NCBI GenBank assembly: GCA_020438395.1
Contig: JAGQUR010000029.1
Coordinates: 1-62,468 of the forward strand
Source of the DNA: Solirubrobacterales bacterium
GTDB taxonomy: Bacteria; Actinomycetota; Thermoleophilia; Solirubrobacterales; 70-9
Direction: 5' to 3'
Length of the DNA: 62,468 nucleotides
Of the stretch, positions 1-62,468 are shown in pieces. Within the stretch, counting starts at the first letter, position 1. Every line of letters starts with the position of its first letter. Below the pieces are notes generated by a model. It ran no database searches. It worked only from the letters and a program-made list of their open reading frames with translations, and was not told the origin of the DNA. The position numbers and the translations under genes were made by a program.

Positions 1-937
1 AGGCGGTGCGGGCGGCGTGGGCCCGCGCCTCCATCCGGGCGATCTTGAAGGCGATCGCCTGGTTCCGGCCGATGGGGCGGCCGAACGCCTCGCGCTCCTT
101 GGCGTACTTGACGGACTCGTCGACGCAGCCCTGCGCCGCGCCGGTGGACAGCGCGGCGATGGCGATGCGGCCCTCGTCGAGGATGCGCAGGAAGTTGGCG
201 TAGCCGCGGCCGCGCTCGCCGAGCAGGTTCTCCGCCGGCACGCGCACGTCGGCGAAGAAGAGCTCGGCGGTGTCCTGGGCGTGCAGGCCCAGCTTCTCGA
301 GGTTCCGCCCCCGGTCGAACCCCTCCATGCCGCGCTCGAGGACGAGGAGGCTCATCCCCTTGTGGCGCTGGGACGGATCGGTCTTCACCGCCGTGATGAC
401 GATGTCGGCGTTGATGCCGTTGGTGATGAAGGTCTTGGCGCCGTTGACAACCCAGCCGTCGCCGTCACGCTTGCCACGGGTCGAGATCGCCGCCAGGTCG
501 GACCCGGTTCCGGGTTCGGTCATCGCGACGGCCAGGACCTTCTCACCGGATGCGACTCCGGGCAGCCACCGCTTCTTCTGTTCCTCGGTGGCGGTCGAGG
601 TGATGTAGGGCACGACGATGTCGGTGTGCAGCAGGGGCCCACCCATCGCCGGGCCAACCCCCGCCCAGATCGATTCCTCGGCCAGCACGACGTTGAAGCG
701 CCAGTCCTCAACCCCCGGGCCGCCGTACTCCTCGGGAACCTCCATGGCCAGGAAGCCGTACTCGGCGCAACTGGTGAAAAGGCTCTTGGGGACGATGTGG
801 TTCCGTTCCCACTCCGGATACTTCGGCACGACTTCCTTATCGAGGAACTGGCGGAAGCTCTCCCGATAGTCGTCCTGCTCGGTGTCGAAAATGGTTCGCT
901 TGCCGACTACCTGCGCTGCACTCTCCGGTCTCTCCAT
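1..937 (-). CDS. Acyl-CoA dehydrogenase, 3' end cut off by window edge
   Basis: Flavoprotein that would oxidise acyl-CoA thioesters to 2-enoyl-CoA in fatty-acid or related acyl catabolism. The visible 312 residues run from an ATG at 937. They include the family signature AMTEPGTGSD in the middle domain and, near the window edge, RILDEGRIAIAALSTGAAQG followed by KEREAFGRPIGRNQAI, both typical of the C-terminal helical domain. The catalytic glutamate region and stop codon lie outside the window. The start is 12 bases after the cupin stop, so it is probably the last visible gene of a thioredoxin-tautomerase-cupin-dehydrogenase operon. Family assignment is firm; substrate chain length cannot be read from this fragment. 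Confidence 0.93.
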   Translation of the reverse strand, partial: MERPESAAQVVGKRTIFDTEQDDYRESFRQFLDKEVVPKYPEWERNHIVPKSLFTSCAEYGFLAMEVPEEYGGPGVEDWRFNVVLAEESIWAGVGPAMGGPLLHTDIVVPYITSTATEEQKKRWLPGVASGEKVLAVAMTEPGTGSDLAAISTRGKRDGDGWVVNGAKTFITNGINADIVITAVKTDPSQRHKGMSLLVLERGMEGFDRGRNLEKLGLHAQDTAELFFADVRVPAENLLGERGRGYANFLRILDEGRIAIAALSTGAAQGCVDESVKYAKEREAFGRPIGRNQAIAFKIARMEARAHAARTA

Positions 938-949
938 GCCGGAAGCTTC

Positions 950-1372
950 TCAGTTCAGCTCGGGTGGCAGGGCTTTCGGACCATCCGGATACATCCAGGC
1001 GATCAGTTCCTCGTCCATCGTGGTGGTGTCGGCATGCTCGGTCGGGGCGCCCACCACGAGCCAGAGCTGGTCTTTCCCGGTGTCGTTGAATGGCTGTCGC
1101 ACCGTCTCCGGATCAACCACCACGGCGTCCATCGGCTCAAGCACCAGAAGCTCGTCTTCGACCCTCAGTTTCCCGGTTCCCTCGAGCAGCACGTAGAGCT
1201 CCTCGGTGGTCTTGTGGCGATGCCGGGTCGAGGCCTGCCCGGGCTCGATCCGCCACAACCTCGCTCCGAGCTTCTCCGCTTCGAGCTGGCGGGCCAGGTC
1301 GGTGTTGAGCACGCCCATCATGTTGGAGCGGCGCCAGAACTGATCCTCCGCGGCGAGTCGGCGGTATCCCAT
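950..1372 (-). CDS. Small cupin-domain protein
   Basis: 140 residues folding as a single cupin barrel. The metal-binding first motif is visible as RHRHKTTEELYVLLEGTGKL (two His and a Glu), followed by a second half containing DAVVVDPETVRQPFN. Single-domain cupins act as metal-dependent isomerases or oxygenases, or bind small ligands; the reaction cannot be assigned. The ATG at 1372 has a near-ideal Shine-Dalgarno (TAAGGAGGGG) five bases upstream, which fixes the start. It sits between the tautomerase and the acyl-CoA dehydrogenase on the same strand, so a role near acyl or carbonyl metabolism is plausible but inferred. Confidence 0.88.
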   Translation of the reverse strand: MGYRRLAAEDQFWRRSNMMGVLNTDLARQLEAEKLGARLWRIEPGQASTRHRHKTTEELYVLLEGTGKLRVEDELLVLEPMDAVVVDPETVRQPFNDTGKDQLWLVVGAPTEHADTTTMDEELIAWMYPDGPKALPPELN

Positions 1373-1390
1373 GAAACCCCTCCTTAAGGA

Positions 1391-1419
1391 CGAAGCCCGG
1401 CTACTCGGGCCGGGCTTCG
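1391..1419 (-). terminator. Perfect 11-bp hairpin between tautomerase and cupin genes
   Basis: Arms CGAAGCCCGGC (1391-1401) and GCCGGGCTTCG (1409-1419) pair perfectly around a 7-base loop. The structure overlaps the tautomerase stop codon (1401-1403) and ends 4 bases before the strong Shine-Dalgarno of the cupin gene. There is no U-tract, so it may be an attenuator, an RNA-processing site or an mRNA-stabilising hairpin rather than a full intrinsic terminator. Confidence 0.6.
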
Positions 1420-1580
1420 GGAATGATGAAGTCTGTCTTCTTCGAGTCTTCGAACTTGACCCAGCAGTGTTCGGGAGCCGCCCCGGCCACTTCGATCAGC
1501 GCGTCCTCGATGCGCTTGGCGATCTCGGCCTTCTGCTCGTCGGAGCGGCCCTCGAACCAGTGGATCTGGACGAACGGCAT
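1401..1580 (-). CDS. 4-oxalocrotonate tautomerase-like protein
   Basis: 59 residues beginning MPFVQIHWFEGRS. After removal of Met the N-terminal proline would be the catalytic base used by the 4-oxalocrotonate tautomerase family for keto-enol tautomerisation. Length matches the 60-80-residue family norm. I start at the ATG at 1578-1580 because it places Pro at position 2; a longer upstream reading gives only low-complexity sequence. It begins 19 bases after the thioredoxin stop and shares a transcript direction with the cupin. The natural substrate is unknown. Confidence 0.85.
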   Translation of the reverse strand: MPFVQIHWFEGRSDEQKAEIAKRIEDALIEVAGAAPEHCWVKFEDSKKTDFIIPEARPE

Positions 1581-1599
1581 GTCAGCCGGTCCGTTCCGG

Positions 1600-1923
1600 T
1601 CAGCCCTGCAGGGCCGGCTCGAGCTCGGCGAGGATCTTGCGCTTGGGCTGGGCGCCGACAAGCTGCTTGACCATGGCGCCGTCCTTAAGAAGGATCATCG
1701 TCGGGATCGAGAGAACTCCGTACTGCTGGGCAGTCTGCGGGTTGTCATCGATGTTGAGGCTGACGATCTTGAGGTCGTCGCGCTCCTGGTTGATCTCCTC
1801 GAGGACCGGATGGACCACGCGGCAGGGACCGCACCAAGGAGCCCAGAAGTCGACCAGCACCGGGCCATCGGCATCGAGAGCTTCAGCCTTGAAGGTCGCG
1901 TCGGTTACTTCGGGAAGTGCCAT
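1600..1923 (-). CDS. trxA: Thioredoxin
   Basis: 107-residue cytosolic dithiol-disulfide oxidoreductase. The active site WCGPC is at residues 30-34, the conserved buried Asp is at 25 and the cis-proline motif SIPT is at 72-75; length is that of a classic single-domain thioredoxin. It reduces protein disulfides and is recycled by thioredoxin reductase, which is not in this window. Shine-Dalgarno AGGAG lies 8 bases before the ATG. It is first in a minus-strand operon leading into the tautomerase, cupin and acyl-CoA dehydrogenase genes, and has the clearest sigma-70-type promoter in the window (1988-2016). Confidence 0.97.
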   Translation of the reverse strand: MALPEVTDATFKAEALDADGPVLVDFWAPWCGPCRVVHPVLEEINQERDDLKIVSLNIDDNPQTAQQYGVLSIPTMILLKDGAMVKQLVGAQPKRKILAELEPALQG

Positions 1924-1972
1924 TTTCGGTCTCCTGATCGTCTTTCAGCGGGTCCATTCCCGCGTTTCGATT

Positions 1973-2016
1973 CCTGTCTCACAGGTCACTATACAAAATG
2001 AAGTGAACCTTCTCAA
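1973..2016 (-). promoter_or_regulatory. Sigma-70-type promoter of the trxA operon with start-site palindrome
   Basis: Reading the minus strand, TTGAGA (2011-2016) and TATAGT (1988-1993) are separated by exactly 17 bases. The expected transcription start is near 1981, inside the inverted repeat CCTGT-CTC-ACAGG (1973-1985). That makes the repeat a candidate operator or start-site hairpin. A second short hairpin in the leader (GCGGG/CCCGC, 1948-1963) precedes the Shine-Dalgarno. No sigma-R consensus (GGGAAT-N-GTT) could be completed. Confidence 0.7.
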
Positions 2017-2096
2017 GTCGGGCCGGATCCGACCCGCCCTGCATATTGAACCCGCCGGCCCACGGAAACAAAGGATGGATGGGCCGGGTCTGGTTG

Positions 2097-2834
2097 TCAA
2101 CGATTCCGGATGCGCATTGCCGGGACCCGCCAGGCGGCCTCCGCAACGATCGCGGTGGTCATCTTCGAATCCCCCTCCTGCCTTTCCCGGAAGGTGATTG
2201 GAACCTCCATCACCGAGAAACCGGCCTTGATCACCCGCCAGGTCATTTCCACCTGGAAGGAATAGCCCGACGCGGCGACCTCGGACAGGTCGATCGACTC
2301 GAGCACCTCGCGCCGGAAGCACTTGAAGCCTCCGGTCATGTCCCGGACGGGAACGCGCAGGATCGTCCGCGAGTAAAAGCTTCCGCCGCGGCTCAGGATT
2401 CGCCGGACCTGACCCCACTCGGTGATTCCGCCGCCCGGCACGTAGCGCGAACCGATCACCAGGTCGGCCAGCTCCGACGCAGCCAGCAGCCTCGGAAGAT
2501 AGGCCGGATCGTGGGAGAAGTCCGCGTCCATCTGGACGATCAGATCCGCCCCGCCATCCAGCGCGGTACGGAAGCCCTCCAGGTAGGCCGGCCCGAGGCC
2601 TTCCTTCTTCTCGCGGTGGATGACCCGCACCCTGGGATTGCCGGCGGCGATCTCGTCGGCAATCGTCCCGGTCCCGTCCGGCGAGTTGTCGTCGACGATC
2701 AGGATCCGGTCGTCATCGTGAGTGAGCTTCGGGCCGAGGGCATCGACCATCGGGCCGATGTTTCCGGCTTCGTTGTAGGTCGGCAGAATTACCCAGGCCG
2801 CGCCTCGATGCTCTGTCCTGACTTCATCCGGCAC
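2097..2834 (-). CDS. ppm1: Polyprenol-phosphate mannose synthase-like GT2
   Basis: 245-residue GT-A glycosyltransferase of the DPM1/Ppm1 type, which transfers mannose from GDP-mannose to polyprenyl phosphate on the inner membrane face, giving the donor for mannosylation outside the cytoplasm. Family motifs in order are LPTYNEAGNI, DDNSPDGTG, the DADFSHDP metal-binding loop, DLVIGSRYVPGG, the acceptor loop RDMTGGFKCF and VPITFRERQEGDSKM. I chose the GTG at 2834 because TACGAT lies 6 bases upstream (leaderless pattern) and it avoids overlap with the divergent polX start; longer starts at 2879 (ATG) or 2885 (TTG) are possible. It could feed the GT-C-type enzymes at 50-54 kb. Confidence 0.88.
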   Translation of the reverse strand: MPDEVRTEHRGAAWVILPTYNEAGNIGPMVDALGPKLTHDDDRILIVDDNSPDGTGTIADEIAAGNPRVRVIHREKKEGLGPAYLEGFRTALDGGADLIVQMDADFSHDPAYLPRLLAASELADLVIGSRYVPGGGITEWGQVRRILSRGGSFYSRTILRVPVRDMTGGFKCFRREVLESIDLSEVAASGYSFQVEMTWRVIKAGFSVMEVPITFRERQEGDSKMTTAIVAEAAWRVPAMRIRNR

Positions 2835-2877
2835 CGGCGGATCGTATCCCCCGGACGCCGGTGGGTAGGTTCTGGTC
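2835..2877. promoter_or_regulatory. Divergent ppm1/polX leaderless promoter region
   Basis: Two outward -10-like elements sit in 43 bases. TACGAT on the minus strand (2841-2846) is 6 bases before the ppm1 GTG, and TAGGTT on the plus strand (2866-2871) is 6 bases before the polX ATG. Confidence 0.55.
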
Positions 2878-4581
2878 ATGACCAACGCCCAGATCGCCGA
2901 AGCGCTCGAGGAGCTGGCCGTTCTCTACCAGCTCGACGGGGCCGACCAGTACAGGGTTCTGGCCTACACGAACTCCGCCCGGACGATCAAGAACGAGGGC
3001 CGGTCAGTCGAGGAGATGGCGCGGAACGGGACGATCACCGAGTTGCCGGGAGTGGGCAAGACCCTCGAGGAGAAGATCCTCGCCCTGGTCGAGACCGGCG
3101 AGATCCCGGCGGCCGCAAAGCTGAAGGAGAAGATCCCGGTCGGCCTGCTCGAGATCAGCCGCATCCCCGGACTCGGACCGAAGACGGTGCGCCGTCTCCA
3201 CGATGAGCTGGACGTGACCGGACCGGAAGACCTGCGAGCCGCCGCCGAGGCGCAGAAGGTCCGTGAACTGAAGGGCCTCGGCCCGAAGGTCGAGGAGAAA
3301 ATCCTCGCCGGCCTGGACAAACTGGAGGCGGAACCGGAAGGGCCAACCAGGCTCAGGCTGGACGAGATCCTGCCCACCGCACAGGACCTGGTCGAGGCGC
3401 TCCGCTCGGAGCCCAGTTGCGACAAGGCCGAGATCGCCGGCTCGGTCCGCAGGCTGACCGAGACCTGCCATGACATCGACCTGATCGCCACCTCGACCGA
3501 CCCGAAGGCCCTGGCGACCGAGATCGCCGGGCACGAACTGGTCGGTGAACACGGCAAGCCCAGCGACAAGGGAGTGAAGCTGACCACCAATTCGGGCATC
3601 GACGTCGACGTGCGGATCGTGGAACCCGATGCCTTCGGCAACCTGCTTCAGCATTTCTCCGGCTCCGGCGCCCACAACGCGGAGCTGCGCGAACGGGCTG
3701 TCGCGAAAGGACTTCACGTGTCCGAGAACGGGATCAAGCACGAGAAGACAGGCGAGGTCGAGCTATTCACCACGGAGGAGGAGGTCTACGAGCGGCTCGG
3801 CTATCAGTACATCCCGCCGGAGCTCAGGGAGGACCGGGGTGAACTGGACGCCGCCGAAAAAGGCGAACTTCCTGACCTGGTAGAGCGCAGCCAGATCAAG
3901 GGTGATCTCCACTGTCACACCACCCTTTCCGACGGCGTCGCGTCGATGGAGGAGATGGCTGCCGCGGCCGAGGCTCTCAGCTACGAGTATCTGGCGATTA
4001 CCGATCACTCCCTGTCACACGGCTTCGGCAACAACGTCGAGCCGGACCGGCTCTGGCAGCGGATCGAGGAGATCGCCGAGTTCAACAACGAGGATCACGC
4101 CATCCGCCTGCTCTCCGGTTCCGAGGTGAACATACATCCGAACGGGTCGGTCGATTACGACGACGACCTGCTGGAAGCCCTCGACTGGGTGATCGCCTCG
4201 GTCCACACCGCCTTCGACGAGGACGAGGACAAGATGACCGGCCGGATGATCACCGCGATCGAGAACCCGCTGGTCGACTGCATCGGCCATCCGACCGGCC
4301 GGCTGATCAACCAGCGGGACCCCTACCCCCTCGACATGGAAAGGGTGATCGCCGCCGCCGCGGAGAACGACACCCTGATCGAGATCAACGGCAACCCCCG
4401 CCGCCGGGACCTGAACGAGATTCACGCCCGGATGGCCGCCGAGGCAGGGGTCGGCATCGTGATCAACACCGACGCCCACCGGCCGGACACCCTCGATTTC
4501 ATGGACTACGGGATAGCCACCGCCCGCCGCGCCTGGCTGACCGCGGAGCAGGTGAAGAACACCGGCTCCTGGTGGAAGTAG
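2878..4581 (+). CDS. polX: DNA polymerase X family protein with PHP domain
   Basis: 567-residue bacterial PolX, a small gap-filling DNA polymerase and 3'-5' exonuclease/AP-repair enzyme. The N-terminal 8-kDa-type region carries helix-hairpin-helix motifs (ELPGVGKT near residue 55, IPGLGPKT, LKGLGPK). The palm has the two-metal carboxylates HDIDL (Asp199, Asp201) and DVDVRI (Asp242/244). After a short linker the C-terminal PHP domain begins near residue 342 with DLHCHTT (His345, His347) and includes AITDHS and a late INTDAH motif, i.e. an apparently intact metal site. Length and order match canonical PHP-PolX. The start is supported by the conserved N-terminus and by TAGGTT 6 bases upstream. 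Confidence 0.96.
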   Translation: MTNAQIAEALEELAVLYQLDGADQYRVLAYTNSARTIKNEGRSVEEMARNGTITELPGVGKTLEEKILALVETGEIPAAAKLKEKIPVGLLEISRIPGLGPKTVRRLHDELDVTGPEDLRAAAEAQKVRELKGLGPKVEEKILAGLDKLEAEPEGPTRLRLDEILPTAQDLVEALRSEPSCDKAEIAGSVRRLTETCHDIDLIATSTDPKALATEIAGHELVGEHGKPSDKGVKLTTNSGIDVDVRIVEPDAFGNLLQHFSGSGAHNAELRERAVAKGLHVSENGIKHEKTGEVELFTTEEEVYERLGYQYIPPELREDRGELDAAEKGELPDLVERSQIKGDLHCHTTLSDGVASMEEMAAAAEALSYEYLAITDHSLSHGFGNNVEPDRLWQRIEEIAEFNNEDHAIRLLSGSEVNIHPNGSVDYDDDLLEALDWVIASVHTAFDEDEDKMTGRMITAIENPLVDCIGHPTGRLINQRDPYPLDMERVIAAAAENDTLIEINGNPRRRDLNEIHARMAAEAGVGIVINTDAHRPDTLDFMDYGIATARRAWLTAEQVKNTGSWWK

Positions 4582-4597
4582 CCCGGTCCGGCCCGGC

Positions 4598-5518
4598 TCA
4601 GCGGATCGGGGGAGGGTCGCCAGCGGCGCTTGCGGCCAGGGCCGGGTTCCAGTCGCAGACATTGCAGGCGTGGCTGAAGATCTCGCCGCAGAAGTCGATC
4701 ACCGCCTGCTCGGGGTTGCCGGTTACCGCGGCCGCTTCGTGGTCGAGCACGTATTCGCCGAGTTCGTCGTTCCAGCCGCCCGGGACCGGTGAGAGATCCC
4801 GGCCTGAGTAACCGTCCTCGGCGGGATGGGCGTAGGCGTAGAAGGCGGGCTTCGGATAGCGGTCGTCGCCTGGCCACCAGCCCACCGCCACTTCCTGGGA
4901 GTCCATTGCGTTGCGCATGATGAAGTCCTGCGACGGCGGATCCGCGGGGCGCCCGGAGAACAGGCTGACCGCCAGGTCGAAGGAACCCCACCACGCGTTG
5001 AGCGGAGTCGAACGGCCCCGGTAAGGAGCCCGGAAGCGGGCCAGGGCCATTCCGGCGGCGGTCGCCATCTCGAAGTATTCCTTGACCTGGGCCGGGTCGT
5101 AAATCCGGTGCTCGTCGTCCTGGTCGAGCGGAACCGTCCAGCTCACTTCCTGGGGCGTCGGATCGATCTCGACCGCACCGGCGAACTCATTGATCGCGAC
5201 CAGGGCCTCCCTCACCACCTCGCCGACCGGGCGGTTCGGGGCAAGTGCGATCGTGGCGCCCATGCCATCCGAATGCTCGACCAGCAGATGGTGGGTGCGC
5301 AAGTCGAGCGCCACCACGAAGACACCGGAGCCGTCCGGGGCGGGTAACGGAAGGGTTTCCCAGCCGCGGGCGGTGAGCCGGAGCGCCGCATGCTGAAGCT
5401 GCGGCTCCGGCGGGGCAAGGGCAACACAGAGCTTGCCGAGGAACTGGGTGTGAGCGTGAAGCGTGTCGCAGGTCTCACGCCACTCGGTGTAGGTGGTGGA
5501 ACTCCAACCGTCAGACAT
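4598..5518 (-). CDS. DUF5996-family protein
   Basis: 306 residues, predicted soluble, no signal peptide. It resembles the DUF5996 family, with the strongly conserved stretch APYRGRSTPLNAWWGSFDLA near the middle, a KYPKPAFYAY-like segment (RYPKPAFYAYA) and a C-terminal Cys/His-containing end (FCGEIFSHACNVC). The function of the family is unknown and I do not assign one. It is convergent with polX (16 bases between stops) and transcribed alone. TAGGGT (5525-5530, minus) is 6 bases before the ATG, the leaderless pattern seen at many first genes here. Confidence 0.82.
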   Translation of the reverse strand: MSDGWSSTTYTEWRETCDTLHAHTQFLGKLCVALAPPEPQLQHAALRLTARGWETLPLPAPDGSGVFVVALDLRTHHLLVEHSDGMGATIALAPNRPVGEVVREALVAINEFAGAVEIDPTPQEVSWTVPLDQDDEHRIYDPAQVKEYFEMATAAGMALARFRAPYRGRSTPLNAWWGSFDLAVSLFSGRPADPPSQDFIMRNAMDSQEVAVGWWPGDDRYPKPAFYAYAHPAEDGYSGRDLSPVPGGWNDELGEYVLDHEAAAVTGNPEQAVIDFCGEIFSHACNVCDWNPALAASAAGDPPPIR

Positions 5519-5549
5519 GTCCCGACCCTACTCCCCCGGAAAGCCCTGC

Positions 5550-6062
5550 TCAGAAGGCTCGGAAGCCGGGGCTTCGGACCAGCTTGACGGGCTTCAGCGG
5601 CGAAGCCGACTCGACCAGAAACCGCACGCCGTCCCTTCCCTCGATCGCGAGCACCGCCGACTCGCGGTTTCGCCAGGCCAGGGCGACCAGCAGGGCGTAG
5701 CCGGAGCCGACCATGGCGACCTCGGGAAAGATGACCCCGAGAGCGCCGGCGAGGCCGACCGCGGCGAGGATCGGCGAGAGCCGGCCCCAGGCAACCCGGC
5801 CCGGGGAGGGCATGGAAACACCGGGCGAAGACGAGGTGGCGGTGCGAGCCCCGGCAAGGGTCTCGCGCATCGAGTCGGCGGACCTTTCGGCGCCGCCGAG
5901 GCTGAGGCCGATCCATGCGGCGACCAGCCACCAAGCGGCCCCAATCAGGAGCACCGTTGTGTTCTCGGCGTCCTGAACGCCGATCACCGCGACCACACCG
6001 AGCGCGGTCGCACCGCCCGCGGTGAGAAAGACGGTGGCCCTGAGCAGCTCGGCGAAGGGCAA
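5550..6062 (-). CDS. Small polytopic membrane protein
   Basis: 170 residues with about four hydrophobic segments (roughly 8-28, 35-54, 92-110 and 112-130) separated by a polar Ser/Pro-rich loop, and a short basic cytoplasmic-looking tail (LKPVKLVRSPGFRAF). I do not recognise the family. The start is a TTG whose Shine-Dalgarno (GGAG) overlaps the end of otsB, so it is probably translated by coupling with trehalose-phosphatase. Codon use matches the neighbours. Its function is unknown; the operon link suggests membrane or osmotic physiology at most. Confidence 0.7.
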   Translation of the reverse strand: MPFAELLRATVFLTAGGATALGVVAVIGVQDAENTTVLLIGAAWWLVAAWIGLSLGGAERSADSMRETLAGARTATSSSPGVSMPSPGRVAWGRLSPILAAVGLAGALGVIFPEVAMVGSGYALLVALAWRNRESAVLAIEGRDGVRFLVESASPLKPVKLVRSPGFRAF

Positions 6063-6065
6063 GCC

Positions 6066-6905
6066 CTACTCCGGCTGTGGGGCACCCGGCTGGGGGGCTT
6101 CGACCGGCGCTTCGCTGAACCCGGCCGCGAAGTCCTCGATCAGGTCGATCCACTCCTCCGGTTCCGCCACCACCAGGTCGGCCATCTCGATCAGTTCGGG
6201 CGGGCCTTCGTCGGAATCGATCGCGACCAGCAGCAGGTTCTTCAGTTTTCCTTCGTCGGCGAGCTTCTTGAGCCGCGCTGCCGCATCGAAATCCGTGCGG
6301 TCATCCCCGGCGAACACGACGGTTTCGATGTCGGTTCCGTCGAGCAGCTCGTCCACGGCGCCGGCCTTGCCTTCCATGCCCGGGGGCCGGAGCTCGAGCA
6401 CCTTGCGGCCCCAGTGAGTGGCCAAGCCGGCCGACTGGGCATGGTCGGCGATGATCCGGACCATCTCTTCGGTGCGATGCCCGGCGCCCCGCCAGTGAAG
6501 GGCCTGGATCGGTCCCTTGTCCTCGATCCGGATCTTCGAGGTGACCCAGAACGGGTTGTCGTTGTCGCGCACGAACTTCCTCGCCCGCTCCGCCTCCTCC
6601 CCTTCGATCACCACGGTGGGTTTTTCCTGCCCCGGCTTGATGAAGCTGAGGCCGTGGTTGCCGAAGTAGGTGATCTTCTCGGCGCCGACCATCTTCCGGG
6701 CAACCGGCGAGGGACGACCGGTGATACAGGCGACCAGGGCCAGGTGATCGGCCAAGGTTTCGAGGCTTTCCCTTGCCCTGACCGGAACGCGGGCCTGGTC
6801 CGGTCTATCGACGATCCGGCAGAGCGTGCCATCGACATCGCTCATCAGAGCCGACTTTGAGGGGTCTTCCAAGAGTACGGAGAGAGGGGAGTCTGAGGCG
6901 GCCAT
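6066..6905 (-). CDS. otsB: Trehalose-6-phosphate phosphatase
   Basis: 279-residue HAD-superfamily phosphatase that converts trehalose 6-phosphate to trehalose. HAD motif I SDVDGTL supplies the nucleophile Asp23 and acid/base Asp25; later motifs include ITGRPS, YFGNHGL and the metal site AGDDRTD. Length is typical of stand-alone OtsB. No otsA is visible nearby, so the substrate-producing synthase must lie elsewhere. I start at the ATG at 6905; a longer reading adds unrelated Arg-rich sequence overlapping the divergent gene. It is followed by the small membrane protein at 5550-6062, overlapping in ribosome-binding site. GATACT lies 6 bases upstream. Confidence 0.92.
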   Translation of the reverse strand: MAASDSPLSVLLEDPSKSALMSDVDGTLCRIVDRPDQARVPVRARESLETLADHLALVACITGRPSPVARKMVGAEKITYFGNHGLSFIKPGQEKPTVVIEGEEAERARKFVRDNDNPFWVTSKIRIEDKGPIQALHWRGAGHRTEEMVRIIADHAQSAGLATHWGRKVLELRPPGMEGKAGAVDELLDGTDIETVVFAGDDRTDFDAAARLKKLADEGKLKNLLLVAIDSDEGPPELIEMADLVVAEPEEWIDLIEDFAAGFSEAPVEAPQPGAPQPE

Positions 6906-6922
6906 GGTCGTAGTATCGCGGG
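6906..6922. promoter_or_regulatory. 17-bp bidirectional leaderless promoter
   Basis: Only 17 bases separate the divergent start codons of otsB and the TauE-like gene. TAGTAT (plus, 6911-6916) and GATACT (minus, 6912-6917) overlap almost completely and each is 6 bases from its start codon, so both transcripts would have essentially no leader. Confidence 0.5.
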
Positions 6923-7288
6923 ATGGAGTCACGGCGCATAATCGGACTTGCCGCGGTCGGCACTTTGGCCGGCGCATTCAGCGGACTTTTCGGGGTCGGC
7001 GGCGGCACCGTGATCGTGCCGATGCTGATCGCTCTCTACCACTACGGAGACCGACTGGCGACCGGAACCAGCCTCGCCGCGATCATCGTGATCGCCCTGC
7101 TGGCGGCGGCGATGCAGGGCGGGATCTACGGCAACGTCGATGTGGGAACGGGACTGATCCTGGCCGGTCCGGCGATCGTCGGTGTGATCGGCGGGACCGC
7201 GATCCAGCAGCGGATTCCGGAGAAGTCGGTCTCCCTGATCTTCGCCGTCCTCCTGATCGGCGTCGCGATCGAAATGGTGGTCGGCTGA
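6923..7288 (+). CDS. TauE/SafE (TSUP) family half-transporter, first half
   Basis: 121 residues, about four membrane segments, with the TSUP repeat signature GLFGVGGGTVIVP near residues 21-33. TauE/SafE proteins are anion exporters/importers (sulfite, sulfonates and similar) made of two such repeats, normally about 250 residues in one chain. Here one repeat is encoded alone and the next gene encodes the other. The two overlap by one base (TGATG), so they are co-translated and likely assemble as a heteromer. Substrate is unknown. Start ATG is 6 bases after TAGTAT. Confidence 0.88.
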   Translation: MESRRIIGLAAVGTLAGAFSGLFGVGGGTVIVPMLIALYHYGDRLATGTSLAAIIVIALLAAAMQGGIYGNVDVGTGLILAGPAIVGVIGGTAIQQRIPEKSVSLIFAVLLIGVAIEMVVG

Positions 7289-7737
7289 TGGACATCGCTA
7301 TCGCCTGCCTGATCTGTTTCATCGGCGGCCTGGTCGCCGGCCTGATCGGGGTCGGCGGAGGGATCGTCTTCGTGCCCGCGATGACCGCGGTCCTTTCGAA
7401 GGGTCAGGTCGAGGCCGAGTCGACCTCGCTGCTGATGATCGCCCTGGTTTCGGTGGTCGGAACCTGGCGGCAGATCGGCTACGGAAACGTGAACCTCAAG
7501 GACGCCGCGGTGATCGGCCTGCTCTCGCCGGTCGGAGTCCTGATCGGAGTGGTTGCGGCCAACGCGCTACCCGAGCGCGCCCTGCGCATCGGCTTCGCGA
7601 TGCTCGCGCTCTACATGGCCTACCGGCTGCTCAAGCGCGTCTTCGGAAATGACCCGCATGACCCCGCCGAGCCCGGAACGGAACCGCTCGCCGATCCGGG
7701 TCCCGATTCCCCGGCGGGCTCCGGCGCGTCGACATGA
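7288..7737 (+). CDS. TauE/SafE (TSUP) family half-transporter, second half
   Basis: 149 residues: about four membrane helices with the matching repeat signature GLIGVGGGIVFVPAM (residues 19-33), then a Pro/Gly/Asp-rich hydrophilic tail of about 30 residues after LLKRVFGN. Together with the upstream half it makes the two-repeat TSUP fold. The ATG at 7288 overlaps the stop of the first half. The stop codon overlaps an ATG (7734) that opens a 7-codon minigene before arfB. Confidence 0.87.
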   Translation: MDIAIACLICFIGGLVAGLIGVGGGIVFVPAMTAVLSKGQVEAESTSLLMIALVSVVGTWRQIGYGNVNLKDAAVIGLLSPVGVLIGVVAANALPERALRIGFAMLALYMAYRLLKRVFGNDPHDPAEPGTEPLADPGPDSPAGSGAST

Positions 7738-7770
7738 AGCCGGGCATCCGACCATGAAGCCGGGCATCCG
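7733..7770 (+). repeat. 20-bp tandem duplication of the arfB start
   Basis: CATGAAGCCGGGCATCCG occurs at 7733-7750 and again at 7753-7770. The duplication repeats the arfB initiation codon and first six codons 20 bases apart, so the first copy is out of frame with arfB. Confidence 0.9.
7734..7757 (+). CDS. 7-residue minigene MKPGIRP preceding arfB
   Basis: The first copy of the duplicated start reads MKPGIRP and stops at TGA 7755-7757. Its ATG overlaps the upstream TSUP stop (ATGA) and its stop overlaps the arfB ATG (ATGA). It could be a coupling leader or simply a by-product of slippage; translation is not proven. Confidence 0.35.
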   Translation: MKPGIRP

Positions 7771-8167
7771 CCCCCGTGGCGGGCCGTTCATCCCGGTCAG
7801 CGAAATCACCCTCCGCGCATCCAGATCTTCAGGTCCCGGGGGCCAGCACGCCAACGTCACAGCCTCCCGGATCGAGGCCGTCTTCGAGGTCAGGGACTCG
7901 CTCGCCCTCAACGACTCCCAGAAGGCCCGCATCACCCGCAAGCTTGGTTCCGTGGTGACCGCGGTCAGCCAGGACGCACGTTCCCAGACCCGCAACCGCG
8001 ACCTCGCCCTTGAGCGCCTGGAATCGAAACTGGCCGGAGCCCTGACCGTACCCCGCCGGCGCCGGCCGACCAAACCAACCCGGGCCTCAAAGCAGAAACG
8101 CCTCGAATCAAAACGCCAACGGTCAGAAACCAAGCGCAACCGCCGACCTCCAAGGGACGATGAGTGA
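7754..8167 (+). CDS. arfB: Alternative ribosome-rescue factor B (peptidyl-tRNA hydrolase)
   Basis: 137 residues. The class-I release-factor-like catalytic loop RSSGPGGQHAN holds the GGQ motif at residues 29-31, which hydrolyses peptidyl-tRNA on ribosomes stalled at mRNA ends. The C-terminal 45 residues are extremely Lys/Arg-rich (PRRRRPTKPTRASKQKR and beyond), as in ArfB/YaeJ proteins whose tail enters the empty mRNA channel. There is no stop-codon-recognition domain, which separates it from RF1/RF2. Start ATG 7754 is the second copy of a duplicated start; the stop overlaps the sbcD start by 8 bases. Confidence 0.93.
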   Translation: MKPGIRPRGGPFIPVSEITLRASRSSGPGGQHANVTASRIEAVFEVRDSLALNDSQKARITRKLGSVVTAVSQDARSQTRNRDLALERLESKLAGALTVPRRRRPTKPTRASKQKRLESKRQRSETKRNRRPPRDDE

Positions 8168-9320
8168 ACCGGTGATCAGAATCCTCCACACCGCCGACTG
8201 GCACCTCGGCCGCGAATTCCACGGCCGCGACCTGACCAGCCTTCACCAGCATTTCTTCGACTGGCTCGCGGCCGAAATCGAATCCCGCGAAATCGACGTC
8301 GTGATCATGGCCGGCGACATCTACGACCGGGCCCTTCCCCCGGTCGACGCGGTGAAGATGCACAACCGGCAGCTTCCGCGGCTGGCCGGTCTGGCTGACC
8401 TGATTCTGGTTACTGGCAACCACGACTCGGTCAACCGCATGGGTTTCGGCCCGATGCTGAGGGAGGGGCTTCACCTGCGCTCCGGAATCGAGGGGCTCGG
8501 CGAACCGGTTCTCATCGAACGGGATTTCCAGCTTGCGATCTATCCGATCCCCTATCTCGACCCGATGACCATGGCCAACGAACTGGACCTGGACGAATCG
8601 ACTCATACGGCCGTTATCGAGGAAGCGGTGCGCCGTTGCCGGGACGACCTGGCGAGTCGCGGAGGGGCCCGTTCGATCGCAGTCGGTCATGCCTTCATCA
8701 CGGGATCCGAAACCAGTGAGTCCGAGCGCAGCATTCAGGTCGGTGGTTCGGAGAGCGTTTCGGCCTCGGTCTTCGATGGATTTGATTACGTGGCTCTGGG
8801 CCATCTTCACCGTCCGCAGGCGGTGGGTGGGCACATCCGTTACGCCGGTTCGCCGATCCCGCTCTCGTACTCCGAGGTGGGCGCGGGCGCTCCGAAGTCG
8901 GTGACCGTCCTTGAGCTCTCCGCTGATGGATCGATCGAACAGGAACAGGTCGAGATCCCGCAGATGGTCGGGATGGCCCGGGTCAGCGCAACCCTCGAGG
9001 AACTGCTCAACAAGGCGGAATTCAAGGACATCGAGGGTGACTGGCTCGAGGTGACACTTACCGACTCGGCCCGCCCCGATCAGCCCATGGACCGTCTGCG
9101 CAGTCGGTTCGAGAACGTCGTCAGTCTGCGCTTTGACGCTCCGATTTCGAGCGCTTCCGAGAGGGAGGCCAGGGAACTCGCCGAAATAGCCGAAGCCGAC
9201 CCGGCTCGTCTTGTTTCCACCTTCCTCGAGGAAGTACGAGGAAGCAAGCCGACCGAGGCGGAGGCGGCCCTGGTCCGGGAAGCCCTCGATTGGAAGTCCG
9301 GCGAGGAGACGGTCTCTTGA
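8160..9320 (+). CDS. sbcD: Exonuclease subunit SbcD (Mre11-like)
   Basis: 386-residue metallophosphoesterase, nuclease subunit of the SbcCD complex that opens DNA hairpins and protein-blocked ends. Motifs in order are ADWHLGR (Asp13, His15), MAGDIYDR, TGNHDSV, GHAFITG and ALGHLHRPQ, forming the two-metal centre, followed by a C-terminal capping/SbcC-binding region. Length is normal. Its start overlaps arfB by 8 bases and its stop overlaps the TTG start of sbcC, so the pair is translationally coupled. Confidence 0.96.
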   Translation: MSEPVIRILHTADWHLGREFHGRDLTSLHQHFFDWLAAEIESREIDVVIMAGDIYDRALPPVDAVKMHNRQLPRLAGLADLILVTGNHDSVNRMGFGPMLREGLHLRSGIEGLGEPVLIERDFQLAIYPIPYLDPMTMANELDLDESTHTAVIEEAVRRCRDDLASRGGARSIAVGHAFITGSETSESERSIQVGGSESVSASVFDGFDYVALGHLHRPQAVGGHIRYAGSPIPLSYSEVGAGAPKSVTVLELSADGSIEQEQVEIPQMVGMARVSATLEELLNKAEFKDIEGDWLEVTLTDSARPDQPMDRLRSRFENVVSLRFDAPISSASEREARELAEIAEADPARLVSTFLEEVRGSKPTEAEAALVREALDWKSGEETVS

Positions 9321-11953
9321 AGGTTCACGCCCTGGAGATCACTGGAATCGGCCCTTACGCCGAAACGGTCGAGATCGACTTCGACAGCCTTGACGAAGTC
9401 GGCATCTATTTGCTGACAGGACCGACCGGCTCGGGGAAGACGACTGTGCTGGACGCGATCTCGTATGCGCTGTTCGGCTCGATCCCAAAGCAAGCGAAGG
9501 GCCATGAAGTGGTCAGCGACCACAGGGAGATTTCGACGACGCCAAGGGTCAAACTTGAAGCGACGATCGGCGGCGAGCGCTATCGGATCACGCGGAGTCC
9601 CGCGCATGAAGCCCCGAAGGTTAAGGGCGAGGGAACGAAGAACGAAGGTCAGTCCCTCACCGTTGAGCGTCGAGACTCCGAAAGCTGGTCGCAGCTGACG
9701 GGCGCCTGGACGGAAGGCAACGACCTGCTTGAGAAACGGGTCGGCATGAACTCCAATCAGTTCAACCAGGTGGTGCTGCTGCCGCAGGGAGAGTTCGCCA
9801 CTTTCCTTCAAGCGAAGGTCGGTGAGCGCAAGGACCTGCTTATGCAGCTTTTCCCGGGAGCTGACCTGGAGTGGCTCGAAAAGTGGATGAAGCAGCGGGC
9901 GCAGGAGGACCGGGAAGCCCGCGACGCCAAGCTCGAGCAGATCCACGACTGCTTCCAGGCCGTGAAGACGACAGCGGAATCGCTCGTCGACGAAGGGGAA
10001 GAGGCACTCCCCCGGATCGGGGAAGCCACCCCCGCCCTGAACTGGATCGAAGACGGCGAAGGGACCCTGGCGAAGAGGCACGAGGAACGAAGAGCCATCC
10101 GGGACGCTGCGGCGAAGGAGCGGGAACAGGCCGACTTGGCGGTCACCCGGCTGAATCAAAAAGTGGAGCGCATCGCAGCACGCAAGGCGGCTGAGGAAGA
10201 GAAAGCTGAACTTGAGAAGAAGGCGGAATGGCGTAAAGGGACCACCGCCGAGATTGCCGCCGCCGAGAAGGCCGCCGGCGTGCGCGGCTACGTCCGGGCG
10301 GCAGCTGAACTGCGAGGCAGCGCAGATTCAGCAAGGACCAAGGTGACTGAGGCAACTCGCGAAATCGCCGCAAACCCTTTGACCACCGATCTCGACTCTG
10401 GCGAATACTCGGAGGCCGCCAAAGAGTTCGGCGAGCGGATCACGACCATCATCAACTTCGAATCCGAACAATTGCCTGAACGCCGACGTCTGACGGCCGC
10501 CGAGGAAGAACTCGAAACCGAAATTCGCGAACTCTCAGACCAGGGTCCCGACAGCAGGATCGGCAAGGCGGAAGCTGATGTCGAACGCGCCGAAGAGAAT
10601 TCGACGCGAGCCACCAGCACCTACGTCCAGATCAGGGAAACACGAACCAGGGGTATGGCAGCTGAGCTCGCCAGTCAGCTGAAAGCCGGTGAACCCTGTG
10701 CCGTCTGCGGATCCACCGAGCATCCATCCCCCGCTCATGGGGAAGGCGAGCAATACACGCACGAGCAGGAAGAGGCCGCCCGGATTCAGGCCGAGGAGGC
10801 CGCCGGCGTGCACGCTGAAACTTTGACCGAAGCGAATCGGATCAGAACCCAAGTGGAGGCAAGAAGGGCTGCCGCCACCGCAGAACTGGATACGACCCGC
10901 AAGTCCCTCAAGAGCCTGGCGGCGAAGGAGGCTGACCTGGCTGGTCGGGCAGCGAGCGTGGCCGAGCGTCGCGAAGAGCTCGAGGCCGCGGTAAACCTGC
11001 TGACCGGTTTCTCCGATGCCTCCAAGACCGCGAACGACGCCGGGGATGCGGCAGTGAAGGCCGAGGCGAACGCCGGTTCAGAGGCCACGAAGGCCGGATT
11101 TGGTTCGCTTGAGGAAGCCAGGGAAGCCAGCCGGGACGAAGCGACCCTGACCCGCCTGAAGAGTGAACTTTCTGACCACGACGAGCGAGTGGCGCTGGTC
11201 AGGAAGCAACTTGAAGTCGATCTCGTTGGGGTGGACCCGAAGGAGAAGGTCGATCTGGCACCGGCAACCGAAGCAGCAGCCCGAGCGGCAGCCAAGTACG
11301 AGGAAGAGAGCGAAGCGGCAGGAGTCGCCGAGAACCGTCTGACCACCTTCCGCAAGGAGACATCGCCCGTGGCCGGCTACTACGAAGAGCTTGGACCGCT
11401 CCGTGAAGCAGCGAGCTGTTCCAGCGAAATGTGGCGGAAGACCAACGGTGACAATTCAAAGAAGATGAATCTCTCGATCTTCGTCCTGGCGACCAGGCTG
11501 AGACAGGTGATCGACGCGGCGAACATACATCTGCAGGGCATGTCAGACCAGAGGTACGAGCTGGCCTATACCGGCGACCTCGAAGGGCATGGTGCCGCTT
11601 CGGGACTCGGGATCGAGGTGTTCGACGCCTACACCTCCGAGAGCCGCCCCACGTCGACGCTCTCCGGCGGCGAAACGTTCTATGCGTCGCTCGCCCTTGC
11701 GCTCGGGCTTGCCGAGATCGTCAAGAGAGAATCGGGCGGCAAGCGATTGGAAACGCTCTTCATCGACGAAGGATTCGGTTCGCTTGACCCGGAGAGCCTC
11801 GACAACGTCATGGATGTCATCGATTCCCTGCGAGAGGGGGGCCGCTCGGTCGGACTGGTGAGCCATGTCGAGGAACTGAAGAACCGAATCGCCGCGAAGA
11901 TCGTGGTCACTCCGAGCCGAGACGGGTCCACGCTCGAAGTGATCAACGGCTGA
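9317..11953 (+). CDS. sbcC: Exonuclease subunit SbcC (Rad50-like ATPase)
   Basis: 878-residue SMC-like ATPase that pairs with SbcD. Walker A GPTGSGKTT is at residues 35-43; long Ala/Glu/Lys/Arg-rich coiled coils flank a zinc hook CAVC (Cys461, Cys464); the ABC signature LSGGETF (about 781-787) and Walker B LFIDEGFGSLD (about 815) close the ATP-binding fold. I start at TTG 9317 (KVHALEITG next), which overlaps the sbcD stop as TTGA and has GAGGAG about 8 bases upstream. Length is within the family's usual range. It is the end of the overlapping chain that starts at 6923. Confidence 0.95.
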   Translation: MKVHALEITGIGPYAETVEIDFDSLDEVGIYLLTGPTGSGKTTVLDAISYALFGSIPKQAKGHEVVSDHREISTTPRVKLEATIGGERYRITRSPAHEAPKVKGEGTKNEGQSLTVERRDSESWSQLTGAWTEGNDLLEKRVGMNSNQFNQVVLLPQGEFATFLQAKVGERKDLLMQLFPGADLEWLEKWMKQRAQEDREARDAKLEQIHDCFQAVKTTAESLVDEGEEALPRIGEATPALNWIEDGEGTLAKRHEERRAIRDAAAKEREQADLAVTRLNQKVERIAARKAAEEEKAELEKKAEWRKGTTAEIAAAEKAAGVRGYVRAAAELRGSADSARTKVTEATREIAANPLTTDLDSGEYSEAAKEFGERITTIINFESEQLPERRRLTAAEEELETEIRELSDQGPDSRIGKAEADVERAEENSTRATSTYVQIRETRTRGMAAELASQLKAGEPCAVCGSTEHPSPAHGEGEQYTHEQEEAARIQAEEAAGVHAETLTEANRIRTQVEARRAAATAELDTTRKSLKSLAAKEADLAGRAASVAERREELEAAVNLLTGFSDASKTANDAGDAAVKAEANAGSEATKAGFGSLEEAREASRDEATLTRLKSELSDHDERVALVRKQLEVDLVGVDPKEKVDLAPATEAAARAAAKYEEESEAAGVAENRLTTFRKETSPVAGYYEELGPLREAASCSSEMWRKTNGDNSKKMNLSIFVLATRLRQVIDAANIHLQGMSDQRYELAYTGDLEGHGAASGLGIEVFDAYTSESRPTSTLSGGETFYASLALALGLAEIVKRESGGKRLETLFIDEGFGSLDPESLDNVMDVIDSLREGGRSVGLVSHVEELKNRIAAKIVVTPSRDGSTLEVING

Positions 11954-11990
11954 TTCCGCAACCCCCGCCCGCTTCAGCGTCTGACCTGGG

Positions 11991-12878
11991 TCAGTTCAGG
12001 CCGTGTTCGAGGGCGGTCTTGACCTGGGCGTCGAGGGCGTTCAGACGGTAGAGGGCGATCGCTTCGGCCGATGGGAAATTCCGCAGCCTGAGGGCGTCGG
12101 TTCCGTGGTGACACATCACCGTCGAAAGCAGGGCGTCGCTCTCGGCCTGGTCGAGTGCGGCCCGCTGGCTGGCGGCGGTGATCAGCTCTGACCCGATCTG
12201 CAGGTGCCCGAGCTTGCGGCCCCGGTCGCTCAAGCCGATCTCCGCGCCGTAGGTGAACTCGCCGGTCTTGCCGATGTCATGGACAAGAGCCGCCGCCATC
12301 AGCAGGTCGGAGTTCAGCTTCGGGTGAAGCACACAGGTTTCGGTGACCAGGGTGCCGACCGCGACCGTGTGCTCGGAAAGACCACCGATGTAGGCGTGGT
12401 GGCCGGCCCGGGTGCAGGGCGCGAGACGGAAACCCTCCGCTGTCTCACCGGTGAAGAGAAGGTCCTCGACCACCGCCCGGTAGCCCGGATGGTGAACTTC
12501 GCGGGAAAGGTGTTCGAGGAAGCCCTCAAGCTCTTCGCGGTCCCGGTAGGCGGTGGGCAGGAAATCCGCCGGGTCGATCTCGGCCGGATCGATCTTCTTC
12601 ACGTCCTCGAGCTCGGCCGAAAGCTGGCCGCGGAACTGCTCGACCCGGCCCTTCACGGCGATCACGTCCCCCCGTTCGAAGCCGATCCCGATCCGGTCGG
12701 AGTCACGGAAAATACGGGCCGGGATCGAGCCGGACCGGTCGCGCAGCTCCAGAGCGAGGTAGGCGGATCCGTTCTTCGCGGTGAGCCTGTCCTTGCGCGC
12801 GCAGGCGTAGCGGCCGGTGAAGTTCTGGCCGGGAGTCAGTTCGACCACGGGGGTTCCGTTTCTGGTGCCGGCTTCCAT
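11991..12878 (-). CDS. YhaM-like 3'-5' exoribonuclease (OB fold plus HD domain)
   Basis: 295 residues. The N-terminal part (about 15-105) looks like an OB-fold nucleic-acid-binding domain, with GRYACARKDRLTAKNGS and KGRVEQFRGQLS. The C-terminal part is an HD phosphohydrolase domain with HHAYIGGLSEHTVAVG, ALVHDIGKTGEF and a later MCHHG metal ligand. This order matches YhaM-type exonucleases that trim RNA and single-stranded DNA. I start at the ATG at 12878 with AGGA about 9 bases upstream; longer readings are antisense to the PAC2 gene. Its stop is convergent with sbcC, 37 bases apart. Confidence 0.88.
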   Translation of the reverse strand: MEAGTRNGTPVVELTPGQNFTGRYACARKDRLTAKNGSAYLALELRDRSGSIPARIFRDSDRIGIGFERGDVIAVKGRVEQFRGQLSAELEDVKKIDPAEIDPADFLPTAYRDREELEGFLEHLSREVHHPGYRAVVEDLLFTGETAEGFRLAPCTRAGHHAYIGGLSEHTVAVGTLVTETCVLHPKLNSDLLMAAALVHDIGKTGEFTYGAEIGLSDRGRKLGHLQIGSELITAASQRAALDQAESDALLSTVMCHHGTDALRLRNFPSAEAIALYRLNALDAQVKTALEHGLN

Positions 12879-12914
12879 CGGTTCACATCCTGACCGAAGC
12901 CGCAGACGCGCGAA

Positions 12915-12959
12915 CCGTGGCCGCATGCCACGGGGCCGAGAGGGCGCGTCGGCTACATT
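12915..12959 (+). promoter_or_regulatory. Promoter of the PAC2 gene with 7-bp palindrome
   Basis: TACATT (12954-12959) is 6 bases before the PAC2 ATG. A perfect inverted repeat CCGTGGC-CGCAT-GCCACGG (12915-12933) overlaps the expected -35 region and could be an operator. The arms are short and GC-rich, so chance is possible. Confidence 0.4.
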
Positions 12960-12965
12960 GAACTC

Positions 12966-13829
12966 ATGGACCAACTCCGCTGGGAGATGAACCCGCCGAA
13001 GCTGCGCGACCCGATGATGGTCTGCGCCTTCCGCGGCTGGAACGACGCGGCCAGCGCCGCATCCTCCGCCCTGGAGACCCTGGCCGACTCGCTCGAAGTC
13101 GACGTTCTGGCCGAGGTCGACCCCGAGGATTTCTACGACTTTCAGGCGAATCGCCCGACCATCCGGCTCGAGGAAGGTGCGCATCGCCGGATCGAATGGC
13201 CGTCGAACACCTTCATCGCGGCCCGGGCCCAGGGCGCCGACCGGGACCTGGTCCTGCTCGACGGCACCGAACCGAACCTCAAGTGGCGCACATACTCGGA
13301 GATGGTGGTCCAGGTGGCGGAGCAGCTGGACGTGCAGATGGTGGTCGTGCTCGGCTCGCTGATCGCCGAGGTCGCCCACACCCTGCCGGTCCCGATCACC
13401 GGCGTCTCGACTGATGAAGCGACGGTGCGAAGCCTGGAGCTCGAACGCTCTGATTACGAGGGGCCGACCGGCATCGTCGGCGTGATCCACGACCGCTGCC
13501 GGGCTGCCGGACTGCCGTCGGTCTCGCTCTGGGCTGCCGTGCCCCATTACGTGGCGGCGGTGCCGAACCCAAAGGCTGCCCTCGCACTAAGCGAGAAGCT
13601 CGAGTCGATCACCCGGGTTGCCGCGGACATCTCCGGCCTCGAAGACGAAACCATGAGCTACGAGGAGCAAATCGGCCGCGCTGTCGCCGCCGATCCGGAG
13701 GTCGAGGAGCTGGTCGAACGGATCGAGAACGAGCAGCGTCAGCGTCGCGGACCCGAACTGGATGTCCCGAGCGGGGACGCGCTCGCGATGGAGTTCCAGC
13801 GCTTCCTCAAGAACCGCGACACCGACTGA
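12966..13829 (+). CDS. PAC2-family (proteasome-assembly-chaperone-like) protein
   Basis: 287 residues of the PAC2 superfamily, with the N-terminal signature VCAFRGWNDAASAASSALETL, LVLLDGTEPNLKWR, VVLGSLIAEVAHTLP and PSVSLWAAVPHYVAAVPNPKAALAL. In actinobacteria these proteins are conserved and are related in fold to archaeal/eukaryotic proteasome assembly chaperones; no proteasome gene lies in this window, so the partner is unknown. The C-terminal 50 residues are acidic and helical. It is followed after 3 bases by a GTG-started membrane-anchored protein. Confidence 0.88.
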   Translation: MDQLRWEMNPPKLRDPMMVCAFRGWNDAASAASSALETLADSLEVDVLAEVDPEDFYDFQANRPTIRLEEGAHRRIEWPSNTFIAARAQGADRDLVLLDGTEPNLKWRTYSEMVVQVAEQLDVQMVVVLGSLIAEVAHTLPVPITGVSTDEATVRSLELERSDYEGPTGIVGVIHDRCRAAGLPSVSLWAAVPHYVAAVPNPKAALALSEKLESITRVAADISGLEDETMSYEEQIGRAVAADPEVEELVERIENEQRQRRGPELDVPSGDALAMEFQRFLKNRDTD

Positions 13830-13832
13830 CCG

Positions 13833-14288
13833 GTGGGCTTCATCGTCTCGTCGGTTGCTGGACGAGTCTTCGGGATCATCATCTCGATCGCGATCGGCGG
13901 CGTGATCCTGCTGGTCACCCGCGGCGATGTCGAACAGGAGAAGTCCAGTGAGCAGATCGCAAGGGAGCAGGCCGAGAAGGCAACGACTGTCCTGGGCGAC
14001 GACGCCGATTCGATCGCGGCGGGTGTCGAACTCGCCGACCTGAGAACCAACCTCAAGGTCATCGGGGAATGGCAGCGTTACGGGATCAAGCGGGTCGAGC
14101 CGAACAATGGTGGCTACACAATCGAAACGGCCCTGCCCCCGGGGCAGGCTTCGATCAGGAAGGTGGCTCGGCTCTGCGAGAGGATCCTGGGCGGAGATTC
14201 ACCGTTGGTCGACGCACCGGCCGGACTTCTGGTTTTCGGCACCGGACCGGAGCCGCTCAGCGGCAAGTCCTGCGGACAGGGACCCTGA
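13833..14288 (+). CDS. Membrane-anchored small protein of unknown function
   Basis: 151 residues. One hydrophobic segment (about 5-27, including VFGIIISIAIGGVILLV) followed by a charged helical stretch and a mixed alpha/beta C-terminal region. I do not recognise the family. The C-terminal domain has two Cys (RLCERIL and GKSCGQGP) that could form a disulfide if it faces outward. The GTG start lies 3 bases after the PAC2 stop, so the two are probably translationally coupled. The stop abuts the convergent helicase-nuclease stop with no gap. Confidence 0.7.
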   Translation: MGFIVSSVAGRVFGIIISIAIGGVILLVTRGDVEQEKSSEQIAREQAEKATTVLGDDADSIAAGVELADLRTNLKVIGEWQRYGIKRVEPNNGGYTIETALPPGQASIRKVARLCERILGGDSPLVDAPAGLLVFGTGPEPLSGKSCGQGP

Positions 14289-17200
14289 TCAGGCTTCGGC
14301 GGCCGGGCAGACCAGCCTGAAGTCGCACCAGCCGCAGACCGCCGGCGAGGGACGGGGCTCGAAGTCCTGGCCAAGCACGCCTTCGCCGACCTCCAGCACG
14401 GTCCGTTCGACCCGTTCGCGATCGTCCGGCGAGGACTGGACCTCGACCTTCTCTCCCTCGAGCACGTAGTAGTAGCTGCCGGCTTCCGGTTCGATCCCCC
14501 AGGCCTCCCTCGCACCAAGCCTGTAGAGGGCGAGCTGGATGTCACCGCCGTGGCGGGATGAGTCGATGCGCTGGCCGGTCTTGTAGTCGATCACCTCGAA
14601 CTCACCGTCCGGTTTGCGGTCGACCCGGTCGACCCGGCCGCGCAGGAAATGCGGACCGACCTTGAACTCGAACTGCCGTTCCAGGAAGGCCGGTTCGGAT
14701 TCGGAGGCTTCCTCGCTCCTCCAGTAGGCCCGCATCGCGTCGCGGGCCCGGTCGAGGAACTGGAGCTCGTCGTGGCTGTCGCCGAAGCCGCCGCGCCGCC
14801 AGCCCTCCTCGAGCAGGCTCATCAGCCGGGCCTCGCCATCCGGGACCGGGCGTCCCACATCCAGTTCCAGTTCGTGGAAGCGCTGGAGGACGTTGTGGAT
14901 GACGATGCCGAAACGCATGTTCACCGTTGGCGGGGTCGGTATCCCGAAGACCCGGGCGAACTTGTACTTGAGCGGACAGGTGAGGTACATGTCGAGATCG
15001 GTGGCCGACAGTCGCAGGTCATCTCCCCGGCGGGGAAGAAAGGCGTCGAGCGAGGGTTCGCTGCGCGAGTCGGCCAGTCCCTGCCGCATGCCGCGCTCCC
15101 GTTCCTGGGCGAGCAGGTAGGGGTCGAGCGTCGAGGCGTCGAGTTCGGCCAGCTGCTCCGGAGTCGCGATCTGGGCGAGCAGTCCGTTGACGGCCTCGAT
15201 CGCTTCCTCATCGCTCGACCCGTCGTCGCGCTGGGCCAGGGCCGCGAGCTTGAGCAGCTCCAGGTACCTGGCTACCGCCCGGTTCACGTCGATCGCCGTG
15301 TCGAGCCTTGGTTCGTTGAGTTCCGAGCCGGCCTTCCACGAGGCCTCCATCACTTCGCCGAGCATCGCCCGGTAGGTGGCGGCGACGTCCTCGGCCGGGC
15401 CGAAGAGTTCCTCCTCGTGGATTTCTTCCAGGCCGCCGGTCGCTTCGAGGATCGCGGCGACCGGGTCGGGTTCGACGTCACCGGAACGCGAGAGAACGAC
15501 CTCGTCGCGGGCCGAGGTGAGCGCGGTTGCGATCGCGACCCTCGCGGTCTCCGGTCCACCGGGATGGGTCGGGTCCTCGCCGATGCCCGGTCCGGGGGTG
15601 CGGGTGATTCCGAAAGGCCGCTCCAGGCCGAGCACCCAGATCCGGGTCCACTCTCCGCCCTTCAGCATGTCGAGACCCACCACCGGCACCGCACCCACGC
15701 CAGGCAGGTCAGGGCCGCCGACCGGTTCAAGTCCGCCGTCGGCGAGGGCCTCGAGGAAGACGGTGAACTCCCGGACCGACGCATCCGGGTCCCGCCGGGA
15801 GAAGTCGGTCGCGATCTCGGCCAGGCGCGACAGGCCGAGCAGCCGCTCGGCCGTTTCAGGCCGGGCCGCGAAGAGCCGCTGCCGCCGGAAGCCGATCCGC
15901 TCGATCAGCCGCCTCACATAGGCATCCGGCCGCCGGGTGTTGAGCGCGCCCGATGCCGCCCGGTAGAGGTTGAGGAAGCCTTCGATCCGCTGGCGGGCCT
16001 CCGGCGCCATCTGCGGCGATTCGAGCGAGGCCTCGCAGGCGCTGACCATGTCGAGCTTGCGGCGCTTGGAGATCTGGGTTAGCCGGGCCAGGTCGAGCGA
16101 GCGCAGTTCGGTCGGCGGCCTCATCAGCGCCCGGGTGACTGCCCGGGCGTCGGTCGGGTCGGTCAGGGCCCTCAGCCAGGCGATCGTGTCCCGCACCTCC
16201 GGCTGGCGAAAGAGGGCGGCACCACCTCCGGGCCGGGCCGGAATGCCGCGCTCGGCCAGAGCGCCGACGATCGCCACTCCCTGGGAGTTCACATCCGGCA
16301 CCGCGATCGCCAGTTCTTCGGCGGGCGTCCCGGAGGCAATCTGATGCTCGACCTCGCGGGCCGCGGCCTGGGCCTCGGCCCTCGCCGAAGCGGGCCGCCA
16401 GTAACGGACCGAACCCTCGTCACCACGGGCGTCCCAGGCGCCCTCCGGGAGCGGCCCGCTGCCGAGCGCCGCCCGGGCCGCCTTGATCCGCACCTCGCTC
16501 ATTCGCCAGGCCTCGTCGAGCGTGAACTGGGCGGGGTCGGGGAAGGCGCTGAGGAAGCGCTGCTCGGCCCCGGGTCCGTAGATCGCCCGGGAAGGGTCGA
16601 TCGCCGCGACCACGCTCTCGGGACCGGCCGCGGCCAGCCGTTCGAGCAGCCCGGCCCGGGCGGGATGCAGATCCTCGAGCTCGTCGATCACCAGATGCGG
16701 GAAGCGGCCGATCGCCTCACCGGCGATCGCCGGGTCGGCGAGAAGCTCGGTGGCTATTCGGGGCAGGTCGTTCCGGTCGAGGAGGTCGGCCGCCGCGAGG
16801 ATCCGGTTGTGGATCTGGATCAGTTCGGCCAGCTCGCCGCCGTCGGTTCCTTCCCGCTTTGCCCGGTCGATCCCGATCAGCAGCTCGCGCAGCAGGCCGG
16901 CCGGGTTGCCGCGGATCTCGTGGTGCCGTAGGGGCAGCTCGTCGACCCGGGACAGCAGCATGGCGAGGCGTTCGGCCGCCCCGATCACCTCGAACGAGGG
17001 ACCAAGCCCGGCTTCGATCGGCCGGTGACGGAGGATCTCCTCGGCCAGTCCCTCCCAGGTGAAGACCGAAAGCGCCTCGTAGGGACCGGGCAGGGATTCC
17101 TCGAGGCTCCGCCGGTGGGCGGTGGCGGCACGGTCGGTCGAGGCAATCACCGCGACCCGCGAGGGGTCAAGCGCGGAGCGGGCAGGGTCGTCTTCGCTGG

Positions 17201-17363
17201 TATCCGGACGCGAAAGGTGAATCACCCGCTCCCGCACGGCGGTGCTCTTGCCGGTGCCGGCACCACCGCGGATCAGGAGCGCGCCGGAGCCGTGCCCGCG
17301 AACCAGATCCCGGCCGGGGCCGGGATCACCATCGGCACCGGGTCTGGATTCGGGATCGCTCAC
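14289..17363 (-). CDS. AddB/RecB-like helicase-nuclease
   Basis: 1024-residue single-chain DNA end-processing protein. The N-terminus has Walker A GGAGTGKST (33-41) and superfamily-1-like segments (VIDELEDLHPARAGLL, LDEAWRMSE, WVLGLERPFGI). The C-terminal 230 residues form a RecB-type PD-(D/E)XK nuclease: LRGRVDRVDR, FEVIDYKTGQ and IQLALYRLG. One upstream Cys (YLTCPLKYK) plus C-terminal CGWCDFRLVC (C-x2-C-x5-C) match the iron-sulfur cluster of AddB-like nucleases. It would resect double-strand ends. No AddA-like partner is in the window. GTG start 17363 has both GGAGG and TAACTT 6 bases upstream. Confidence 0.87.
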   Translation of the reverse strand: MSDPESRPGADGDPGPGRDLVRGHGSGALLIRGGAGTGKSTAVRERVIHLSRPDTSEDDPARSALDPSRVAVIASTDRAATAHRRSLEESLPGPYEALSVFTWEGLAEEILRHRPIEAGLGPSFEVIGAAERLAMLLSRVDELPLRHHEIRGNPAGLLRELLIGIDRAKREGTDGGELAELIQIHNRILAAADLLDRNDLPRIATELLADPAIAGEAIGRFPHLVIDELEDLHPARAGLLERLAAAGPESVVAAIDPSRAIYGPGAEQRFLSAFPDPAQFTLDEAWRMSEVRIKAARAALGSGPLPEGAWDARGDEGSVRYWRPASARAEAQAAAREVEHQIASGTPAEELAIAVPDVNSQGVAIVGALAERGIPARPGGGAALFRQPEVRDTIAWLRALTDPTDARAVTRALMRPPTELRSLDLARLTQISKRRKLDMVSACEASLESPQMAPEARQRIEGFLNLYRAASGALNTRRPDAYVRRLIERIGFRRQRLFAARPETAERLLGLSRLAEIATDFSRRDPDASVREFTVFLEALADGGLEPVGGPDLPGVGAVPVVGLDMLKGGEWTRIWVLGLERPFGITRTPGPGIGEDPTHPGGPETARVAIATALTSARDEVVLSRSGDVEPDPVAAILEATGGLEEIHEEELFGPAEDVAATYRAMLGEVMEASWKAGSELNEPRLDTAIDVNRAVARYLELLKLAALAQRDDGSSDEEAIEAVNGLLAQIATPEQLAELDASTLDPYLLAQERERGMRQGLADSRSEPSLDAFLPRRGDDLRLSATDLDMYLTCPLKYKFARVFGIPTPPTVNMRFGIVIHNVLQRFHELELDVGRPVPDGEARLMSLLEEGWRRGGFGDSHDELQFLDRARDAMRAYWRSEEASESEPAFLERQFEFKVGPHFLRGRVDRVDRKPDGEFEVIDYKTGQRIDSSRHGGDIQLALYRLGAREAWGIEPEAGSYYYVLEGEKVEVQSSPDDRERVERTVLEVGEGVLGQDFEPRPSPAVCGWCDFRLVCPAAEA

Positions 17364-17480
17364 ACCTCCAAGTTACCCCAGCGAGGATCCAGCCTCCACC
17401 CCGGAGTGGGTCGGATTTCCGGCACCTGCGCCGAGAATCCGACCCACTGCCCCGCGTGGCTTGTCTCTAGGATGTCGCGG
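17364..17480. promoter_or_regulatory. Divergent control region with a 44-bp palindrome
   Basis: TAACTT on the minus strand (17370-17375) is 6 bases before the helicase GTG. TAGGAT on the plus strand (17468-17473) is 7 bases before the phosphatase GTG. Between them lies a perfect 13-bp inverted repeat, AGTGGGTCGGATT (17405-17417) with AATCCGACCCACT (17436-17448), spacer 18 bases. The arms fall near both expected -35 regions, so this is a good candidate for a shared operator. Confidence 0.55.
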
Positions 17481-18320
17481 GTGAACCAACTGCCCGCAGA
17501 CCCCGCACTCGACGCCGACTGGACGGGGATCTGCCGTCGCATCGTCGAGGAGCAGAAGAAGCTCTTCGAGGAGTACGAGACGATCGAGAAGCGCGACAAC
17601 TACGAGGGCGTCGGCGAGGGCGGGGACCACACCCTGGTGCTCGACCGAATGTGCGAGGACGTGATCTTCGCCGAGCTCGAGGACCTCGCCGAAAACGGTG
17701 CCGCCGCTTTCACGGCGATCTCGGAGGAGCGTGGCACGGTCGAGTTCAACGAGGGCGGAAACGCCTGGGTGGTGATCGACCCGATCGACGGTTCGCTCAA
17801 CTTCAAGCGCACCATTCCGCAGCATTCACTCTCGATCGCCGTGGCAACCGCACCGAACATGGGAGCGGTCGAGTTCGGCTACGTCTATGACTTCGGCACC
17901 GGCGATGAGTTTCTCGCCCAGTCCGGCGAGGGAGCCTTCCTGAACGAGGAGAAGCTGAACCTCGAACCCCGCGACGGCCTTGAGGTGGTCGGGGTCGAGG
18001 GATCCGAGCCGGCCCGTCTCGTCCCGATGCTGGAGCAGCTTGCAGGCAAGGTCTACCGGGTGCGCTGTGTCGGATCGCTGGCGATTTCGATCGCCTCGGT
18101 CGCCGCCGGTCGCTTCGACGGTCTCGCCTTTCCCCACCTTTCCCGTTCCGTTGATGTCGCTGCCGCACAGTTGATCGCCCGTGAGGCCGGCGCCCTGGTC
18201 GACCTCGGCGAGGGCGGGCTGAGCGAGGTGGGCCTGGCCCTGGAGGATCGCTTTCCGGTCACGGTGGCCGCCAGCGGCGAGGGTCTCGACACCCTGGTTG
18301 CGGCCCGCCCGGTTGCCTGA
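17481..18320 (+). CDS. Inositol-monophosphatase-family phosphatase
   Basis: 279-residue lithium-sensitive-phosphatase-fold enzyme. The metal/phosphate motif VIDPIDGSLNFKR is clear, as is the upstream SEERG glutamate region (ISEERGTVEF) and a C-terminal SRSVDVAAAQLIAREAGA motif in which the usual WD is SVD. Members dephosphorylate inositol phosphates, fructose 1,6-bisphosphate or PAP; I cannot choose among these. The C-terminal motif change (SVD instead of WD) is mildly unusual. I start at GTG 17481 (NQLPADPALD next) because TAGGAT lies 7 bases upstream; ATG 17472 is the alternative and adds only three residues. Confidence 0.87.
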   Translation: MNQLPADPALDADWTGICRRIVEEQKKLFEEYETIEKRDNYEGVGEGGDHTLVLDRMCEDVIFAELEDLAENGAAAFTAISEERGTVEFNEGGNAWVVIDPIDGSLNFKRTIPQHSLSIAVATAPNMGAVEFGYVYDFGTGDEFLAQSGEGAFLNEEKLNLEPRDGLEVVGVEGSEPARLVPMLEQLAGKVYRVRCVGSLAISIASVAAGRFDGLAFPHLSRSVDVAAAQLIAREAGALVDLGEGGLSEVGLALEDRFPVTVAASGEGLDTLVAARPVA

Positions 18321-18365
18321 ACCGCCCGTTCGAGCGCCACAGATCCATCGCTTTCCGGGCGCAAC

Positions 18366-18385
18366 TGTTCGCCCCGATGCGAACA
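18366..18385. promoter_or_regulatory. Inverted repeat TGTTCGC-N6-GCGAACA
   Basis: Perfect 7-bp arms around CCCGAT, 46 bases after the phosphatase stop. It may be a weak terminator hairpin (no T-run). Its arms contain the same GAACA/TGTTC half-sites, in reversed order, as the palindrome at 18494-18505. Confidence 0.4.
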
Positions 18386-18493
18386 TCTGATCGACCAGAA
18401 TCCTTCCTGCAACGCCGCTTGCGCCTTGAGTGAGCCGGGTTTTCCGCTTGGTAATGGGGATTCCGTGTCCGTGACGGAGGTCACACGAAAAAA

Positions 18494-18522
18494 GAACATG
18501 TGTTCGTATTTGGTGCTACACT
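18494..18522 (+). promoter_or_regulatory. LexA-box-like palindrome and -10 of the Lys-rich gene
   Basis: GAACATGTGTTC (18494-18505) fits the Gram-positive SOS-box core GAAC-RNRY-GTTC. TACACT (18517-18522) is a plausible -10, placing the palindrome over the -35 region, where a repressor would block transcription. No good -35 hexamer is visible. The transcript would have a leader of about 50 bases with AAAGGA before the ATG. Confidence 0.45.
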
Positions 18523-18580
18523 TCAAACATCCTTAGAAGTAAGTAATCTGCTTTCAACAACAAAGGACTGATTGATTCCC

Positions 18581-19192
18581 ATGGCCGAGACCAAGAAGAA
18601 CACCACCAAGAAGACCGCCGCCAAGAAGTCGACCGCGAAGAAGCCGCGCACTGCCGCCCAGCTTCGCGCCGAGGCCGAGAAGAAGGCCGTTCACGCCGCC
18701 AAGCTCGACGCCGAGAACGCCAAGAGCCGCCTCGAAGAGGTTCAGGACACCGCTGTCGAGTACGCCCGCAAGGGTGTCGACGTGCCGGTAGGCGCCGCCC
18801 TCAACCTCGCCGACCGCGTGTCCGAGGTGATCGAGGACTGGAGCGACCAGGCTTCCGCCGAGAAGAAGGTCAAGGGTTACCGCGCTGACCTCACCAAGAC
18901 CGTGAAGCGTGCCGAGCGTCGTGGCACCACCACCCGTCGCAAGGCCACCACTCAGGCCAAGAAGCGCCGCAACTCGCTCGAGAAGACCGTCCGCAAGCAG
19001 CGGAAGAGCTTCGAGAAGACCGTCAAGACGACCAACAAGGACGTCAACAAGCAGATCGAAGCCCGCGTGAGCGAAGTCAGCAAGCGCGCCAACCAGGTCC
19101 AGGCCGACGTCAGCAAGGTCGCCGAGGAGCAGGGCAAGAAGGCCCAGGACCTCGTCAACAAGGTCACGGAGCAGCTTCAGTCGCTGGTCTAG
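18581..19192 (+). CDS. Lys/Ala-rich histone-like coiled-coil protein
   Basis: 203 residues. The first 25 residues are a histone-H1-like tail (KKNTTKKTAAKKSTAKKPRT). A helical stretch follows with a short apolar patch (GVDVPVGAALNLADRVSEVI), then a very basic segment (KRAERRGTTTRRKATTQAKK) and heptad-like repeats (KTVRKQRKSFEKTVKTTNKD) ending in an amphipathic helix. Codon use is strongly biased to AAG, CGC, ACC and GTC, more than in neighbours, suggesting high expression. It could be a nucleoid-associated protein, or an HBHA- or phasin-like surface/granule protein; I cannot decide. Start ATG follows AAAGGA at a longish 13-base spacing. Confidence 0.85.
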   Translation: MAETKKNTTKKTAAKKSTAKKPRTAAQLRAEAEKKAVHAAKLDAENAKSRLEEVQDTAVEYARKGVDVPVGAALNLADRVSEVIEDWSDQASAEKKVKGYRADLTKTVKRAERRGTTTRRKATTQAKKRRNSLEKTVRKQRKSFEKTVKTTNKDVNKQIEARVSEVSKRANQVQADVSKVAEEQGKKAQDLVNKVTEQLQSLV

Positions 19193-19289
19193 ACCACACT
19201 TAGCCCGGCTGCCGACGGAGAGCGGCAACCCGGAGAAGATCGGCTGACCTCATAACCTCGTCAGTCGATGTAGTACCTCTCCTCCCTCG

Positions 19290-19316
19290 CCAACGGCCCC
19301 TCCTCGGGGCCGTTGG
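19290..19316. terminator. Strong bidirectional hairpin terminator
   Basis: CCAACGGCCCC (19290-19300), loop TCCTC, GGGGCCGTTGG (19306-19316): a perfect 11-bp GC-rich stem followed by TCCTT. It lies between the convergent Lys-rich gene and the gene ending at 19333, so it can serve both. Confidence 0.85.
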
Positions 19317-19332
19317 TCCTTAAGGGACCAGC

Positions 19333-19764
19333 TCAACGAGCGAAGAGGCAGTTGACCTTCATCGTGTAGCCCACGTCGGGACCGTCGTCGCTTCTAACCG
19401 TGAACCGATACCCCTGGGGAGCCTTCCATTTGTTTGACACGGCGCTTCGGTTGACTTCGAAGGCCGTTTCGCTCAACCCCCCAACGAAAGGATCGATAGC
19501 GGTAGGAGCTTTCGAGGGGCACAAGATGCTCCCTACAGACTCGGTGAATTGCCCATCTCCCGCGACGAGATCTTCGGACTTGAGTACCAAGGAGCGTCCC
19601 ACGTACATTCCCCCCAAAGCTCTCGCTCCGACGCTTGACTTCTTCAAGTCATCCCTGCCTACCGTGAACTTCCCCGGTAGGGCAACGGCAGTTCCACCGA
19701 TCGCGACGATCAATGCGATCAGTGCGACAACCATCGCCGGCGACGGTCGTGGTATTCCCCTCAT
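19333..19764 (-). CDS. Short exported protein with RPSPAMVVALIAL-type leader
   Basis: 143 residues. The N-terminus RGIPRPSPAMVVALIALIVA followed by IGGTAVALPG is a hydrophobic signal/anchor of a type I know as common in Thermoleophilia secreted proteins; the rest is a small beta-rich domain with two Cys (SILCPSK and VNCLFAR). Function unknown. Shine-Dalgarno AAGGAGG precedes the ATG. It lies 21 bases downstream of the secreted Ig-like gene on the same strand, so it is probably the third gene of the sigma-factor operon (23975 to 19333). Confidence 0.78.
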   Translation of the reverse strand: MRGIPRPSPAMVVALIALIVAIGGTAVALPGKFTVGRDDLKKSSVGARALGGMYVGRSLVLKSEDLVAGDGQFTESVGSILCPSKAPTAIDPFVGGLSETAFEVNRSAVSNKWKAPQGYRFTVRSDDGPDVGYTMKVNCLFAR

Positions 19765-19785
19765 CCTGCCTCCTTCCCTGCCGGA

Positions 19786-22635
19786 TCAGTCCTTGGGGTA
19801 CACAATGACCGATCTTGGCTTCGATGTCGAGGGCAGATATGGCCATCCGGCCTCTGGCAGGGCGGAAGCCCGGAAGACGATGCGCTGTGCGGACGCGATG
19901 GTGCGGAACCGGTAGCCGTACCGGAACCTCCCACGACGATCGGTACGAAGCACCTCGACCGGGCGCCATTTCCTCCTGGACGGGTCGAAGTACTGAATCG
20001 CCACGAGCTTGCCCCTTGCCGGGGGTAGCGCCCCGCTGAATCCGACCGAACCCCTCATTCGTACCACGCCGCCGTTGTAGAGCTTTCGCGGCTTGATCCG
20101 GAAACGGACCCTTCCTTTCACTTTCAGCCTGAGCATGTTGCTCGAAACCGGGGAAAGTCTCCGGTTGCCACCGAAATGAACCTCCACTCCTCTAGATGGC
20201 CCGCCGGTCAGCCTCGTCCGATATCTGCCGTCGCCGTCAGTGGTGATTTGCCGGGTTACGGTGCCGCGGCGGGATCCCGCCATGAACGTCTCGACCACCT
20301 CGACCGTCTGATTTGCCAGGGCCACACCTCCACTCGTGAGCCTGCCATCGACAAACTGCCTCGCTCCATATTTCCCTCGAACGACCTGCCTGCCCCGGGC
20401 AAGCGAGGCGATCAGACTCGAAGGCTGCTTGACCGGCAGGTTCAAGATCATCGGAGCACCGATCGAGGTTTCGTTACCGGTCGACTGGTTCCCCGCGCGA
20501 TCCCGCACGGTGGCATTGAGTTCGTATGAGCCCTGGGGCAGATCATCTGAAGGCACGCGGGCCAGGTACCGACCTCCGCTCCCGGTGGTCGTGAGCGGAG
20601 TGAATGCCTCGCCGGACCCAGCTCTGCGAATTCCGATCGAAGCGGAAGCCACACCGGAGTCCGTGTCATCGGCAACCATGCTGACCAGTTCAGGGTCCTC
20701 CGGATCCCGGTTCGGATCAAATCGGAGTTCGGGAGGCGTCGTATCGATCCTGACGATGGCCTGTCCCGGGTTCTGGTGGGTATCACCGTCAACCCCCGGC
20801 AGGCCGTCGTTTGCGTTGCCGGCCAGATCTTCGGCCCAGTACCTGATCCGGTTCACTCCTTCGGTTGCGACGGCGAATGTCGCAATCGCTCCGGGAGCCT
20901 CATAGGGCGCATAATTGTCGGCGGCAATGACTGTTTTCGGCTCGCCGTCGTCGCCTGCCTCGGGCAACATTCCGGAGAGTTGGTCAACCGCATGGACGGT
21001 TACCGTCACCGGGCGGTTGACCCAGTCATTCGGGATCCCGGTGATCGAGGAACTGGGAGGTGTGCGGTCGACCTGAACGACTGTGCTGCCTGGCTCGAGC
21101 GAAGACTTGCGTGCTCCCGAAACCGCCGCTGCGGTGATCCAGTGGCTTCCTTCGCTCAGGCCGCCAATCGATCCGGTCCGAAGGTCTGCCCCTCCTGACA
21201 GAGTTATTTCGGGGGCGAGACAGACCCCTGAGCTGCATGGCTCGGCGGGTCCTCCGCTGGAGACCCTCATCGCATAGCCACCAATTCCGGAGGGACCGCC
21301 CGGCTCAGCCCTTTCGATTTCCTGCTGGATCGGGAGTTCGTCCCGGGATATCCAGCCCTCGGGTTCAACCGGACTGACGTTTCCCGGTGGGCGATCGTCA
21401 AACCGGAGGATCGTCTCCGCCGACTTGCCCAGGTTGGTAGCCCCATCGACCAGATAGACGATCGCCTTGTACGCCCCCACATCAGGAACGTCGATCGGCC
21501 CGGCGCTCTCGACATCCTGCCCGCCGAAGTAGCCGGCGTCGACCTGCGCACCGGAGTCCAGGTCCTGAAGGACGAAGACCGCACCAATTACCGGGGCAAC
21601 CTGACCCGCCGGAATGCCCCACTTCAAAGTGAATCCGTTCTCCGCTTGCCAATCGGTCCCCTGATCGGATCGCAGGTTGGTCGGCGGGTTGGATGCCTGG
21701 TTGTCGACCAGGACCGTCCGGGTAGCCGTGCATGACTTTGATGCGGCCGACTCAGTGCTCGCATAGTCCCTCGCGCAGAGTCGAATCTGGTTGACCCCCT
21801 CCTGGAAGGGAGCTGCCGCGGTGTCGAGCGTTCGGCTGGCCGAGTAACTCAGGGGACATGGCGAGAAGCGCGTCGAATAGTTGCCCTTGTCCCCTGGACA
21901 TACTGGAGCGGTGAAATCAACCCGGAGCCCGTTTACCTCGGCCCATGTCGCCGCGACTCCCGAGCCTTGATCCGATGCCTCGATCGTGATCGAGGCGCTG
22001 CCGCGGTGGTAGTTCGATCCGCCGGCCCAGTTCCACAACGTCCCCGAAGCCGCCGCGGTCGGGGCCGAGGTGTCATTCACCGTGAATTCGACGTCTGTGA
22101 CTTCAATGAATGCCTTGCCGGAGGTTGACTGGTTCTCACAAGACGAGGTCGACATGCAGCGGACTCTGGCGATCACCATTTGTTGCGGGTTAGCTGCACC
22201 TGACCACGCAGCTAGTTGTTCACCTCCATCATGGGCCACACCGGCGCCTAGATCCGTGATTGAACTGCCATTGAAGCCAACTACCTCCGTCCTAATCTGG
22301 TTCTTGTCATTGAGCCGAGCGGCCACTTTCGTACCAACAACCTCGGTGCCCAGTGGAGCGGTCCAGGTGAACTGCCCGCCCTCCCCAAAGGCCAGATCGG
22401 TTCCGCTTCTGTCCTGATAGATCCCGAGCTTTCCCAATCCCGCCGTCAAACAACCGCTGACCGAGTCGAAGTGGGAACTTCCATTAATTGCTGAATAGGT
22501 GCCCTGAAAGTCCAGGTGCTGAGCTCCCTCGCATTGCCGCATCGTGTAGGTCCCGGCCTGCGCCGGCACCAACCAGCAAAGCCCAACCGCGATGGCACCG
22601 ATCAGCACGATCGCCAGTTTCTGAAATCCGTTCAT
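19786..22635 (-). CDS. Large secreted Ig-like repeat protein
   Basis: 949 residues with a signal peptide (hydrophobic 6-24, likely cleavage after VPAQA). The mature part begins TYTMRQCEGAQHL and contains several beta-sandwich segments: a lectin/adhesin-like first domain of about 170 residues, then repeated Ig-like or Big-type modules marked by DTSAP, VDNQASNPP, VDRTPPSSSI and IDTTPPELRFD, each followed by a GSGVA/LSG-like loop and a C-x-RD/AEDLAGN strand. The C-terminal 200 residues are very basic (GRVRFRIKPRKLYNGGVVRM). No sortase motif or membrane anchor is visible. Its ATG overlaps the stop of the sigma-factor gene (ATGA). Role: surface or matrix protein, inferred. Confidence 0.85.
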   Translation of the reverse strand: MNGFQKLAIVLIGAIAVGLCWLVPAQAGTYTMRQCEGAQHLDFQGTYSAINGSSHFDSVSGCLTAGLGKLGIYQDRSGTDLAFGEGGQFTWTAPLGTEVVGTKVAARLNDKNQIRTEVVGFNGSSITDLGAGVAHDGGEQLAAWSGAANPQQMVIARVRCMSTSSCENQSTSGKAFIEVTDVEFTVNDTSAPTAAASGTLWNWAGGSNYHRGSASITIEASDQGSGVAATWAEVNGLRVDFTAPVCPGDKGNYSTRFSPCPLSYSASRTLDTAAAPFQEGVNQIRLCARDYASTESAASKSCTATRTVLVDNQASNPPTNLRSDQGTDWQAENGFTLKWGIPAGQVAPVIGAVFVLQDLDSGAQVDAGYFGGQDVESAGPIDVPDVGAYKAIVYLVDGATNLGKSAETILRFDDRPPGNVSPVEPEGWISRDELPIQQEIERAEPGGPSGIGGYAMRVSSGGPAEPCSSGVCLAPEITLSGGADLRTGSIGGLSEGSHWITAAAVSGARKSSLEPGSTVVQVDRTPPSSSITGIPNDWVNRPVTVTVHAVDQLSGMLPEAGDDGEPKTVIAADNYAPYEAPGAIATFAVATEGVNRIRYWAEDLAGNANDGLPGVDGDTHQNPGQAIVRIDTTPPELRFDPNRDPEDPELVSMVADDTDSGVASASIGIRRAGSGEAFTPLTTTGSGGRYLARVPSDDLPQGSYELNATVRDRAGNQSTGNETSIGAPMILNLPVKQPSSLIASLARGRQVVRGKYGARQFVDGRLTSGGVALANQTVEVVETFMAGSRRGTVTRQITTDGDGRYRTRLTGGPSRGVEVHFGGNRRLSPVSSNMLRLKVKGRVRFRIKPRKLYNGGVVRMRGSVGFSGALPPARGKLVAIQYFDPSRRKWRPVEVLRTDRRGRFRYGYRFRTIASAQRIVFRASALPEAGWPYLPSTSKPRSVIVYPKD

Positions 22636-23975
22636 GGTGCGAACTCCCCTCCTCCGTTTCCGACAGGGACTGAGCTGGAAGCTGGTTGAGGGGGAGGAGA
22701 AGCGGCGGGCGCAGGACTTCCGGCCGCCTCGGGTGTGAACTCGGTCTCGGTCGGAGTCGGCGGAGGGGCAACCGATGTGACGACCGGTGCTTCGCTCACC
22801 GGTTCCGGACTTGAAGGCGCGGGTGGATCTGGCGCGACAGTCGTGTCATTCGAATCAGCTGACTGGCCCTGGGTTACCGGAGCCGGTTCCGGTTCCGGCT
22901 CGACGAAGGCCATCGGCACGCGCCGTGGTTCGCGGTCTGCGGCTACCCGCTGCTTTGCGGCAGGCTTCTCGTCCCGGTGAAGCAGATCCGCGGCGGGCAA
23001 CACCCCGGTCGCGGCGCAGACCGCAGCAGTACCGGCAGTACCGGCACAGATGGCCGCAAGCTTTGCGAGCGCGGCCATGCCGGCGCCGCGAGAGCCCCCG
23101 GAGGCCATCACACCCTGGAGGCCTGATTCCGATCCCCTTCCGAGTCCGAAGAACCGGGTCTGCAGATCGATTGCCAATTCCTGGGCCCGTTCCCATATGC
23201 CTCGCCCGGCCGGAACCAAGGGAGCCAGTGCAGCAGCGGCCTTTGGCGCAGCTCGATAAGCCCGAAGCGTCGACCGGCAATGGCCGCAAACGGCGAGATG
23301 GGCCTCGAGTTCGGTGACTTGCTTGCCGGTCAGCTCTCCGTCGCAACTGGCCGAAAGCAGCGGTTCGAATCCCGGACAAAGTTCGCCCGATTCACTGTCG
23401 TGGAATGCGCTGCGAAACCTTGCCCTGCCTTCGGAGAGACACCGATTCACCTTGGTTCGGGTCCAGTCGTTCATCGACCCGATTTCCTCGTAGGAGAAGC
23501 CTTCAGCCAGTTGGGTCAGAGCCTTGAGCTCGGCCGGTTTGAGTTGTGCCAGGGCTTCCTTGCTTCGGGCGACTCGCTCTCGCCTGACCGTCAGGTCATC
23601 AGGACCGTCACCGGCCGACGGGATTAGCTGCACCCAGTCTTCGTCGAGGTGCTCATCCTCATGTGATTGGCCAGGCCGGGCGAGGGTTCGCTCTCTGGTC
23701 TTTCGGATGGCAAGCGCCTCGTGCTTGATCACCGTGCGGGTCCAGGGGAGTAGCTGCCTCAGGTCCATGGTGGGTGCCTTGGAGAGGAGGATCTCGATGC
23801 CGCGTTGATACGCATCCTCGGCATCCTCCGCGCAGATCGAAAACCGCCTGGCGGTCCACCTCAGAGGTCGGTCGTGATTCCTGATCAACTCGACCGCGAC
23901 CCGCTTCCGTGCCGCTTCATCCGGCCTGCTACCGGAGGCGTCCATCTCCTTGTCTTGAACCGCAACTCCCCTCAT
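22632..23975 (-). CDS. ECF-type sigma factor fused to zinc-finger anti-sigma-like and membrane region
   Basis: 447 residues in four parts. (1) Residues about 20-190: sigma-70 region 2 (RWTARRFSICAEDAEDAYQR) and region 4 (ALTQLAEGFSYEEIGSMNDW). (2) About 200-240: a zinc-binding anti-sigma-like motif H226-x3-C230-x2-C233 in ELEAHLAVCGHC. (3) A hydrophobic helix at about 299-326. (4) A Pro/Glu/Ser-rich tail to the end, which would be extracytoplasmic. The sigma factor and its inhibitor thus appear joined in one membrane protein. I prefer ATG 23975 (GGTGGGGGA upstream) over GTG 23987. It is coupled to the secreted gene downstream, a likely regulon member. Confidence 0.85.
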   Translation of the reverse strand: MRGVAVQDKEMDASGSRPDEAARKRVAVELIRNHDRPLRWTARRFSICAEDAEDAYQRGIEILLSKAPTMDLRQLLPWTRTVIKHEALAIRKTRERTLARPGQSHEDEHLDEDWVQLIPSAGDGPDDLTVRRERVARSKEALAQLKPAELKALTQLAEGFSYEEIGSMNDWTRTKVNRCLSEGRARFRSAFHDSESGELCPGFEPLLSASCDGELTGKQVTELEAHLAVCGHCRSTLRAYRAAPKAAAALAPLVPAGRGIWERAQELAIDLQTRFFGLGRGSESGLQGVMASGGSRGAGMAALAKLAAICAGTAGTAAVCAATGVLPAADLLHRDEKPAAKQRVAADREPRRVPMAFVEPEPEPAPVTQGQSADSNDTTVAPDPPAPSSPEPVSEAPVVTSVAPPPTPTETEFTPEAAGSPAPAASPPPQPASSSVPVGNGGGEFAP

Positions 23976-24140
23976 GGGGTCCCCCACCTCTCAGACGGTC
24001 TGGTCTTTGTCCTATCCGCAAGCAACTCGGGATGCCAGTCGCCGGATCGGGACCACCGGGAGCCATCCCCCACAGTTTCAGCCCGTTGAAAAGTGTCCAT
24101 TTGCAGCGCTAAGGGACCGGTCCGCGAAGTCTCTCCCCCC

Positions 24141-24201
24141 TTGCGGAGGTCGCTTTTCCCGCAATTTGCGGAGTTATTGGAAATCAATGCAAATTGCATT
24201 G
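24141..24201. promoter_or_regulatory. Cluster of GCAA-N-TTGC palindromes in the divergent control region
   Basis: In the AT-rich interval between the sigma-factor gene and the Sm-like gene, CCGCAA-T-TTGCGG (24159-24171) and CAATGCAA-A-TTGCATTG (24185-24201) are perfect odd-centred palindromes with the same GCAA-N-TTGC core. TTGCGGAG also occurs as a direct repeat at 24141 and 24166. This is a strong candidate for binding sites of a dimeric regulator. The rest of 23976-24261 shows only a weak hairpin (TTCCG/CGGAA near 24220-24235). Confidence 0.55.
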
Positions 24202-24249
24202 TTTTTCTTCAGAAGGCACTTCCGAAATCCGGAAAGTGGGAGGTCCAGC

Positions 24250-24255
24250 TAAGTT
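24250..24255 (+). promoter_or_regulatory. -10 element TAAGTT, leaderless
   Basis: TAAGTT lies 6 bases before the GTG at 24262. GGAGG in the gap is too close to the start to act as a normal Shine-Dalgarno. Confidence 0.45.
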
Positions 24256-24261
24256 GGAGGC

Positions 24262-24483
24262 GTGCCATCAAGGGAAGAGATCCAGGCGACGATCCCCCGC
24301 CTCGGCAGGGGCGCCCGGGTCAACCTGAAGCTGAAGGACGGGGGCGAGGTGCTCGGCACCCTCTACGGGCTCTTCGACGACCAGGTCTATTTCGAGGAAG
24401 AGGAGCTGGGCCCGATCGACTTGGACCGGATCGAGGACCTGATGGTCAGGATCCACACCGAACAGCCGGGCGGACCGGCCTAG
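24262..24483 (+). CDS. Small Sm-like (LSm/Hfq-fold?) protein
   Basis: 73 residues. After a short N-terminal helix, the sequence VNLKLKDGGEVLGTLYGLFD, then DQVYFEEEELGPIDLDRIED and LMVRIH, has the spacing of an Sm fold: five short strands, a G-containing strand-2 turn and a late I-x-D/I-x-x-I strand. I do not recognise a named family; an SH3-like barrel is the main alternative. A frame stop lies just upstream (24251-24253), leaving GTG 24262 as the first start. Its stop overlaps the end of a convergent 37-residue gene. Confidence 0.6.
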   Translation: MPSREEIQATIPRLGRGARVNLKLKDGGEVLGTLYGLFDDQVYFEEEELGPIDLDRIEDLMVRIHTEQPGGPA

Positions 24484-24593
24484 CGCCGTTCGCGGATCAG
24501 GACGACGATTGCATAAACCAGGTTGATCAGCAGGAAGGGACCGAAGCTGTAAGCGATCGCTTCAAAGGTGGAGTAGGTGCTGTGGCTGTCCAC
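24480..24593 (-). CDS. 37-residue single-span membrane peptide
   Basis: Open frame from GTG 24593 to TAG 24480: a short polar N-terminus (MDSHSTYSTFEAIAYS), one hydrophobic span (FGPFLLINLVYAIVVLI) and a basic end (RERR), so probably N-out/C-in or a membrane-bound regulator. AGAGGTAGG, overlapping the stop of the upstream gene, supplies a Shine-Dalgarno at 6 bases. GC-rich third positions agree with real coding. It is the last of four tightly packed genes starting at 25634. Function unknown. Confidence 0.6.
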   Translation of the reverse strand: MDSHSTYSTFEAIAYSFGPFLLINLVYAIVVLIRERR

Positions 24594-24599
24594 TGTCGC

Positions 24600-24935
24600 C
24601 TACCTCTGCATCCCTAGAAGCGTCAGCCAGACCTTTGAGTAGTAGCCCTCCCGCTCGCGGCCCTGGCGGGCTGCGACAGCGTTCTTGAAGTTGTCGTAGT
24701 CGATCCGCCCGGCCAGATCTGCCGCGGCCTTGACCCAGTCCTCCCGCTTCACGTGGATCCGGTAGCGGTAGTCACTGAGCTCGCTCTCCTCGATCGAGTT
24801 CGCATATGAGGTCAGGGACTCGAGCCGGCAAAGGTGCTCCAGGTCCTCGCGAACCCGGGCCCGGACACACAGGCAACCCTCGGGCTCGCCCTTGTCCACC
24901 ACTGAAAAGAAACCACGGTCAGTCACTATCCACAT
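24600..24935 (-). CDS. Hypothetical cytosolic protein
   Basis: 111 residues beginning MWIVTDRGFFSVVDKGE. The N-terminal half is predicted beta-rich (VTDRGFFSVVDKG, LCVRARVREDLEHLCR); the middle has a conserved-looking YRYRIHVKREDW motif followed by helices (AADLAGRIDYDNFKNAVA) and an aromatic end (YYSKVWLTLLGM). I have seen similar short proteins in actinobacteria but cannot name a function. AGGAGG six bases before ATG 24935 decides the start against GTG 24941. It overlaps the upstream 66-residue gene by 17 bases. Confidence 0.75.
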   Translation of the reverse strand: MWIVTDRGFFSVVDKGEPEGCLCVRARVREDLEHLCRLESLTSYANSIEESELSDYRYRIHVKREDWVKAAADLAGRIDYDNFKNAVAARQGREREGYYSKVWLTLLGMQR

Positions 24936-25119
24936 CGGCACCCTCCTGGGTTGAGTTGCGAGTGTCAGGAGAGTCGGTCTTCCCCGGGGGTTTCTGACGC
25001 CGGCCGGTCAACCGTTCGCCGAGGGCTCGGCTGACCGGGAAGATGACGTGGTGGTTCCTTTCGGTTCCTGCCGAGAGGATCCTGACGTGCTTGTAGGTCT
25101 TTCTTCCGCGACCTTTCAT
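24919..25119 (-). CDS. Small basic protein
   Basis: 66 residues: MKGRGRKTYKHVRILSAGTE, then RNHHVIFPVSRALGERLTGR, then a Lys/Gly/Asp-rich tail. Very basic at the front, acidic at the end. It has no recognisable domain; the front half could be a short beta-hairpin nucleic-acid binder. GGGGGAGG lies 8 bases before ATG 25119, and the ATG shares one base with the upstream stop (TGATG), so the three genes are coupled. Function unknown. Confidence 0.65.
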   Translation of the reverse strand: MKGRGRKTYKHVRILSAGTERNHHVIFPVSRALGERLTGRRQKPPGKTDSPDTRNSTQEGADVDSD

Positions 25120-25634
25120 CACCAATACCTCCCCCGGTCCCAGGGTTCTTCCTCGATCAGGCCGTGATAGCGCCAGCGGAATCTTGTGAATCGCTCGATC
25201 ATTGTCCGCAGCTCCTCACCAGACCCGAACTTTCGAATTGCGCTCGAGCAATCGGCACACAGGAACATGTAGGAAACCCGATCAGCGTTCTCAAGCAGAA
25301 CAGGGTCTCGACAGAGTTCGCAGAACCGCCGCCTCGGGTGGGGCGGGGTATCGCTCGGATCGTGGCAGCGACCGCCGATGAATGCGCCGGGCGGGATCGG
25401 ATGGTCCTTGTCTCTGATTCCGCTGCCGCCGTGCGAGCCGATCGCACTCCAGAATCCGTTGTAGCTGCCGATCTCCCCGCATTGCTGGCAGACCTCGAAG
25501 CCGTGGATCCCGAATCGCCGGGGTTCGCGCGGAGAGTTCGCCAGCAGGTAAGCCAGCAACTCCCGTCGTTCTTGCCGATCCGCCGCCTCTTCCTCCGGGG
25601 TCTGGACTTCTTCCCAATCGTCGAACCAACCCAT
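25119..25634 (-). CDS. Cys-rich zinc-ribbon-like protein
   Basis: 171 residues, first gene of the small-protein operon. Three CxxC knuckles are visible: CQQCGEIG, CELCRD and CADC, plus a lone Cys in GGRCHDPSD; together they suggest one or two zinc ribbons. The N-terminus is acidic (MGWFDDWEEVQTPEEEAADR) and the end is rich in Trp/Tyr/Arg. No enzyme motif is visible. GGAGG six bases before ATG 25634 fixes the start. A role in binding nucleic acid or protein is possible, but this is inference from the knuckles only. Confidence 0.7.
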   Translation of the reverse strand: MGWFDDWEEVQTPEEEAADRQERRELLAYLLANSPREPRRFGIHGFEVCQQCGEIGSYNGFWSAIGSHGGSGIRDKDHPIPPGAFIGGRCHDPSDTPPHPRRRFCELCRDPVLLENADRVSYMFLCADCSSAIRKFGSGEELRTMIERFTRFRWRYHGLIEEEPWDRGRYW

Positions 25635-25789
25635 GCTTCACCTCCATCGGTTCCGGCGTTAGCACCGTTTCCGGGAGATCACTCCCGTTCGGTTGCTGCG
25701 GCGTCAAAGGGCCGGCCCCCTCAACCGCTCTTGATAGATGTCTTGACTCTACCGTCGGCGGGTGGGTCGAAATCTGACGGCCGGGAAGT
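25635..25789 (-). other. Intergenic region upstream of the small-protein operon
   Basis: 155 bases without a supported gene. The minus-strand leader contains hairpin CGGGAG-ATCA-CTCCCG (25672-25687) nested in a longer imperfect pairing (ACCG/CGGT). No convincing -35/-10 pair was found; the operon may also be read from vapBC upstream. Confidence 0.4.
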
Positions 25790-26209
25790 TCAGCCGGTCG
25801 GTTTCCAGACCTTCAGGTCCGAGACGGTTGCGAGCTGGTCGAAGTCACGGTCCTTGTGGAGCAGTCTTGCCTCGTGCTGAATGCAAAGCGATGCGACCAG
25901 AAGGTCGACTGATCCCTTTACGGTCACGCCGCTTTTCCGGGCTCGCCGGTAAAGGGCCGCGGCCTGGATGTGATCTCCGGGTCCGCTCACTTCCAATTGG
26001 GGAAATGAGATCAGGAACCCCATTGCGAGATTCGCGTCCTTCTCCGATCGGAACCCTCGGAGGATCTCAGTCAGGCAAAGGTCGACGATCCCGACTGGTT
26101 CTTCCGTTGCGATCAGGTCTCGTAGAGCGCGCTCCTCCGGGCTGTCGACCGCATTGAAGTGGTCGATCCAGACACTGCTGTCCACGACGATCAATCGGCC
26201 CGGCGCCAT
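25790..26209 (-). CDS. vapC: PIN-domain ribonuclease toxin (VapC family)
   Basis: 139 residues. Opens with the PIN strand LIVVDSSVWIDHF (first catalytic Asp), then the conserved Glu in CLTEILRGF, the third acidic cluster in KGSVDLLVAS and a late HKDRDFDQLA. VapC toxins cleave tRNA or rRNA when free of their antitoxin. The ATG at 26209 overlaps the antitoxin gene by 19 bases, the usual coupled arrangement. Acidic residues look intact, so it is probably active. Confidence 0.92.
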   Translation of the reverse strand: MAPGRLIVVDSSVWIDHFNAVDSPEERALRDLIATEEPVGIVDLCLTEILRGFRSEKDANLAMGFLISFPQLEVSGPGDHIQAAALYRRARKSGVTVKGSVDLLVASLCIQHEARLLHKDRDFDQLATVSDLKVWKPTG

Positions 26210-26385
26210 TCGTCCAGGTCGCCCTCCCACTTGAGCTTCCCACGCAGTTCCAGAATCCCCAGGCGCTTCCTGCGGTTGACGAATTCCCGGAGGGCGAGGT
26301 CGACCGTTTCCTTCATGCTTTTCTCGCCGGCCAGCTGCTGTGCGTCGGCCATCAGTTCCTTGTCGATGACGATGTTCGTCCTCAT
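26191..26385 (-). CDS. vapB: VapB-family antitoxin
   Basis: 64 residues beginning MRTNIVIDKELMADAQQLAG, the typical beta strand plus helix of VapB proteins (MRTNI-D-L-L), followed by ETVDLALREFVNRRKR and a C-terminal toxin-binding end rich in Trp and acidic residues (LKWEGDLDEWRRAD). It would bind VapC and repress the operon. ATG 26385 is chosen because TATCGT (26393-26398, minus strand) sits 7 bases upstream; ATG 26391 is only 1 base from it. Confidence 0.9.
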   Translation of the reverse strand: MRTNIVIDKELMADAQQLAGEKSMKETVDLALREFVNRRKRLGILELRGKLKWEGDLDEWRRAD

Positions 26386-26527
26386 ACACATCACGATACA
26401 CATTGGCCGTCCTGTCCTCAAGTGGCTGGTTCACTCATGGTTGAAGGGACCGGAAGGGCAGGTTCGCCCCCTTGTCGGGCTGCCGTTTCGGGCGGCTGTT
26501 TCCGCAAATGCCGGGTTTTTTGGGGTG

Positions 26528-26572
26528 GTGAGTTGACGTAACTCACACAGGGCAGAGGAGCGGCGTTATGTT
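26528..26572 (+). promoter_or_regulatory. Promoter with 7-bp palindrome for the 26579 gene
   Basis: TATGTT (26567-26572) is 6 bases before ATG 26579. The inverted repeat GTGAGTT-GACGT-AACTCAC (26528-26546) reaches the expected -35 position and is a candidate operator. The rest of 26399-26527 holds a T-run (26515-26521) but no gene. Confidence 0.5.
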
Positions 26573-26578
26573 CGGCTC

Positions 26579-26809
26579 ATGGCGAGGACGGAGGGACAGA
26601 TCCCGGACGGACTGCTCACAGGAATGGAGAGGCAGGCCGCGATCCGCGGGGTCGAGACGGACGAAATGTTCGAGTCGGCCGTGCGCAGCGAGCTTGCCGC
26701 CTACCGGAACCGTGAGCCCGGACCGCTGGCTGATCTGGATGAACTTCGCCTGAGCTTCGACTGGCCGGCGTCCGACTCGAACGGACGCCGCGGGCGGCGG
26801 CATCTCTGA
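26579..26809 (+). CDS. Small hypothetical protein
   Basis: 76 residues, MARTEGQIPDGLLTGMERQA then a helical stretch (DEMFESAVRSELAAYRN) and a disordered basic end (SNGRRGRRHL). The helical part resembles a short DNA-binding or antitoxin-like helix pair, but no family is recognised. Codon use is good for this genome. A second frame starting at ATG 26568 has a better Shine-Dalgarno but gives Arg/Ser-rich noise, so I reject it. Preceded by a palindromic promoter region. Confidence 0.55.
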   Translation: MARTEGQIPDGLLTGMERQAAIRGVETDEMFESAVRSELAAYRNREPGPLADLDELRLSFDWPASDSNGRRGRRHL

Positions 26810-26820
26810 AGCTGGCCGGC

Positions 26821-26838
26821 GCGCCCCTCGCGGGGCGC
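26821..26838. terminator. Hairpin between convergent genes
   Basis: GCGCCCC-TCGC-GGGGCGC, perfect 7-bp stem with a 4-base loop, between genes ending at 26809 and 26870. No T-run, so strength is uncertain. Confidence 0.55.
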
Positions 26839-26869
26839 CCGACCTGGCCGCCGGGGATGCCGCCGCAAT

Positions 26870-27172
26870 TCAGTCGATCACCTGATCGACCAGCACTTCG
26901 AAGATGCCGCGGGTCCCGGTCGACTCGACGAGTGGTTCAACCGCGGCCACCCGATCGGCGTACTTGTTGTCCTTTGACTGGCTCGCAGTGAGCTCGTCCA
27001 GGGTTCCGTCGAATATTCCGAAGGTGATCACCTCGTCCTCGTCGGCCGTGTTGCGGATCGCGTAGAACCGCTGCCAGCCACCGGGGGTCTCGTCGTCCGG
27101 AGGACGGAATTTCTCCAGGAACTCCTCGGACTTGCCCGGCTTCACCTTGCGGACCGTCAATGCGCAAAGCAT
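26870..27172 (-). CDS. ABM-like small dimeric alpha/beta-barrel protein
   Basis: 100 residues. MLCALTVRKVKPGKSEEFLEKF begins a ferredoxin-like alpha/beta fold of the antibiotic-biosynthesis-monooxygenase/dimeric barrel type; WQRFYAIRNTADEDEVITFGIFD is the central strand pair. Such proteins are cofactor-free oxygenases, haem binders or stress proteins; no catalytic residue can be assigned. GGAG precedes the ATG. It may lead the transcript reading from here, although the next gene downstream (beta-helix) lies behind a TTG start of its own further on. Confidence 0.75.
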   Translation of the reverse strand: MLCALTVRKVKPGKSEEFLEKFRPPDDETPGGWQRFYAIRNTADEDEVITFGIFDGTLDELTASQSKDNKYADRVAAVEPLVESTGTRGIFEVLVDQVID

Positions 27173-27228
27173 GACTTCTCCTTTCTCTGCCTCCAGGCCG
27201 AGCCTATCCGCAGGGAGCAGCCGGAGGG

Positions 27229-28854
27229 TCAGGAATCGCTCTTGGCCTGGACCCGGGCCTGCTGGGCGTTGACGTTCCTGGTCATCTTTCCTGAGTGGTT
27301 GCCGGCCGGGTCTGTGGCCGTCATCGTCAGCCGGTAGCGCCCTGCCCTGAGCCGGAACCTGCCGAGCTTGATCACGTTTGCGCCCTGCTTGCCCTTGCGG
27401 GTGATCTTCACCACCTTGCGCTTGCCCTTCTTGCGGATCGGGGTGAAACGGACCTTCACCGTGGCCTTCTCGGAAAGCCGGAAGCGGAGCGCGCCACCCT
27501 TGCCCTGCCGGAAGCGGAACTTCACCTTGCTCAGCTTGGGCGCTGTGCTGTCCACCGGGCAGGCAGATGGCATCGTCGCGCAGGTCGGCTGGAACTCGTA
27601 GGCGCCCTGATCCGGCAGCGAGGAACCGTCGCCGTCACCGTCACGGGGGCGGGGATCACCGGCGAAGTCCGTGGTCAGGGTCGAAGCGGGATTGCCGGCA
27701 TCGATCGAAGGGGAACCGGGCAACAGATTGAAGTCACCGCTGCCGGCGAACATCGGGTCCTGGTTGATGTTGGTCGGGCTGCTCACATTGACTGTGCCGG
27801 CGGAACCGGCCGCCGCGACCGGCGCAAAGTTGGAGTTGCCGATGTTGAGCAATGCCTTGGGGAAGCCCGGTCCGATCGGCACCAGCAGGTCCCAGGTGCT
27901 GTCATAGCCGCGAATGATCGAGCTGTCGATGTTGACGATCCCGTTGCCGGCGGTGGTCGAGCTGGGAATCTGGATGTCAAGCGCCGAATAGGGGGAAGGA
28001 CCCTCATTCACGAAGGTGGAGAAACGGGCGTTGATCACCGTGTTCTTCGGCTTGCCAGGGGTCGGGGCGACCGACAGGGCCTCACCACCAGTCGCCGAGA
28101 AGACCGAGTTCTCGATATCGATCGAGCCGCCCGAACCGGCCCAGGCGCCAGTGAAGGTGGTGTCTGCAACGATGCTCGACCGGATCTTGAACCCGGTGTC
28201 CTGGTCATCGGCGACGAAGGCGTAGTTAGCCCCGGTGACCGTGGAATTGATGACCGTCGTCGTACCCGGGACAGCGCCGTTGGTCTGCAGCGCCCAGTCC
28301 AGCTTCGACCCCTCGGCCGCGTAGAAAAGGCAGTCGGTGAACTTGTTGTCCCCCAGGAGCGAATTGAAGCCCGAAGACTCCGAGTTACGGATTTCCACAT
28401 TTACCCGCGTGAATTTGGAGTCCCGGAGCTGGCCGGCAGACCCATTACCACCATCATCGGGGAAGGAGGCCGGCACCACGACCGTCAGGTCGGACATGTC
28501 GGTGCCCGGCCGGTCGTCGGTCCGCAGGACATAGCTGTTCGTGGTCGCCGACGAAGTGAGTCTGGTCTTGTCGGCGCCGGCGCCCGTCACCTGAAGCGGG
28601 TCGGTGCCCTGGGCCACGAACGAGCCTGTCGCCGTGAGAGTCCCCTCGTCGATCATCACCTTGTCGGCGGTTCCGTCGCTGCCGTCGTCGGTCATCGCCG
28701 CGTTGAGGTCGGCCCGAGCCTGATTGGTGCCGTTGTCCGGGCAGCCGGCGAAGAAACCCGGTACGCAGAAAGTGGTGGCCGACGCCGGCGCGGCGCAGAC
28801 CAGAAGAAGCGAGACGGCTGCCCCGGCGGCAATTGCGTGCCTGATTGCCTTCAA
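27229..28854 (-). CDS. Secreted beta-helix protein with basic C-terminal domain
   Basis: 541 residues. Signal peptide (hydrophobic 8-22, cleavage likely after APASA), mature start TTFCVPGFFAGCP. The central 350 residues have the irregular short-strand pattern of a right-handed parallel beta helix, ending in a choice-of-anchor-like closing motif (SPSIDAGNP, GDPRPRDGDGDG, DQGAYEFQPTC). The last 110 residues form a strongly basic Ig-like domain (LSKVKFRFRQGKGGALRFRL, LRAGRYRLTMTATDPAGN). TTG start with GGGGGA upstream. Close paralogue of the preceding gene, 9 bases away. Role: surface polysaccharide binding or lyase-like activity, inferred. Confidence 0.82.
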   Translation of the reverse strand: MKAIRHAIAAGAAVSLLLVCAAPASATTFCVPGFFAGCPDNGTNQARADLNAAMTDDGSDGTADKVMIDEGTLTATGSFVAQGTDPLQVTGAGADKTRLTSSATTNSYVLRTDDRPGTDMSDLTVVVPASFPDDGGNGSAGQLRDSKFTRVNVEIRNSESSGFNSLLGDNKFTDCLFYAAEGSKLDWALQTNGAVPGTTTVINSTVTGANYAFVADDQDTGFKIRSSIVADTTFTGAWAGSGGSIDIENSVFSATGGEALSVAPTPGKPKNTVINARFSTFVNEGPSPYSALDIQIPSSTTAGNGIVNIDSSIIRGYDSTWDLLVPIGPGFPKALLNIGNSNFAPVAAAGSAGTVNVSSPTNINQDPMFAGSGDFNLLPGSPSIDAGNPASTLTTDFAGDPRPRDGDGDGSSLPDQGAYEFQPTCATMPSACPVDSTAPKLSKVKFRFRQGKGGALRFRLSEKATVKVRFTPIRKKGKRKVVKITRKGKQGANVIKLGRFRLRAGRYRLTMTATDPAGNHSGKMTRNVNAQQARVQAKSDS

Positions 28855-28863
28855 TTTTTCCCC

Positions 28864-30459
28864 CTAGACCCTGACCCGAACCTTCCGGGTGACGGTTTTC
28901 GACTTGTTGCCCGCCTTGTCGGTGGCGGTGATGGTCAGTTTGTAGCGGCCGGAACCCAGTTTCCTCTTTCCGATCTTCAGCGTCAAGTTGCCGGCCTTTG
29001 CCTTGCGGGTCAGCTTCACCTTCTTGCGCTTCGGCTTGGACTTCTTCGGGACCGGGGTGAAGGTGACCCTGACCGTGGAAGCCTCGGAAAGACGAAGCTT
29101 CAGGGTGCCTCCCTTGCGGCGCTTGAAGCTGAACTTCACCTTGCTGATCTTCGGTGCCGTCTTGTCGGCGGGCGGGCAGAAGGCCGGATCATCGGCGCAG
29201 GTCGGCTGGAACTCGTAGGCGCCCAGATCGCGGACCGCCACGCCATCCGCATTCCCGTCAACCGGCCGGAACTTACCGTCGAGATCGGTGTCAGGCAGGC
29301 TTGTGGTCGGATCGCCCTGATCGATCCCGGGCGACCCGGCCGCCAGGTGAAAATCGTCAAATCCAACGAAGTGCGGGACCCCGAAGGGAATGTTCGAATT
29401 GGTGACGAAAGCCTGGCCATTGGTCGTCCCGGCCGAATCAGTGGCGGTGTAGTTGGCGTTCAGGATGACGTTGCCCTTGCTCTGATCGATCGGCGCCTCC
29501 AGGTGCCAGGGACTCGTGAATCCGCTGATGATCGAGTTCTCCAGGGTCAGGTTGATGTTCTGCGTCGGACTGGCGACCGTGTCGACCCAGGCGTGAATCG
29601 CAGGCTGGTTCGGGTCACCAGTTGCGACGACCGTCAGGTGGTTGAGGTTGAGGGTGGTTGGCTTGTTTACAAAGTTGAAAGCCCGGATCGGCGATCCTTC
29701 ACCGCTCTCGATCAGGGAGTTGGTGACCGAGACCAGGGCGCCATCGGAAACCTGAATTGCTGCATCCGCCCCGGTGAAGTGGGCCCGGTTCACGGTGACC
29801 GGGTTCGTGTCCGGACAGTTCCAGACGAGGCCGTATTGGGCGTCGCTCACCTGAATGTCGCTGAATGTGATTCCCCCGGTCAGGCAGTAGCTCTGCTGGT
29901 AGAAGACACCCCCGAAAGAGGCGCCGTTCTGGCCGAAGACCCGGATGTCCTTGAAGGTGCTGCCGCCAGTCGGGTTGTACACGCCGAAGGAGTCCTCGTT
30001 GCGGGTGATCAGGTCCACCGACTCGAAATGGTCGGCCGTTTCCCCTACCGCCGCCCCGACGTCGAAACTGGTCGGAACAACCACCGCCAGATCCTTCACC
30101 GTGATCGTGCGGTTGTTGCCGCCCAGGTTCAGGACATAGGTGCCGCCCGAGGCAGAGCTGGTCAGGAAAGTCTTCTCCCGTCCGGACCCGATGATCTCGA
30201 GGGGGTCGTTGCCGGTCGCCGTGAAACTGTCCGTGGCGGTCAGGGTTCCCGGGGCGATGATCACCTTGTCCGGGTTGCCGTCGGCACCGTAGGCCGAAAG
30301 CGCCGCGTTCAGGTCCGGTTCAGCCTCGTTTATGCCGCTGGCCGGGCAGGCCGCCGAATAGGTCGGTACACAGAAGGTGTTGGCCGAGGCCGGTTGGACG
30401 AAAGCGAGCCAAACCGACAGAACCACCAGAAGAAACGCGAACTTCCCCAAACCCCGCAT
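28864..30459 (-). CDS. Secreted beta-helix protein, paralogue
   Basis: 531 residues with the same plan as its neighbour: signal peptide ending PASA, mature start NTFCVPTYSAACP, a beta-helix body (SPGIDQGDPTTS and DLGAYEFQPTC closing motifs) and a basic Ig-like end (ISKVKFSFKRRKGGTLKLRL, LGSGRYKLTITATDKAGNKS). The two paralogues diverge mainly in the helix body, suggesting different ligands. No catalytic triad is obvious. SD AAGGGGA before ATG 30459. It is the first of the pair and probably co-transcribed with it. Confidence 0.82.
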   Translation of the reverse strand: MRGLGKFAFLLVVLSVWLAFVQPASANTFCVPTYSAACPASGINEAEPDLNAALSAYGADGNPDKVIIAPGTLTATDSFTATGNDPLEIIGSGREKTFLTSSASGGTYVLNLGGNNRTITVKDLAVVVPTSFDVGAAVGETADHFESVDLITRNEDSFGVYNPTGGSTFKDIRVFGQNGASFGGVFYQQSYCLTGGITFSDIQVSDAQYGLVWNCPDTNPVTVNRAHFTGADAAIQVSDGALVSVTNSLIESGEGSPIRAFNFVNKPTTLNLNHLTVVATGDPNQPAIHAWVDTVASPTQNINLTLENSIISGFTSPWHLEAPIDQSKGNVILNANYTATDSAGTTNGQAFVTNSNIPFGVPHFVGFDDFHLAAGSPGIDQGDPTTSLPDTDLDGKFRPVDGNADGVAVRDLGAYEFQPTCADDPAFCPPADKTAPKISKVKFSFKRRKGGTLKLRLSEASTVRVTFTPVPKKSKPKRKKVKLTRKAKAGNLTLKIGKRKLGSGRYKLTITATDKAGNKSKTVTRKVRVRV

Positions 30460-30520
30460 CCAGTCCCCTTTTGTGCCTGGCCGCCCTCCTGGACGGCTTC
30501 ATTCCAACCGGCGCGGAAGC

Positions 30521-31534
30521 TTACTCCCCGACAGCCTGGTCCAACCGTTCCAACACCTGGAGCCAGATCAGGTTGCGGCGATTCGCCCCGTAATGAAGCG
30601 CGGGGATCGTCAGCAGCGCCGAGCCGCGCATCACGTCGGGCTGGTCCTCGCCACCGTAGACCCCGAGGTGGAGGCCATCCGAGGCGAGTCCCTGATCGAC
30701 CATTCCGGATGCGGTCAGGGCCTGGTGGAGATCAATCAGCGAAACCTGCTTCTGCCTCGCGACCTTCCTGATGATCCGGTCCGCCTCATCGACCCGTTCC
30801 TCGCCGGGCTGGCCGTTATGCGCGGGAACCGCCATCGGCGGCAGGGTCGAGAGGACGGGCACCGGCCCGAGCTGCCGCACCCGGTCGATCATCTTCCCCA
30901 GTTCCCGCTTGTAAGTAGCGCCGAGTGGCAGCCCGAGCAGGGCGTCGTTGGTTCCCGACATGATCAGCGCCCAACGCGGTCTGATCAACTCGATCTCGCA
31001 TTCCAGCGGGGTCTGCTGTGGTTCGCATTCATCGGTCGGCGGGGCGATACCGGTGGCCGGGAGGTCCGCGGTCGGGGTCATCAGCCACTCGGTCCAGACC
31101 CCGGAGACCGCAGCGGCGGAGCGGCGGGTGAGCGAATTGACCGGAGAGCAGCCGGGCAGTCCGGCCAGGTCGGGGAACTTCACCTTCGAATACCGGGCGA
31201 CCACCGTCCTGAGGTCACCGTTCGATCCGTAGCCGACCTCCCGGCACCCCAGCCCGTAGATGTTCTGCGGCCATTCGGTGTTCGAGTCACCGACCTTGGC
31301 GAAGACCTCGGGGTTCATCTTCTCTTCGTCGGCGCGGGCCACCTCCTGTCGGAGTCGCTCGCCGGCGGCGCCCGAAAGATCCGGCAGCACGGGCTCGCTT
31401 TGGGTGGAGGGAACATCGACGGACGGCTGCGGTGAGGAGCCGGGCTCCTGGTCGCTCGAAGGCGAGTTCGAACCCGACCCGCAACCTGCGAGAAGCAGCC
31501 CGGCGGCGAGCAGGGCAAGCAGCGGTCGGAGCAT
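30521..31534 (-). CDS. SGNH/GDSL-hydrolase lipoprotein
   Basis: 337 residues. A type II signal peptide with lipobox LLAGC (lipidated Cys18) and a Ser/Pro linker tether it to the outer membrane face. SGNH blocks: VGDSNTE (nucleophile Ser), MSGTNDALLG (Asn) and LASDGLHLG (Asp-x-x-His). Members remove or transfer acyl groups on glycans. It ends in [17 protein letters not shown], nearly identical to its neighbour. The ATG lies 1 base after the neighbour's stop, so the two are coupled. Role in acetyl editing of the surface glycan is inferred from context. Confidence 0.87.
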   Translation of the reverse strand: MLRPLLALLAAGLLLAGCGSGSNSPSSDQEPGSSPQPSVDVPSTQSEPVLPDLSGAAGERLRQEVARADEEKMNPEVFAKVGDSNTEWPQNIYGLGCREVGYGSNGDLRTVVARYSKVKFPDLAGLPGCSPVNSLTRRSAAAVSGVWTEWLMTPTADLPATGIAPPTDECEPQQTPLECEIELIRPRWALIMSGTNDALLGLPLGATYKRELGKMIDRVRQLGPVPVLSTLPPMAVPAHNGQPGEERVDEADRIIRKVARQKQVSLIDLHQALTASGMVDQGLASDGLHLGVYGGEDQPDVMRGSALLTIPALHYGANRRNLIWLQVLERLDQAVGE

Positions 31535-31535
31535 C

Positions 31536-32543
31536 TCAGCCGGTGATCCGGTCGAGCCGGGCCAGGGTCTTCAGCCAGATCAGGTTGCGGCGGTTGGCTC
31601 CGTACCGGAGAGAGCCCGGGCTGAAATCGACCGAATCGGCGAAGGTCGTTTCCCCCGGCTGCACCCCGACCATGGCGCCGTCGGCACCGGCGACCCCGAG
31701 ATGAAGGCCGTCCACGGAAAGACCCTGGTTGATCATGAAGGGCTGCTCGCAGGCCCGCCAGAGGTTCATCATCGGCAGGTGCCAGGCCTTGGACAGCTTC
31801 CAGATGCCGCGGTTCGTGCGGGCGACCCCGGCGTTGAAAACGGCCTGCCGGTCACTGTCTGTCTGGATGATCGGCGGGATGGTGCTGAGCACCGGGACTA
31901 CCTTCCGGGCCCGCAGGGCCCTGATGACCGAGGCGAGCCGGGGAACGATCTGGCTGCCCGGCGCCTTGCCGAAGGCGAGGTCCATCCCGAGGTCGTTGGT
32001 GCCGAGCAGGACCACGGCATACCTCGGATTTAAAGTGTCCAGTTCACAGTCAACCGGCGTGCCCTCGAGCGGGCAGCCCGGGGGCTTTGCCCAGTAGCCG
32101 GTGTCCGGAAGGTTCTTCACCGGCGTGACCGTCCAGGTCGAGAACACTCCGGCCTGGGCGGACGAGGAACGCCGGGAAAACGAGGTCCAGGGCCGGCAGC
32201 CTGGAAGCGCCCGGGGATTCTGCAGGCGAACCCTGTTGTAGGCCCTCAGGGTCGCCCGCAGGGAAGCCGTGAGCCCGGTCGGGGAACCGCAGGCGAGGCC
32301 GTAGAGGTCGGGGGAGAACTCGGTGTTCGAATCGCCGACCTTGGCGAACACTCCCCGGCGCAGACCGGATTTCCGGCCGGCCGCGACCCGGGACTTCAGC
32401 CTGGCCTGGTCCTTGGCCGAGAGAACCGGCACCACCGGGGCGCTCTGCCAGGAGGCGGCAGCCGAACCTGCCGTCCCGAGACCAAAGACGGCCAGAACGG
32501 CGATCAGCGAAATCCGGATCGCTTTTCTCCTGATTGCTTCCAT
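31536..32543 (-). CDS. Secreted SGNH/GDSL hydrolase
   Basis: 335 residues. Cleavable-looking signal peptide ([21 protein letters not shown]), no lipobox. SGNH blocks [19 protein letters not shown] and [10 protein letters not shown] are intact. Also contains the shared end [17 protein letters not shown]. Compared with its neighbour it has the same catalytic core but lacks the lipid anchor, so one enzyme would be tethered and the other released or ionically bound. ATG 32543 has AGGGGA at 9 bases; ATG 32552, inside the same small ATGGAAGC repeat, has none. Confidence 0.86.
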
Positions 32544-32617
32544 GGCTTCCATTCCCCTGCGAATGACAGTCAGGAAACGATAGTGGACCGGAGCGGCACT
32601 GCCCGCGGGACCTCGAC

Positions 32618-32623
32618 TACGAT
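32618..32623 (+). promoter_or_regulatory. -10 element TACGAT, leaderless
   Basis: TACGAT is 7 bases before ATG 32631, the first gene of the plus-strand sugar-nucleotide operon. Confidence 0.5.
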
Positions 32624-32630
32624 CAGCGCC

Positions 32631-33578
32631 ATGACCGTAAGCGTGGTAACCGGCGGAGCCGGATTCGTGGGATCGCACCTCTGCGACGCCCTGCTCGAAA
32701 AGGGCAACAAGGTGATCTGCATCGACAACCTGGAAACCGGCTCGCTCCAGAACATCGAGCACATCACGAGCGACGACTTCACCTTCCTGCCCCAGGACAT
32801 CACCGAGGAGGTCCATGTCGAGGGCGACGTCGACTTCGTTTACCACCTCGCCTCCCCGGCCAGCCCGATCGACTACGCACGGCTGCCCCTCCACACCCTC
32901 AAGGTCGGTGCGCAGGGCACCTGGCACATGCTCGGCGTGGCCAAGTTCAAGCGGGCCCGGTTTCTGCTCGCCTCCACCTCCGAGGTTTACGGTGACCCCC
33001 AGGTCCACCCCCAGGAGGAGAGCTACTGGGGCCATGTCAATCCGATTGGCCCGCGCGGCGTCTACGACGAGGCGAAGCGTTACGCCGAGGCGTTGACCAT
33101 GGCCTACCACCGCCAGCAGGGCGTGGACACCTCGATCGTCCGGATCTTCAATACCTACGGTTCGAGGATGCGCGCCCACGACGGCCGGGCGATCCCGACC
33201 TTCCTGCGCCAGGCGCTCCAGAACCAGCCGCTGACCGTTTTCGGCGACGGTTCGCAGACCCGTTCTTTCTGCTTCGTCGACGACCTGGTCCGGGGGCTGA
33301 TCCTGCTGGCCGAGTCGGGCGAGCACCTTCCCGTCAACATCGGCAACCCGGACGAGTACACCCTGCTGCAGCTCGCCAACGCGGTGATCGAAGCCTCGGG
33401 GGCCGAGTCCAGCGTGACCTTCGAGCCGCTGCCGACCGATGACCCGCAGGTCCGCCAGCCCAACATCGACCGGGCGAAGGAGCTGCTCGGCTGGGAGCCG
33501 ACCGTGCCGCTTTCGGAGGGCCTCCGGAAGACGATCGACCAGTCCGGTCGCGACCGCCTGATCGGCAAGACCGGCTGA
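32631..33578 (+). CDS. UDP-glucuronate decarboxylase (UDP-xylose synthase) type SDR
   Basis: 315-residue NAD-dependent extended SDR. Rossmann motif [11 protein letters not shown] (Gly8, Gly11, Gly14); the block [20 protein letters not shown] followed by [18 protein letters not shown] is the hallmark of UXS enzymes and contains the catalytic Tyr145/Lys149. It converts UDP-glucuronate to UDP-xylose (or the 4-keto intermediate). First gene of an operon with a second SDR and a methyltransferase, so xylose or a relative is probably a sugar of the surface glycan. Start supported by TACGAT upstream. Confidence 0.92.
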
Positions 33579-33587
33579 ACGCGGCAG

Positions 33588-34475
33588 ATGACCGGGGCCG
33601 GGACAGTCCTCGTCCTCGGGGCCACCGGCTTCCTCGGCGGCCGGATCGTCGATGAATTCGAGGCCGCCGGAGTCGAAGTGGCGGCGGCCTCCCGGCCGGA
33701 GGGCGATCTGCTCGATCCAGCCGGCCTGCGGGAGCTGATCGCCCGGACCGCCCCGGACACGGTCGTCAATGCGGCAGGCATGACCTCGCCGGCCATCGCC
33801 AGGGAACGACCGGCCGACTGCTTCGCCGTCAACACGGGCGGCATGCTCAACCTGCTGGAGGCGGTCCGGCTGGAGGCACCCGGGGCGCGGGTCCTGGCTC
33901 TTTCATCCGCCGCCGTCTATGCGGGTGAGCCGCCGTTTACCGAAAACTCCCCGACCGCTGCCACGACGCCCTACGCCGCCTCGAAGATAGCGATGGAGAT
34001 CCTCTGCGGTCAGTACTCCCGGGGCCATGGCATGACGGTCACGGTGCTGCGCTGCTTCAACCTGACCGGTCCCGGCGAGCCTGCCAGCCAGGCGACATCG
34101 GAATTCGCGCGGGCCGCGATCGAGGCAGGAGCGGGAGGCAGGGCGGAGGTCAGGGTCGGCGAACCGGCGACGGCCCGGGACTTCACCGACGTGAGGGACG
34201 CCGCCCGGGCGATACGCCTCCTCGCCGAAGGGGAACACGACGGAACCTTCGACCTCTGCTCCGGCAGCGCGACCAGCCTGCAGGAACTCGCGGGAATGAT
34301 CAGCGAACTGTCCGGGGCTGAACTGAGCCTGCGCGGCTCGGGCACAGGCCAGCCGGCATCGGGCCTTCTCAGTGTCCGCGGGGACGCCTCGAAACTGGCA
34401 TTGGCGACAGGATGGAAGCCGGAGATTGGACTCCGTGAGAGCCTCGCCGACCTGCTCGACTCGCTCGGCGCATAG
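33588..34475 (+). CDS. Sugar-nucleotide SDR reductase/epimerase
   Basis: 295 residues, NAD(P)-binding GATGFLGG at 11-18, catalytic Tyr129/Lys133 in PYAASKIAME, then NLTGPGEP and RDFTDVRDAARA. The pattern resembles GDP-4-keto-6-deoxymannose reductases and dTDP-4-dehydrorhamnose reductases; I cannot choose the substrate. It follows the UXS gene after 9 bases and precedes a methyltransferase gene, so it probably makes another deoxy or epimerised nucleotide sugar for the same glycan. Confidence 0.85.
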   Translation: MTGAGTVLVLGATGFLGGRIVDEFEAAGVEVAAASRPEGDLLDPAGLRELIARTAPDTVVNAAGMTSPAIARERPADCFAVNTGGMLNLLEAVRLEAPGARVLALSSAAVYAGEPPFTENSPTAATTPYAASKIAMEILCGQYSRGHGMTVTVLRCFNLTGPGEPASQATSEFARAAIEAGAGGRAEVRVGEPATARDFTDVRDAARAIRLLAEGEHDGTFDLCSGSATSLQELAGMISELSGAELSLRGSGTGQPASGLLSVRGDASKLALATGWKPEIGLRESLADLLDSLGA

Positions 34476-34486
34476 GATCCCGCGCC

Positions 34487-35107
34487 ATGGAAGCAAGCGG
34501 TTCAACCGAGGCGGTGGACACCACCAACTACGAGAAGTTCCAGACCGGCAACCCGGTGGTGCAGCGGCTGATCGGCGGCTTCTACCGGAAGGTCGAAGAC
34601 ATCGTAAGGCCGCTAAAACCGGCCACCGTGCTCGATGCCGGCTGCGGTGAAGGCGAGACCCTCGACCGTCTGGCCGGAGTCCTCCCGCCCTTTCCGGTCG
34701 GCATCGACCTCAATCAGGAATCGGTCGATTTCGCCGCAGAGAGGCTGCCGGACGCGACGATCCGCCGGGCCGATCTGCTGGAGCTGCCCTTCGAGGACGA
34801 CAGCTTCGACCTGGTCTTCTGCCTCGAGGTGCTCGAGCACCTGCCCGATCCCGGGGCGGGCCTGGAGCAGCTGGCCAGGGTCTCCCGACAGGACATCGTC
34901 GTTTCGGTTCCGCATGAGCCCTGGTTCCGGCTCGGCAGCCTGGCCCGGGGCAAGTATCTGAAGACCTGGGGCAACCATCCCGAGCACGTCAATCACTGGA
35001 ACCCGAAGAGCTTCCGGTCCTTCCTTTCCACCCGGACCGAGGTGGTCGACGTTCAGACCGCGATGCCGTGGATCATCGCCCGGTGCCGGCCTCTTCCAGC
35101 CGGCTGA
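34487..35107 (+). CDS. Class I SAM methyltransferase
   Basis: 206 residues. Motif I LDAGCGEGETL, motif II-like GIDLNQESVDFA, FEDDSFDLVFCLEVLEHLPDP (motif IV/V) and QDIVVSVPHEPWF, ending in KSFRSFLSTRTEVVDV. This is the type found in glycan and lipid-linked sugar loci. TAGGAT is 8 bases before ATG 34487. Its last 35 bases overlap the 3' end of the convergent GT2 gene, so both proteins share antisense coding at their C-termini. Confidence 0.88.
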   Translation: MEASGSTEAVDTTNYEKFQTGNPVVQRLIGGFYRKVEDIVRPLKPATVLDAGCGEGETLDRLAGVLPPFPVGIDLNQESVDFAAERLPDATIRRADLLELPFEDDSFDLVFCLEVLEHLPDPGAGLEQLARVSRQDIVVSVPHEPWFRLGSLARGKYLKTWGNHPEHVNHWNPKSFRSFLSTRTEVVDVQTAMPWIIARCRPLPAG

Positions 35108-36062
35108 GGTCGAGGCCCGGATCGATGGCCGGGCTGACCACCTTCTCGATCAGGGCCCGCTCCTCCGAAACCCCGGCCCGGCGACCGGCGACCAGCATCT
35201 GGCCGATCAGGCCGAGCGAGAAGAGCTGGACGCCGACCACGATCATCAGCACGCCGAGGAAGAGCAGCGGCCGGCTGCCGATCGGTTCGCCGCCGATCCA
35301 GATGATCGACAGGTAAAGGCAGATCACGAAGCCGAGGAAGCCGAGGCCGATGCCGAGCAGACCGAAGAGATGGAGTGGCCGGTTCCGGTACCGGCCGAGA
35401 AAGGCGACGGTGAGCAGGTCGAGGGCACCGCGGCGGTAACGCTCCAGGCCGAAGCGGGATGAGCCGTGGAGGCGGGGGCGATGGTTGACCGGGATCTCGG
35501 AAACCCGCCAGCCCTGCTGCGCGGCAAAGGCGGGCAGGAAGCGGTGCATCTCGCCATAAACCTCGATCGAGCGGGCACATTCACCGCGGTAGGCCTTGAA
35601 CCCGCAGTTCATGTCGTGGAGCTTCACTCCGGTCACCCGGGCGGTGAACCAGTTGAAGATCTTCGAGGCAATCCGCCGGGTGAACGGGTCCTGCCGGTCG
35701 CTCTTCCATCCGGAAACCAGGTCCGAATCCGACTCGAGCGCCTCGAGCAGTCGGGGGATGTCGGCCGGATCGTCCTGGCCGTCACCGTCGATCGTGATCA
35801 CCTTCGCCCCACGGGTCACGTCAAAACCGGCAGCGAGAGCGGCCGACTTGCCGAAATTACGGCGGAGCCTGATCACCCCGAGCCGGTGATTGCCTTCGGC
35901 GAGTTCGGCAACACAGTCGAAGGTGCCGTCGGTGGAGCCGTCATCGACCACGATCGTCTCCCACTCGAGGCCGAGGCCGGAGCAGGCAGAATCGATCTCT
36001 GCGACCAGGCCGGGCAGGGCTTCGCGCTCGTTGAAGGCGGGAATGATCACTGAAAGGTCCAT
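35073..36062 (-). CDS. Membrane-bound GT2 glycosyltransferase (polyprenol-phosphate glycosyltransferase type)
   Basis: 329 residues. GT-A domain with IIPAFNEREALPGL, VDDGSTDGT, RNFGKSAALAAGFD, IDGDGQDDPADIP and the acceptor motif HDMNCGFKAYRGE, then two C-terminal membrane helices (about 228-255 and 263-290). This matches GtrB/DPM-like enzymes that put glucose or another sugar on polyprenyl phosphate. It would give a lipid-linked single-sugar donor for later extracytoplasmic addition. Start ATG 36062; TACCTT lies 12 bases upstream, so the leader is at most a few bases. Confidence 0.9.
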   Translation of the reverse strand: MDLSVIIPAFNEREALPGLVAEIDSACSGLGLEWETIVVDDGSTDGTFDCVAELAEGNHRLGVIRLRRNFGKSAALAAGFDVTRGAKVITIDGDGQDDPADIPRLLEALESDSDLVSGWKSDRQDPFTRRIASKIFNWFTARVTGVKLHDMNCGFKAYRGECARSIEVYGEMHRFLPAFAAQQGWRVSEIPVNHRPRLHGSSRFGLERYRRGALDLLTVAFLGRYRNRPLHLFGLLGIGLGFLGFVICLYLSIIWIGGEPIGSRPLLFLGVLMIVVGVQLFSLGLIGQMLVAGRRAGVSEERALIEKVVSPAIDPGLDLSRLEEAGTGR

Positions 36063-36081
36063 CTGACCCCGTTCAAGGTAA

Positions 36082-36087
36082 TACGCT
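36082..36087 (+). promoter_or_regulatory. -10 element TACGCT, leaderless
   Basis: TACGCT is 7 bases before GTG 36095; TTCAAG lies further upstream but the -35 is weak. Confidence 0.4.
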
Positions 36088-36094
36088 CCCTCGC

Positions 36095-37540
36095 GTGACG
36101 CATGCCAGGCAGCTGATCCGGCGGATTGCTGGCAACCCGGAAGAAGGCACCGCCGGACGCAAGGCGAGGCTGGCCGGGCTGATCGGCGTGCCGGTTGCGG
36201 GTGCCTTTCTGCTCGGCGTGATCATCGGCGTAATCGGCCAGAGCATCTCGGCCGGAGCGACCTTCATCCTCCTGGCGATCCCCGTGGCGATCGCCGGCGG
36301 TCTCCTCACCGGCCGGGTTGTACTCGACGGTGCGATGCAGCTGCGGGGCAGCCAGAAGGCCGGCTGGCTGGCCGAGAAACTCGAGCCGATCAGCGTCGTG
36401 GCCGACCCGGACCAGCCGGCGAGGGTCGAGATCATCCATCCGGCCGTCGACCTGAAGCATTTCTTCGGCGGGTTCATCGCGGTCTTCAACCTGGCCCGAC
36501 GGCTGGGAGAGGACGGGCACCGGGTGCGGATCGTGACCATGGAGCCGCTAGAACTCCCGGCCGACTGGAGAAAGCGGGTTGCCGCCTACGAAGGTATCGG
36601 CAACTCCGTCGAGGACCTCGAGGTGATCGATGGCAGCGACAGAAACGTGCCGGTCCGGATGAACCCGGAAGATCGACTGATCGCCACCCACTGGACCGCC
36701 GCCCATGTCGCTTCCGGGGTTGCCACATCGCTCGGCCGGGACTCGTTCACCTATCTGATCCAGGAATACGAACCGTTGATCTTCCCGATGGGCAGCGCCG
36801 CCGCCCTCGCCGACCAGAGCTACGAGCTCGAACACACGGCGATCTTCTCCACGGACTTCCTGCGCGACTATTTCCGCGATCAGGAACTTGGCGTCTACCG
36901 CCCGGAGGGACCGGGCGAGGAAGGGACCGCCGTGTTCAGCAACGCGATCACTCCCGCCGCGGAAGTGACCGTGGGCGAGCTGCGGGGCCGGGACCGCAGG
37001 CGACTGCTCTTCTACGCCCGTCCGGAAGCCCATGCGGAAAGGAACCTCTTCGAACTCGGGGTGATGGCCCTCGACCGGGCCGTCGCTGCGGGGCATTTCA
37101 AGGGCTGGGACATCGCGGGGATCGGCAACGTGGACGGAACCGGCGAACTGGTCCTGCCGCGCTCGAAGGCCAGGATGAGGATGCTGCCCCGGGTCGCCCA
37201 GAAGGAGTACGCCGACACCCTGCGGCTGTTCGACGTCGGACTGGCCCTGATGTACACCCCGCATCCGAGTCTTGTCCCGATCGAGATGGCCGCTGCCGGC
37301 CTGGTCACCGTCACGAACACTTACGCGAACAAGGACCGTGACTCGCTTGAGGCGATCTCGACGAACCTGATCGCCGCCGAACCGCGGATCGACCAGATAG
37401 CCGAGGCGCTGATCTCGGCGGAAGCGATGAGCCGGGACTTCGAGGCCCGCGTCAAGGGCTCGAAGGTCGACTGGCCGGACCGGTGGGACGAAGCCCTCGA
37501 TGACGACACCATGGAACAGATAGGTCACCTGCTCGACTAG
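36095..37540 (+). CDS. WsaF-like glycosyltransferase with N-terminal membrane hairpin
   Basis: 481 residues. Two hydrophobic segments (about 28-50 and 55-78) are followed by a GT-B enzyme similar to the WsaF rhamnosyltransferase type: HPAVDLKHFFGGFIAVFNLA, FTYLIQEYEPLIFP, LLFYARPEAHAERNLFELGV, YTPHPSLVPIEMAAAGLVTV and a final KGSKVDWPDRWDEAL. The same catalytic sequence forms the C-terminal half of the 907-residue protein at 42058-44781, so the two are paralogues. Probable role: adding rhamnose or a similar sugar to the lipid-linked chain. Start GTG 36095 by TACGCT. Confidence 0.78.
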   Translation: MTHARQLIRRIAGNPEEGTAGRKARLAGLIGVPVAGAFLLGVIIGVIGQSISAGATFILLAIPVAIAGGLLTGRVVLDGAMQLRGSQKAGWLAEKLEPISVVADPDQPARVEIIHPAVDLKHFFGGFIAVFNLARRLGEDGHRVRIVTMEPLELPADWRKRVAAYEGIGNSVEDLEVIDGSDRNVPVRMNPEDRLIATHWTAAHVASGVATSLGRDSFTYLIQEYEPLIFPMGSAAALADQSYELEHTAIFSTDFLRDYFRDQELGVYRPEGPGEEGTAVFSNAITPAAEVTVGELRGRDRRRLLFYARPEAHAERNLFELGVMALDRAVAAGHFKGWDIAGIGNVDGTGELVLPRSKARMRMLPRVAQKEYADTLRLFDVGLALMYTPHPSLVPIEMAAAGLVTVTNTYANKDRDSLEAISTNLIAAEPRIDQIAEALISAEAMSRDFEARVKGSKVDWPDRWDEALDDDTMEQIGHLLD

Positions 37541-37553
37541 GGTTGCCCGTCAG

Positions 37554-38636
37554 GTGGGCGAGCAGAAGACAAAAACAGAGGAGACGATCGACCGGGTCCG
37601 GGAGGGCTACGAATCGACTCTGAGCTGGAAGCTGACCCGGCCCTTGCGGGCCCTGAGCGGTGGAGCCCGGCGCCTCACCGGCACCAAGACGGAGATCCCC
37701 TGGGCCGACGTTGCCAATGAGATCAGGGAAAGCCCCGACTACGATTCGTGGCTCACGACCTTCTTCGACGATCAGCTGGCGGAGATCGACAGGGCCTGCG
37801 CGATCGCAAAGGAAGATGAGGCCTGGCAGCTCTTCCGTGAGCTGCAAGATGACCTCTGGGCGGTGCTCCTGACCCGCGATTACAGGAGTTACCCGAACAT
37901 CCAGTCCGTGCTGCCCGACACTCCCGAACTCGACCTGCAATGGGAATGGAATGGCGCGGTCGGACTGCACCAACTCAGCCAGAGCAGACACTTCTACGGC
38001 CGTGTCTGCGAGTTGAACGAACGTCACGGCCGGGTGCCGTTGAACGAGGCCCGGATCCTCGACTTCGGCTGCGGCTGGGGACGACTGACCCGCTATTTCG
38101 CCCGGCATGCCATGCCGGACCGGCTCTTCGGCTGCGATCCGACCGGCAACATCCTCGACGTCTGCGCCGAGACCGGGGTACCGGGGGAGTTGAAGAAATC
38201 CGAATTCGTTCCCGAGAGCCTGCCGTTCGAGAACCTCGACCTGGCTTTCAGCTTTTCCGTGTTCACGCACATATCGGAAGATGCTCACCGGGCCTGTCTG
38301 GAGGCGATCCACAATGCCCTCGCCCCCGGTGGCCTGCTGGTGGTCACGGTGCGGCCTCCCTCCTACCTCGAGCTCGACCCGCCGATGGGGCCGGCCCGCC
38401 GAGGGCTCTCCGATGATTACGTGAACCGGGAACTCAGGGAACCCCGTTACATCTTCCTCCCCCACCTCGTCGAAGAAGGCCACCCGCTTCATGACGAGGG
38501 AGCGACGACCTACGGTGACACGGTGATCAGCTTCCCCTACATCGAAAAGAACTGGACCGACCTGTTCGAGATCGCCGAAACCGGCATCCTCACCGGAGAC
38601 ATGTACCAGGTCCCGGTAGCACTCAGGAAGAAGTGA
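37554..38636 (+). CDS. Class I SAM methyltransferase with N-terminal TRPLR segment
   Basis: 360 residues. The N-terminal 40 residues carry ESTLSWKLTRPLRALSG, a basic amphipathic motif also seen in two glycosyltransferases of the locus. An extra helical region (40-150) precedes the methyltransferase core: LDFGCGWGRLTRYF (motif I), GCDPTGNIL, FSFSVFTHISEDAH and LLVVTVRPPSYLE. Acts on a small or lipid-linked glycan by context. GTG start 13 bases after the previous stop. The protein is longer than a plain core because of the N-terminal extension. Confidence 0.82.
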   Translation: MGEQKTKTEETIDRVREGYESTLSWKLTRPLRALSGGARRLTGTKTEIPWADVANEIRESPDYDSWLTTFFDDQLAEIDRACAIAKEDEAWQLFRELQDDLWAVLLTRDYRSYPNIQSVLPDTPELDLQWEWNGAVGLHQLSQSRHFYGRVCELNERHGRVPLNEARILDFGCGWGRLTRYFARHAMPDRLFGCDPTGNILDVCAETGVPGELKKSEFVPESLPFENLDLAFSFSVFTHISEDAHRACLEAIHNALAPGGLLVVTVRPPSYLELDPPMGPARRGLSDDYVNRELREPRYIFLPHLVEEGHPLHDEGATTYGDTVISFPYIEKNWTDLFEIAETGILTGDMYQVPVALRKK

Positions 38637-38649
38637 ACCGGAAGGCCTG

Positions 38650-39882
38650 ATGGTGTTCGTCGACCCCGGGCAGGAGGACCGGCAGAAGCGGGGGCTGCCG
38701 ATCGTCCCGGTCTTCGACGGTTACCGGGCCTTCGCGATCTTCGGAATCATCATCTACCACCTGCTCGGAGTAGCTCCCTTCAATGAGCCCTGGATGGACG
38801 AGTGGGTGAAGTTCCAGACCGCCACCTTTGGCCAGCTGATCGACGTCCTCTTCATCGTCAGCGGTTTTGTGGTCTTCCTGCCGACGGCGGCCCGAGGCAA
38901 CTTCGGCAGTCTCGGCGGCTATGCGATCCGCCGGGCGGCACGACTGTTGCCCGCCTACTACCTGATCCTGATCCTGACCATGCTCGTGCTCGCCTTCGCG
39001 CCGACCGAGTTCGAGCGGAGCTTCCCGACCCTTCCCGCGATCGGAATCCACCTGCTCGACATGCAGACGCTGACCTCCTATTCGGACAACCTGGGGGCGA
39101 TCGGCTTCGGTGTGGTCGGACCGGTCTGGACTCTCTCGGTCGAGGTCGGCTTCTACCTGGTGCTACCACTGGTCGCGATGTGGTTCTACCGTCACCCGCG
39201 GGCCGGCCTCGTGGCCGGCGCCCTGATCGCCGTAGCCTGGGCACAGCTCGGAATCCACGCGGAAAGCGTCGCCGACTTCCTCGGGCTCGGTATGACCGGG
39301 ACGACCGCGCACCGGATCGACCTGGCGACCGGCATCCAGTTTCCGTTCTGGGCCTTCTCCTTCGCCCTCGGCATGGCCGGGGCGAAGCTCTATGTCGAAG
39401 TGAGAAAGCGCTGGGAGGAGGGCGATTGCCGCCGTCGCGCCGCCTGGGCCCAATTGGCGGGGCTGGCCGGTCTGGTCCTCTTCACGATCCTCATCTACAG
39501 CTCGCCCGAGAACAGCCGGGGCATCGCCGTGGTCGCCGAAGGCGTGCGGCATTCGCCCCTGATCATGCTCGGCTACTCCGCCAGTCTCGCCACCCTGATG
39601 GTGGCGACCGCGCTCGGACCCGACTGGACGCGCCGGCCGTTCGACAACCGGCCGATGAAATGGCTGGCCGAGGTCAGCTACGGCGCCTATCTCTCCCATG
39701 CGCTCTTCCTGTTCATCGGCACCTACAGCATCGGCGCCACCTTCCAGGGCAACGTCCAGACCCTGCTCGCCTGGAGCGCAGCAATCCTCCCCGCCACGAT
39801 CCTCTACGGCTACCTGTCGGCCAGATACCTGGAACAGCCGATCCGCCGCTGGGCCCGGAAGTTCGGCCGGAACGTTACCTAG
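38650..39882 (+). CDS. Acyltransferase-3 family membrane protein
   Basis: 410 residues, about ten membrane segments. Family marks: FDGYRAFAIFGIIIYHLLG (catalytic His in helix 1), LFIVSGFVVFLPTA, IRRAARLLPAYY (Arg pair), VGPVWTLSVEVGFYLVLPL and the end YLEQPIRRWARKFG. It moves acyl groups, commonly acetyl from the cytoplasm, to sugars outside. A close relative lies at 60822. Stops in a CTAG overlap with the convergent Wzm gene. Confidence 0.92.
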   Translation: MVFVDPGQEDRQKRGLPIVPVFDGYRAFAIFGIIIYHLLGVAPFNEPWMDEWVKFQTATFGQLIDVLFIVSGFVVFLPTAARGNFGSLGGYAIRRAARLLPAYYLILILTMLVLAFAPTEFERSFPTLPAIGIHLLDMQTLTSYSDNLGAIGFGVVGPVWTLSVEVGFYLVLPLVAMWFYRHPRAGLVAGALIAVAWAQLGIHAESVADFLGLGMTGTTAHRIDLATGIQFPFWAFSFALGMAGAKLYVEVRKRWEEGDCRRRAAWAQLAGLAGLVLFTILIYSSPENSRGIAVVAEGVRHSPLIMLGYSASLATLMVATALGPDWTRRPFDNRPMKWLAEVSYGAYLSHALFLFIGTYSIGATFQGNVQTLLAWSAAILPATILYGYLSARYLEQPIRRWARKFGRNVT

Positions 39883-40757
39883 AGCTCTTCCGCGATCCGG
39901 GGAGCTTCGCGGCTGAAGACCTTGGCCGCGATCAGACAGAGGGCGACGGTGATCAGGAAGGCAGGCAGCAGGCCGAGCCAGCCGCCGGCGGCGTCGAGGG
40001 CGGTCGGTGCCGAGTTGTCGATCACCAGGTGCCGCAGCTCGATGAAGATCGGGGTGAGCGGGTTGATCAGCACGATTTCGTGGAAGCGCTCGGGAACGAC
40101 CTCGATCGGGTAGAGGACCGGGGTCGCGTAGAACAGCGCGGTGGCGAGAACGCCCCAGATGATGCCGACGTCCCGGAACCGCACGAAGAGGGCGGAGACC
40201 AGGAGGCTGACGGCGACGGTGATCACGGTCAGGATCGCCACGATGAAGGGGAAAAACAGCCAGGTCCATTCGACCGGCACCCCCGAGGCGAGCAGGAAGA
40301 CCAGCACGACGACGAGGTTCACGCCGAAGTTGAACAGGGCGGTGAGGACCACGGCCAACGGGATCACCAGCCGGGGGAACTGGGTCTTTCGGACCACCCC
40401 CTCCTGGGCCACCACCGAAGTCACGGCGGCGAGGGTCGCCTCCTGGAAGAAGGTGAAGACGACAATGTTGAACAGCAGCATCACCGGGTAATGCGGCACG
40501 TCGTCTCCGATCCGGAAGATCTGGGTGAAGACGAAGAGCAGCACTGCGAACAGGATCAGCGGCCGGAACAGCGACCAGACATAGCCGAGGACCGTGTCGA
40601 AGTAGGTCTTCTTGAAGTCGTTGACCGCGATCAGGTAGAGCAGGTCCCTCGACCGGCGCCATCCGCCGCCGAGGGCGGAGGGGCCGGTTACCTCCTGCAG
40701 GCCCGGGTCGGGCCCGCCCGAAGCCGGGGCGGCTGCGGTCGGGGAGCCGTCAGTCAT
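39879..40757 (-). CDS. wzm: ABC-2 polysaccharide exporter permease (Wzm)
   Basis: 292 residues with six membrane segments of the ABC-2 exporter type: KKTYFDTVLGYVWSLFRPLI, VFTFFQEATLAAVTSVVAQE, KTQFPRLVIPLAVVLTALFN, RDVGIIWGVLATALFYATPV and an end EAPRIAEEL. Its ATG overlaps the wzt stop by 8 bases. With Wzt it would flip a lipid-linked glycan across the membrane. Long Pro/Gly-rich N-terminal tail before the first helix. Confidence 0.93.
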   Translation of the reverse strand: MTDGSPTAAAPASGGPDPGLQEVTGPSALGGGWRRSRDLLYLIAVNDFKKTYFDTVLGYVWSLFRPLILFAVLLFVFTQIFRIGDDVPHYPVMLLFNIVVFTFFQEATLAAVTSVVAQEGVVRKTQFPRLVIPLAVVLTALFNFGVNLVVVLVFLLASGVPVEWTWLFFPFIVAILTVITVAVSLLVSALFVRFRDVGIIWGVLATALFYATPVLYPIEVVPERFHEIVLINPLTPIFIELRHLVIDNSAPTALDAAGGWLGLLPAFLITVALCLIAAKVFSREAPRIAEEL

Positions 40758-42045
40758 CTTCCAGGCTCACCTTCACGTCGAGGTCGGCCTCGGCTTCAAC
40801 CAGGCCGGGGGTGCGTTTCATCCCGTAGACAACGAACTCGAAGAGCTTTATTCCCTGGATCACCCGCTCGGAGGATTCCCGGTTGCGGTTCACCCAGCAG
40901 GTCAACAGGTAGCGGCCCGGGGTGAGGCGGTTCACCACCTCGCCGCTGATCGTGACCCGCTCTCCCTCACGGATCACGTCACCGGGACCGTCCACTTCCA
41001 GGGTCTGGTTGAAGCCGGTCACCTGGGTGTGCTTCGCGTCATTGATCTGGAAGGTGAAGAGGGGACGGTTCAGATCCCGCAGAGCCTGAATCTGCACGTT
41101 GAGCCGCAACGGGTCACCGATCTCCACGTTCGTGACCCGTTTGCCTTCCTCGTTTTCGAGCCAGGAGTCGATCAGTCGGGCCTGGATGTCGACCCCGGGA
41201 ATGAAGTCGTCCTCGATCTCACCCTCTTCGTGGAAGCCCAGCGTCGACTCGCGCGGGGTTTCGGCGTCGAAGTTCAGTTTGAGGTATGCGCGGGCGACGG
41301 CGCGGGGCTCACCGGCCTCGACTATGTGGCCGCCCTCGATCAGCATCGCCCGGTCGCAGAAGGATTCGACCGCGGCCATGTCATGGGTGACCAGGACGAT
41401 CGTCTTGCCGGCATCGCGCATCCGGTTGAAGACGTCGGCGCATTTCTGCTGGAAGGAAGCGTCGCCGACCGCCAGTACCTCGTCGATCAGCATGATGTCG
41501 GCGTCGGCCTGGATCATCAGCGAGAACGCGAGCCGGACCAGCATTCCCGAGGAATAGTTCTTGAGCTTGAGTTCCTTGAAGTCGTCGAGCTCGGCGAACT
41601 CGACCACCCGGTCGAGACGGGCCGCTGCCTCCTGACGGCTCAGACCCATCATCACGCCGTTCATGATCACGTTGTCATGGGCCGTGAGATCGTGGTTGAA
41701 ACCGACCCCGAGCTCGATGAACGGGGCGAGACGACCGGCCATCTTCACCGATCCGGCATCGGCCCGGTAGATCGAGGCGAGGATCTTCAGGAGGGTTGAC
41801 TTGCCGGAACCGTTGCGCCCGACGATGCCGAAGAACTCGCCCTTTCTCACCTCGAAGTCGATCCCGTCGAGCGCCTTCAGTTCGCGGTACTCGGTCTTTC
41901 GCAGCGGGTGGACCGTCCTCTCCTTGAACGACTCGACCCGGTGCAGAGGGATGTTGAAGCTCTTCTTGAGCCCCTCTACCGAGATCACCACCGGATTGGC
42001 GGAGAGGTCCCGTGTTTGTGTTTCGACGAGCGGATCCGTGATCAT
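40750..42045 (-). CDS. wzt: ABC exporter ATPase with C-terminal carbohydrate-binding domain (Wzt)
   Basis: 431 residues. The ABC ATPase (about 55-260) has Walker A GRNGSGKST (76-84), signature YSSGMLVRLAFSL and Walker B IMLIDEVLAVGD. The remaining 170 residues are a beta-sandwich-like extension (NAKHTQVTGFNQTLEV-like, SGEVVNRLTPGRYLLTCWVN) typical of Wzt proteins that read a modified, finished chain end. In known systems the tag is a methyl or phosphate group; several methyltransferases lie nearby. Follows the large GT gene after 12 bases and overlaps wzm. Confidence 0.93.
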   Translation of the reverse strand: MITDPLVETQTRDLSANPVVISVEGLKKSFNIPLHRVESFKERTVHPLRKTEYRELKALDGIDFEVRKGEFFGIVGRNGSGKSTLLKILASIYRADAGSVKMAGRLAPFIELGVGFNHDLTAHDNVIMNGVMMGLSRQEAAARLDRVVEFAELDDFKELKLKNYSSGMLVRLAFSLMIQADADIMLIDEVLAVGDASFQQKCADVFNRMRDAGKTIVLVTHDMAAVESFCDRAMLIEGGHIVEAGEPRAVARAYLKLNFDAETPRESTLGFHEEGEIEDDFIPGVDIQARLIDSWLENEEGKRVTNVEIGDPLRLNVQIQALRDLNRPLFTFQINDAKHTQVTGFNQTLEVDGPGDVIREGERVTISGEVVNRLTPGRYLLTCWVNRNRESSERVIQGIKLFEFVVYGMKRTPGLVEAEADLDVKVSLEDD

Positions 42046-42057
42046 GGAATTCGGGGG

Positions 42058-44781
42058 CTAACCGAGAAAGCCGCTAACCCGCTCCATCACGTCGGGACCG
42101 AGCGAGGTCTCCCAGTCGCTGCTCCAGTCTACGGACGATCCGGCCACGCGGCGATCGCCGTCACCGATCGCAGCGGCGGCTTCAGCCAGGGCCGAGACCA
42201 CGCCCGGAACGGTCGGCGGGGCGGTGATCAGGTTGGTTGAAATGGCCTGCAGCTTCTCCGCCGTCTTGTTCTCGCAGGAGTTGGTCACGGTCAGCATGCC
42301 GGCCGATGCCATTTCCAGCGGTGGCAGGCTCGGATGCGGGGTCAGCATCAGCGAGAGGCCGAGGTCGTGGCCGGCGAGCAGCTCACCGTAATCGGCCTGG
42401 CTGGTCCGGGGCAGGATCTCCAGGGCGATCTCGTCGGTCAGGCGCAGGCGGCTCTGGCCCTCGACCGTGCCGATCCCGTGGAAGGTCCATTCCGGACCGA
42501 ACACCCCCTGTTCGACCGCCTGCTGCAGCGCCATCAGGCCGATCTCGAACATGTTGCGGGCGGCATGGGCCTCGGGCCGCGCGTAGAAGAGCAGCCGCCG
42601 GGTCTTGCGGGCGGAAAGATCAGCGGCGGGCGGGGCGGTGACCGGGGTGATCGCGTTCTGGAAGGAGACCGAGTTCCGGTCCCCGGCCTCGGTCCCCTCC
42701 CTGTAGACGCCATAGCCGCGGTCGCGGAAGAACTCGCGCAGCAGCTCGGTCGAGAAGAGGGCCCGGTGCGGGAAGTCATAGGTCGCGTCGGCCATCGCGT
42801 ACCAGGAGCCGGTCACGAAGGTGAGCGGCTCGTATTCCTGGATCAGGTAGAGGAAGTGGTCGTGCGCGGTCCTCGCCAGGGCGTCGTTGGCGAGGTGCGC
42901 GGTCCACCAGGTGGTCGCCACGAAACGATCCTGCGGATTGATCTCCAGCGCCTCCCCGGAATCACGGGCAAAGAAGATCTCGATGTCCTCGAAGGCTCCT
43001 TCGAGGCCCTGGTAGGACTCGACCTGGTCTCGCCACGAGCGCGGCAGCGGCGGGGTCGGGTCCACCGTGACGATGCGGGTCCGGTACCCCGCCTCGGACA
43101 GCTTCCTGGCGAGGTTGAACTTGGCGATGTAGCCGCCAAAGAGGTGCTTGAGGTCGAAGGTCGGGATCAGCAGGTTGACCCGCTCCGGCGCCTGCTCGGT
43201 GACCGCAAGGTCGAGTGGCCGGACCATGCGCTGGATGTGCGCGGTCTGGGGGTGGTTGTGGGCCGGAGCCTTGGCGGCCCGGCCCGCCGGGGGCAGGCTG
43301 GCGTCATAGAGAGAGCCGACCGGCTTCTCGAGGCCGCGGTTCCTCCAGAAGATGACGTATCGCCAGAGGATGCCCTGGATCAGCAGCCGCTCCACGCCAA
43401 GGGTTTCGTTTCGTCCGAACAACTCCCGGACCGGCCGGGTCAGGAGCCAGAGGAAGCCCGAGGGCCGGCGCTCCGCCCCGATGTACCGCTCCAGGGTCCG
43501 GCGCTTGCGGCCAGTGAGCCTTTCACCGCAACGGGCGAGGATCACCCGGGCCAGCACCGAAAGACGCAGGTAAGCGTTGAAATAAGCCGAACGCCAGCCG
43601 GAGAAGAACTGCCGCACCGCGCCGATGCTCAGGTGCTTCGGCCGTTTCGGCCGGCCGGCTTTGATCCCCGCGTTCGCCGCGTCATGCCCGAGCACGGCCG
43701 AGCCGTGCTGGACGTAGTCATAGAGCGGACGGTCCACATAGCCGATGCCACCGGTGGACATCGCGACCAGGGCCAGCCAGTGATCGTGGAACTGCTCGCC
43801 CGGCGCCTCCGGGAAAGGCAGCGCGTATTCGAGCATCTCACGCGTGAACAGCGAAGCTGCCCCGGTGACCGTGTTGGCGATCAGCATCGAGGCGAAGTTG
43901 GTGTGGTTGTTGCGGCGAGAAGACCAGTAGGTCTCGGCGATCACCTGTCCGTCCTCGGTGACAAGACGCTGGTCCGAGTAGACCAGCTGGTTCTTGCCCA
44001 GGCCCTTTTCGAGCTCGGCCAGCTTCTCCGGGTACCAACGGTCGTCCTGGTCACAGAGCGCGACCAGCTCGGCCGATTCGGGAACCATTCCCAGGGCCCG
44101 TTCGAAGTTCCGGTAGAAGCCGAGCCTCGCCTCCGAACGGGAGATGAAGAAGCGGTCGTCGCCCTCGATCTCGGCTTCGATCTGGCGGTAGGTATCCGGC
44201 AGCGAGCAGTCGTCGCTGATCAGGCAGACCCAGTCGGTCACGGTCTGGCTGCGCAGCGAATCGAGCTGGATCCTCAAGAGCCCGATGTCCGGATTGTGGG
44301 TCGCCATACAGATCACGACCCGCGCCTCCGGGGGTGAATCGCACCCAGCCTCGAATGACTCCGGGGCGACCATTTCGATCTCGGCGAGCGGGGCCGTGCG
44401 GACCGTGCCGTCGGCGAGTTTCAGCGCCGCCTCGATCTTCACCTTTCCGGGTCCGGTGGCGGGGATCTCGACCGTGGACCAGAAGCCGCTCCGGAAACTC
44501 TTCAGTTCCGGGTCCTCGAGCGAACCTGCGTCATGGGTCTCCGAGACCTCCCCTTCCGGGATCAACGGGTGCAGGGACTTGAACAGGTCCAGCCTGGGCA
44601 TCCGGCCCACCGCCGGGTTCGGGCGGCCGTTGACCAGAATCTCCAGGGCCTCGGAATCCTGGCGGCGGTGAAAGCAGAACCCATAGAGGAAGAGGGCGTC
44701 GGCCCGGCCTGCCGGGAGCTTCTCCGGGAGCTTTACCTCCAGCCCGAGTTCGATCTCGGAATCGAATTCAGGCTCGCCCAT
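42058..44781 (-). CDS. Large bifunctional glycosyltransferase (GT2 plus WsaF-like)
   Basis: 907 residues, three parts. Residues 1-150: a beta-rich domain of unknown type (ALEILVNGRPNPAVGRMPRL). Residues about 150-480: GT2 domain with VVICMATHNPDIGLLRIQLD, VCLISDDCS and the metal motif ALCDQDDRWYPEKL, then a FLWLLTRPVRELFG link. Residues about 530-907: WsaF-like GT with FDLKHLFGGYIAKFNLARKL, YARPEAHAARN and LMLTPHPSLPPLEMASAG. Two linked sugars could thus be added by one protein. First gene of an operon with wzt and wzm. TAGTCT is 7 bases before the ATG. Confidence 0.83.
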   Translation of the reverse strand: MGEPEFDSEIELGLEVKLPEKLPAGRADALFLYGFCFHRRQDSEALEILVNGRPNPAVGRMPRLDLFKSLHPLIPEGEVSETHDAGSLEDPELKSFRSGFWSTVEIPATGPGKVKIEAALKLADGTVRTAPLAEIEMVAPESFEAGCDSPPEARVVICMATHNPDIGLLRIQLDSLRSQTVTDWVCLISDDCSLPDTYRQIEAEIEGDDRFFISRSEARLGFYRNFERALGMVPESAELVALCDQDDRWYPEKLAELEKGLGKNQLVYSDQRLVTEDGQVIAETYWSSRRNNHTNFASMLIANTVTGAASLFTREMLEYALPFPEAPGEQFHDHWLALVAMSTGGIGYVDRPLYDYVQHGSAVLGHDAANAGIKAGRPKRPKHLSIGAVRQFFSGWRSAYFNAYLRLSVLARVILARCGERLTGRKRRTLERYIGAERRPSGFLWLLTRPVRELFGRNETLGVERLLIQGILWRYVIFWRNRGLEKPVGSLYDASLPPAGRAAKAPAHNHPQTAHIQRMVRPLDLAVTEQAPERVNLLIPTFDLKHLFGGYIAKFNLARKLSEAGYRTRIVTVDPTPPLPRSWRDQVESYQGLEGAFEDIEIFFARDSGEALEINPQDRFVATTWWTAHLANDALARTAHDHFLYLIQEYEPLTFVTGSWYAMADATYDFPHRALFSTELLREFFRDRGYGVYREGTEAGDRNSVSFQNAITPVTAPPAADLSARKTRRLLFYARPEAHAARNMFEIGLMALQQAVEQGVFGPEWTFHGIGTVEGQSRLRLTDEIALEILPRTSQADYGELLAGHDLGLSLMLTPHPSLPPLEMASAGMLTVTNSCENKTAEKLQAISTNLITAPPTVPGVVSALAEAAAAIGDGDRRVAGSSVDWSSDWETSLGPDVMERVSGFLG

Positions 44782-44788
44782 TCAGTCG

Positions 44789-44794
44789 AGACTA
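44789..44794 (-). promoter_or_regulatory. -10 element TAGTCT, leaderless
   Basis: On the minus strand TAGTCT ends 7 bases before ATG 44781, start of the GT-wzt-wzm operon. No Shine-Dalgarno is present. Confidence 0.5.
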
Positions 44795-44840
44795 TTGGGA
44801 ACTCGGGGGCGATGTGTTCGGGAATGCGGTGCCGACGCGA

Positions 44841-45914
44841 TCAAAATGCGATCGGCGCGTACTCCTCGGGGAAGGCCGAAGGACCGAAAAACCAGCTCTC
44901 GATCGCGTAGCGGGGGTTCGGCATCGAAGGGTCCGACCCGGTCTGGTGAAGGAACATCTCGTCGAAGAGAAGGACGTCGCCGGGATTGAAGATCGGCCGC
45001 ACGATCCCGGTTTCCCCGGCTGCCTCGGCAGCGGTCTCGTCGGTCACCTGGTAGTGGAGATCGCCTTCGTTGACTCCGGCGGCAACGAAATCGTCGAGCC
45101 GCACCGGGACGATGTCCATGCTCGGGGCCACGTCACCGCAGCGCGAAAGGGAAAGCCACACGTTCAGGGCACGGACGTCCCCGAGGAACTTGCCGTCCTG
45201 ATGCCATCCGCCCTTCACATCCGGCTCGGCCTTGCGCAGGGTGCATTTCTGGGCGGAGATCGCGGCCCGCTCGCCGAGATAACCCTCGACCACGTCGCGG
45301 ACCCCGGCCTGCTCCAGCGAATCGACCATCTGGAAGAACATCTTCGGCGAGTCCGCCGCCAGCACACCGCCCGCGAGGGCCACCCAGTGCCGTTCGACGT
45401 ACTGCACCTGGTAAGGCTCGTTGGGCTCAAACTCTTCGTAGATCCGGGTCGGGTCAACTTCCTTCGCTTCGCTCAGCCGCTGGCGGATGGCGAAGGCGTG
45501 GTCGATGTCATCGGCAAGCGACCTGGCGGTCGCCTCGTCCATTACGCCGGTGACCTTGAGGCAGCCGTACTTCAGGATCGCCGCCCGGAGAATCTCCGGG
45601 GTGAGCTCCCCGGGAGTCACGGTCGGCACCTTGTCCTCGAGCCGGAACTCGTAATCGGCGACGGGGTCGGGATGGCTGGGGTTCTGATCGCCGGCTTCGA
45701 CCATTTCAGCTCCGGCCCGGTGGCGCATGGCGATGATCTCGCGCTCGATGATCACGTCACCGTTTTCGCGGTTGGCGCGGGTCAGCAGATCGATGCCTTC
45801 GAAGATTTTTCCGTCGGCTTCGAGGGCCCGCGCCTCTTCGACCACCGGGATCAGTTCCGGTTCGGCCTCGGCGACAGCGGTTGCACCACGATCCTTGCGA
45901 CGAAAAATGCCCAT
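44841..45914 (-). CDS. Phytanoyl-CoA dioxygenase (PhyH) family protein
   Basis: 357 residues; the C-terminal 250 form a non-haem iron/2-oxoglutarate dioxygenase jelly roll: KGGWHQDGKFLGDVRALNVW (His-x-Asp), NPGDVLLFDEMFLHQTGSDP (second His) and RYAIESWFF (2-oxoglutarate Arg). The N-terminal 100 residues are acidic and helical with no clear domain. PhyH proteins hydroxylate varied small molecules; the substrate here is unknown, perhaps a lipid or sugar of the glycan. SD AGGCAGG before ATG 45914 (TTG 45917 rejected). Stands alone between the GT-wzt-wzm operon and the acetyltransferase. Confidence 0.87.
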   Translation of the reverse strand: MGIFRRKDRGATAVAEAEPELIPVVEEARALEADGKIFEGIDLLTRANRENGDVIIEREIIAMRHRAGAEMVEAGDQNPSHPDPVADYEFRLEDKVPTVTPGELTPEILRAAILKYGCLKVTGVMDEATARSLADDIDHAFAIRQRLSEAKEVDPTRIYEEFEPNEPYQVQYVERHWVALAGGVLAADSPKMFFQMVDSLEQAGVRDVVEGYLGERAAISAQKCTLRKAEPDVKGGWHQDGKFLGDVRALNVWLSLSRCGDVAPSMDIVPVRLDDFVAAGVNEGDLHYQVTDETAAEAAGETGIVRPIFNPGDVLLFDEMFLHQTGSDPSMPNPRYAIESWFFGPSAFPEEYAPIAF

Positions 45915-46027
45915 CAATTACCTGCCTTTAGGTGGTTGACTCCGGTTCTGCCAACTGGAACCCGGTGGACGCTAGCAGTGTCACGCGGATTTCCGTTGAA
46001 GTTCAGTACTTACCCGCATGGCCGGAT

Positions 46028-46627
46028 TCATTCGGACTTGGCGGCCGGGACCCCGACCGCCGTGGTCCCCTCGGGCACGTCCGAGACCACCACCGCGTTT
46101 GCCCCGATCATTGCCCCGGTCCCGACATCGATCGGTCCGATCAGCTTGGCGCCGGTGCCGATGTTCACTCCCTCCCTCACCGTCGGTCCCACCACGTTGC
46201 CCGCCTTCAGGCCGATCGTCACCCAGGGAGAAATCACGACCCCGGGATGAATTTCGACGATCCCGTCGAGAACGACCTGCCCGTGGACGATGTAGACACC
46301 GGGATGCATGACCACCGGATCTCCGATCGACACCTGGGCCAGCATCATCGAAAGCCGGTGGAAGAGGCGGGGCAGGACCGGCACCTCGCGCCGCTGACAG
46401 GCGGCCTTGGCGCGGTAAAAGACCTGGGCCAGGAAGGCGTCGCTCACCCAGGCCAGGCGCAGGGCCGCGAGCAGGGCGTCGGCCTTGCTGCGGAACTCGT
46501 ATCGCTCGCCGCGATGCTGGGCCGTGACTACGGTGTCGGCCAGCACCGCCGCAGTGAATGCAGGGTGTCTGGATCGCAGATCCGCCATCAGGCTGGCTGC
46601 GTCGTTGTGCTCACCGAGGTCGTCCAT
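46028..46627 (-). CDS. Serine-acetyltransferase-like hexapeptide-repeat protein
   Basis: 199 residues. A helical N-terminal region (about 1-95) precedes a left-handed beta helix of hexapeptide repeats (MHPGVYIVHGQVVLDGIVEI, HPGVVISPWVTIGLK, GTGAMIGANAVVVSDVPEGT) as in CysE and sugar O-acetyltransferases. Context favours sugar or amino-sugar acetylation, but serine acetyltransferase is not excluded. I start at ATG 46627; TAGATT lies 10 bases upstream, in a 30-base divergent promoter. Confidence 0.82.
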   Translation of the reverse strand: MDDLGEHNDAASLMADLRSRHPAFTAAVLADTVVTAQHRGERYEFRSKADALLAALRLAWVSDAFLAQVFYRAKAACQRREVPVLPRLFHRLSMMLAQVSIGDPVVMHPGVYIVHGQVVLDGIVEIHPGVVISPWVTIGLKAGNVVGPTVREGVNIGTGAKLIGPIDVGTGAMIGANAVVVSDVPEGTTAVGVPAAKSE

Positions 46628-46657
46628 GGGCCGGGCGAATCTATACCCTTGCCGCCG
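46628..46657. promoter_or_regulatory. 30-bp divergent promoter between acetyltransferase and methyltransferase
   Basis: The sequence AATCTATACCCT (46638-46649) reads as TAGATT/TATAGA on the minus strand and TATACC/TACCCT on the plus strand. The start codons are 10 and 8 bases away respectively. A single AT-rich patch thus serves both directions. Confidence 0.5.
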
Positions 46658-47617
46658 ATGGCTCCCGGAAAACGCGTTACCGATCCACTCCAGTGGGGCT
46701 ACTCGCTGAGCAATGTCTTCGAGCTGCTCTCGGGTTGCCTGGAGGCAATCGAAGCGAAGACTGTGCTCGAAATCGGCTCCTACAAGGGTGAGCTGACGGT
46801 CGAGCTGCTCGAATGGGCGAACGAGCGCGGCGTGAAGGTGGCCGGGGTCGACCCGCTGCCGCCGGACGAGCTGGAGGCACTGGCGAAGGAGCATCCGGAG
46901 CTCGATCTGCTGCGCCAGACCGGCGCCGATGTACTCGTCGAGAGGGACTTTGATGACGCGATCATCATCGACGGCGACCACAACTACTACACGCTGAGCG
47001 AAGAGCTGAAGATCATCGGCGAGCGGGCGCCGGGCGCGGAGATGCCGCTGCTGATGTTCCACGACGTCTGCTGGCCCCACGCCCGCCGCGACACCTATTA
47101 CGCCCCGGAGCGGATCCCCGAGGAATATCGCCAGCCCCTGGTCCACGACGAGGGGATCGCCCCCGGAATCAAGGGTACGGCCGAATGGGGGCTTCCCTTC
47201 GTCTGGGCCGCTGCCGAAGAGGGTGGCCCGAAGAACGGCACTATGACCGCGATCGAGGACTTCCTGACCGACAAGCCCGGGATCCGGTTCGCGGTGGTCC
47301 CCGCCTTCTTCGGCTTCGGGGTGATGTGGCATCAGGACGCTTCATGGGCCACCGCGGTGGAACGGGTCGTCACCCCCTACGACCGGCATCCTGTCCTCGA
47401 GCGCATGGAAGGCAACCGGGTCGAGCACCTGGTCGCCGGCCAGGCGCGCGCCCGGCAGCTGATCAAGCTGGAGGAGAAGGTCGCGAAGCAGGAGGACCTG
47501 CTGCGGAGGCTGCTCGGATCCAGCGCCTTCACCGCGGCCGAGAAGCTCTCGGGGCTGAAGCAGCGAGGCAAGCCGCTCTTCACCCGCGAGGAAGTCCAGT
47601 CCCTTCTCGACGAGTAG
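46658..47617 (+). CDS. Class I SAM methyltransferase with helical tail
   Basis: 319 residues, Methyltransf_24-like. Motif I VLEIGSYKGELTVELLEW, VDPLPPDELEAL, DDAIIIDGDHNYYTLSEELK (family mark: DGDHxY) and MPLLMFHDVCWPHARRDTYY. These enzymes methylate sugars or small molecules using a metal ion. The last 80 residues are a coiled helical tail (IKLEEKVAKQEDLLRRLLGS), perhaps for dimer formation. Runs 22 bases before the next methyltransferase. Confidence 0.8.
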   Translation: MAPGKRVTDPLQWGYSLSNVFELLSGCLEAIEAKTVLEIGSYKGELTVELLEWANERGVKVAGVDPLPPDELEALAKEHPELDLLRQTGADVLVERDFDDAIIIDGDHNYYTLSEELKIIGERAPGAEMPLLMFHDVCWPHARRDTYYAPERIPEEYRQPLVHDEGIAPGIKGTAEWGLPFVWAAAEEGGPKNGTMTAIEDFLTDKPGIRFAVVPAFFGFGVMWHQDASWATAVERVVTPYDRHPVLERMEGNRVEHLVAGQARARQLIKLEEKVAKQEDLLRRLLGSSAFTAAEKLSGLKQRGKPLFTREEVQSLLDE

Positions 47618-47639
47618 ACCGCCAGGTCCGGGACGCCAC

Positions 47640-48392
47640 TTGAGGCAGGAAGGCAAACCACCGTTTCCGCCACTGGACCTGGCCAACCGGGTCAGTTCGC
47701 TGCCCGACGGCCCGGATGCCATGAACCACTACGAGTGGCTGGGACTGATGGCCAGCCAGTCGATCAACGCCGCCCTCCCTGATGACTGGACCTGGGAAGG
47801 AAAGCGCCTGCTGGACTTCGGATGTGGCGCCGGCAGGACCCTGCGCCATTTCCTCGACGTCTCGGGGAAGGCCGAGGTCTGGGGCTGTGACATCGACGCC
47901 CCTTCGATCGAATGGATGCAGGAGAACCTCTGTCCTCCCCTGAATGCCGTCACCTGCCGGGAAGAGCCGCCCCTGGAATTCGAGAGCGGCAGCTTTGATC
48001 TGATCTGGGCGGTTTCGGTCTTCACCCACCTGGCCGAGACCTCGGCCGAATGGATGCTTGAAATGCACCGGCTTCTGAAGCCCGAAGGCATCCTGATCGC
48101 CAGCTTCATGGGCCGGCTGACCCACGAGCCGCTGACCGGCCAACCCTGGGATGAAAGCGGCACCGGGATCAAGGTGATCGGTCTCGACAACCCCTGGGAC
48201 CTGGGCGGCCCCTCCGTCTTCATGTCCGACTGGTGGGTCCGCGAACACTGGGGGCGCGCCTTCGAGGTCGAGATCATCGATGCCGGGGTCGAGACCCTGA
48301 ACCAGAGCTGGGCCGTGATGCGGAGGAAACCGGTCGACCTGACCGCCGGAGAATTGTTCGAGGAGAAGCCCCGGCGCTGGTGGCGCCGCTGA
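47640..48392 (+). CDS. Class I SAM methyltransferase
   Basis: 250 residues. Front segment PPFPPLDLANRVSSLPDGPD, then WEGKRLLDFGCGAGRTLRHF (motif I), WGCDIDAPSIEWM, SFDLIWAVSVFTHLAE (motif IV) and LLKPEGILIASFMGR. This belongs to the same broad group as the 37554 protein. I use TTG 47640 because the front segment is conserved in such proteins; the next start is ATG 47721, which would remove it. No clear Shine-Dalgarno, so the exact start is uncertain. Confidence 0.8.
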   Translation: MRQEGKPPFPPLDLANRVSSLPDGPDAMNHYEWLGLMASQSINAALPDDWTWEGKRLLDFGCGAGRTLRHFLDVSGKAEVWGCDIDAPSIEWMQENLCPPLNAVTCREEPPLEFESGSFDLIWAVSVFTHLAETSAEWMLEMHRLLKPEGILIASFMGRLTHEPLTGQPWDESGTGIKVIGLDNPWDLGGPSVFMSDWWVREHWGRAFEVEIIDAGVETLNQSWAVMRRKPVDLTAGELFEEKPRRWWRR

Positions 48393-48393
48393 G

Positions 48394-49296
48394 CTAACGG
48401 TTCTTTTCGCGGCTGCCGCGCAGGCGCCGCAGGGGGCGGGTGATCTTCCAGGAGGTGCTGTTCTTCACGCCCTCCAGCTCCCGCTCGAGGTCCTGGGTCC
48501 GGGCTTCCCAGATGATCTCGCCCGCGCCAGCCATCAACCGGGTGGCGGAAAGCTCCGCTTCGGCCCGCCGGGCGCGATCCTCCCAGTCGGGCTCACCGCC
48601 ACCGTTGTCCGGAAGCAGGTGCTGCCACTTGCGGGAGAGCTTCATGTGGGTTTCAACCCAGCCCTCCATCTCGCTGATCAGCTCGAGCGAGTGATGGTGG
48701 ATCACCCGGAGGTCTTCGGTCACGATCTTCTTGCCGGCTTCCTTCACTTGCATGCTGATGTCGAAGTCGTAGCCGTGTAGCTTGCCGCCGATCGTCTCGT
48801 CGAAACGGAGGTTCTCGATCGCCCAGGGTGAGAAGGCGATCACGAAACCGTCGATCGAATCCACCTCGCCGGTACCCGCGAAGGAAGGAGTGTCCTCCTG
48901 GACCCAGCAGATCGCCGGGATCTCGCCGCCGCCGAACTCCTGGTAGCGGTGCGTGTATGAGGCCCAGGTGACCGCGCCTTCCCACCACGCGATCGATTTC
49001 ACGCCGGTCGCGCCTGCACATCCGACCAGGGCGACATCCGGGTCGCTGAGGCCGTGCCGGATCTTCTTGAAGAAATCCGGATCAACGATCTCGGCGTCCT
49101 GGTGGATCAGGACGAGAGCCTCGAGACCTTCGATCTCCTTGGCCTTGTCGAGCAGCACGTTGTAGCTGCGGAAGATGGTTCCGGCCGAGGGATAGATCAG
49201 CAGCCGGGTATCCGGTTCGCGGATTCTCTCGATGCCGGGGCCGGCATATGCGTCGAAGACGTCTTCTTCGGTGATCGCACTGCCAATCGCGATCAT
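48394..49296 (-). CDS. Glycosyltransferase-like protein with C-terminal TRPLR segment
   Basis: 300 residues. A GT-A-like core with IPGIERIREPD-type start, SYNVLLDKAKEIEGLEALVL, IHQDAEIVDPDFFKKIRHGL (metal motif HQDAE) and an acidic VDSIDGFVIAFSPWA; a DFDISMQVKEAGKKIVTEDL region matches GT2 acceptor sites. A coiled stretch (RRAEAELSATRLM) leads to the end NSTSWKITRPLRRLRG. The ATG at 49296 has AGGGA at 8 bases. Convergent with the previous gene by one base; divergent from the next. Donor and acceptor unknown. Confidence 0.78.
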   Translation of the reverse strand: MIAIGSAITEEDVFDAYAGPGIERIREPDTRLLIYPSAGTIFRSYNVLLDKAKEIEGLEALVLIHQDAEIVDPDFFKKIRHGLSDPDVALVGCAGATGVKSIAWWEGAVTWASYTHRYQEFGGGEIPAICWVQEDTPSFAGTGEVDSIDGFVIAFSPWAIENLRFDETIGGKLHGYDFDISMQVKEAGKKIVTEDLRVIHHHSLELISEMEGWVETHMKLSRKWQHLLPDNGGGEPDWEDRARRAEAELSATRLMAGAGEIIWEARTQDLERELEGVKNSTSWKITRPLRRLRGSREKNR

Positions 49297-49375
49297 GTTC
49301 GTGTTCCCTGGGTCATGGGCGAGCGCGAAGCCTATACTGGCCGCCCCCGGCGGTACCTTCCGCCCGGGCACTTCT

Positions 49376-50089
49376 ATGTGGAGCGGCAAGACAGTCAGCG
49401 TGGTCCTCATGACCTACAACGAGAAGGACTCGATCCGGCGGGTGATCGAGGACTTCGAGTCGACCGGCGTGGTCGACGAGGTGCTGGTCATCAACAACAA
49501 CGCGGCGAAGGGAACCGCCGAGGAAGTCGAGGCGACCGGGGCCCGGCAGGTTTTCGAAACCGACCAGGGATACGGTCACGCAATCCGGCGCGGACTCACC
49601 GAGGCGACGGGCGACCTGATCGTCCTGGCCGAACCCGATGGCACCTTTCTTGCCCATGACATCGTCAAACTGCTCGCCTACTCGGACGAGGTCGACGTCG
49701 TCTTCGGCACCCGCACCACCAACGAGCTGATCTGGGAGGGCGCCAACATGGGTGCCTTCCTGAAGTGGGGCAACTGGGCCGTGGCAAAGATGGTCGAGCT
49801 GCTCTTCAACACCAGCCACCTCAGCGACATCGGCTGCACCTACCGCCTGCTGAAACGTGACGTGGCGAAGGAGTTCGCAACCAGGATGAACGTCGGGGGC
49901 AGCCACGCCGGACCCGAGATGTTGATGCTGACCGTGGCCGGGGGGCACCGCTTCGTCGAGATTCCGGTCAACTACCTGCCGCGGGTCGGCAAGTCCTCGG
50001 TGACCGGCTCGAAGATCACCGCCTTCTTCCTCGGCCTGACCATGATCAGGCTGATCCTCGGCTTCCGCTTCGGTCGCCGCTCCGTCTGA
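49376..50089 (+). CDS. GT2 glycosyltransferase
   Basis: 237 residues, a compact GT-A enzyme: VSVVLMTYNEKDSIRRVIED, VLVINNNAAKGTAEEV, DQGYGHAIRRGLTEATGDL, LAEPDGTFLAHDIVKLLAYS and an acceptor loop TSHLSDIGCTYRLLKRDVAK. It resembles polyprenol-phosphate glycosyltransferases without membrane helices beyond a final hydrophobic turn (FFLGLTMIRLILGF). TATACT (49333-49338) is the only -10-like element. ATG 49376 lies 37 bases further on and has no Shine-Dalgarno, so the start is uncertain. Its stop abuts the convergent GT-C gene as TGATCA. Confidence 0.8.
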   Translation: MWSGKTVSVVLMTYNEKDSIRRVIEDFESTGVVDEVLVINNNAAKGTAEEVEATGARQVFETDQGYGHAIRRGLTEATGDLIVLAEPDGTFLAHDIVKLLAYSDEVDVVFGTRTTNELIWEGANMGAFLKWGNWAVAKMVELLFNTSHLSDIGCTYRLLKRDVAKEFATRMNVGGSHAGPEMLMLTVAGGHRFVEIPVNYLPRVGKSSVTGSKITAFFLGLTMIRLILGFRFGRRSV

Positions 50090-51622
50090 TCAGCGGCGCT
50101 GAATCTCGGTGACCGTGAGGGGGAGGCGGCCGGGGAAGGTTTTCGTTTCCACGATCTCCCAGCCCTTCGGGAGCTCGGCGCCTTCGTCGGTGGTGAACAG
50201 TTCCGCCTCGTCTCCGGCGGAGACCGGATCACGGCTGGTCACCACGAAGAGCCGGTTGCGGCCCGTTGCGGCCAGGGCCTCATCCAGCACCTTCTGATCC
50301 TGGCCGTCGGGGCCGGCCGCCAGCAGGAAGGGCGGCTCGTCGGAGGGAACGCGGGGCCGGAACTCATCCCGGTCCTGCGGGAGGTAGGCGTCGAGCGAGG
50401 TGAGCGGCACGGGGCTGACGAAGGTCGCGTCATAGACCACGTCATCGGGGCCGGCGTTCTCGTCGATCCATTCCGCCGCGGCCTTGAAGTCCAGTGTGGC
50501 TGTACCCGTATCGACCACCCTCGCGGTCCCGACCCCGAAGCCGGCCAACAGCAGGGCGACACCGGTCAGACCCACAGCCGGAGAACAACTCGCGGCCAGC
50601 ACCCCGACCAGGGCCGGCAGACCGGCCCAGGTCGCAGCGAGATTGCGGGAACCGAAGGTGTCGGTGCCGATCACGGCCAGCAGCGCCTCGCAGATCGCGG
50701 TCACGAAGGTCAATGCGAGGAGCAGGGCCAGCCCCTGGTTCGGAGTGGGGATGGCAGCAGGATCCGGGCTGCGGCCCGGTGACGACCCCGGTTTCCGGTT
50801 AATGAGGAAACCGGCCAGCACCACGGCAGCACCGATGGCCAACAGAAGCAGCGGCAGCAGGGTCGGATCGACCAGAGGCTGCCCGGCCAGAAGCTGCTTG
50901 ATACCCAGCCACTTCTCCGTGATTCCGGTCCCCTGGATCGCCTCGAGGATCGGCAGGGTCGGCGAGTCGAGGTCGTCCAGCATCGAAGGGACCCACGGCA
51001 GGTAGAGGACCACCGCTCCCGCGGTCGCGGCCAGGGCAGGCAGCCGCGATCCGGGTGAGACGACCAGCAGCCAAATCAGCTGGGCGGCGAGGAAGTAGAT
51101 CGCCGTGTAGTGGCTGTACATCGCGAGACAGGTCATAAGGCCGAAGGCAACCCACCAGCCGGGCCGGCCTCCTCTCATGGCCTGGAGCATCGCGAGAGTG
51201 GAACCGATCAGCAGCGCGACCATCAGCGAATAGGCACGGCCGTTGACCGAAAAGGCGACCATGAACGGGCTGAGGGCCATGACCGCCGCGGCGATCAGTC
51301 CGGCCAGCCGTCCGCGGAGTCGCAGCCCGAGCAGGTAGCTGAGGGGGATCGCCGCGACTCCTGCGAGTAGGGCGGGCAGCCGGACCAGCTCCGGGGCCGA
51401 GCCGAGCTTGCTGGCCAGCCAGGCCAGAACGAAGTAGAGCGGCGGGCTGATCTCGGCGTCGGAGGACACCTCGCGGACGGTCCCGGCGAGATCGAAATGG
51501 CGGACGATCCAGAGGGTTGAAAGTTCGTCACCGAGGACCGGCTGGTCCCAGGCGATCATCCGGATGGCAAGACCGACCGCCGTGATCGCGAGGAGCAGGA
51601 GACCGGCGGTGCGGCGGGTCAT
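50090..51622 (-). CDS. GT-C (GT39/ArnT-like) membrane glycosyltransferase
   Basis: 510 residues with about 11 membrane helices. The first outer loop has WDQPVLGDELSTLWIVRHFD (acidic catalytic motif GDE) and SDAEISPPLYFVLAW, then YSHYTAIYFLAAQLI; the last 130 residues form an extracytoplasmic domain. Such enzymes move a sugar from polyprenyl phosphate to a glycan, lipid or protein outside. It is paralogous to 52320-53918. The ATG overlaps the stop of the methyltransferase gene upstream (ATGA), making a three-gene coupled operon. Confidence 0.85.
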   Translation of the reverse strand: MTRRTAGLLLLAITAVGLAIRMIAWDQPVLGDELSTLWIVRHFDLAGTVREVSSDAEISPPLYFVLAWLASKLGSAPELVRLPALLAGVAAIPLSYLLGLRLRGRLAGLIAAAVMALSPFMVAFSVNGRAYSLMVALLIGSTLAMLQAMRGGRPGWWVAFGLMTCLAMYSHYTAIYFLAAQLIWLLVVSPGSRLPALAATAGAVVLYLPWVPSMLDDLDSPTLPILEAIQGTGITEKWLGIKQLLAGQPLVDPTLLPLLLLAIGAAVVLAGFLINRKPGSSPGRSPDPAAIPTPNQGLALLLALTFVTAICEALLAVIGTDTFGSRNLAATWAGLPALVGVLAASCSPAVGLTGVALLLAGFGVGTARVVDTGTATLDFKAAAEWIDENAGPDDVVYDATFVSPVPLTSLDAYLPQDRDEFRPRVPSDEPPFLLAAGPDGQDQKVLDEALAATGRNRLFVVTSRDPVSAGDEAELFTTDEGAELPKGWEIVETKTFPGRLPLTVTEIQRR

Positions 51623-52323
51623 GGCCGTCGGGCCAGCACCACGTTATGGGCACAGAGGCGCCGGACGCCGGGGACCTTCTCGGCGACCTTCTCGCTGCCG
51701 GCCGCGAGCCCGAGCAAACGGGGCGGCACGAAGTCGGGCACCAGCCCCAGCTGGTCGCTGCGGATCACCTTCGCACCGCCGTCGGCGAGACCGTCGAGGA
51801 TCTCGGCCTCGGGGATCAGGCGTTCGGTGCCGTCATCCTGGGGGACCCGGGCCATCAGGTTCTTCCAATAGGGGTTGCGGGGGTTGTGGTCCCAGACCAG
51901 GACCAGCCCGCCGGGCTTCGTCACCCGGACCATCTCGACCAGGGACTGGTGGACTGCTTCCGGTTCGATGATGTGGTGGAGAACCGCCACGCACATGGTC
52001 AGGTCGAAGGTACCGTCCTCAAAGGGCAGGTCGGTGGCCGAGCCCTCGATCGCCGTCACGCCGGGGGCATGCTCCTCGACGTAACGGAGCATCCCGGCCG
52101 ACGGATCTACTCCGGTCACCTCGTAGCCCGCCTCGGCCAGGCGCCCGGCCACGACCCCGGTGCCGCAGCCGACGTCAAGGACCTTGCCGGACGGCAGGAT
52201 CCGCCTGACATAGGCGACCCGTTTCGCCAGGTAGTGCTCGACCACATGGGGAGGCAGCGAGTCGTCGTATTCGTCGGCGATCTCGTTGAAGTGGACGTGC
52301 TGGTGAGGCTGCGGTTCGGTCAC
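51619..52323 (-). CDS. Class I SAM methyltransferase
   Basis: 234 residues. VLDVGCGTGVVAGRLAEAGY (motif I), GVDPSAGMLRYVEEH, LPFEDGTFDLTMCVAVLHHI (motif IV) and TKPGGLVLVWDHNPRNPYWK. UbiE/MenG-like in pattern but placed between two GT-C genes, overlapping both by 4 bases, so the probable substrate is a glycan or its lipid carrier. No membrane segment. Confidence 0.88.
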   Translation of the reverse strand: MTEPQPHQHVHFNEIADEYDDSLPPHVVEHYLAKRVAYVRRILPSGKVLDVGCGTGVVAGRLAEAGYEVTGVDPSAGMLRYVEEHAPGVTAIEGSATDLPFEDGTFDLTMCVAVLHHIIEPEAVHQSLVEMVRVTKPGGLVLVWDHNPRNPYWKNLMARVPQDDGTERLIPEAEILDGLADGGAKVIRSDQLGLVPDFVPPRLLGLAAGSEKVAEKVPGVRRLCAHNVVLARRP

Positions 52324-53918
52324 TGGGCATCACCGGTCTTCTGCCCGCCCCCTCCGGAACCTCTTCCGCTCCGAACGAAGGTGCTCACGCTCAGTTGTTC
52401 CACGCCCTCGAAGCTGACCCGCTTCTGCTCGCGCCAGCCGGCCGGTACCAGCACCTCGGTACCACTGGCCAGGAAGGAGTAGCCGCCCTGACCGTCCCGC
52501 ACCGGGGCGGAACCCTCGCCGAGGGTGACGACCCGGACCGGGCCCGCAGTGTCGAATGCCTGATCAGCAATCTGCTGCGGATCGTACCCCCGGAATATGT
52601 CCTTGATGAAATCGGGACGGTCCTCGATGTTGGTCATCCGGAACTCGCGCAGGTCGGTGTCGAGGTACCCGTCGAGGGGAGTGAGCGGCGCCGGACTGAC
52701 GATCGCCGCGTCGAGCACCGCGCCGCCCCGATCCTGATCCGACTCGATCGACTCGGCTGCCTTCTCGTAAGAGATCGATGTTTTCGCCGGATCGAGGAGC
52801 CGGGCCGTGGTGACCGAGAAACCGGCCAGGACCAGCACCAGTGCCACCGGTCCCCAGCGGGGGCCGGCCGCGGCCAGGCCGGCGGCGATCAGGAGCGGCA
52901 GGCCCGCCCAGACCGGAGCGAGGTTGCGCGCACCGAAGATGTCGGTACCGGCAGCCAGCATCAGCAGCTCGATCACGAACACGGAGCCGACCATCAGCAC
53001 GGCCAGCCAGACACCCCTGGCCCGCTCGGCCGGGGGACGGGGCAGGCTGCCCCGGGCGAGCCGAACAATCACCGCCAACGTCGCGACCAGTACGCCTGCC
53101 AGGCCGATCAGCATGTCGGGACGGTGGAAGAAGCCCGGCTTGCTGTTGGCGATCCAGAGGAAGAAGAGATCCTTGATGGCGTTCCACTTGCGGTCGAATC
53201 CGGAGCCCTGGATCGCCTGGAGGATGTCGCTGGTCGGGGAATCGAGATCGGCCTTGAATCCGCCGATCCAGGGCAGGAAGAGCAGCACCATCAGGCCGGT
53301 GAAGGCCAGAGCCCGGAGACGCAGGGCCGGAAAGAACCAGAGCACCCAGACCAGCTGGCCGGCGATCGCCAGGCAGGCGGTGTAGTGGCTGTAGACGGCG
53401 AGACAGCCGGCTACCGACCAGCCCACCCAATGCCAGGTCCGGCCGTTTTCCGAGGTGGCCGCGAGCAGGCACCAGGTCGCGGCCAGCAGCAGCAGGATCA
53501 TCACCGAATAGGCGCGGGCATTGGCCGAGAAATAGACCAGGAACGGCGAGACCGCCGCGATCGCCGTCGCGTAGAGCGCTGCCCTTCTTCCCAGGGCCCG
53601 AATCCCGACCAGGTAGAACATCGGCACGGCGAGGACACCGGCGACGAACGAGGGGATCCGAATGCCGGTGGGGGTCTGGCCGAAGATCCAGGAACTCACC
53701 TTTGCCAGCAGGAAGAAGAAGGGCGGACTGATCTCGGCGTCGGAGTTCACGGTCGAGATCACCCCGAAGAAGTCGTTGCCCCGGATGATCCAGAGAGTCG
53801 ACATCTCATCGCCCCAGGCCGACTCGCGGAGCATCAGCAGACGCAGCACAAGGCCGGCCAGAAACAGGGTTCCGACCAGCCCCCAGATCCATCGTTTGCT
53901 CAGACGGGATGCGTCCAC
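52320..53918 (-). CDS. GT-C (GT39/ArnT-like) membrane glycosyltransferase, paralogue
   Basis: 532 residues, about 11 membrane helices and a C-terminal outer domain. Same acidic first loop (SAWGDEMSTLWIIRGND), SDAEISPPFFFLLAK and VYSHYTACLAIAGQLVW as its neighbour at 50090. I start at GTG 53918, 9 bases after TAGGCT on the minus strand; TTG 53924 is the alternative. The pair may act on successive or alternative lipid-linked sugars made by the GT2 proteins nearby. Confidence 0.85.
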   Translation of the reverse strand: MDASRLSKRWIWGLVGTLFLAGLVLRLLMLRESAWGDEMSTLWIIRGNDFFGVISTVNSDAEISPPFFFLLAKVSSWIFGQTPTGIRIPSFVAGVLAVPMFYLVGIRALGRRAALYATAIAAVSPFLVYFSANARAYSVMILLLLAATWCLLAATSENGRTWHWVGWSVAGCLAVYSHYTACLAIAGQLVWVLWFFPALRLRALAFTGLMVLLFLPWIGGFKADLDSPTSDILQAIQGSGFDRKWNAIKDLFFLWIANSKPGFFHRPDMLIGLAGVLVATLAVIVRLARGSLPRPPAERARGVWLAVLMVGSVFVIELLMLAAGTDIFGARNLAPVWAGLPLLIAAGLAAAGPRWGPVALVLVLAGFSVTTARLLDPAKTSISYEKAAESIESDQDRGGAVLDAAIVSPAPLTPLDGYLDTDLREFRMTNIEDRPDFIKDIFRGYDPQQIADQAFDTAGPVRVVTLGEGSAPVRDGQGGYSFLASGTEVLVPAGWREQKRVSFEGVEQLSVSTFVRSGRGSGGGGQKTGDAQ

Positions 53919-53960
53919 AGGCAAGGCAGCCTATTTTCCTTGTCGTAATAATGCGCCCGG
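53919..53960. promoter_or_regulatory. 42-bp divergent promoter region
   Basis: TAGGCT on the minus strand (53928-53933) serves GTG 53918. The AT-rich TAATAAT on the plus strand (53946-53952) is 8 bases before ATG 53961, though it fits TANNNT less well. Confidence 0.4.
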
Positions 53961-54737
53961 ATGAGTGACAGGATCACCGGGGAACGGGCGAGCGAAAAGA
54001 CGGGCGGGTTCAATCCGGCCTGGCAGCGGCACTCCTTCGCGTATGCAGTCGCCGGGGAGCGACTGGGCGAGGGAAAGGTGCTCGATCTCGGCTGCGGCAC
54101 CGGCCATAGCTTCGACCGCCTCGCCCCCCGCGAATCGGTCGGTGTGGACATTTCCCCCGATGCCCTGGTCGGCCAGGACCGCGAAACCCTGGTCGCTGAC
54201 ATCCGGGAGGTTCCGCTGCCGGACGACAGCTTCCCCTCGGTCCTTTCCTCCCATTCGATCGAGCATGTGCCGGACCCGGAGAAGGTCGTGGCCGAGGCGG
54301 CGCGGCTGCTCGAAGAAGACGGCCAGGCGGTCTTCATCACCCCCAACCGGCTCACCTTCGGCCGGCCCGACGAAATCATCGACCCCTTCCACTACATCGA
54401 GTTCAGTCCGGACGAGTTCGAGGAACTCTGCCGGAAGGGCTTCTCCGAGGTCGAAGTCGAAGGGGTTTACGGTTCCCCGCGATACATGGAGCTCTTCAAC
54501 GAAGAAAGAAAGACCCTGGACCGGCTGCTCAGGCTCGACCCGCTGCGCCTCAGGCGACTGGTGCCGATGAGGCTGAAGCAGTGGCTCTACGACTTCCTGC
54601 TCAACCACTTCCGCAAGGACGATGACCCGCGGGCCGAGCTGATCGACCAAAGCGATTTCGAGATTCGAGCCGGCAAAGTCGACGACTGCCTCGACGTCTT
54701 CGCCTTCTGCCGCGGCCCCCTGAAGGAGACGGCATGA
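53961..54737 (+). CDS. Class I SAM methyltransferase
   Basis: 258 residues: KVLDLGCGTGHSFDRLAPRE (motif I), GVDISPDALVG, LPDDSFPSVLSSHSIEHVPD (motif IV/V), EEDGQAVFITPNRLTFGRPD and FHYIEFSPDEFEELC, a pattern common in glycan-locus methyltransferases. The C-terminal third has extra helices (LMRLKQWLYDFLLNHF-like). Its stop overlaps the next GT2 start by 4 bases (ATGA), so the two act in one transcript, possibly methylating the product of the same pathway. Confidence 0.87.
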   Translation: MSDRITGERASEKTGGFNPAWQRHSFAYAVAGERLGEGKVLDLGCGTGHSFDRLAPRESVGVDISPDALVGQDRETLVADIREVPLPDDSFPSVLSSHSIEHVPDPEKVVAEAARLLEEDGQAVFITPNRLTFGRPDEIIDPFHYIEFSPDEFEELCRKGFSEVEVEGVYGSPRYMELFNEERKTLDRLLRLDPLRLRRLVPMRLKQWLYDFLLNHFRKDDDPRAELIDQSDFEIRAGKVDDCLDVFAFCRGPLKETA

Positions 54738-55504
54738 GCGGGCAGAAGCAAGACACGGACACCGGAAAGAAGCCGAAGGTCGTGGTCGTGATGCCGGCGC
54801 GGCAGGCCGCCCAGACGCTCGAGGCAACCTTTGCCGAGATCCCCAAGGACGCGGTCGACGAGGTGTTGCTGGTCGATGACTCCTCGACCGATGCCACGGT
54901 CGAACTGGCCCGCGAACTGGAGATCAACGTGGTCTGGCATCCGCATCAGGTCGGATACGGCGGAAACCAGAAGACCTGTTACCTCCAGGCCCTCCAGAAC
55001 GGCGCCGACGTGGTCGTGATGCTCCATCCCGACGGCCAGTACGAGCCGGAACTGATTCCCAGCATGATCGAACCGATCGTGGAGGGTGAGGCGGATCTGG
55101 TGATGGGCTCGCGACTGCTGGTCCCCGGCTGGGCGCTTGACGCCGGCATGCCGAAGTGGAAGTTCGTCGCCAACCGCTTCCTGACGACGATCCAGAACCG
55201 GATCATGGGCACCCACCTCTCCGAAGCTCATACCGGCTATCGGGCCTACTCCCGCGATCTTCTCCTGACCGTGCCCTTCCTCCGCAACTCGCCCGACTTC
55301 GTCTTCGACGCCGAGCTGCTCTACCAGGCTTCCCATCTGGGATTCCGGATCAAGGAAGTGCCGGCCCGCTGCCGTTACTTCGACGAGATGTCCTCGGTCG
55401 GTTTCAACACCGGGGTCGTCTACGGCCTGAAGACCCTTTGGGCCGGGTTCCGGCTGATCCTCCATCGCAACCGGATCCTGCCCTCGCGCAAGTACATGGT
55501 CTGA
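54734..55504 (+). CDS. GT2 glycosyltransferase (polyprenol-phosphate type)
   Basis: 256 residues. VVVVMPARQAAQTLEATFAE, LLVDDSSTDATVELAREL, HPHQVGYGGNQKTCYLQALQ, MLHPDGQYEPELIPSMIEP and acceptor motif EAHTGYRAYSRDLLL are clear. No C-terminal membrane pair. Coupled by a 4-base overlap to the methyltransferase. Acts probably on a lipid carrier in the same glycan pathway; donor unknown. Confidence 0.87.
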   Translation: MSGQKQDTDTGKKPKVVVVMPARQAAQTLEATFAEIPKDAVDEVLLVDDSSTDATVELARELEINVVWHPHQVGYGGNQKTCYLQALQNGADVVVMLHPDGQYEPELIPSMIEPIVEGEADLVMGSRLLVPGWALDAGMPKWKFVANRFLTTIQNRIMGTHLSEAHTGYRAYSRDLLLTVPFLRNSPDFVFDAELLYQASHLGFRIKEVPARCRYFDEMSSVGFNTGVVYGLKTLWAGFRLILHRNRILPSRKYMV

Positions 55505-55506
55505 CC

Positions 55507-55552
55507 CCGGTCAGGGCGTCCCGGTGACTCCGGTCAGGGCGTGTCGGCGGCC
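55507..55552 (+). repeat. Direct repeat at the 3' end of two convergent genes
   Basis: CCGGTCAGGGCGT occurs at 55507-55519 and 55530-55542, 23 bases apart, with partial similarity beyond. The second copy holds the stop codon of the minus-strand gene; CTGAC-CCCG-GTCAG (55501-55514) forms a weak hairpin. Confidence 0.6.
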
Positions 55553-57876
55553 GCTGGCCGGCCGGCCCCGGCCCCGCGCGGCTCGAGCTCGACGACAAAG
55601 AGGCCGTCCTTCCCGGCAACCGGCTTGAGGCGGAAACGCGCCGCGATCTCGCTGAGGGTGATCATCTGGATGTCGGCCAGGCCGTTGTTCCTGGCGATCT
55701 CCTCATGGTCGGCTTCGGGGTTCCGGACCAGAGCCCGGTAGGCCTTGATTGCGGAGGAATCGACCAGCATGCGATCGCCGGGTTCCAGCTGCTCCGCCGC
55801 CTTCGCCACCGGCTCCACATGGGGCCCCGGCACCCAGCTCTGTTCCTTGGCGTCGGTGATGCCGAGCGAATTGGCGCGGCCCCCGGCCAGGGTGAGGATG
55901 TTGTTGTCGAGGTCCGGGACCGTGAGCACGGCGGAGGTTTCCTGGCCGGGCATGTACTGCTCGAGGAGGGCCGCTCCCTGGTCTGCGCCGGACTTCAGCT
56001 CGGGCGGGTTCCAGAGACGATGGAAACCATCCTTCAGCGAGTGGCCCCCGGGCACCGCATAGGCGAGCAAAGAGGTCCGGCCCCGGTCCCAGGCTCCCGG
56101 CATCACCGTCGCAACCGAGAGGGTCGCCACGACCAGTACCGAGCCGAGCGTCACGACCGCGGTTCGCCTCGGCACCGCCGGGTTGCTGATCACCAGCCAC
56201 AGCCAGAGCGTGACCCCGAGCAGCAGGGGCAGGGAGATGTAGGGGATGACGTGGGCCAGCGAGCGGTTGTCGAAATAGCTGTAAAGCAGGACCCCGTATC
56301 CGGCCAACCCGGCGAGGGCTGTGGTCGCGACCGGCCGGTCCCTCAACCAGTCCGGCCGGCGGGCCGCCGTGACTCCGAGTGCGACGGTCAGGGTCAGGTA
56401 CACGAACCCGACGGTCAGGCCGGGCGACCAGGCCGGGACGTCATAGGTGAGGTCACCGACGTCACCGGCGAGGAAGTCGCGCAGGTAGGTGAGATAGAGG
56501 CCCCAGTCCGGCAGGGCACCTCCCCAGATCAGGGTCGCGAGGGCAAAGAGAACCTGGGCGATCAGCCAGGACACCAGCGTGTAGATGACCTGCTTGCGAA
56601 GCCACCGGAGGCGGCCCTCCGGCATCAGCGCGGCCTCGATCACGAGCATGCCTGCAAGCGCCCCCGACACATAGACGAATGCTTCCAGCGCCCAGATCGA
56701 GGAGAGGCCGACCACTGCCCAACCGGCCCCGCGAAGCCAGCGACTGGCCGAGGGGAAGCGGGCCGCGGCGACCCAGAAGAAGATCAGCGCCATCGGCAGA
56801 CCGAAACGGAGACCGCCATGCTGGAGCAGACCCCCGATCGGGTACTCGAGGGCCCAGATCAGAACGGTCACGGCGACGGCCATTGCCGTGGTCGCGACCA
56901 GCCTCCCGACTCCCGCCATCCGCAGGACCGCGAAACCGGCGCCGAAGGTGAGAGCAGTCAGCGAGGCGTCGAAGAAGCCGAGGGTGCCGTTGCCGATCGG
57001 GGCGATCTCAAACCAGGCGGCCAGGAGGTAGATCGCCCCGACGCCGTACTGGGCCACGGTGTCGACCAGCAGGGCCGAACCATGAAGGACCTGGCTGACC
57101 GGTCCGAGGAAGAGCGACTGGTGGAAGCCGATGACGTAGGTGTGGAAGGCGTCCCCCGGCTGGCTTGTCTCGCCCACCCCCTGGTAGATCACCATGTCCG
57201 GGACCGCCATGACCACCAGCACCAGCACCACGATGTCCGCGACCAGTCCCCAGCGCCGTGGAAGCCGCGGCAGATTCACCTTGCCGAAAGCGAACAGGAT
57301 TCCGGCGGTCACGACCAGTCCGGCGACCAGCCAGGGCAGGTCGACATGGGAGACATACCCGAGCGCGCCGACCGCGGACACCGTCGCGAACCCGGCCAGG
57401 CAGGCGAGCGGGAAGGTCGCCCCGGCGACCAGCGATGCGAGGGGCCAGTCCGGGCCGCTGGCCTGCCACCAGAGGCCGGCCACCACGAATGCCGTGAGCA
57501 GGGCAAGCCCGGAAAGCAGCCAGAGCTGATCGCCATCCGGGACGATCAGCCGGACCAGGACCAGCACCCCGACAGCCAGGAGAGTGCTGATTGCGGCCAG
57601 TGATCCGGCCAGGTCGGGATTGCCGCCGATCAGGACCTGATCGGTCAGGCGAAGCGCGAGCCAGACGGCGGCCGGAGCGAGGACGAAGAAGGCGAGTACA
57701 TAGAGCAGCGTCTCGGCGGTCTGGTGATGCGGCTGGAGCGGCGCCGGCAGGGCGACGGTCGGAACCAGCGCGTGGATCGGTGCCAGCAGGATGAGGAAGG
57801 CGAGCAGTGCCCCCGAAGCCGCCAATGCGATCGTCGCCGGAAGATGCGCTGTGTGGGTTCTCCCGCCGTCAGGCAC
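55534..57876 (-). CDS. Large polytopic membrane protein, GT-C-like
   Basis: 780 residues with at least 15 hydrophobic segments over the first 600, then a soluble C-terminal domain of about 170 (GGHSLKDGFHRLWNPPELKS, RMLVDSSAIKAYRALVRNPE) presumably outside the cell. An acidic loop between early helices (VIYQGVGETSQPGDAFHTYV) could carry a catalytic Asp/Glu, as in GT-C enzymes; no family is recognised by name. It follows two S51 peptidases on the same strand (25 bases). GTG 57876 lies 6 bases after TACGAT. The start codon sits within a hairpin (57861-57883). Confidence 0.72.
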   Translation of the reverse strand: MPDGGRTHTAHLPATIALAASGALLAFLILLAPIHALVPTVALPAPLQPHHQTAETLLYVLAFFVLAPAAVWLALRLTDQVLIGGNPDLAGSLAAISTLLAVGVLVLVRLIVPDGDQLWLLSGLALLTAFVVAGLWWQASGPDWPLASLVAGATFPLACLAGFATVSAVGALGYVSHVDLPWLVAGLVVTAGILFAFGKVNLPRLPRRWGLVADIVVLVLVVMAVPDMVIYQGVGETSQPGDAFHTYVIGFHQSLFLGPVSQVLHGSALLVDTVAQYGVGAIYLLAAWFEIAPIGNGTLGFFDASLTALTFGAGFAVLRMAGVGRLVATTAMAVAVTVLIWALEYPIGGLLQHGGLRFGLPMALIFFWVAAARFPSASRWLRGAGWAVVGLSSIWALEAFVYVSGALAGMLVIEAALMPEGRLRWLRKQVIYTLVSWLIAQVLFALATLIWGGALPDWGLYLTYLRDFLAGDVGDLTYDVPAWSPGLTVGFVYLTLTVALGVTAARRPDWLRDRPVATTALAGLAGYGVLLYSYFDNRSLAHVIPYISLPLLLGVTLWLWLVISNPAVPRRTAVVTLGSVLVVATLSVATVMPGAWDRGRTSLLAYAVPGGHSLKDGFHRLWNPPELKSGADQGAALLEQYMPGQETSAVLTVPDLDNNILTLAGGRANSLGITDAKEQSWVPGPHVEPVAKAAEQLEPGDRMLVDSSAIKAYRALVRNPEADHEEIARNNGLADIQMITLSEIAARFRLKPVAGKDGLFVVELEPRGAGAGRPAAADTP

Positions 57877-57888
57877 GGCGGGATCGTA
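57861..57888 (-). promoter_or_regulatory. -10 element TACGAT and hairpin over the GTG start
   Basis: TACGAT (57883-57888, minus) is 6 bases before GTG 57876. The 9-bp inverted repeat TCCCGCCGT/ACGGCGGGA (57861-57883) covers the start codon and could end the upstream transcript or mask the start. Confidence 0.45.
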
Positions 57889-57901
57889 CCCGGCCTTCAG
57901 G

Positions 57902-58684
57902 TCAACGGAGGGAAGCGGACTGACGCCAGGTGTTCAGGGCGCGGAAGTCGTCGACCACGTCGCCGGGTGCGCCGGACTTCGGTTTCGGCCGGATGTCGAT
58001 CGCCTCGACCGCCTCTTCCCTGCCGCCATCCTCGCCCGGCGTGACCTTCCAGACCCCGGCCCCCTCCCGGGCGGTGAAGGCCTCGGTCAACTCGCCGTCC
58101 ACGAACAGCAGACCGGTCTGGTCGTCTGCCCCGTACCCGGGTGGGATGCCCTTTCCGACCTCGGCCAGGTACCTGGTACGGCGGTCCGGGTCCCGGTGGT
58201 AGTGGACGCAGAGGCTCCCCTCGAGCAGGCCCAGGCCTTCGGCCGGCTCGGGCCGCCCGGAAGACGAGGTGATCCCCGCCTCGAACCAGCACATCGCCCC
58301 GGCGCTCTGGCCGACCACCATCACCCCGCGCTCGAGGCATTCCTCGATCAGTTCGGCAATGCCATGCGGACGCCAGACCGCGACCAGGTTGACCAGGCTG
58401 CCACCGCCGACGTAGATCGCGTCCTGCTTCATCAGGTGCGCGGAAACGTCGATCGGGTTCGCCCCCAGCCGGAAGAGCGAGATGTCGCTGACCTCACAGC
58501 CCCGGCTGCCGAAGGAACGGCGGAACCGGGAGATCTGGTCTTCGGGGTCCCCGCTGGCGGTCGGCAACAGGCACATCTTCGGGGCCTCCTTGCCGGTCAG
58601 GGAGATGATGTGCTCGACGATCGCCTCGTTGCCGTCGAGGCGGTCGAACTCGTGACCGCCCATGACCAGTATCCGGCCCTTCAT
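57902..58684 (-). CDS. Peptidase S51-family protein
   Basis: 260 residues of the cyanophycinase/aspartyl-dipeptidase (S51) fold. LVMGGHEFDRLDGNEAI, LLPTASGDPEDQI, AIYVGGGSLVNLVAVW and the nucleophile elbow VVGQSAGAMCWF (Ser) are clear, with VHYHRDPDRR as a likely His region. S51 enzymes cleave Asp-containing small peptides or cyanophycin. It lies 19 bases after a related gene and 25 before the membrane protein. No signal peptide. Substrate is unknown. Confidence 0.87.
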   Translation of the reverse strand: MKGRILVMGGHEFDRLDGNEAIVEHIISLTGKEAPKMCLLPTASGDPEDQISRFRRSFGSRGCEVSDISLFRLGANPIDVSAHLMKQDAIYVGGGSLVNLVAVWRPHGIAELIEECLERGVMVVGQSAGAMCWFEAGITSSSGRPEPAEGLGLLEGSLCVHYHRDPDRRTRYLAEVGKGIPPGYGADDQTGLLFVDGELTEAFTAREGAGVWKVTPGEDGGREEAVEAIDIRPKPKSGAPGDVVDDFRALNTWRQSASLR

Positions 58685-58703
58685 CGATCTGTCCGGACCT
58701 TCA

Positions 58704-59474
58704 TCAGGCCACCTCGATCGGGGTCGAGGCCCAGGGAATCGGCGACTCTTCGACCAGCGGCACGTGGTCGGGCGAGCCGAGGTACCGGGTTGCGAGCTGG
58801 GTCGTCTTCGGCATGTCCCCCTTCATCTCGATCCGGTAGGCCCGTGCCTCGGGCCGGGACGCGACGACCTGGGCGAGTTCGGTGTCGATGAAGTGGAACG
58901 CCGCTCCGTCGGTCGCCGCGTATCCGGGACGGAGCCCCTCCTTCAGCTTTTCCTCGAAGGCCCGGTGGCCTCTCGAGCCGAGCTGGAAATGGACCTGATT
59001 CGACCAGGGCAGGAAGCCCAGCCCGATCGTCACCTTGGTCTCGTTCTGGTAGGTAGTGACGCATTCCTCGAACCAGCAGAGCGACCCGGCCGAAAGGCCA
59101 CAGAGCACGATGCCCCGTTCCCAGGCCTCCCGCAGGATCTGGTCGATGCCGTGGGCGCGCCAGACCCCGAGCATGCTGATCACGCTTCCGCCGCCGACGT
59201 AGATCAGGTCCTGGGAGAGCAGGTGGTCCCGAATGCTCTCGGCTCCCCGCTCGCGCCGGAAGAGAGAAATGTGGGAAGCCTCGCCGCGGCCGCGGAAAGC
59301 GTTGTAGAACCGCACCAGATAGTGGTCCGCATCACCGGAAGCGGTCGGAAGGAAGCAGACCCGGGGTTTCTTCAGGCCGGTGGCCGAAACCACGAAGTCG
59401 TCAAGCAGAGGATTGCCGGATTCCATCGAGAAGCCGCCACCACCAAACGCCACGATCTGTCTCCGTGTTCCCAT
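58704..59474 (-). CDS. Peptidase S51-family protein, paralogue
   Basis: 256 residues: IVAFGGGGFSMESGNPLLDD, FLPTASGDADHYLVRFYNA, LIYVGGGSVISMLGVWRAHG and nucleophile elbow LCGLSAGSLCWFEE (Ser). VHFQLGSRGHRAFEE marks the region where the neighbour has its HYH. The two S51 genes diverge enough to suggest an old duplication with different specificities. I start at ATG 59474; longer readings lack similarity. Upstream lies a palindromic region shared with the divergent secreted-protein gene. Confidence 0.87.
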   Translation of the reverse strand: MGTRRQIVAFGGGGFSMESGNPLLDDFVVSATGLKKPRVCFLPTASGDADHYLVRFYNAFRGRGEASHISLFRRERGAESIRDHLLSQDLIYVGGGSVISMLGVWRAHGIDQILREAWERGIVLCGLSAGSLCWFEECVTTYQNETKVTIGLGFLPWSNQVHFQLGSRGHRAFEEKLKEGLRPGYAATDGAAFHFIDTELAQVVASRPEARAYRIEMKGDMPKTTQLATRYLGSPDHVPLVEESPIPWASTPIEVA

Positions 59475-59570
59475 GAGTGAATAGTTCCCGCAAGCAGGCA
59501 ATTTCCTTTTGGCCAGCGGGCCAGATTCCGCACTGGGCCGTTTATCCCGGCGAAACTGTTTGGAAACCTC

Positions 59571-59590
59571 GCCGTTTGTCAATTAACGGC
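59571..59590. promoter_or_regulatory. Inverted repeat GCCGTT-N8-AACGGC in divergent region
   Basis: Perfect 6-bp arms around TGTCAATT, which on the minus strand contains TTGACA. No matching -10 at 16-18 bases was found. The remaining 59475-59652 sequence shows only an AAGGAG Shine-Dalgarno for the plus-strand gene. Confidence 0.4.
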
Positions 59591-59652
59591 ATCAGGTGCC
59601 ATCGACGGCGCCGATTGGGAACTTTTCATCGTCCAAAGGAGAACCGCTTCAG

Positions 59653-60792
59653 ATGCGTACCCACCCGATGTCAAATGGAGGCCGGAACCTCGGAAACGCC
59701 GGACTCTTCCTCCTTGCCCTGGTGGTGACGTTTGCAGGCTTCGCCACCGCAGCCTCGAGTTCGCAGGCATCCCCGGTGACCATCACTTTCGACAACGGTC
59801 GCATGAGCCTCGGCTTTCTTTCCGACCGGACCGTGCTCCCGGCCGACAGCCAGTTCCCCTCGCCTGACCTGCCCACGCCCCAGCGGACCGACATCCAGCT
59901 GACCGGCAACCTGACCGGCGACCAGATCACGATTCCCGCCACCACGAACACCGGTCTCCAGTTCCCCTACATGCACATGATGCATCCGCTCGAGCCGGAC
60001 CTGAAGATCCCGATGACCTTCCGCCTCAACGATCCCGGCCTGACCGGCACCTGGGACGAAGCGACCGGGGCGATGACGCTGAGCGGCAACCTCGACATCA
60101 TCGTCGTGACCGGTACCGGCACCGGCTTCCCGGTTCCGGATTCGCTCGACGACGCCGGCGTTCCGCCGCTCGGACTCTTTGCCCGCTGCCGGTTCGATGA
60201 TGTCCCGGTCTCGTTCTCGACTGCGACGACGAGTCCCTTCACCGGCCAGCCTTTCGCCAACGGCTTCGGCAAGGACGGCGCCATGACCACGAGCTGGGAC
60301 TCCCTTGCTCCCTCGGTCTCCGAGAACGGCGGCGACTGCGGCGACCTGAACCAGATCACAACCTCGAGTGGCGGCATCTGGCTCTCCAACGGTGTGGTCG
60401 AGCCGATCGCCCAGCCCGGCCCGCCGGATCCGACCTGCGAAACCGACCTCAGCCTCTGCCCGCCCCCGAAGTACATCGAGATCGACGCGGTCAGGCTGCG
60501 ACCCGGACACCGGACCGTGAAGCGGGGCAGGAAAGTGATGCTGACCGTCCGGGTCCACAATTCCGGCAACAAGGCCGCCAGGAAGCTGAAGGTGAAGATC
60601 AAGTCCAGCAGCAAGGCGTTCAAGGTGCCGAAGTTCGTGAGGCTGACGGTACCCGCCGGCAAATCGGCCCGGAAGAAGTTCGCGGTGAAGGTGAAACGGA
60701 ACGCGAAGCGGACCCGGATCACTGCGGTCAACAACGGCTGGGCCGGCCGCTCCTACCTGAAGGTCAAACCGAAGCGGAAGCACCGGCGCTGA
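59653..60792 (+). CDS. Secreted protein with basic C-terminal domain
   Basis: 379 residues. Signal peptide (LGNAGLFLLALVVTFAGFAT, cleavage near ATA-ASS), then a beta-rich body of about 240 residues (TITFDNGRMSLGFLSDRTVL, MTLSGNLDIIVVTGTGTGFP) with a few Cys pairs, and a basic end of about 110 residues (KYIEIDAVRLRPGHRTVKRG, KLKVKIKSSSKAFKVPKF, KPKRKHRR) that looks like a CARDB/Ig-type module. The basic C-terminus recalls the beta-helix proteins at 27-30 kb, suggesting charge-based retention at the envelope. AAGGAG lies 11 bases before ATG 59653. Confidence 0.82.
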   Translation: MRTHPMSNGGRNLGNAGLFLLALVVTFAGFATAASSSQASPVTITFDNGRMSLGFLSDRTVLPADSQFPSPDLPTPQRTDIQLTGNLTGDQITIPATTNTGLQFPYMHMMHPLEPDLKIPMTFRLNDPGLTGTWDEATGAMTLSGNLDIIVVTGTGTGFPVPDSLDDAGVPPLGLFARCRFDDVPVSFSTATTSPFTGQPFANGFGKDGAMTTSWDSLAPSVSENGGDCGDLNQITTSSGGIWLSNGVVEPIAQPGPPDPTCETDLSLCPPPKYIEIDAVRLRPGHRTVKRGRKVMLTVRVHNSGNKAARKLKVKIKSSSKAFKVPKFVRLTVPAGKSARKKFAVKVKRNAKRTRITAVNNGWAGRSYLKVKPKRKHRR

Positions 60793-60807
60793 GCTGAGCC
60801 CTGGTTC

Positions 60808-60813
60808 TAGACT
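60808..60813 (+). promoter_or_regulatory. -10 element TAGACT, leaderless
   Basis: TAGACT ends 8 bases before GTG 60822. Confidence 0.5.
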
Positions 60814-60821
60814 CCCTCCGT

Positions 60822-62072
60822 GTGAGGGAGTCAGAGACCAGGCCGGAGCAACATCTCTCCGACCCGGGCAAGGAAGCCCGACGGAAAGCGGGAATCCCCG
60901 TTGTACCCGCGTTCGACGGCTACCGGGCGCTGGCCATCCTTGCCGTAGTCGCCCTTCACCTGACCCAGATCTCCGGTCTGGCGGGCGACGGGGGAACATT
61001 GGGGTCCCGTGTTATCTGGGGCACCCTCGGTCGGGCGGTCGAGATCCTCTTCATCGTCAGTGGCTTCGTGGTCTTCCTTCCGACCGTCGCCAGGGGCGGC
61101 AGCTTCGGAAGCGTCAGGGCTTACGCGATCCGTCGGGCGGCGCGTCTGTTGCCCGCCTACTGGCTGATGCTCCTGATCTGCCTGCTGCTGATCGGACTCT
61201 TCAACCTGGAAAACCCGCTGATCCCGGGAGAGCCGATCACCTTCCCCGGGGCCGATGACCTGCTCTTCAACTTCTCCGCGACGGTAGTACCGGCCAAGAT
61301 GTTCATCGACGTACTGCCGGTGGGCTTCGGGCTGGACCCACCGATGTGGACGCTGTCCTCGGAGTTGATCTTCTACATCGTCCTGCCCCTGATCGCGCTG
61401 GCCTTTTTCCGTTTCCCGAAGACCGGCCTGCTGATCTCCGCCCTGATCACCCTGGGCTGGGCACTCGCTTTCGACAACATCGCCACAATCGCCAATGACC
61501 TGGGGGCAGGCATCGGTCTGGGCGAAAGCGCGCGTCTGAAGCTCGCCTCCTACCAGCAGTTCCCGGCCTGGGCCTTCTCTTTCGGCCTCGGGATGGCCGG
61601 TGCGGTCGCCTGGGTCCGCCTGTCCGGGAGACCGAGACCCGGCCTGAATCGCCGGGCGGGCATCGTCGCGCTTGTCTCCCTGGCGGCCGTGGCTATCTGC
61701 GCCCTGCGGCTTGGGGCCGACGGGGCCTGGATCCACACTTCACTCCTCTGGTCAACGGCCTTCTCCGCTTCGATCGCCATGCTGATGCTTTCCCTGGCCA
61801 TGACCCGGGACACCTGGCAGAAGCCCTTCACTGCCGAACCGGTGCGTCGCCTGGGCGACATCAGTTACGGCATCTACCTGGTCCACTACCCGCTGATCGT
61901 CCTCGTTCTCTCTGCGATCGACCTCTCGGGGAACTCTTCACTGACCAGGTTCCTTGTGCTTGCGGCAATCGTCCTGCCGGGCGCGGTCCTTTACGGGTAC
62001 CTCTCTGCCAGGTTCCTTGAACAGCCGATCCGGCGCTGGGCGCGCAGGTACGGTCGCAGGGACGAAGGCTGA
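60822..62072 (+). CDS. Acyltransferase-3 family membrane protein
   Basis: 416 residues with ten-odd membrane helices. FDGYRALAILAVVALHLTQI (catalytic His), LFIVSGFVVFLPTVARG, IRRAARLLPAYWLMLL, PPMWTLSSELIFYIVLPLIA and a final RFLEQPIRRWARRYG match the relative at 38650 almost motif for motif. It would acylate the surface glycan or a lipid. It stands alone, between the secreted protein and the carboxylase. GTG start by TAGACT. Confidence 0.92.
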   Translation: MRESETRPEQHLSDPGKEARRKAGIPVVPAFDGYRALAILAVVALHLTQISGLAGDGGTLGSRVIWGTLGRAVEILFIVSGFVVFLPTVARGGSFGSVRAYAIRRAARLLPAYWLMLLICLLLIGLFNLENPLIPGEPITFPGADDLLFNFSATVVPAKMFIDVLPVGFGLDPPMWTLSSELIFYIVLPLIALAFFRFPKTGLLISALITLGWALAFDNIATIANDLGAGIGLGESARLKLASYQQFPAWAFSFGLGMAGAVAWVRLSGRPRPGLNRRAGIVALVSLAAVAICALRLGADGAWIHTSLLWSTAFSASIAMLMLSLAMTRDTWQKPFTAEPVRRLGDISYGIYLVHYPLIVLVLSAIDLSGNSSLTRFLVLAAIVLPGAVLYGYLSARFLEQPIRRWARRYGRRDEG

Positions 62073-62082
62073 GTGAACAAAA

Positions 62083-62088
62083 TAGACT
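62083..62088 (+). promoter_or_regulatory. -10 element TAGACT, leaderless
   Basis: TAGACT ends 9 bases before ATG 62098; the same hexamer precedes the 60822 gene. Confidence 0.5.
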
Positions 62089-62097
62089 GCTTCCTCC

Positions 62098-62468
62098 ATG
62101 CGTAAGAAGAATCCAGAGACCCACGACGAGAAGCTCGATTACCTGCGCGAGCTGCGTGACGCCGCGATCAACTCCGCCTCCGAAGAGGCCGTCGAGAAGC
62201 ACCATGCCAAGGGCAAGCTGACCGCCCGCGAGCGGATCGGGAAGCTGCTCGACCCGGGCTCCTTCGAGGAACTGGACACCTTCGTACGGCACCGGACCTA
62301 CGACTTCGAGATGAACAAGCGCCGTCCCTGGGGCGATGCTGTGGTCACCGGCCACGGCACGATCGACGGCCGCAAGGTCTTCGTCTTCTCCCAGGACTTC
62401 ACCGTCTTCGGCGGCTCGCTCGGCGAGGTGATGGCCGAGAAGATGTGCAAGGTGATGGACCTCGCCGC
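62098..62468 (+). CDS. Acyl-CoA carboxylase carboxyltransferase (beta) subunit, N-terminal part
   Basis: First 123 residues before the window edge: HAKGKLTARERIGKLLDPGS, FEELDTFVRHR, TGHGTIDGRKVFVFSQDFTV then FGGSLGEVMAEKM. This is the start of AccD/PccB-type subunits that carry carboxyl from biotin to acetyl- or propionyl-CoA; in actinobacteria such proteins supply malonyl- or methylmalonyl-CoA. Specificity cannot be told from this part. Confidence 0.93.
   Translation, partial: MRKKNPETHDEKLDYLRELRDAAINSASEEAVEKHHAKGKLTARERIGKLLDPGSFEELDTFVRHRTYDFEMNKRRPWGDAVVTGHGTIDGRKVFVFSQDFTVFGGSLGEVMAEKMCKVMDLA

What the first reader, a model, noticed from the sequence alone, without database searches (positions are those of the whole stretch)
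22632..23975. One-protein transmembrane sigma factor
The protein joins ECF-type sigma regions 2 and 4, a zinc-binding HxxxCxxC anti-sigma-like motif (H226, C230, C233), a membrane helix (about 299-326) and a Pro/Glu/Ser-rich outer tail. Sigma and inhibitor are normally separate genes; sigma factors with fused C-terminal anti-sigma or membrane parts are known but uncommon. This one would need release, for example by proteolysis, to reach the nucleoid, so it could act as a direct outside-to-transcription sensor.
Basis: partly seen in the sequence, partly recalled or inferred. Interest (0 to 1): 0.6.

Follow-up and report, generated by a model that had tools for sequence, protein, structure and literature searches.

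The report
Membrane-tethered sigma factor with partner
An actinobacterium makes a gene-switch protein (sigma factor) fused to its own inhibitor and a membrane anchor; its outer end carries a short conserved peptide that recurs in other membrane proteins, usually encoded right before a secreted immunoglobulin-like protein, which suggests a modular outside-to-gene signalling system.

Summary
One uninterrupted minus-strand ORF (22632-23975, 447 aa) joins ECF sigma regions 2 and 4, an HxxxCxxC zinc anti-sigma motif (H226/C230/C233, plus invariant C200), a weak Ala/Gly-rich membrane helix and a Pro-rich tail. The fusion is shared across Solirubrobacterales and a further family of the class, so it is no sequencing error. 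The architecture is already known from the actinobacterial groups ECF48/52/53 (e.g. SCO4117), so the headline is not new.

New here: (1) the tail, otherwise unalignable, ends in a conserved peptide: 40 of 63 collected homologues end exactly EFxP, 12 more carry a variant. (2) The sigma stop overlaps (ATGA) the start of a secreted, string-of-Ig-domains gene, an arrangement kept in several families. (3) The same C-terminal peptide ends other single-pass proteins (other fused sigmas, and small proteins without sigma domain), mostly encoded just upstream of Ig-like genes; the window's own genome has three such pairs. (4) A promoter-like motif recurs before this operon and before an unlinked Ig-like gene.

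Best reading: a sigma factor autoinhibited at the membrane and released by proteolysis, with the C-terminal peptide as docking (or processing) signal coupled to the Ig-like partner. Docking, proteolysis and regulon are inferred.

The parts
22632..23975 (-). fused ECF sigma / zinc anti-sigma / membrane helix / Pro-rich tail protein, 447 aa
23697..23888 (-). sigma region 2 (residues 30-93)
   Evidence: Pfam PF04542 26.1 bits; invariant D51 A55 Q57 R58 E61 W78 E86
23388..23603 (-). sigma region 4 with helix-turn-helix (residues 125-196)
   Evidence: TIGR02937 above cut-off; pLDDT above 90
23277..23300 (-). HxxxCxxC zinc anti-sigma motif (H226, C230, C233)
   Evidence: zf-HC2 33.8 bits; invariant in 32 homologues
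23376..23378 (-). C200, invariant, likely fourth zinc ligand
   Evidence: ligand role inferred
23010..23081 (-). weak Ala/Gly-rich putative membrane helix (residues 299-322)
   Evidence: KD maximum 1.63; helix 298-322 at low pLDDT; family KD median 1.76
22728..22742 (-). internal EFTPE motif (residues 412-416)
22635..22646 (-). conserved C-terminal peptide EFAP (residues 444-447)
19786..22635 (-). secreted chain of Ig/FNIII-like domains, 949 aa, overlapping the sigma stop by ATGA
19333..19764 (-). third gene of the cluster, 143 aa with N-terminal hydrophobic segment, kept in several genus members; no Pfam match
24110..24140 (-). putative promoter GGGGGGAGAG-N17-CTTA
   Evidence: function inferred
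24161..24169 (+). near-palindrome GCAATTTGC, copy 1
24189..24197 (-). near-palindrome GCAATTTGC, copy 2
23972..24100 (-). putative 42-codon leader ORF starting 9 bases after CTTA; its stop overlaps the sigma ATG

Best explanation
This is an ECF sigma factor covalently fused to its own class I zinc anti-sigma domain and tethered by one weak membrane helix (N-terminus inside, tail outside). At rest the zinc domain folds back on sigma regions 2 and 4. The Pro-rich tail crosses the wall and presents a conserved peptide (EFxP at the C-terminus, often with an internal EFxPE copy) that docks onto the Ig-like domains of the secreted protein made from the next, translationally coupled gene. A change in that complex (wall damage, ligand binding, loss of partner) exposes the tail to a site-1 protease, then a membrane (M50) protease cuts the Gly/Ala-rich helix and the sigma domain is freed. 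It probably transcribes its own operon and an unlinked Ig-like gene. Shown: fusion, conservation, gene coupling, peptide motif and its recurrence next to Ig-like genes. Inferred: topology, docking, proteolysis, promoter use.
For: Intact sigma and zinc domains. ATGA coupling to the Ig-like gene in genus and family, in one f4 genome, and in family f5 to a secreted gene with a weak Ig-profile match. 40 of 63 homologues end EFxP and 12 more carry a variant. Three f3 members without an adjacent Ig-like gene, with TAG stops and no overlap, keep it, so it is not just the partner's ribosome-binding site. 19 of 1560 closed ORFs end with [EQ]FG in the last 8 residues versus about 1.5 expected; most lie directly upstream of an Ig-like gene, including sigma-less single-helix proteins. 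The own genome has further pairs on C97 (EQFGLP) and C24 (AFGPGP). Partner modelled as a beta-sandwich chain. Two M50 proteases. Promoter motif 14 hits versus 0 reversed controls, five before this operon and three before an orthologous unlinked Ig-like gene. In the similar SCO4117 the sigma part without its tail is active (PMC5826349).
Against: The helix is only marginally hydrophobic and the tail is basic just after it, so the topology rests on function, not on charge. f3 genomes keep the peptide without an adjacent partner, although Ig-like homologues exist elsewhere in most of them. Many Ig-like genes have no such neighbour (L186, L197, L200, L206 and others). No complex was modelled. One clade lost the zinc/membrane tail altogether, so the tail is dispensable there. 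The loci for the motif count were partly chosen because they held the motif or an Ig-like hit, so the enrichment is not an unbiased estimate.
Confidence: 0.5

Rival explanations
1. The C-terminal EFxP peptide is a recognition signal for an extracytoplasmic protease (PDZ-type or tail-specific), or a cap against one; the Ig-like gene is merely a co-regulated neighbour.
For: Position at the very C-terminus; release of the fused sigma IutY involves Prc and RseP (PMC8999054); M50 proteases present; f3 members keep the peptide without an adjacent Ig-like gene.
Against: The same peptide recurs on sigma-less proteins next to Ig-like genes, which a partner explains more directly; an internal EFxPE copy is also kept; a terminal proline is unusual for PDZ or tail-specific ligands (own knowledge).
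Confidence: 0.27
2. The hydrophobic stretch does not span the membrane; the protein is cytosolic and the zinc domain acts as an on-board redox or zinc sensor.
For: Kyte-Doolittle maximum only 1.63 and Ala/Gly/Thr-rich; low model confidence; basic residues follow the helix.
Against: Hydrophobic segment kept at the same place in relatives, up to 2.37; Pro-rich linker-like tail; coupling to a secreted protein; precedent of ECF52 (PMC5826349).
Confidence: 0.13
3. The conserved C-terminus only reflects the Shine-Dalgarno sequence and start codon of the overlapping Ig-like gene.
For: In the window GGAGGGGAG lies about 8 bases before the downstream ATG.
Against: f3 homologues ending EF[AG]P with TAG stops, no overlap and no Ig-like gene behind them (L044, L045, L071); internal EFxPE copies; the Phe codon is not part of a ribosome-binding site.
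Confidence: 0.02

Closest known systems
ECF52 sigma factors (SCO4117, Streptomyces coelicolor)
   Same: ECF sigma, zinc finger, membrane helix and Pro-rich outer tail in one protein; release by proteolysis proposed; sigma part alone active; Actinobacteria (PMC5826349, PMC8999054)
   Different: No fused carbohydrate-binding domain; instead a C-terminal EFxP peptide and a separate, translationally coupled Ig-like protein
ECF48 and ECF53 sigma factors
   Same: Fused zinc anti-sigma domain and one or two membrane helices (PMC8999054)
   Different: Group models not available here; the held text mentions no EFxP peptide or Ig-like partner
IutY (ECF243, Pseudomonas putida)
   Same: Sigma fused to its membrane anti-sigma, freed by Prc and RseP (PMC8999054)
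   Different: Part of an iron cell-surface signalling system; its signalling context is unlike the Ig-like partner here
Class I zinc anti-sigma domains (zf-HC2)
   Same: HxxxCxxC motif after sigma region 4, invariant
   Different: Covalently attached to its sigma instead of encoded by a separate gene

Membership tests
ECF (group IV) sigma factors | regions 2 and 4 only | tested here: met
   TIGR02937 43.8 bits above cut-off; fold matches ECF sigma structures, e.g. 9m9e, 8z6g, 6koo; Pfam region 4 alone is sub-threshold
Class I zinc anti-sigma domain | Hx3Cx2C zinc motif | tested here: met
   zf-HC2 33.8 bits, H226/C230/C233 invariant
Class I zinc anti-sigma domain | binds and inhibits the sigma | not testable with these tools
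   needs biochemistry; domain modelled confidently but contacts were not measured
ECF52 | sigma + zinc finger + Pro-rich extension in one chain | tested here: met
ECF52 | membrane helix or helices | tested here: inconclusive
   KD maximum 1.63 here, family median 1.76
ECF52 | fused C-terminal carbohydrate-binding domain | tested here: not met
   no domain after the helix in Pfam or NCBIfam; tail has no secondary structure in the model
ECF52 | sequence membership in the group | not testable with these tools
   ECF group models not held; a profile of this family hit one genome outside the class among 246 phylum genomes at E up to 1e-16
ECF48/ECF53 | sequence membership in the group | not testable with these tools
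   group models not held
ECF243 (IutY-like) | iron cell-surface signalling context with a receptor | not tested
   neighbour is an Ig-like secreted protein; no search for receptors was made

The most novel reading that the evidence does not exclude
A general actinobacterial surface-signalling module exists in which a short C-terminal peptide (EFGP-like) on the outer end of single-pass membrane proteins, whether sigma-fused or not, docks a co-encoded secreted Ig-domain protein, so that many sensors share one plug-and-socket.
Probability: 0.4. Interest if true: 0.75.

Novelty: new variant of a known kind. Interest (0 to 1): 0.5.

Why it matters
The fused architecture was known, but how such proteins sense the outside is open: in ECF52 a fused sugar-binding domain is proposed. 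Here the sensing part seems to be split off into a coupled secreted protein, with a four-residue peptide as the candidate contact. That gives a small, directly testable handle (last four residues, partner knock-out) on outside-to-transcription signalling, and it predicts a role for many uncharacterised Ig-like surface proteins of this actinobacterial class.

Tried and rejected
Sequencing error or stop between the halves: rejected, continuous in about 30 homologues. Shine-Dalgarno artefact for the C-terminal motif: rejected. Homologues on plasmids: none. Sequence relatives in PDB: none useful by phmmer; fold search confirms ECF sigma and Ig-like chains. Three 'sigma-only' homologues (G001, G037, G040) proved to be genes interrupted by insertions, not domain loss; a fourth (G060, L075) breaks off about 17 residues earlier and was not explained. 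The g2 genomes without a clear orthologue carry a diverged paralogous sigma with the same tail end. Literature search for the motif: nothing relevant. No complex could be modelled with the tools.

Full report
Check of the observation. The ORF lies on the minus strand, 23975 to 22632, 447 aa. NCBIfam TIGR02937 (sigma70-ECF) scores above its cut-off, Pfam finds sigma region 2 and zf-HC2 above their cut-offs and region 4 below it. In an alignment of 32 homologues the zinc residues H226, C230, C233 and also C200 are invariant, together with sigma residues such as D51, A55, Q57, R58, E61, W78, E86, Y162, K175 and R178. AlphaFold2 models sigma 2, sigma 4 and the zinc domain with pLDDT above 90, and the rest poorly; Foldseek returns ECF sigma structures, some from sigma/anti-sigma complexes. 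The membrane helix is real as a conserved hydrophobic segment but weak (maximum KD 1.63; family median 1.76, range 1.27-2.37).

Distribution. A match is found in 51 of 61 genomes (the own one and 60 relatives), mostly one per genome, throughout four families of the order and in a fifth family of the class; at E up to 1e-16 only one genome outside the class has a match in a phylum-wide sample of 246. Public relatives are named Solirubrobacterales MAGs. The sigma-domain tree follows taxonomy, and four homologues without zinc/membrane tail form one well-supported clade inside the fused family, most simply one secondary loss. The own genome holds at least two other sigma proteins with long C-terminal fusions.

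The partner gene. The sigma stop overlaps the ATG of a 949-aa gene by ATGA. Its product has a signal-like N-terminus and is modelled as a chain of beta-sandwich (Ig/FNIII-like) domains (OmpL47-type domain). The arrangement recurs in the genus and family (L036, L037, L039-L041, L056, L057, L062, L063) and in L065 of family f4; in family f5 the next gene, again usually overlapping by ATGA, is a secreted protein with a weaker match to the Ig profile. In f3 the adjacent gene is different, but Ig-like homologues occur elsewhere in most of those genomes.

The C-terminal peptide. The tail is unalignable except at its end. Of 63 non-redundant homologues with closed C-termini, 40 end exactly EFxP, 12 carry a variant in the last 12 residues, 11 none, of which several are degenerate or distant. 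F445 is the only near-invariant tail position. Three f3 homologues with TAG stops and no Ig-like gene behind them keep EF[AG]P (L044, L045, L071), which argues against a ribosome-binding-site artefact. An internal EFxPE copy lies about 30-45 residues upstream in many.

Recurrence. A DNA pattern for EF[GA]P plus stop in 23 genomes led to further loci in which a protein with this C-terminus sits directly upstream of an Ig-like gene: diverged sigma-zinc-helix proteins (L148-L150, L190, L192), sigma proteins without the zinc motif (L185, L194), and a small single-helix protein without any sigma domain (L187; L215-L217 show similar ends). Among 1560 closed ORFs of at least 100 aa in the loci examined, 19 end with [EQ]FG in the last 8 residues against about 1.5 expected from its density elsewhere; the set of loci was partly chosen for the motif or for Ig-like hits, so this is indicative only. 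Several Ig-like genes have no such neighbour (L186, L197, L200, L206).

Regulation. Upstream regions of 11 genus members share a GGGG[AC]GAG-N-CTTA pair and, in most, two GCAATTTGC near-palindromes. The pattern GGGGGNGAGTTN{12,16}CTTA gives 14 hits in six genus genomes and none with the reversed pattern; five precede this operon, three precede an orthologous unlinked Ig-like gene (own genome: C112), others precede a DUF192-like/response-regulator pair and RadA by eye. An ATG lies exactly 9 bases after the CTTA box in all 11; the frame stays open for about 42-67 codons, and in the closest relatives it ends on the sigma ATG. That this sigma uses the promoter is inference; RadA among the targets speaks for a wider promoter class.

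Mechanism. Putting this together, the most likely working is autoinhibition by the fused zinc domain, tethering, and release by regulated proteolysis, as proposed for ECF48/52/53 and shown for IutY (PMC8999054, PMC5826349), with the EFxP peptide as docking site of the secreted Ig-like partner or as processing signal. Two M50 proteases are present. The protein works like ECF52 but lacks the fused carbohydrate-binding domain, so it is not filed there. No interaction, cleavage or promoter use was shown here.

Literature. Searches of the held library found the ECF52 work and reviews, nothing on the motif with sigma factors and nothing combining fused anti-sigma with Ig-like partners; subscription papers are not covered.

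Noticed in passing
G040 (L073 4665-5204 and 14162-14557), G037 (L074 around 7358), G001 (L064, L062, L063): In three related genomes the sigma gene is interrupted at nearly the same spot in the helix-turn-helix codons (residues about 177-193): a roughly 9 kb insert in G040, a serine recombinase ORF starting at the junction in G037, an IS-like element with about 11-base inverted ends in G001.
   Followed up: partly
G020 L052, G021 L053, G028 L054, G035 L055: One clade of the family has lost the zinc/membrane tail of this sigma; no separate zinc anti-sigma gene was seen within 1200 bases downstream.
   Followed up: partly
window 23972-24100 (-): Putative leaderless 42-codon leader ORF whose stop overlaps the sigma ATG; similar open frames at the same position in the genus.
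   Followed up: partly
own genome C97 (L185) and C24 (L187): Two more pairs of a membrane protein ending in an EFGP-like peptide (EQFGLP; AFGPGP) followed by an Ig-like secreted gene.
   Followed up: yes
own genome C38 (L002) and C170 (L003): Other sigma factors fused to long low-complexity C-terminal tails without the EFxP ending.
   Followed up: partly
G018 L194 1170-1901, G028 L191 2274-3023, G066 L198 2640-3389: Small single-helix proteins of 243-249 aa without sigma domain that end in EFGP; in two cases in the same cluster as a sigma/Ig-like pair.
   Followed up: partly
window 27229-28854 and 28864-30459 (-): Two tandem secreted beta-helix-like proteins (541 and 531 aa) with similar C-terminal Ig-like ends.
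   Followed up: no
window 25790-26434 (-): ORF that looks like a PIN-domain (VapC-type) toxin by eye; not searched.
   Followed up: no
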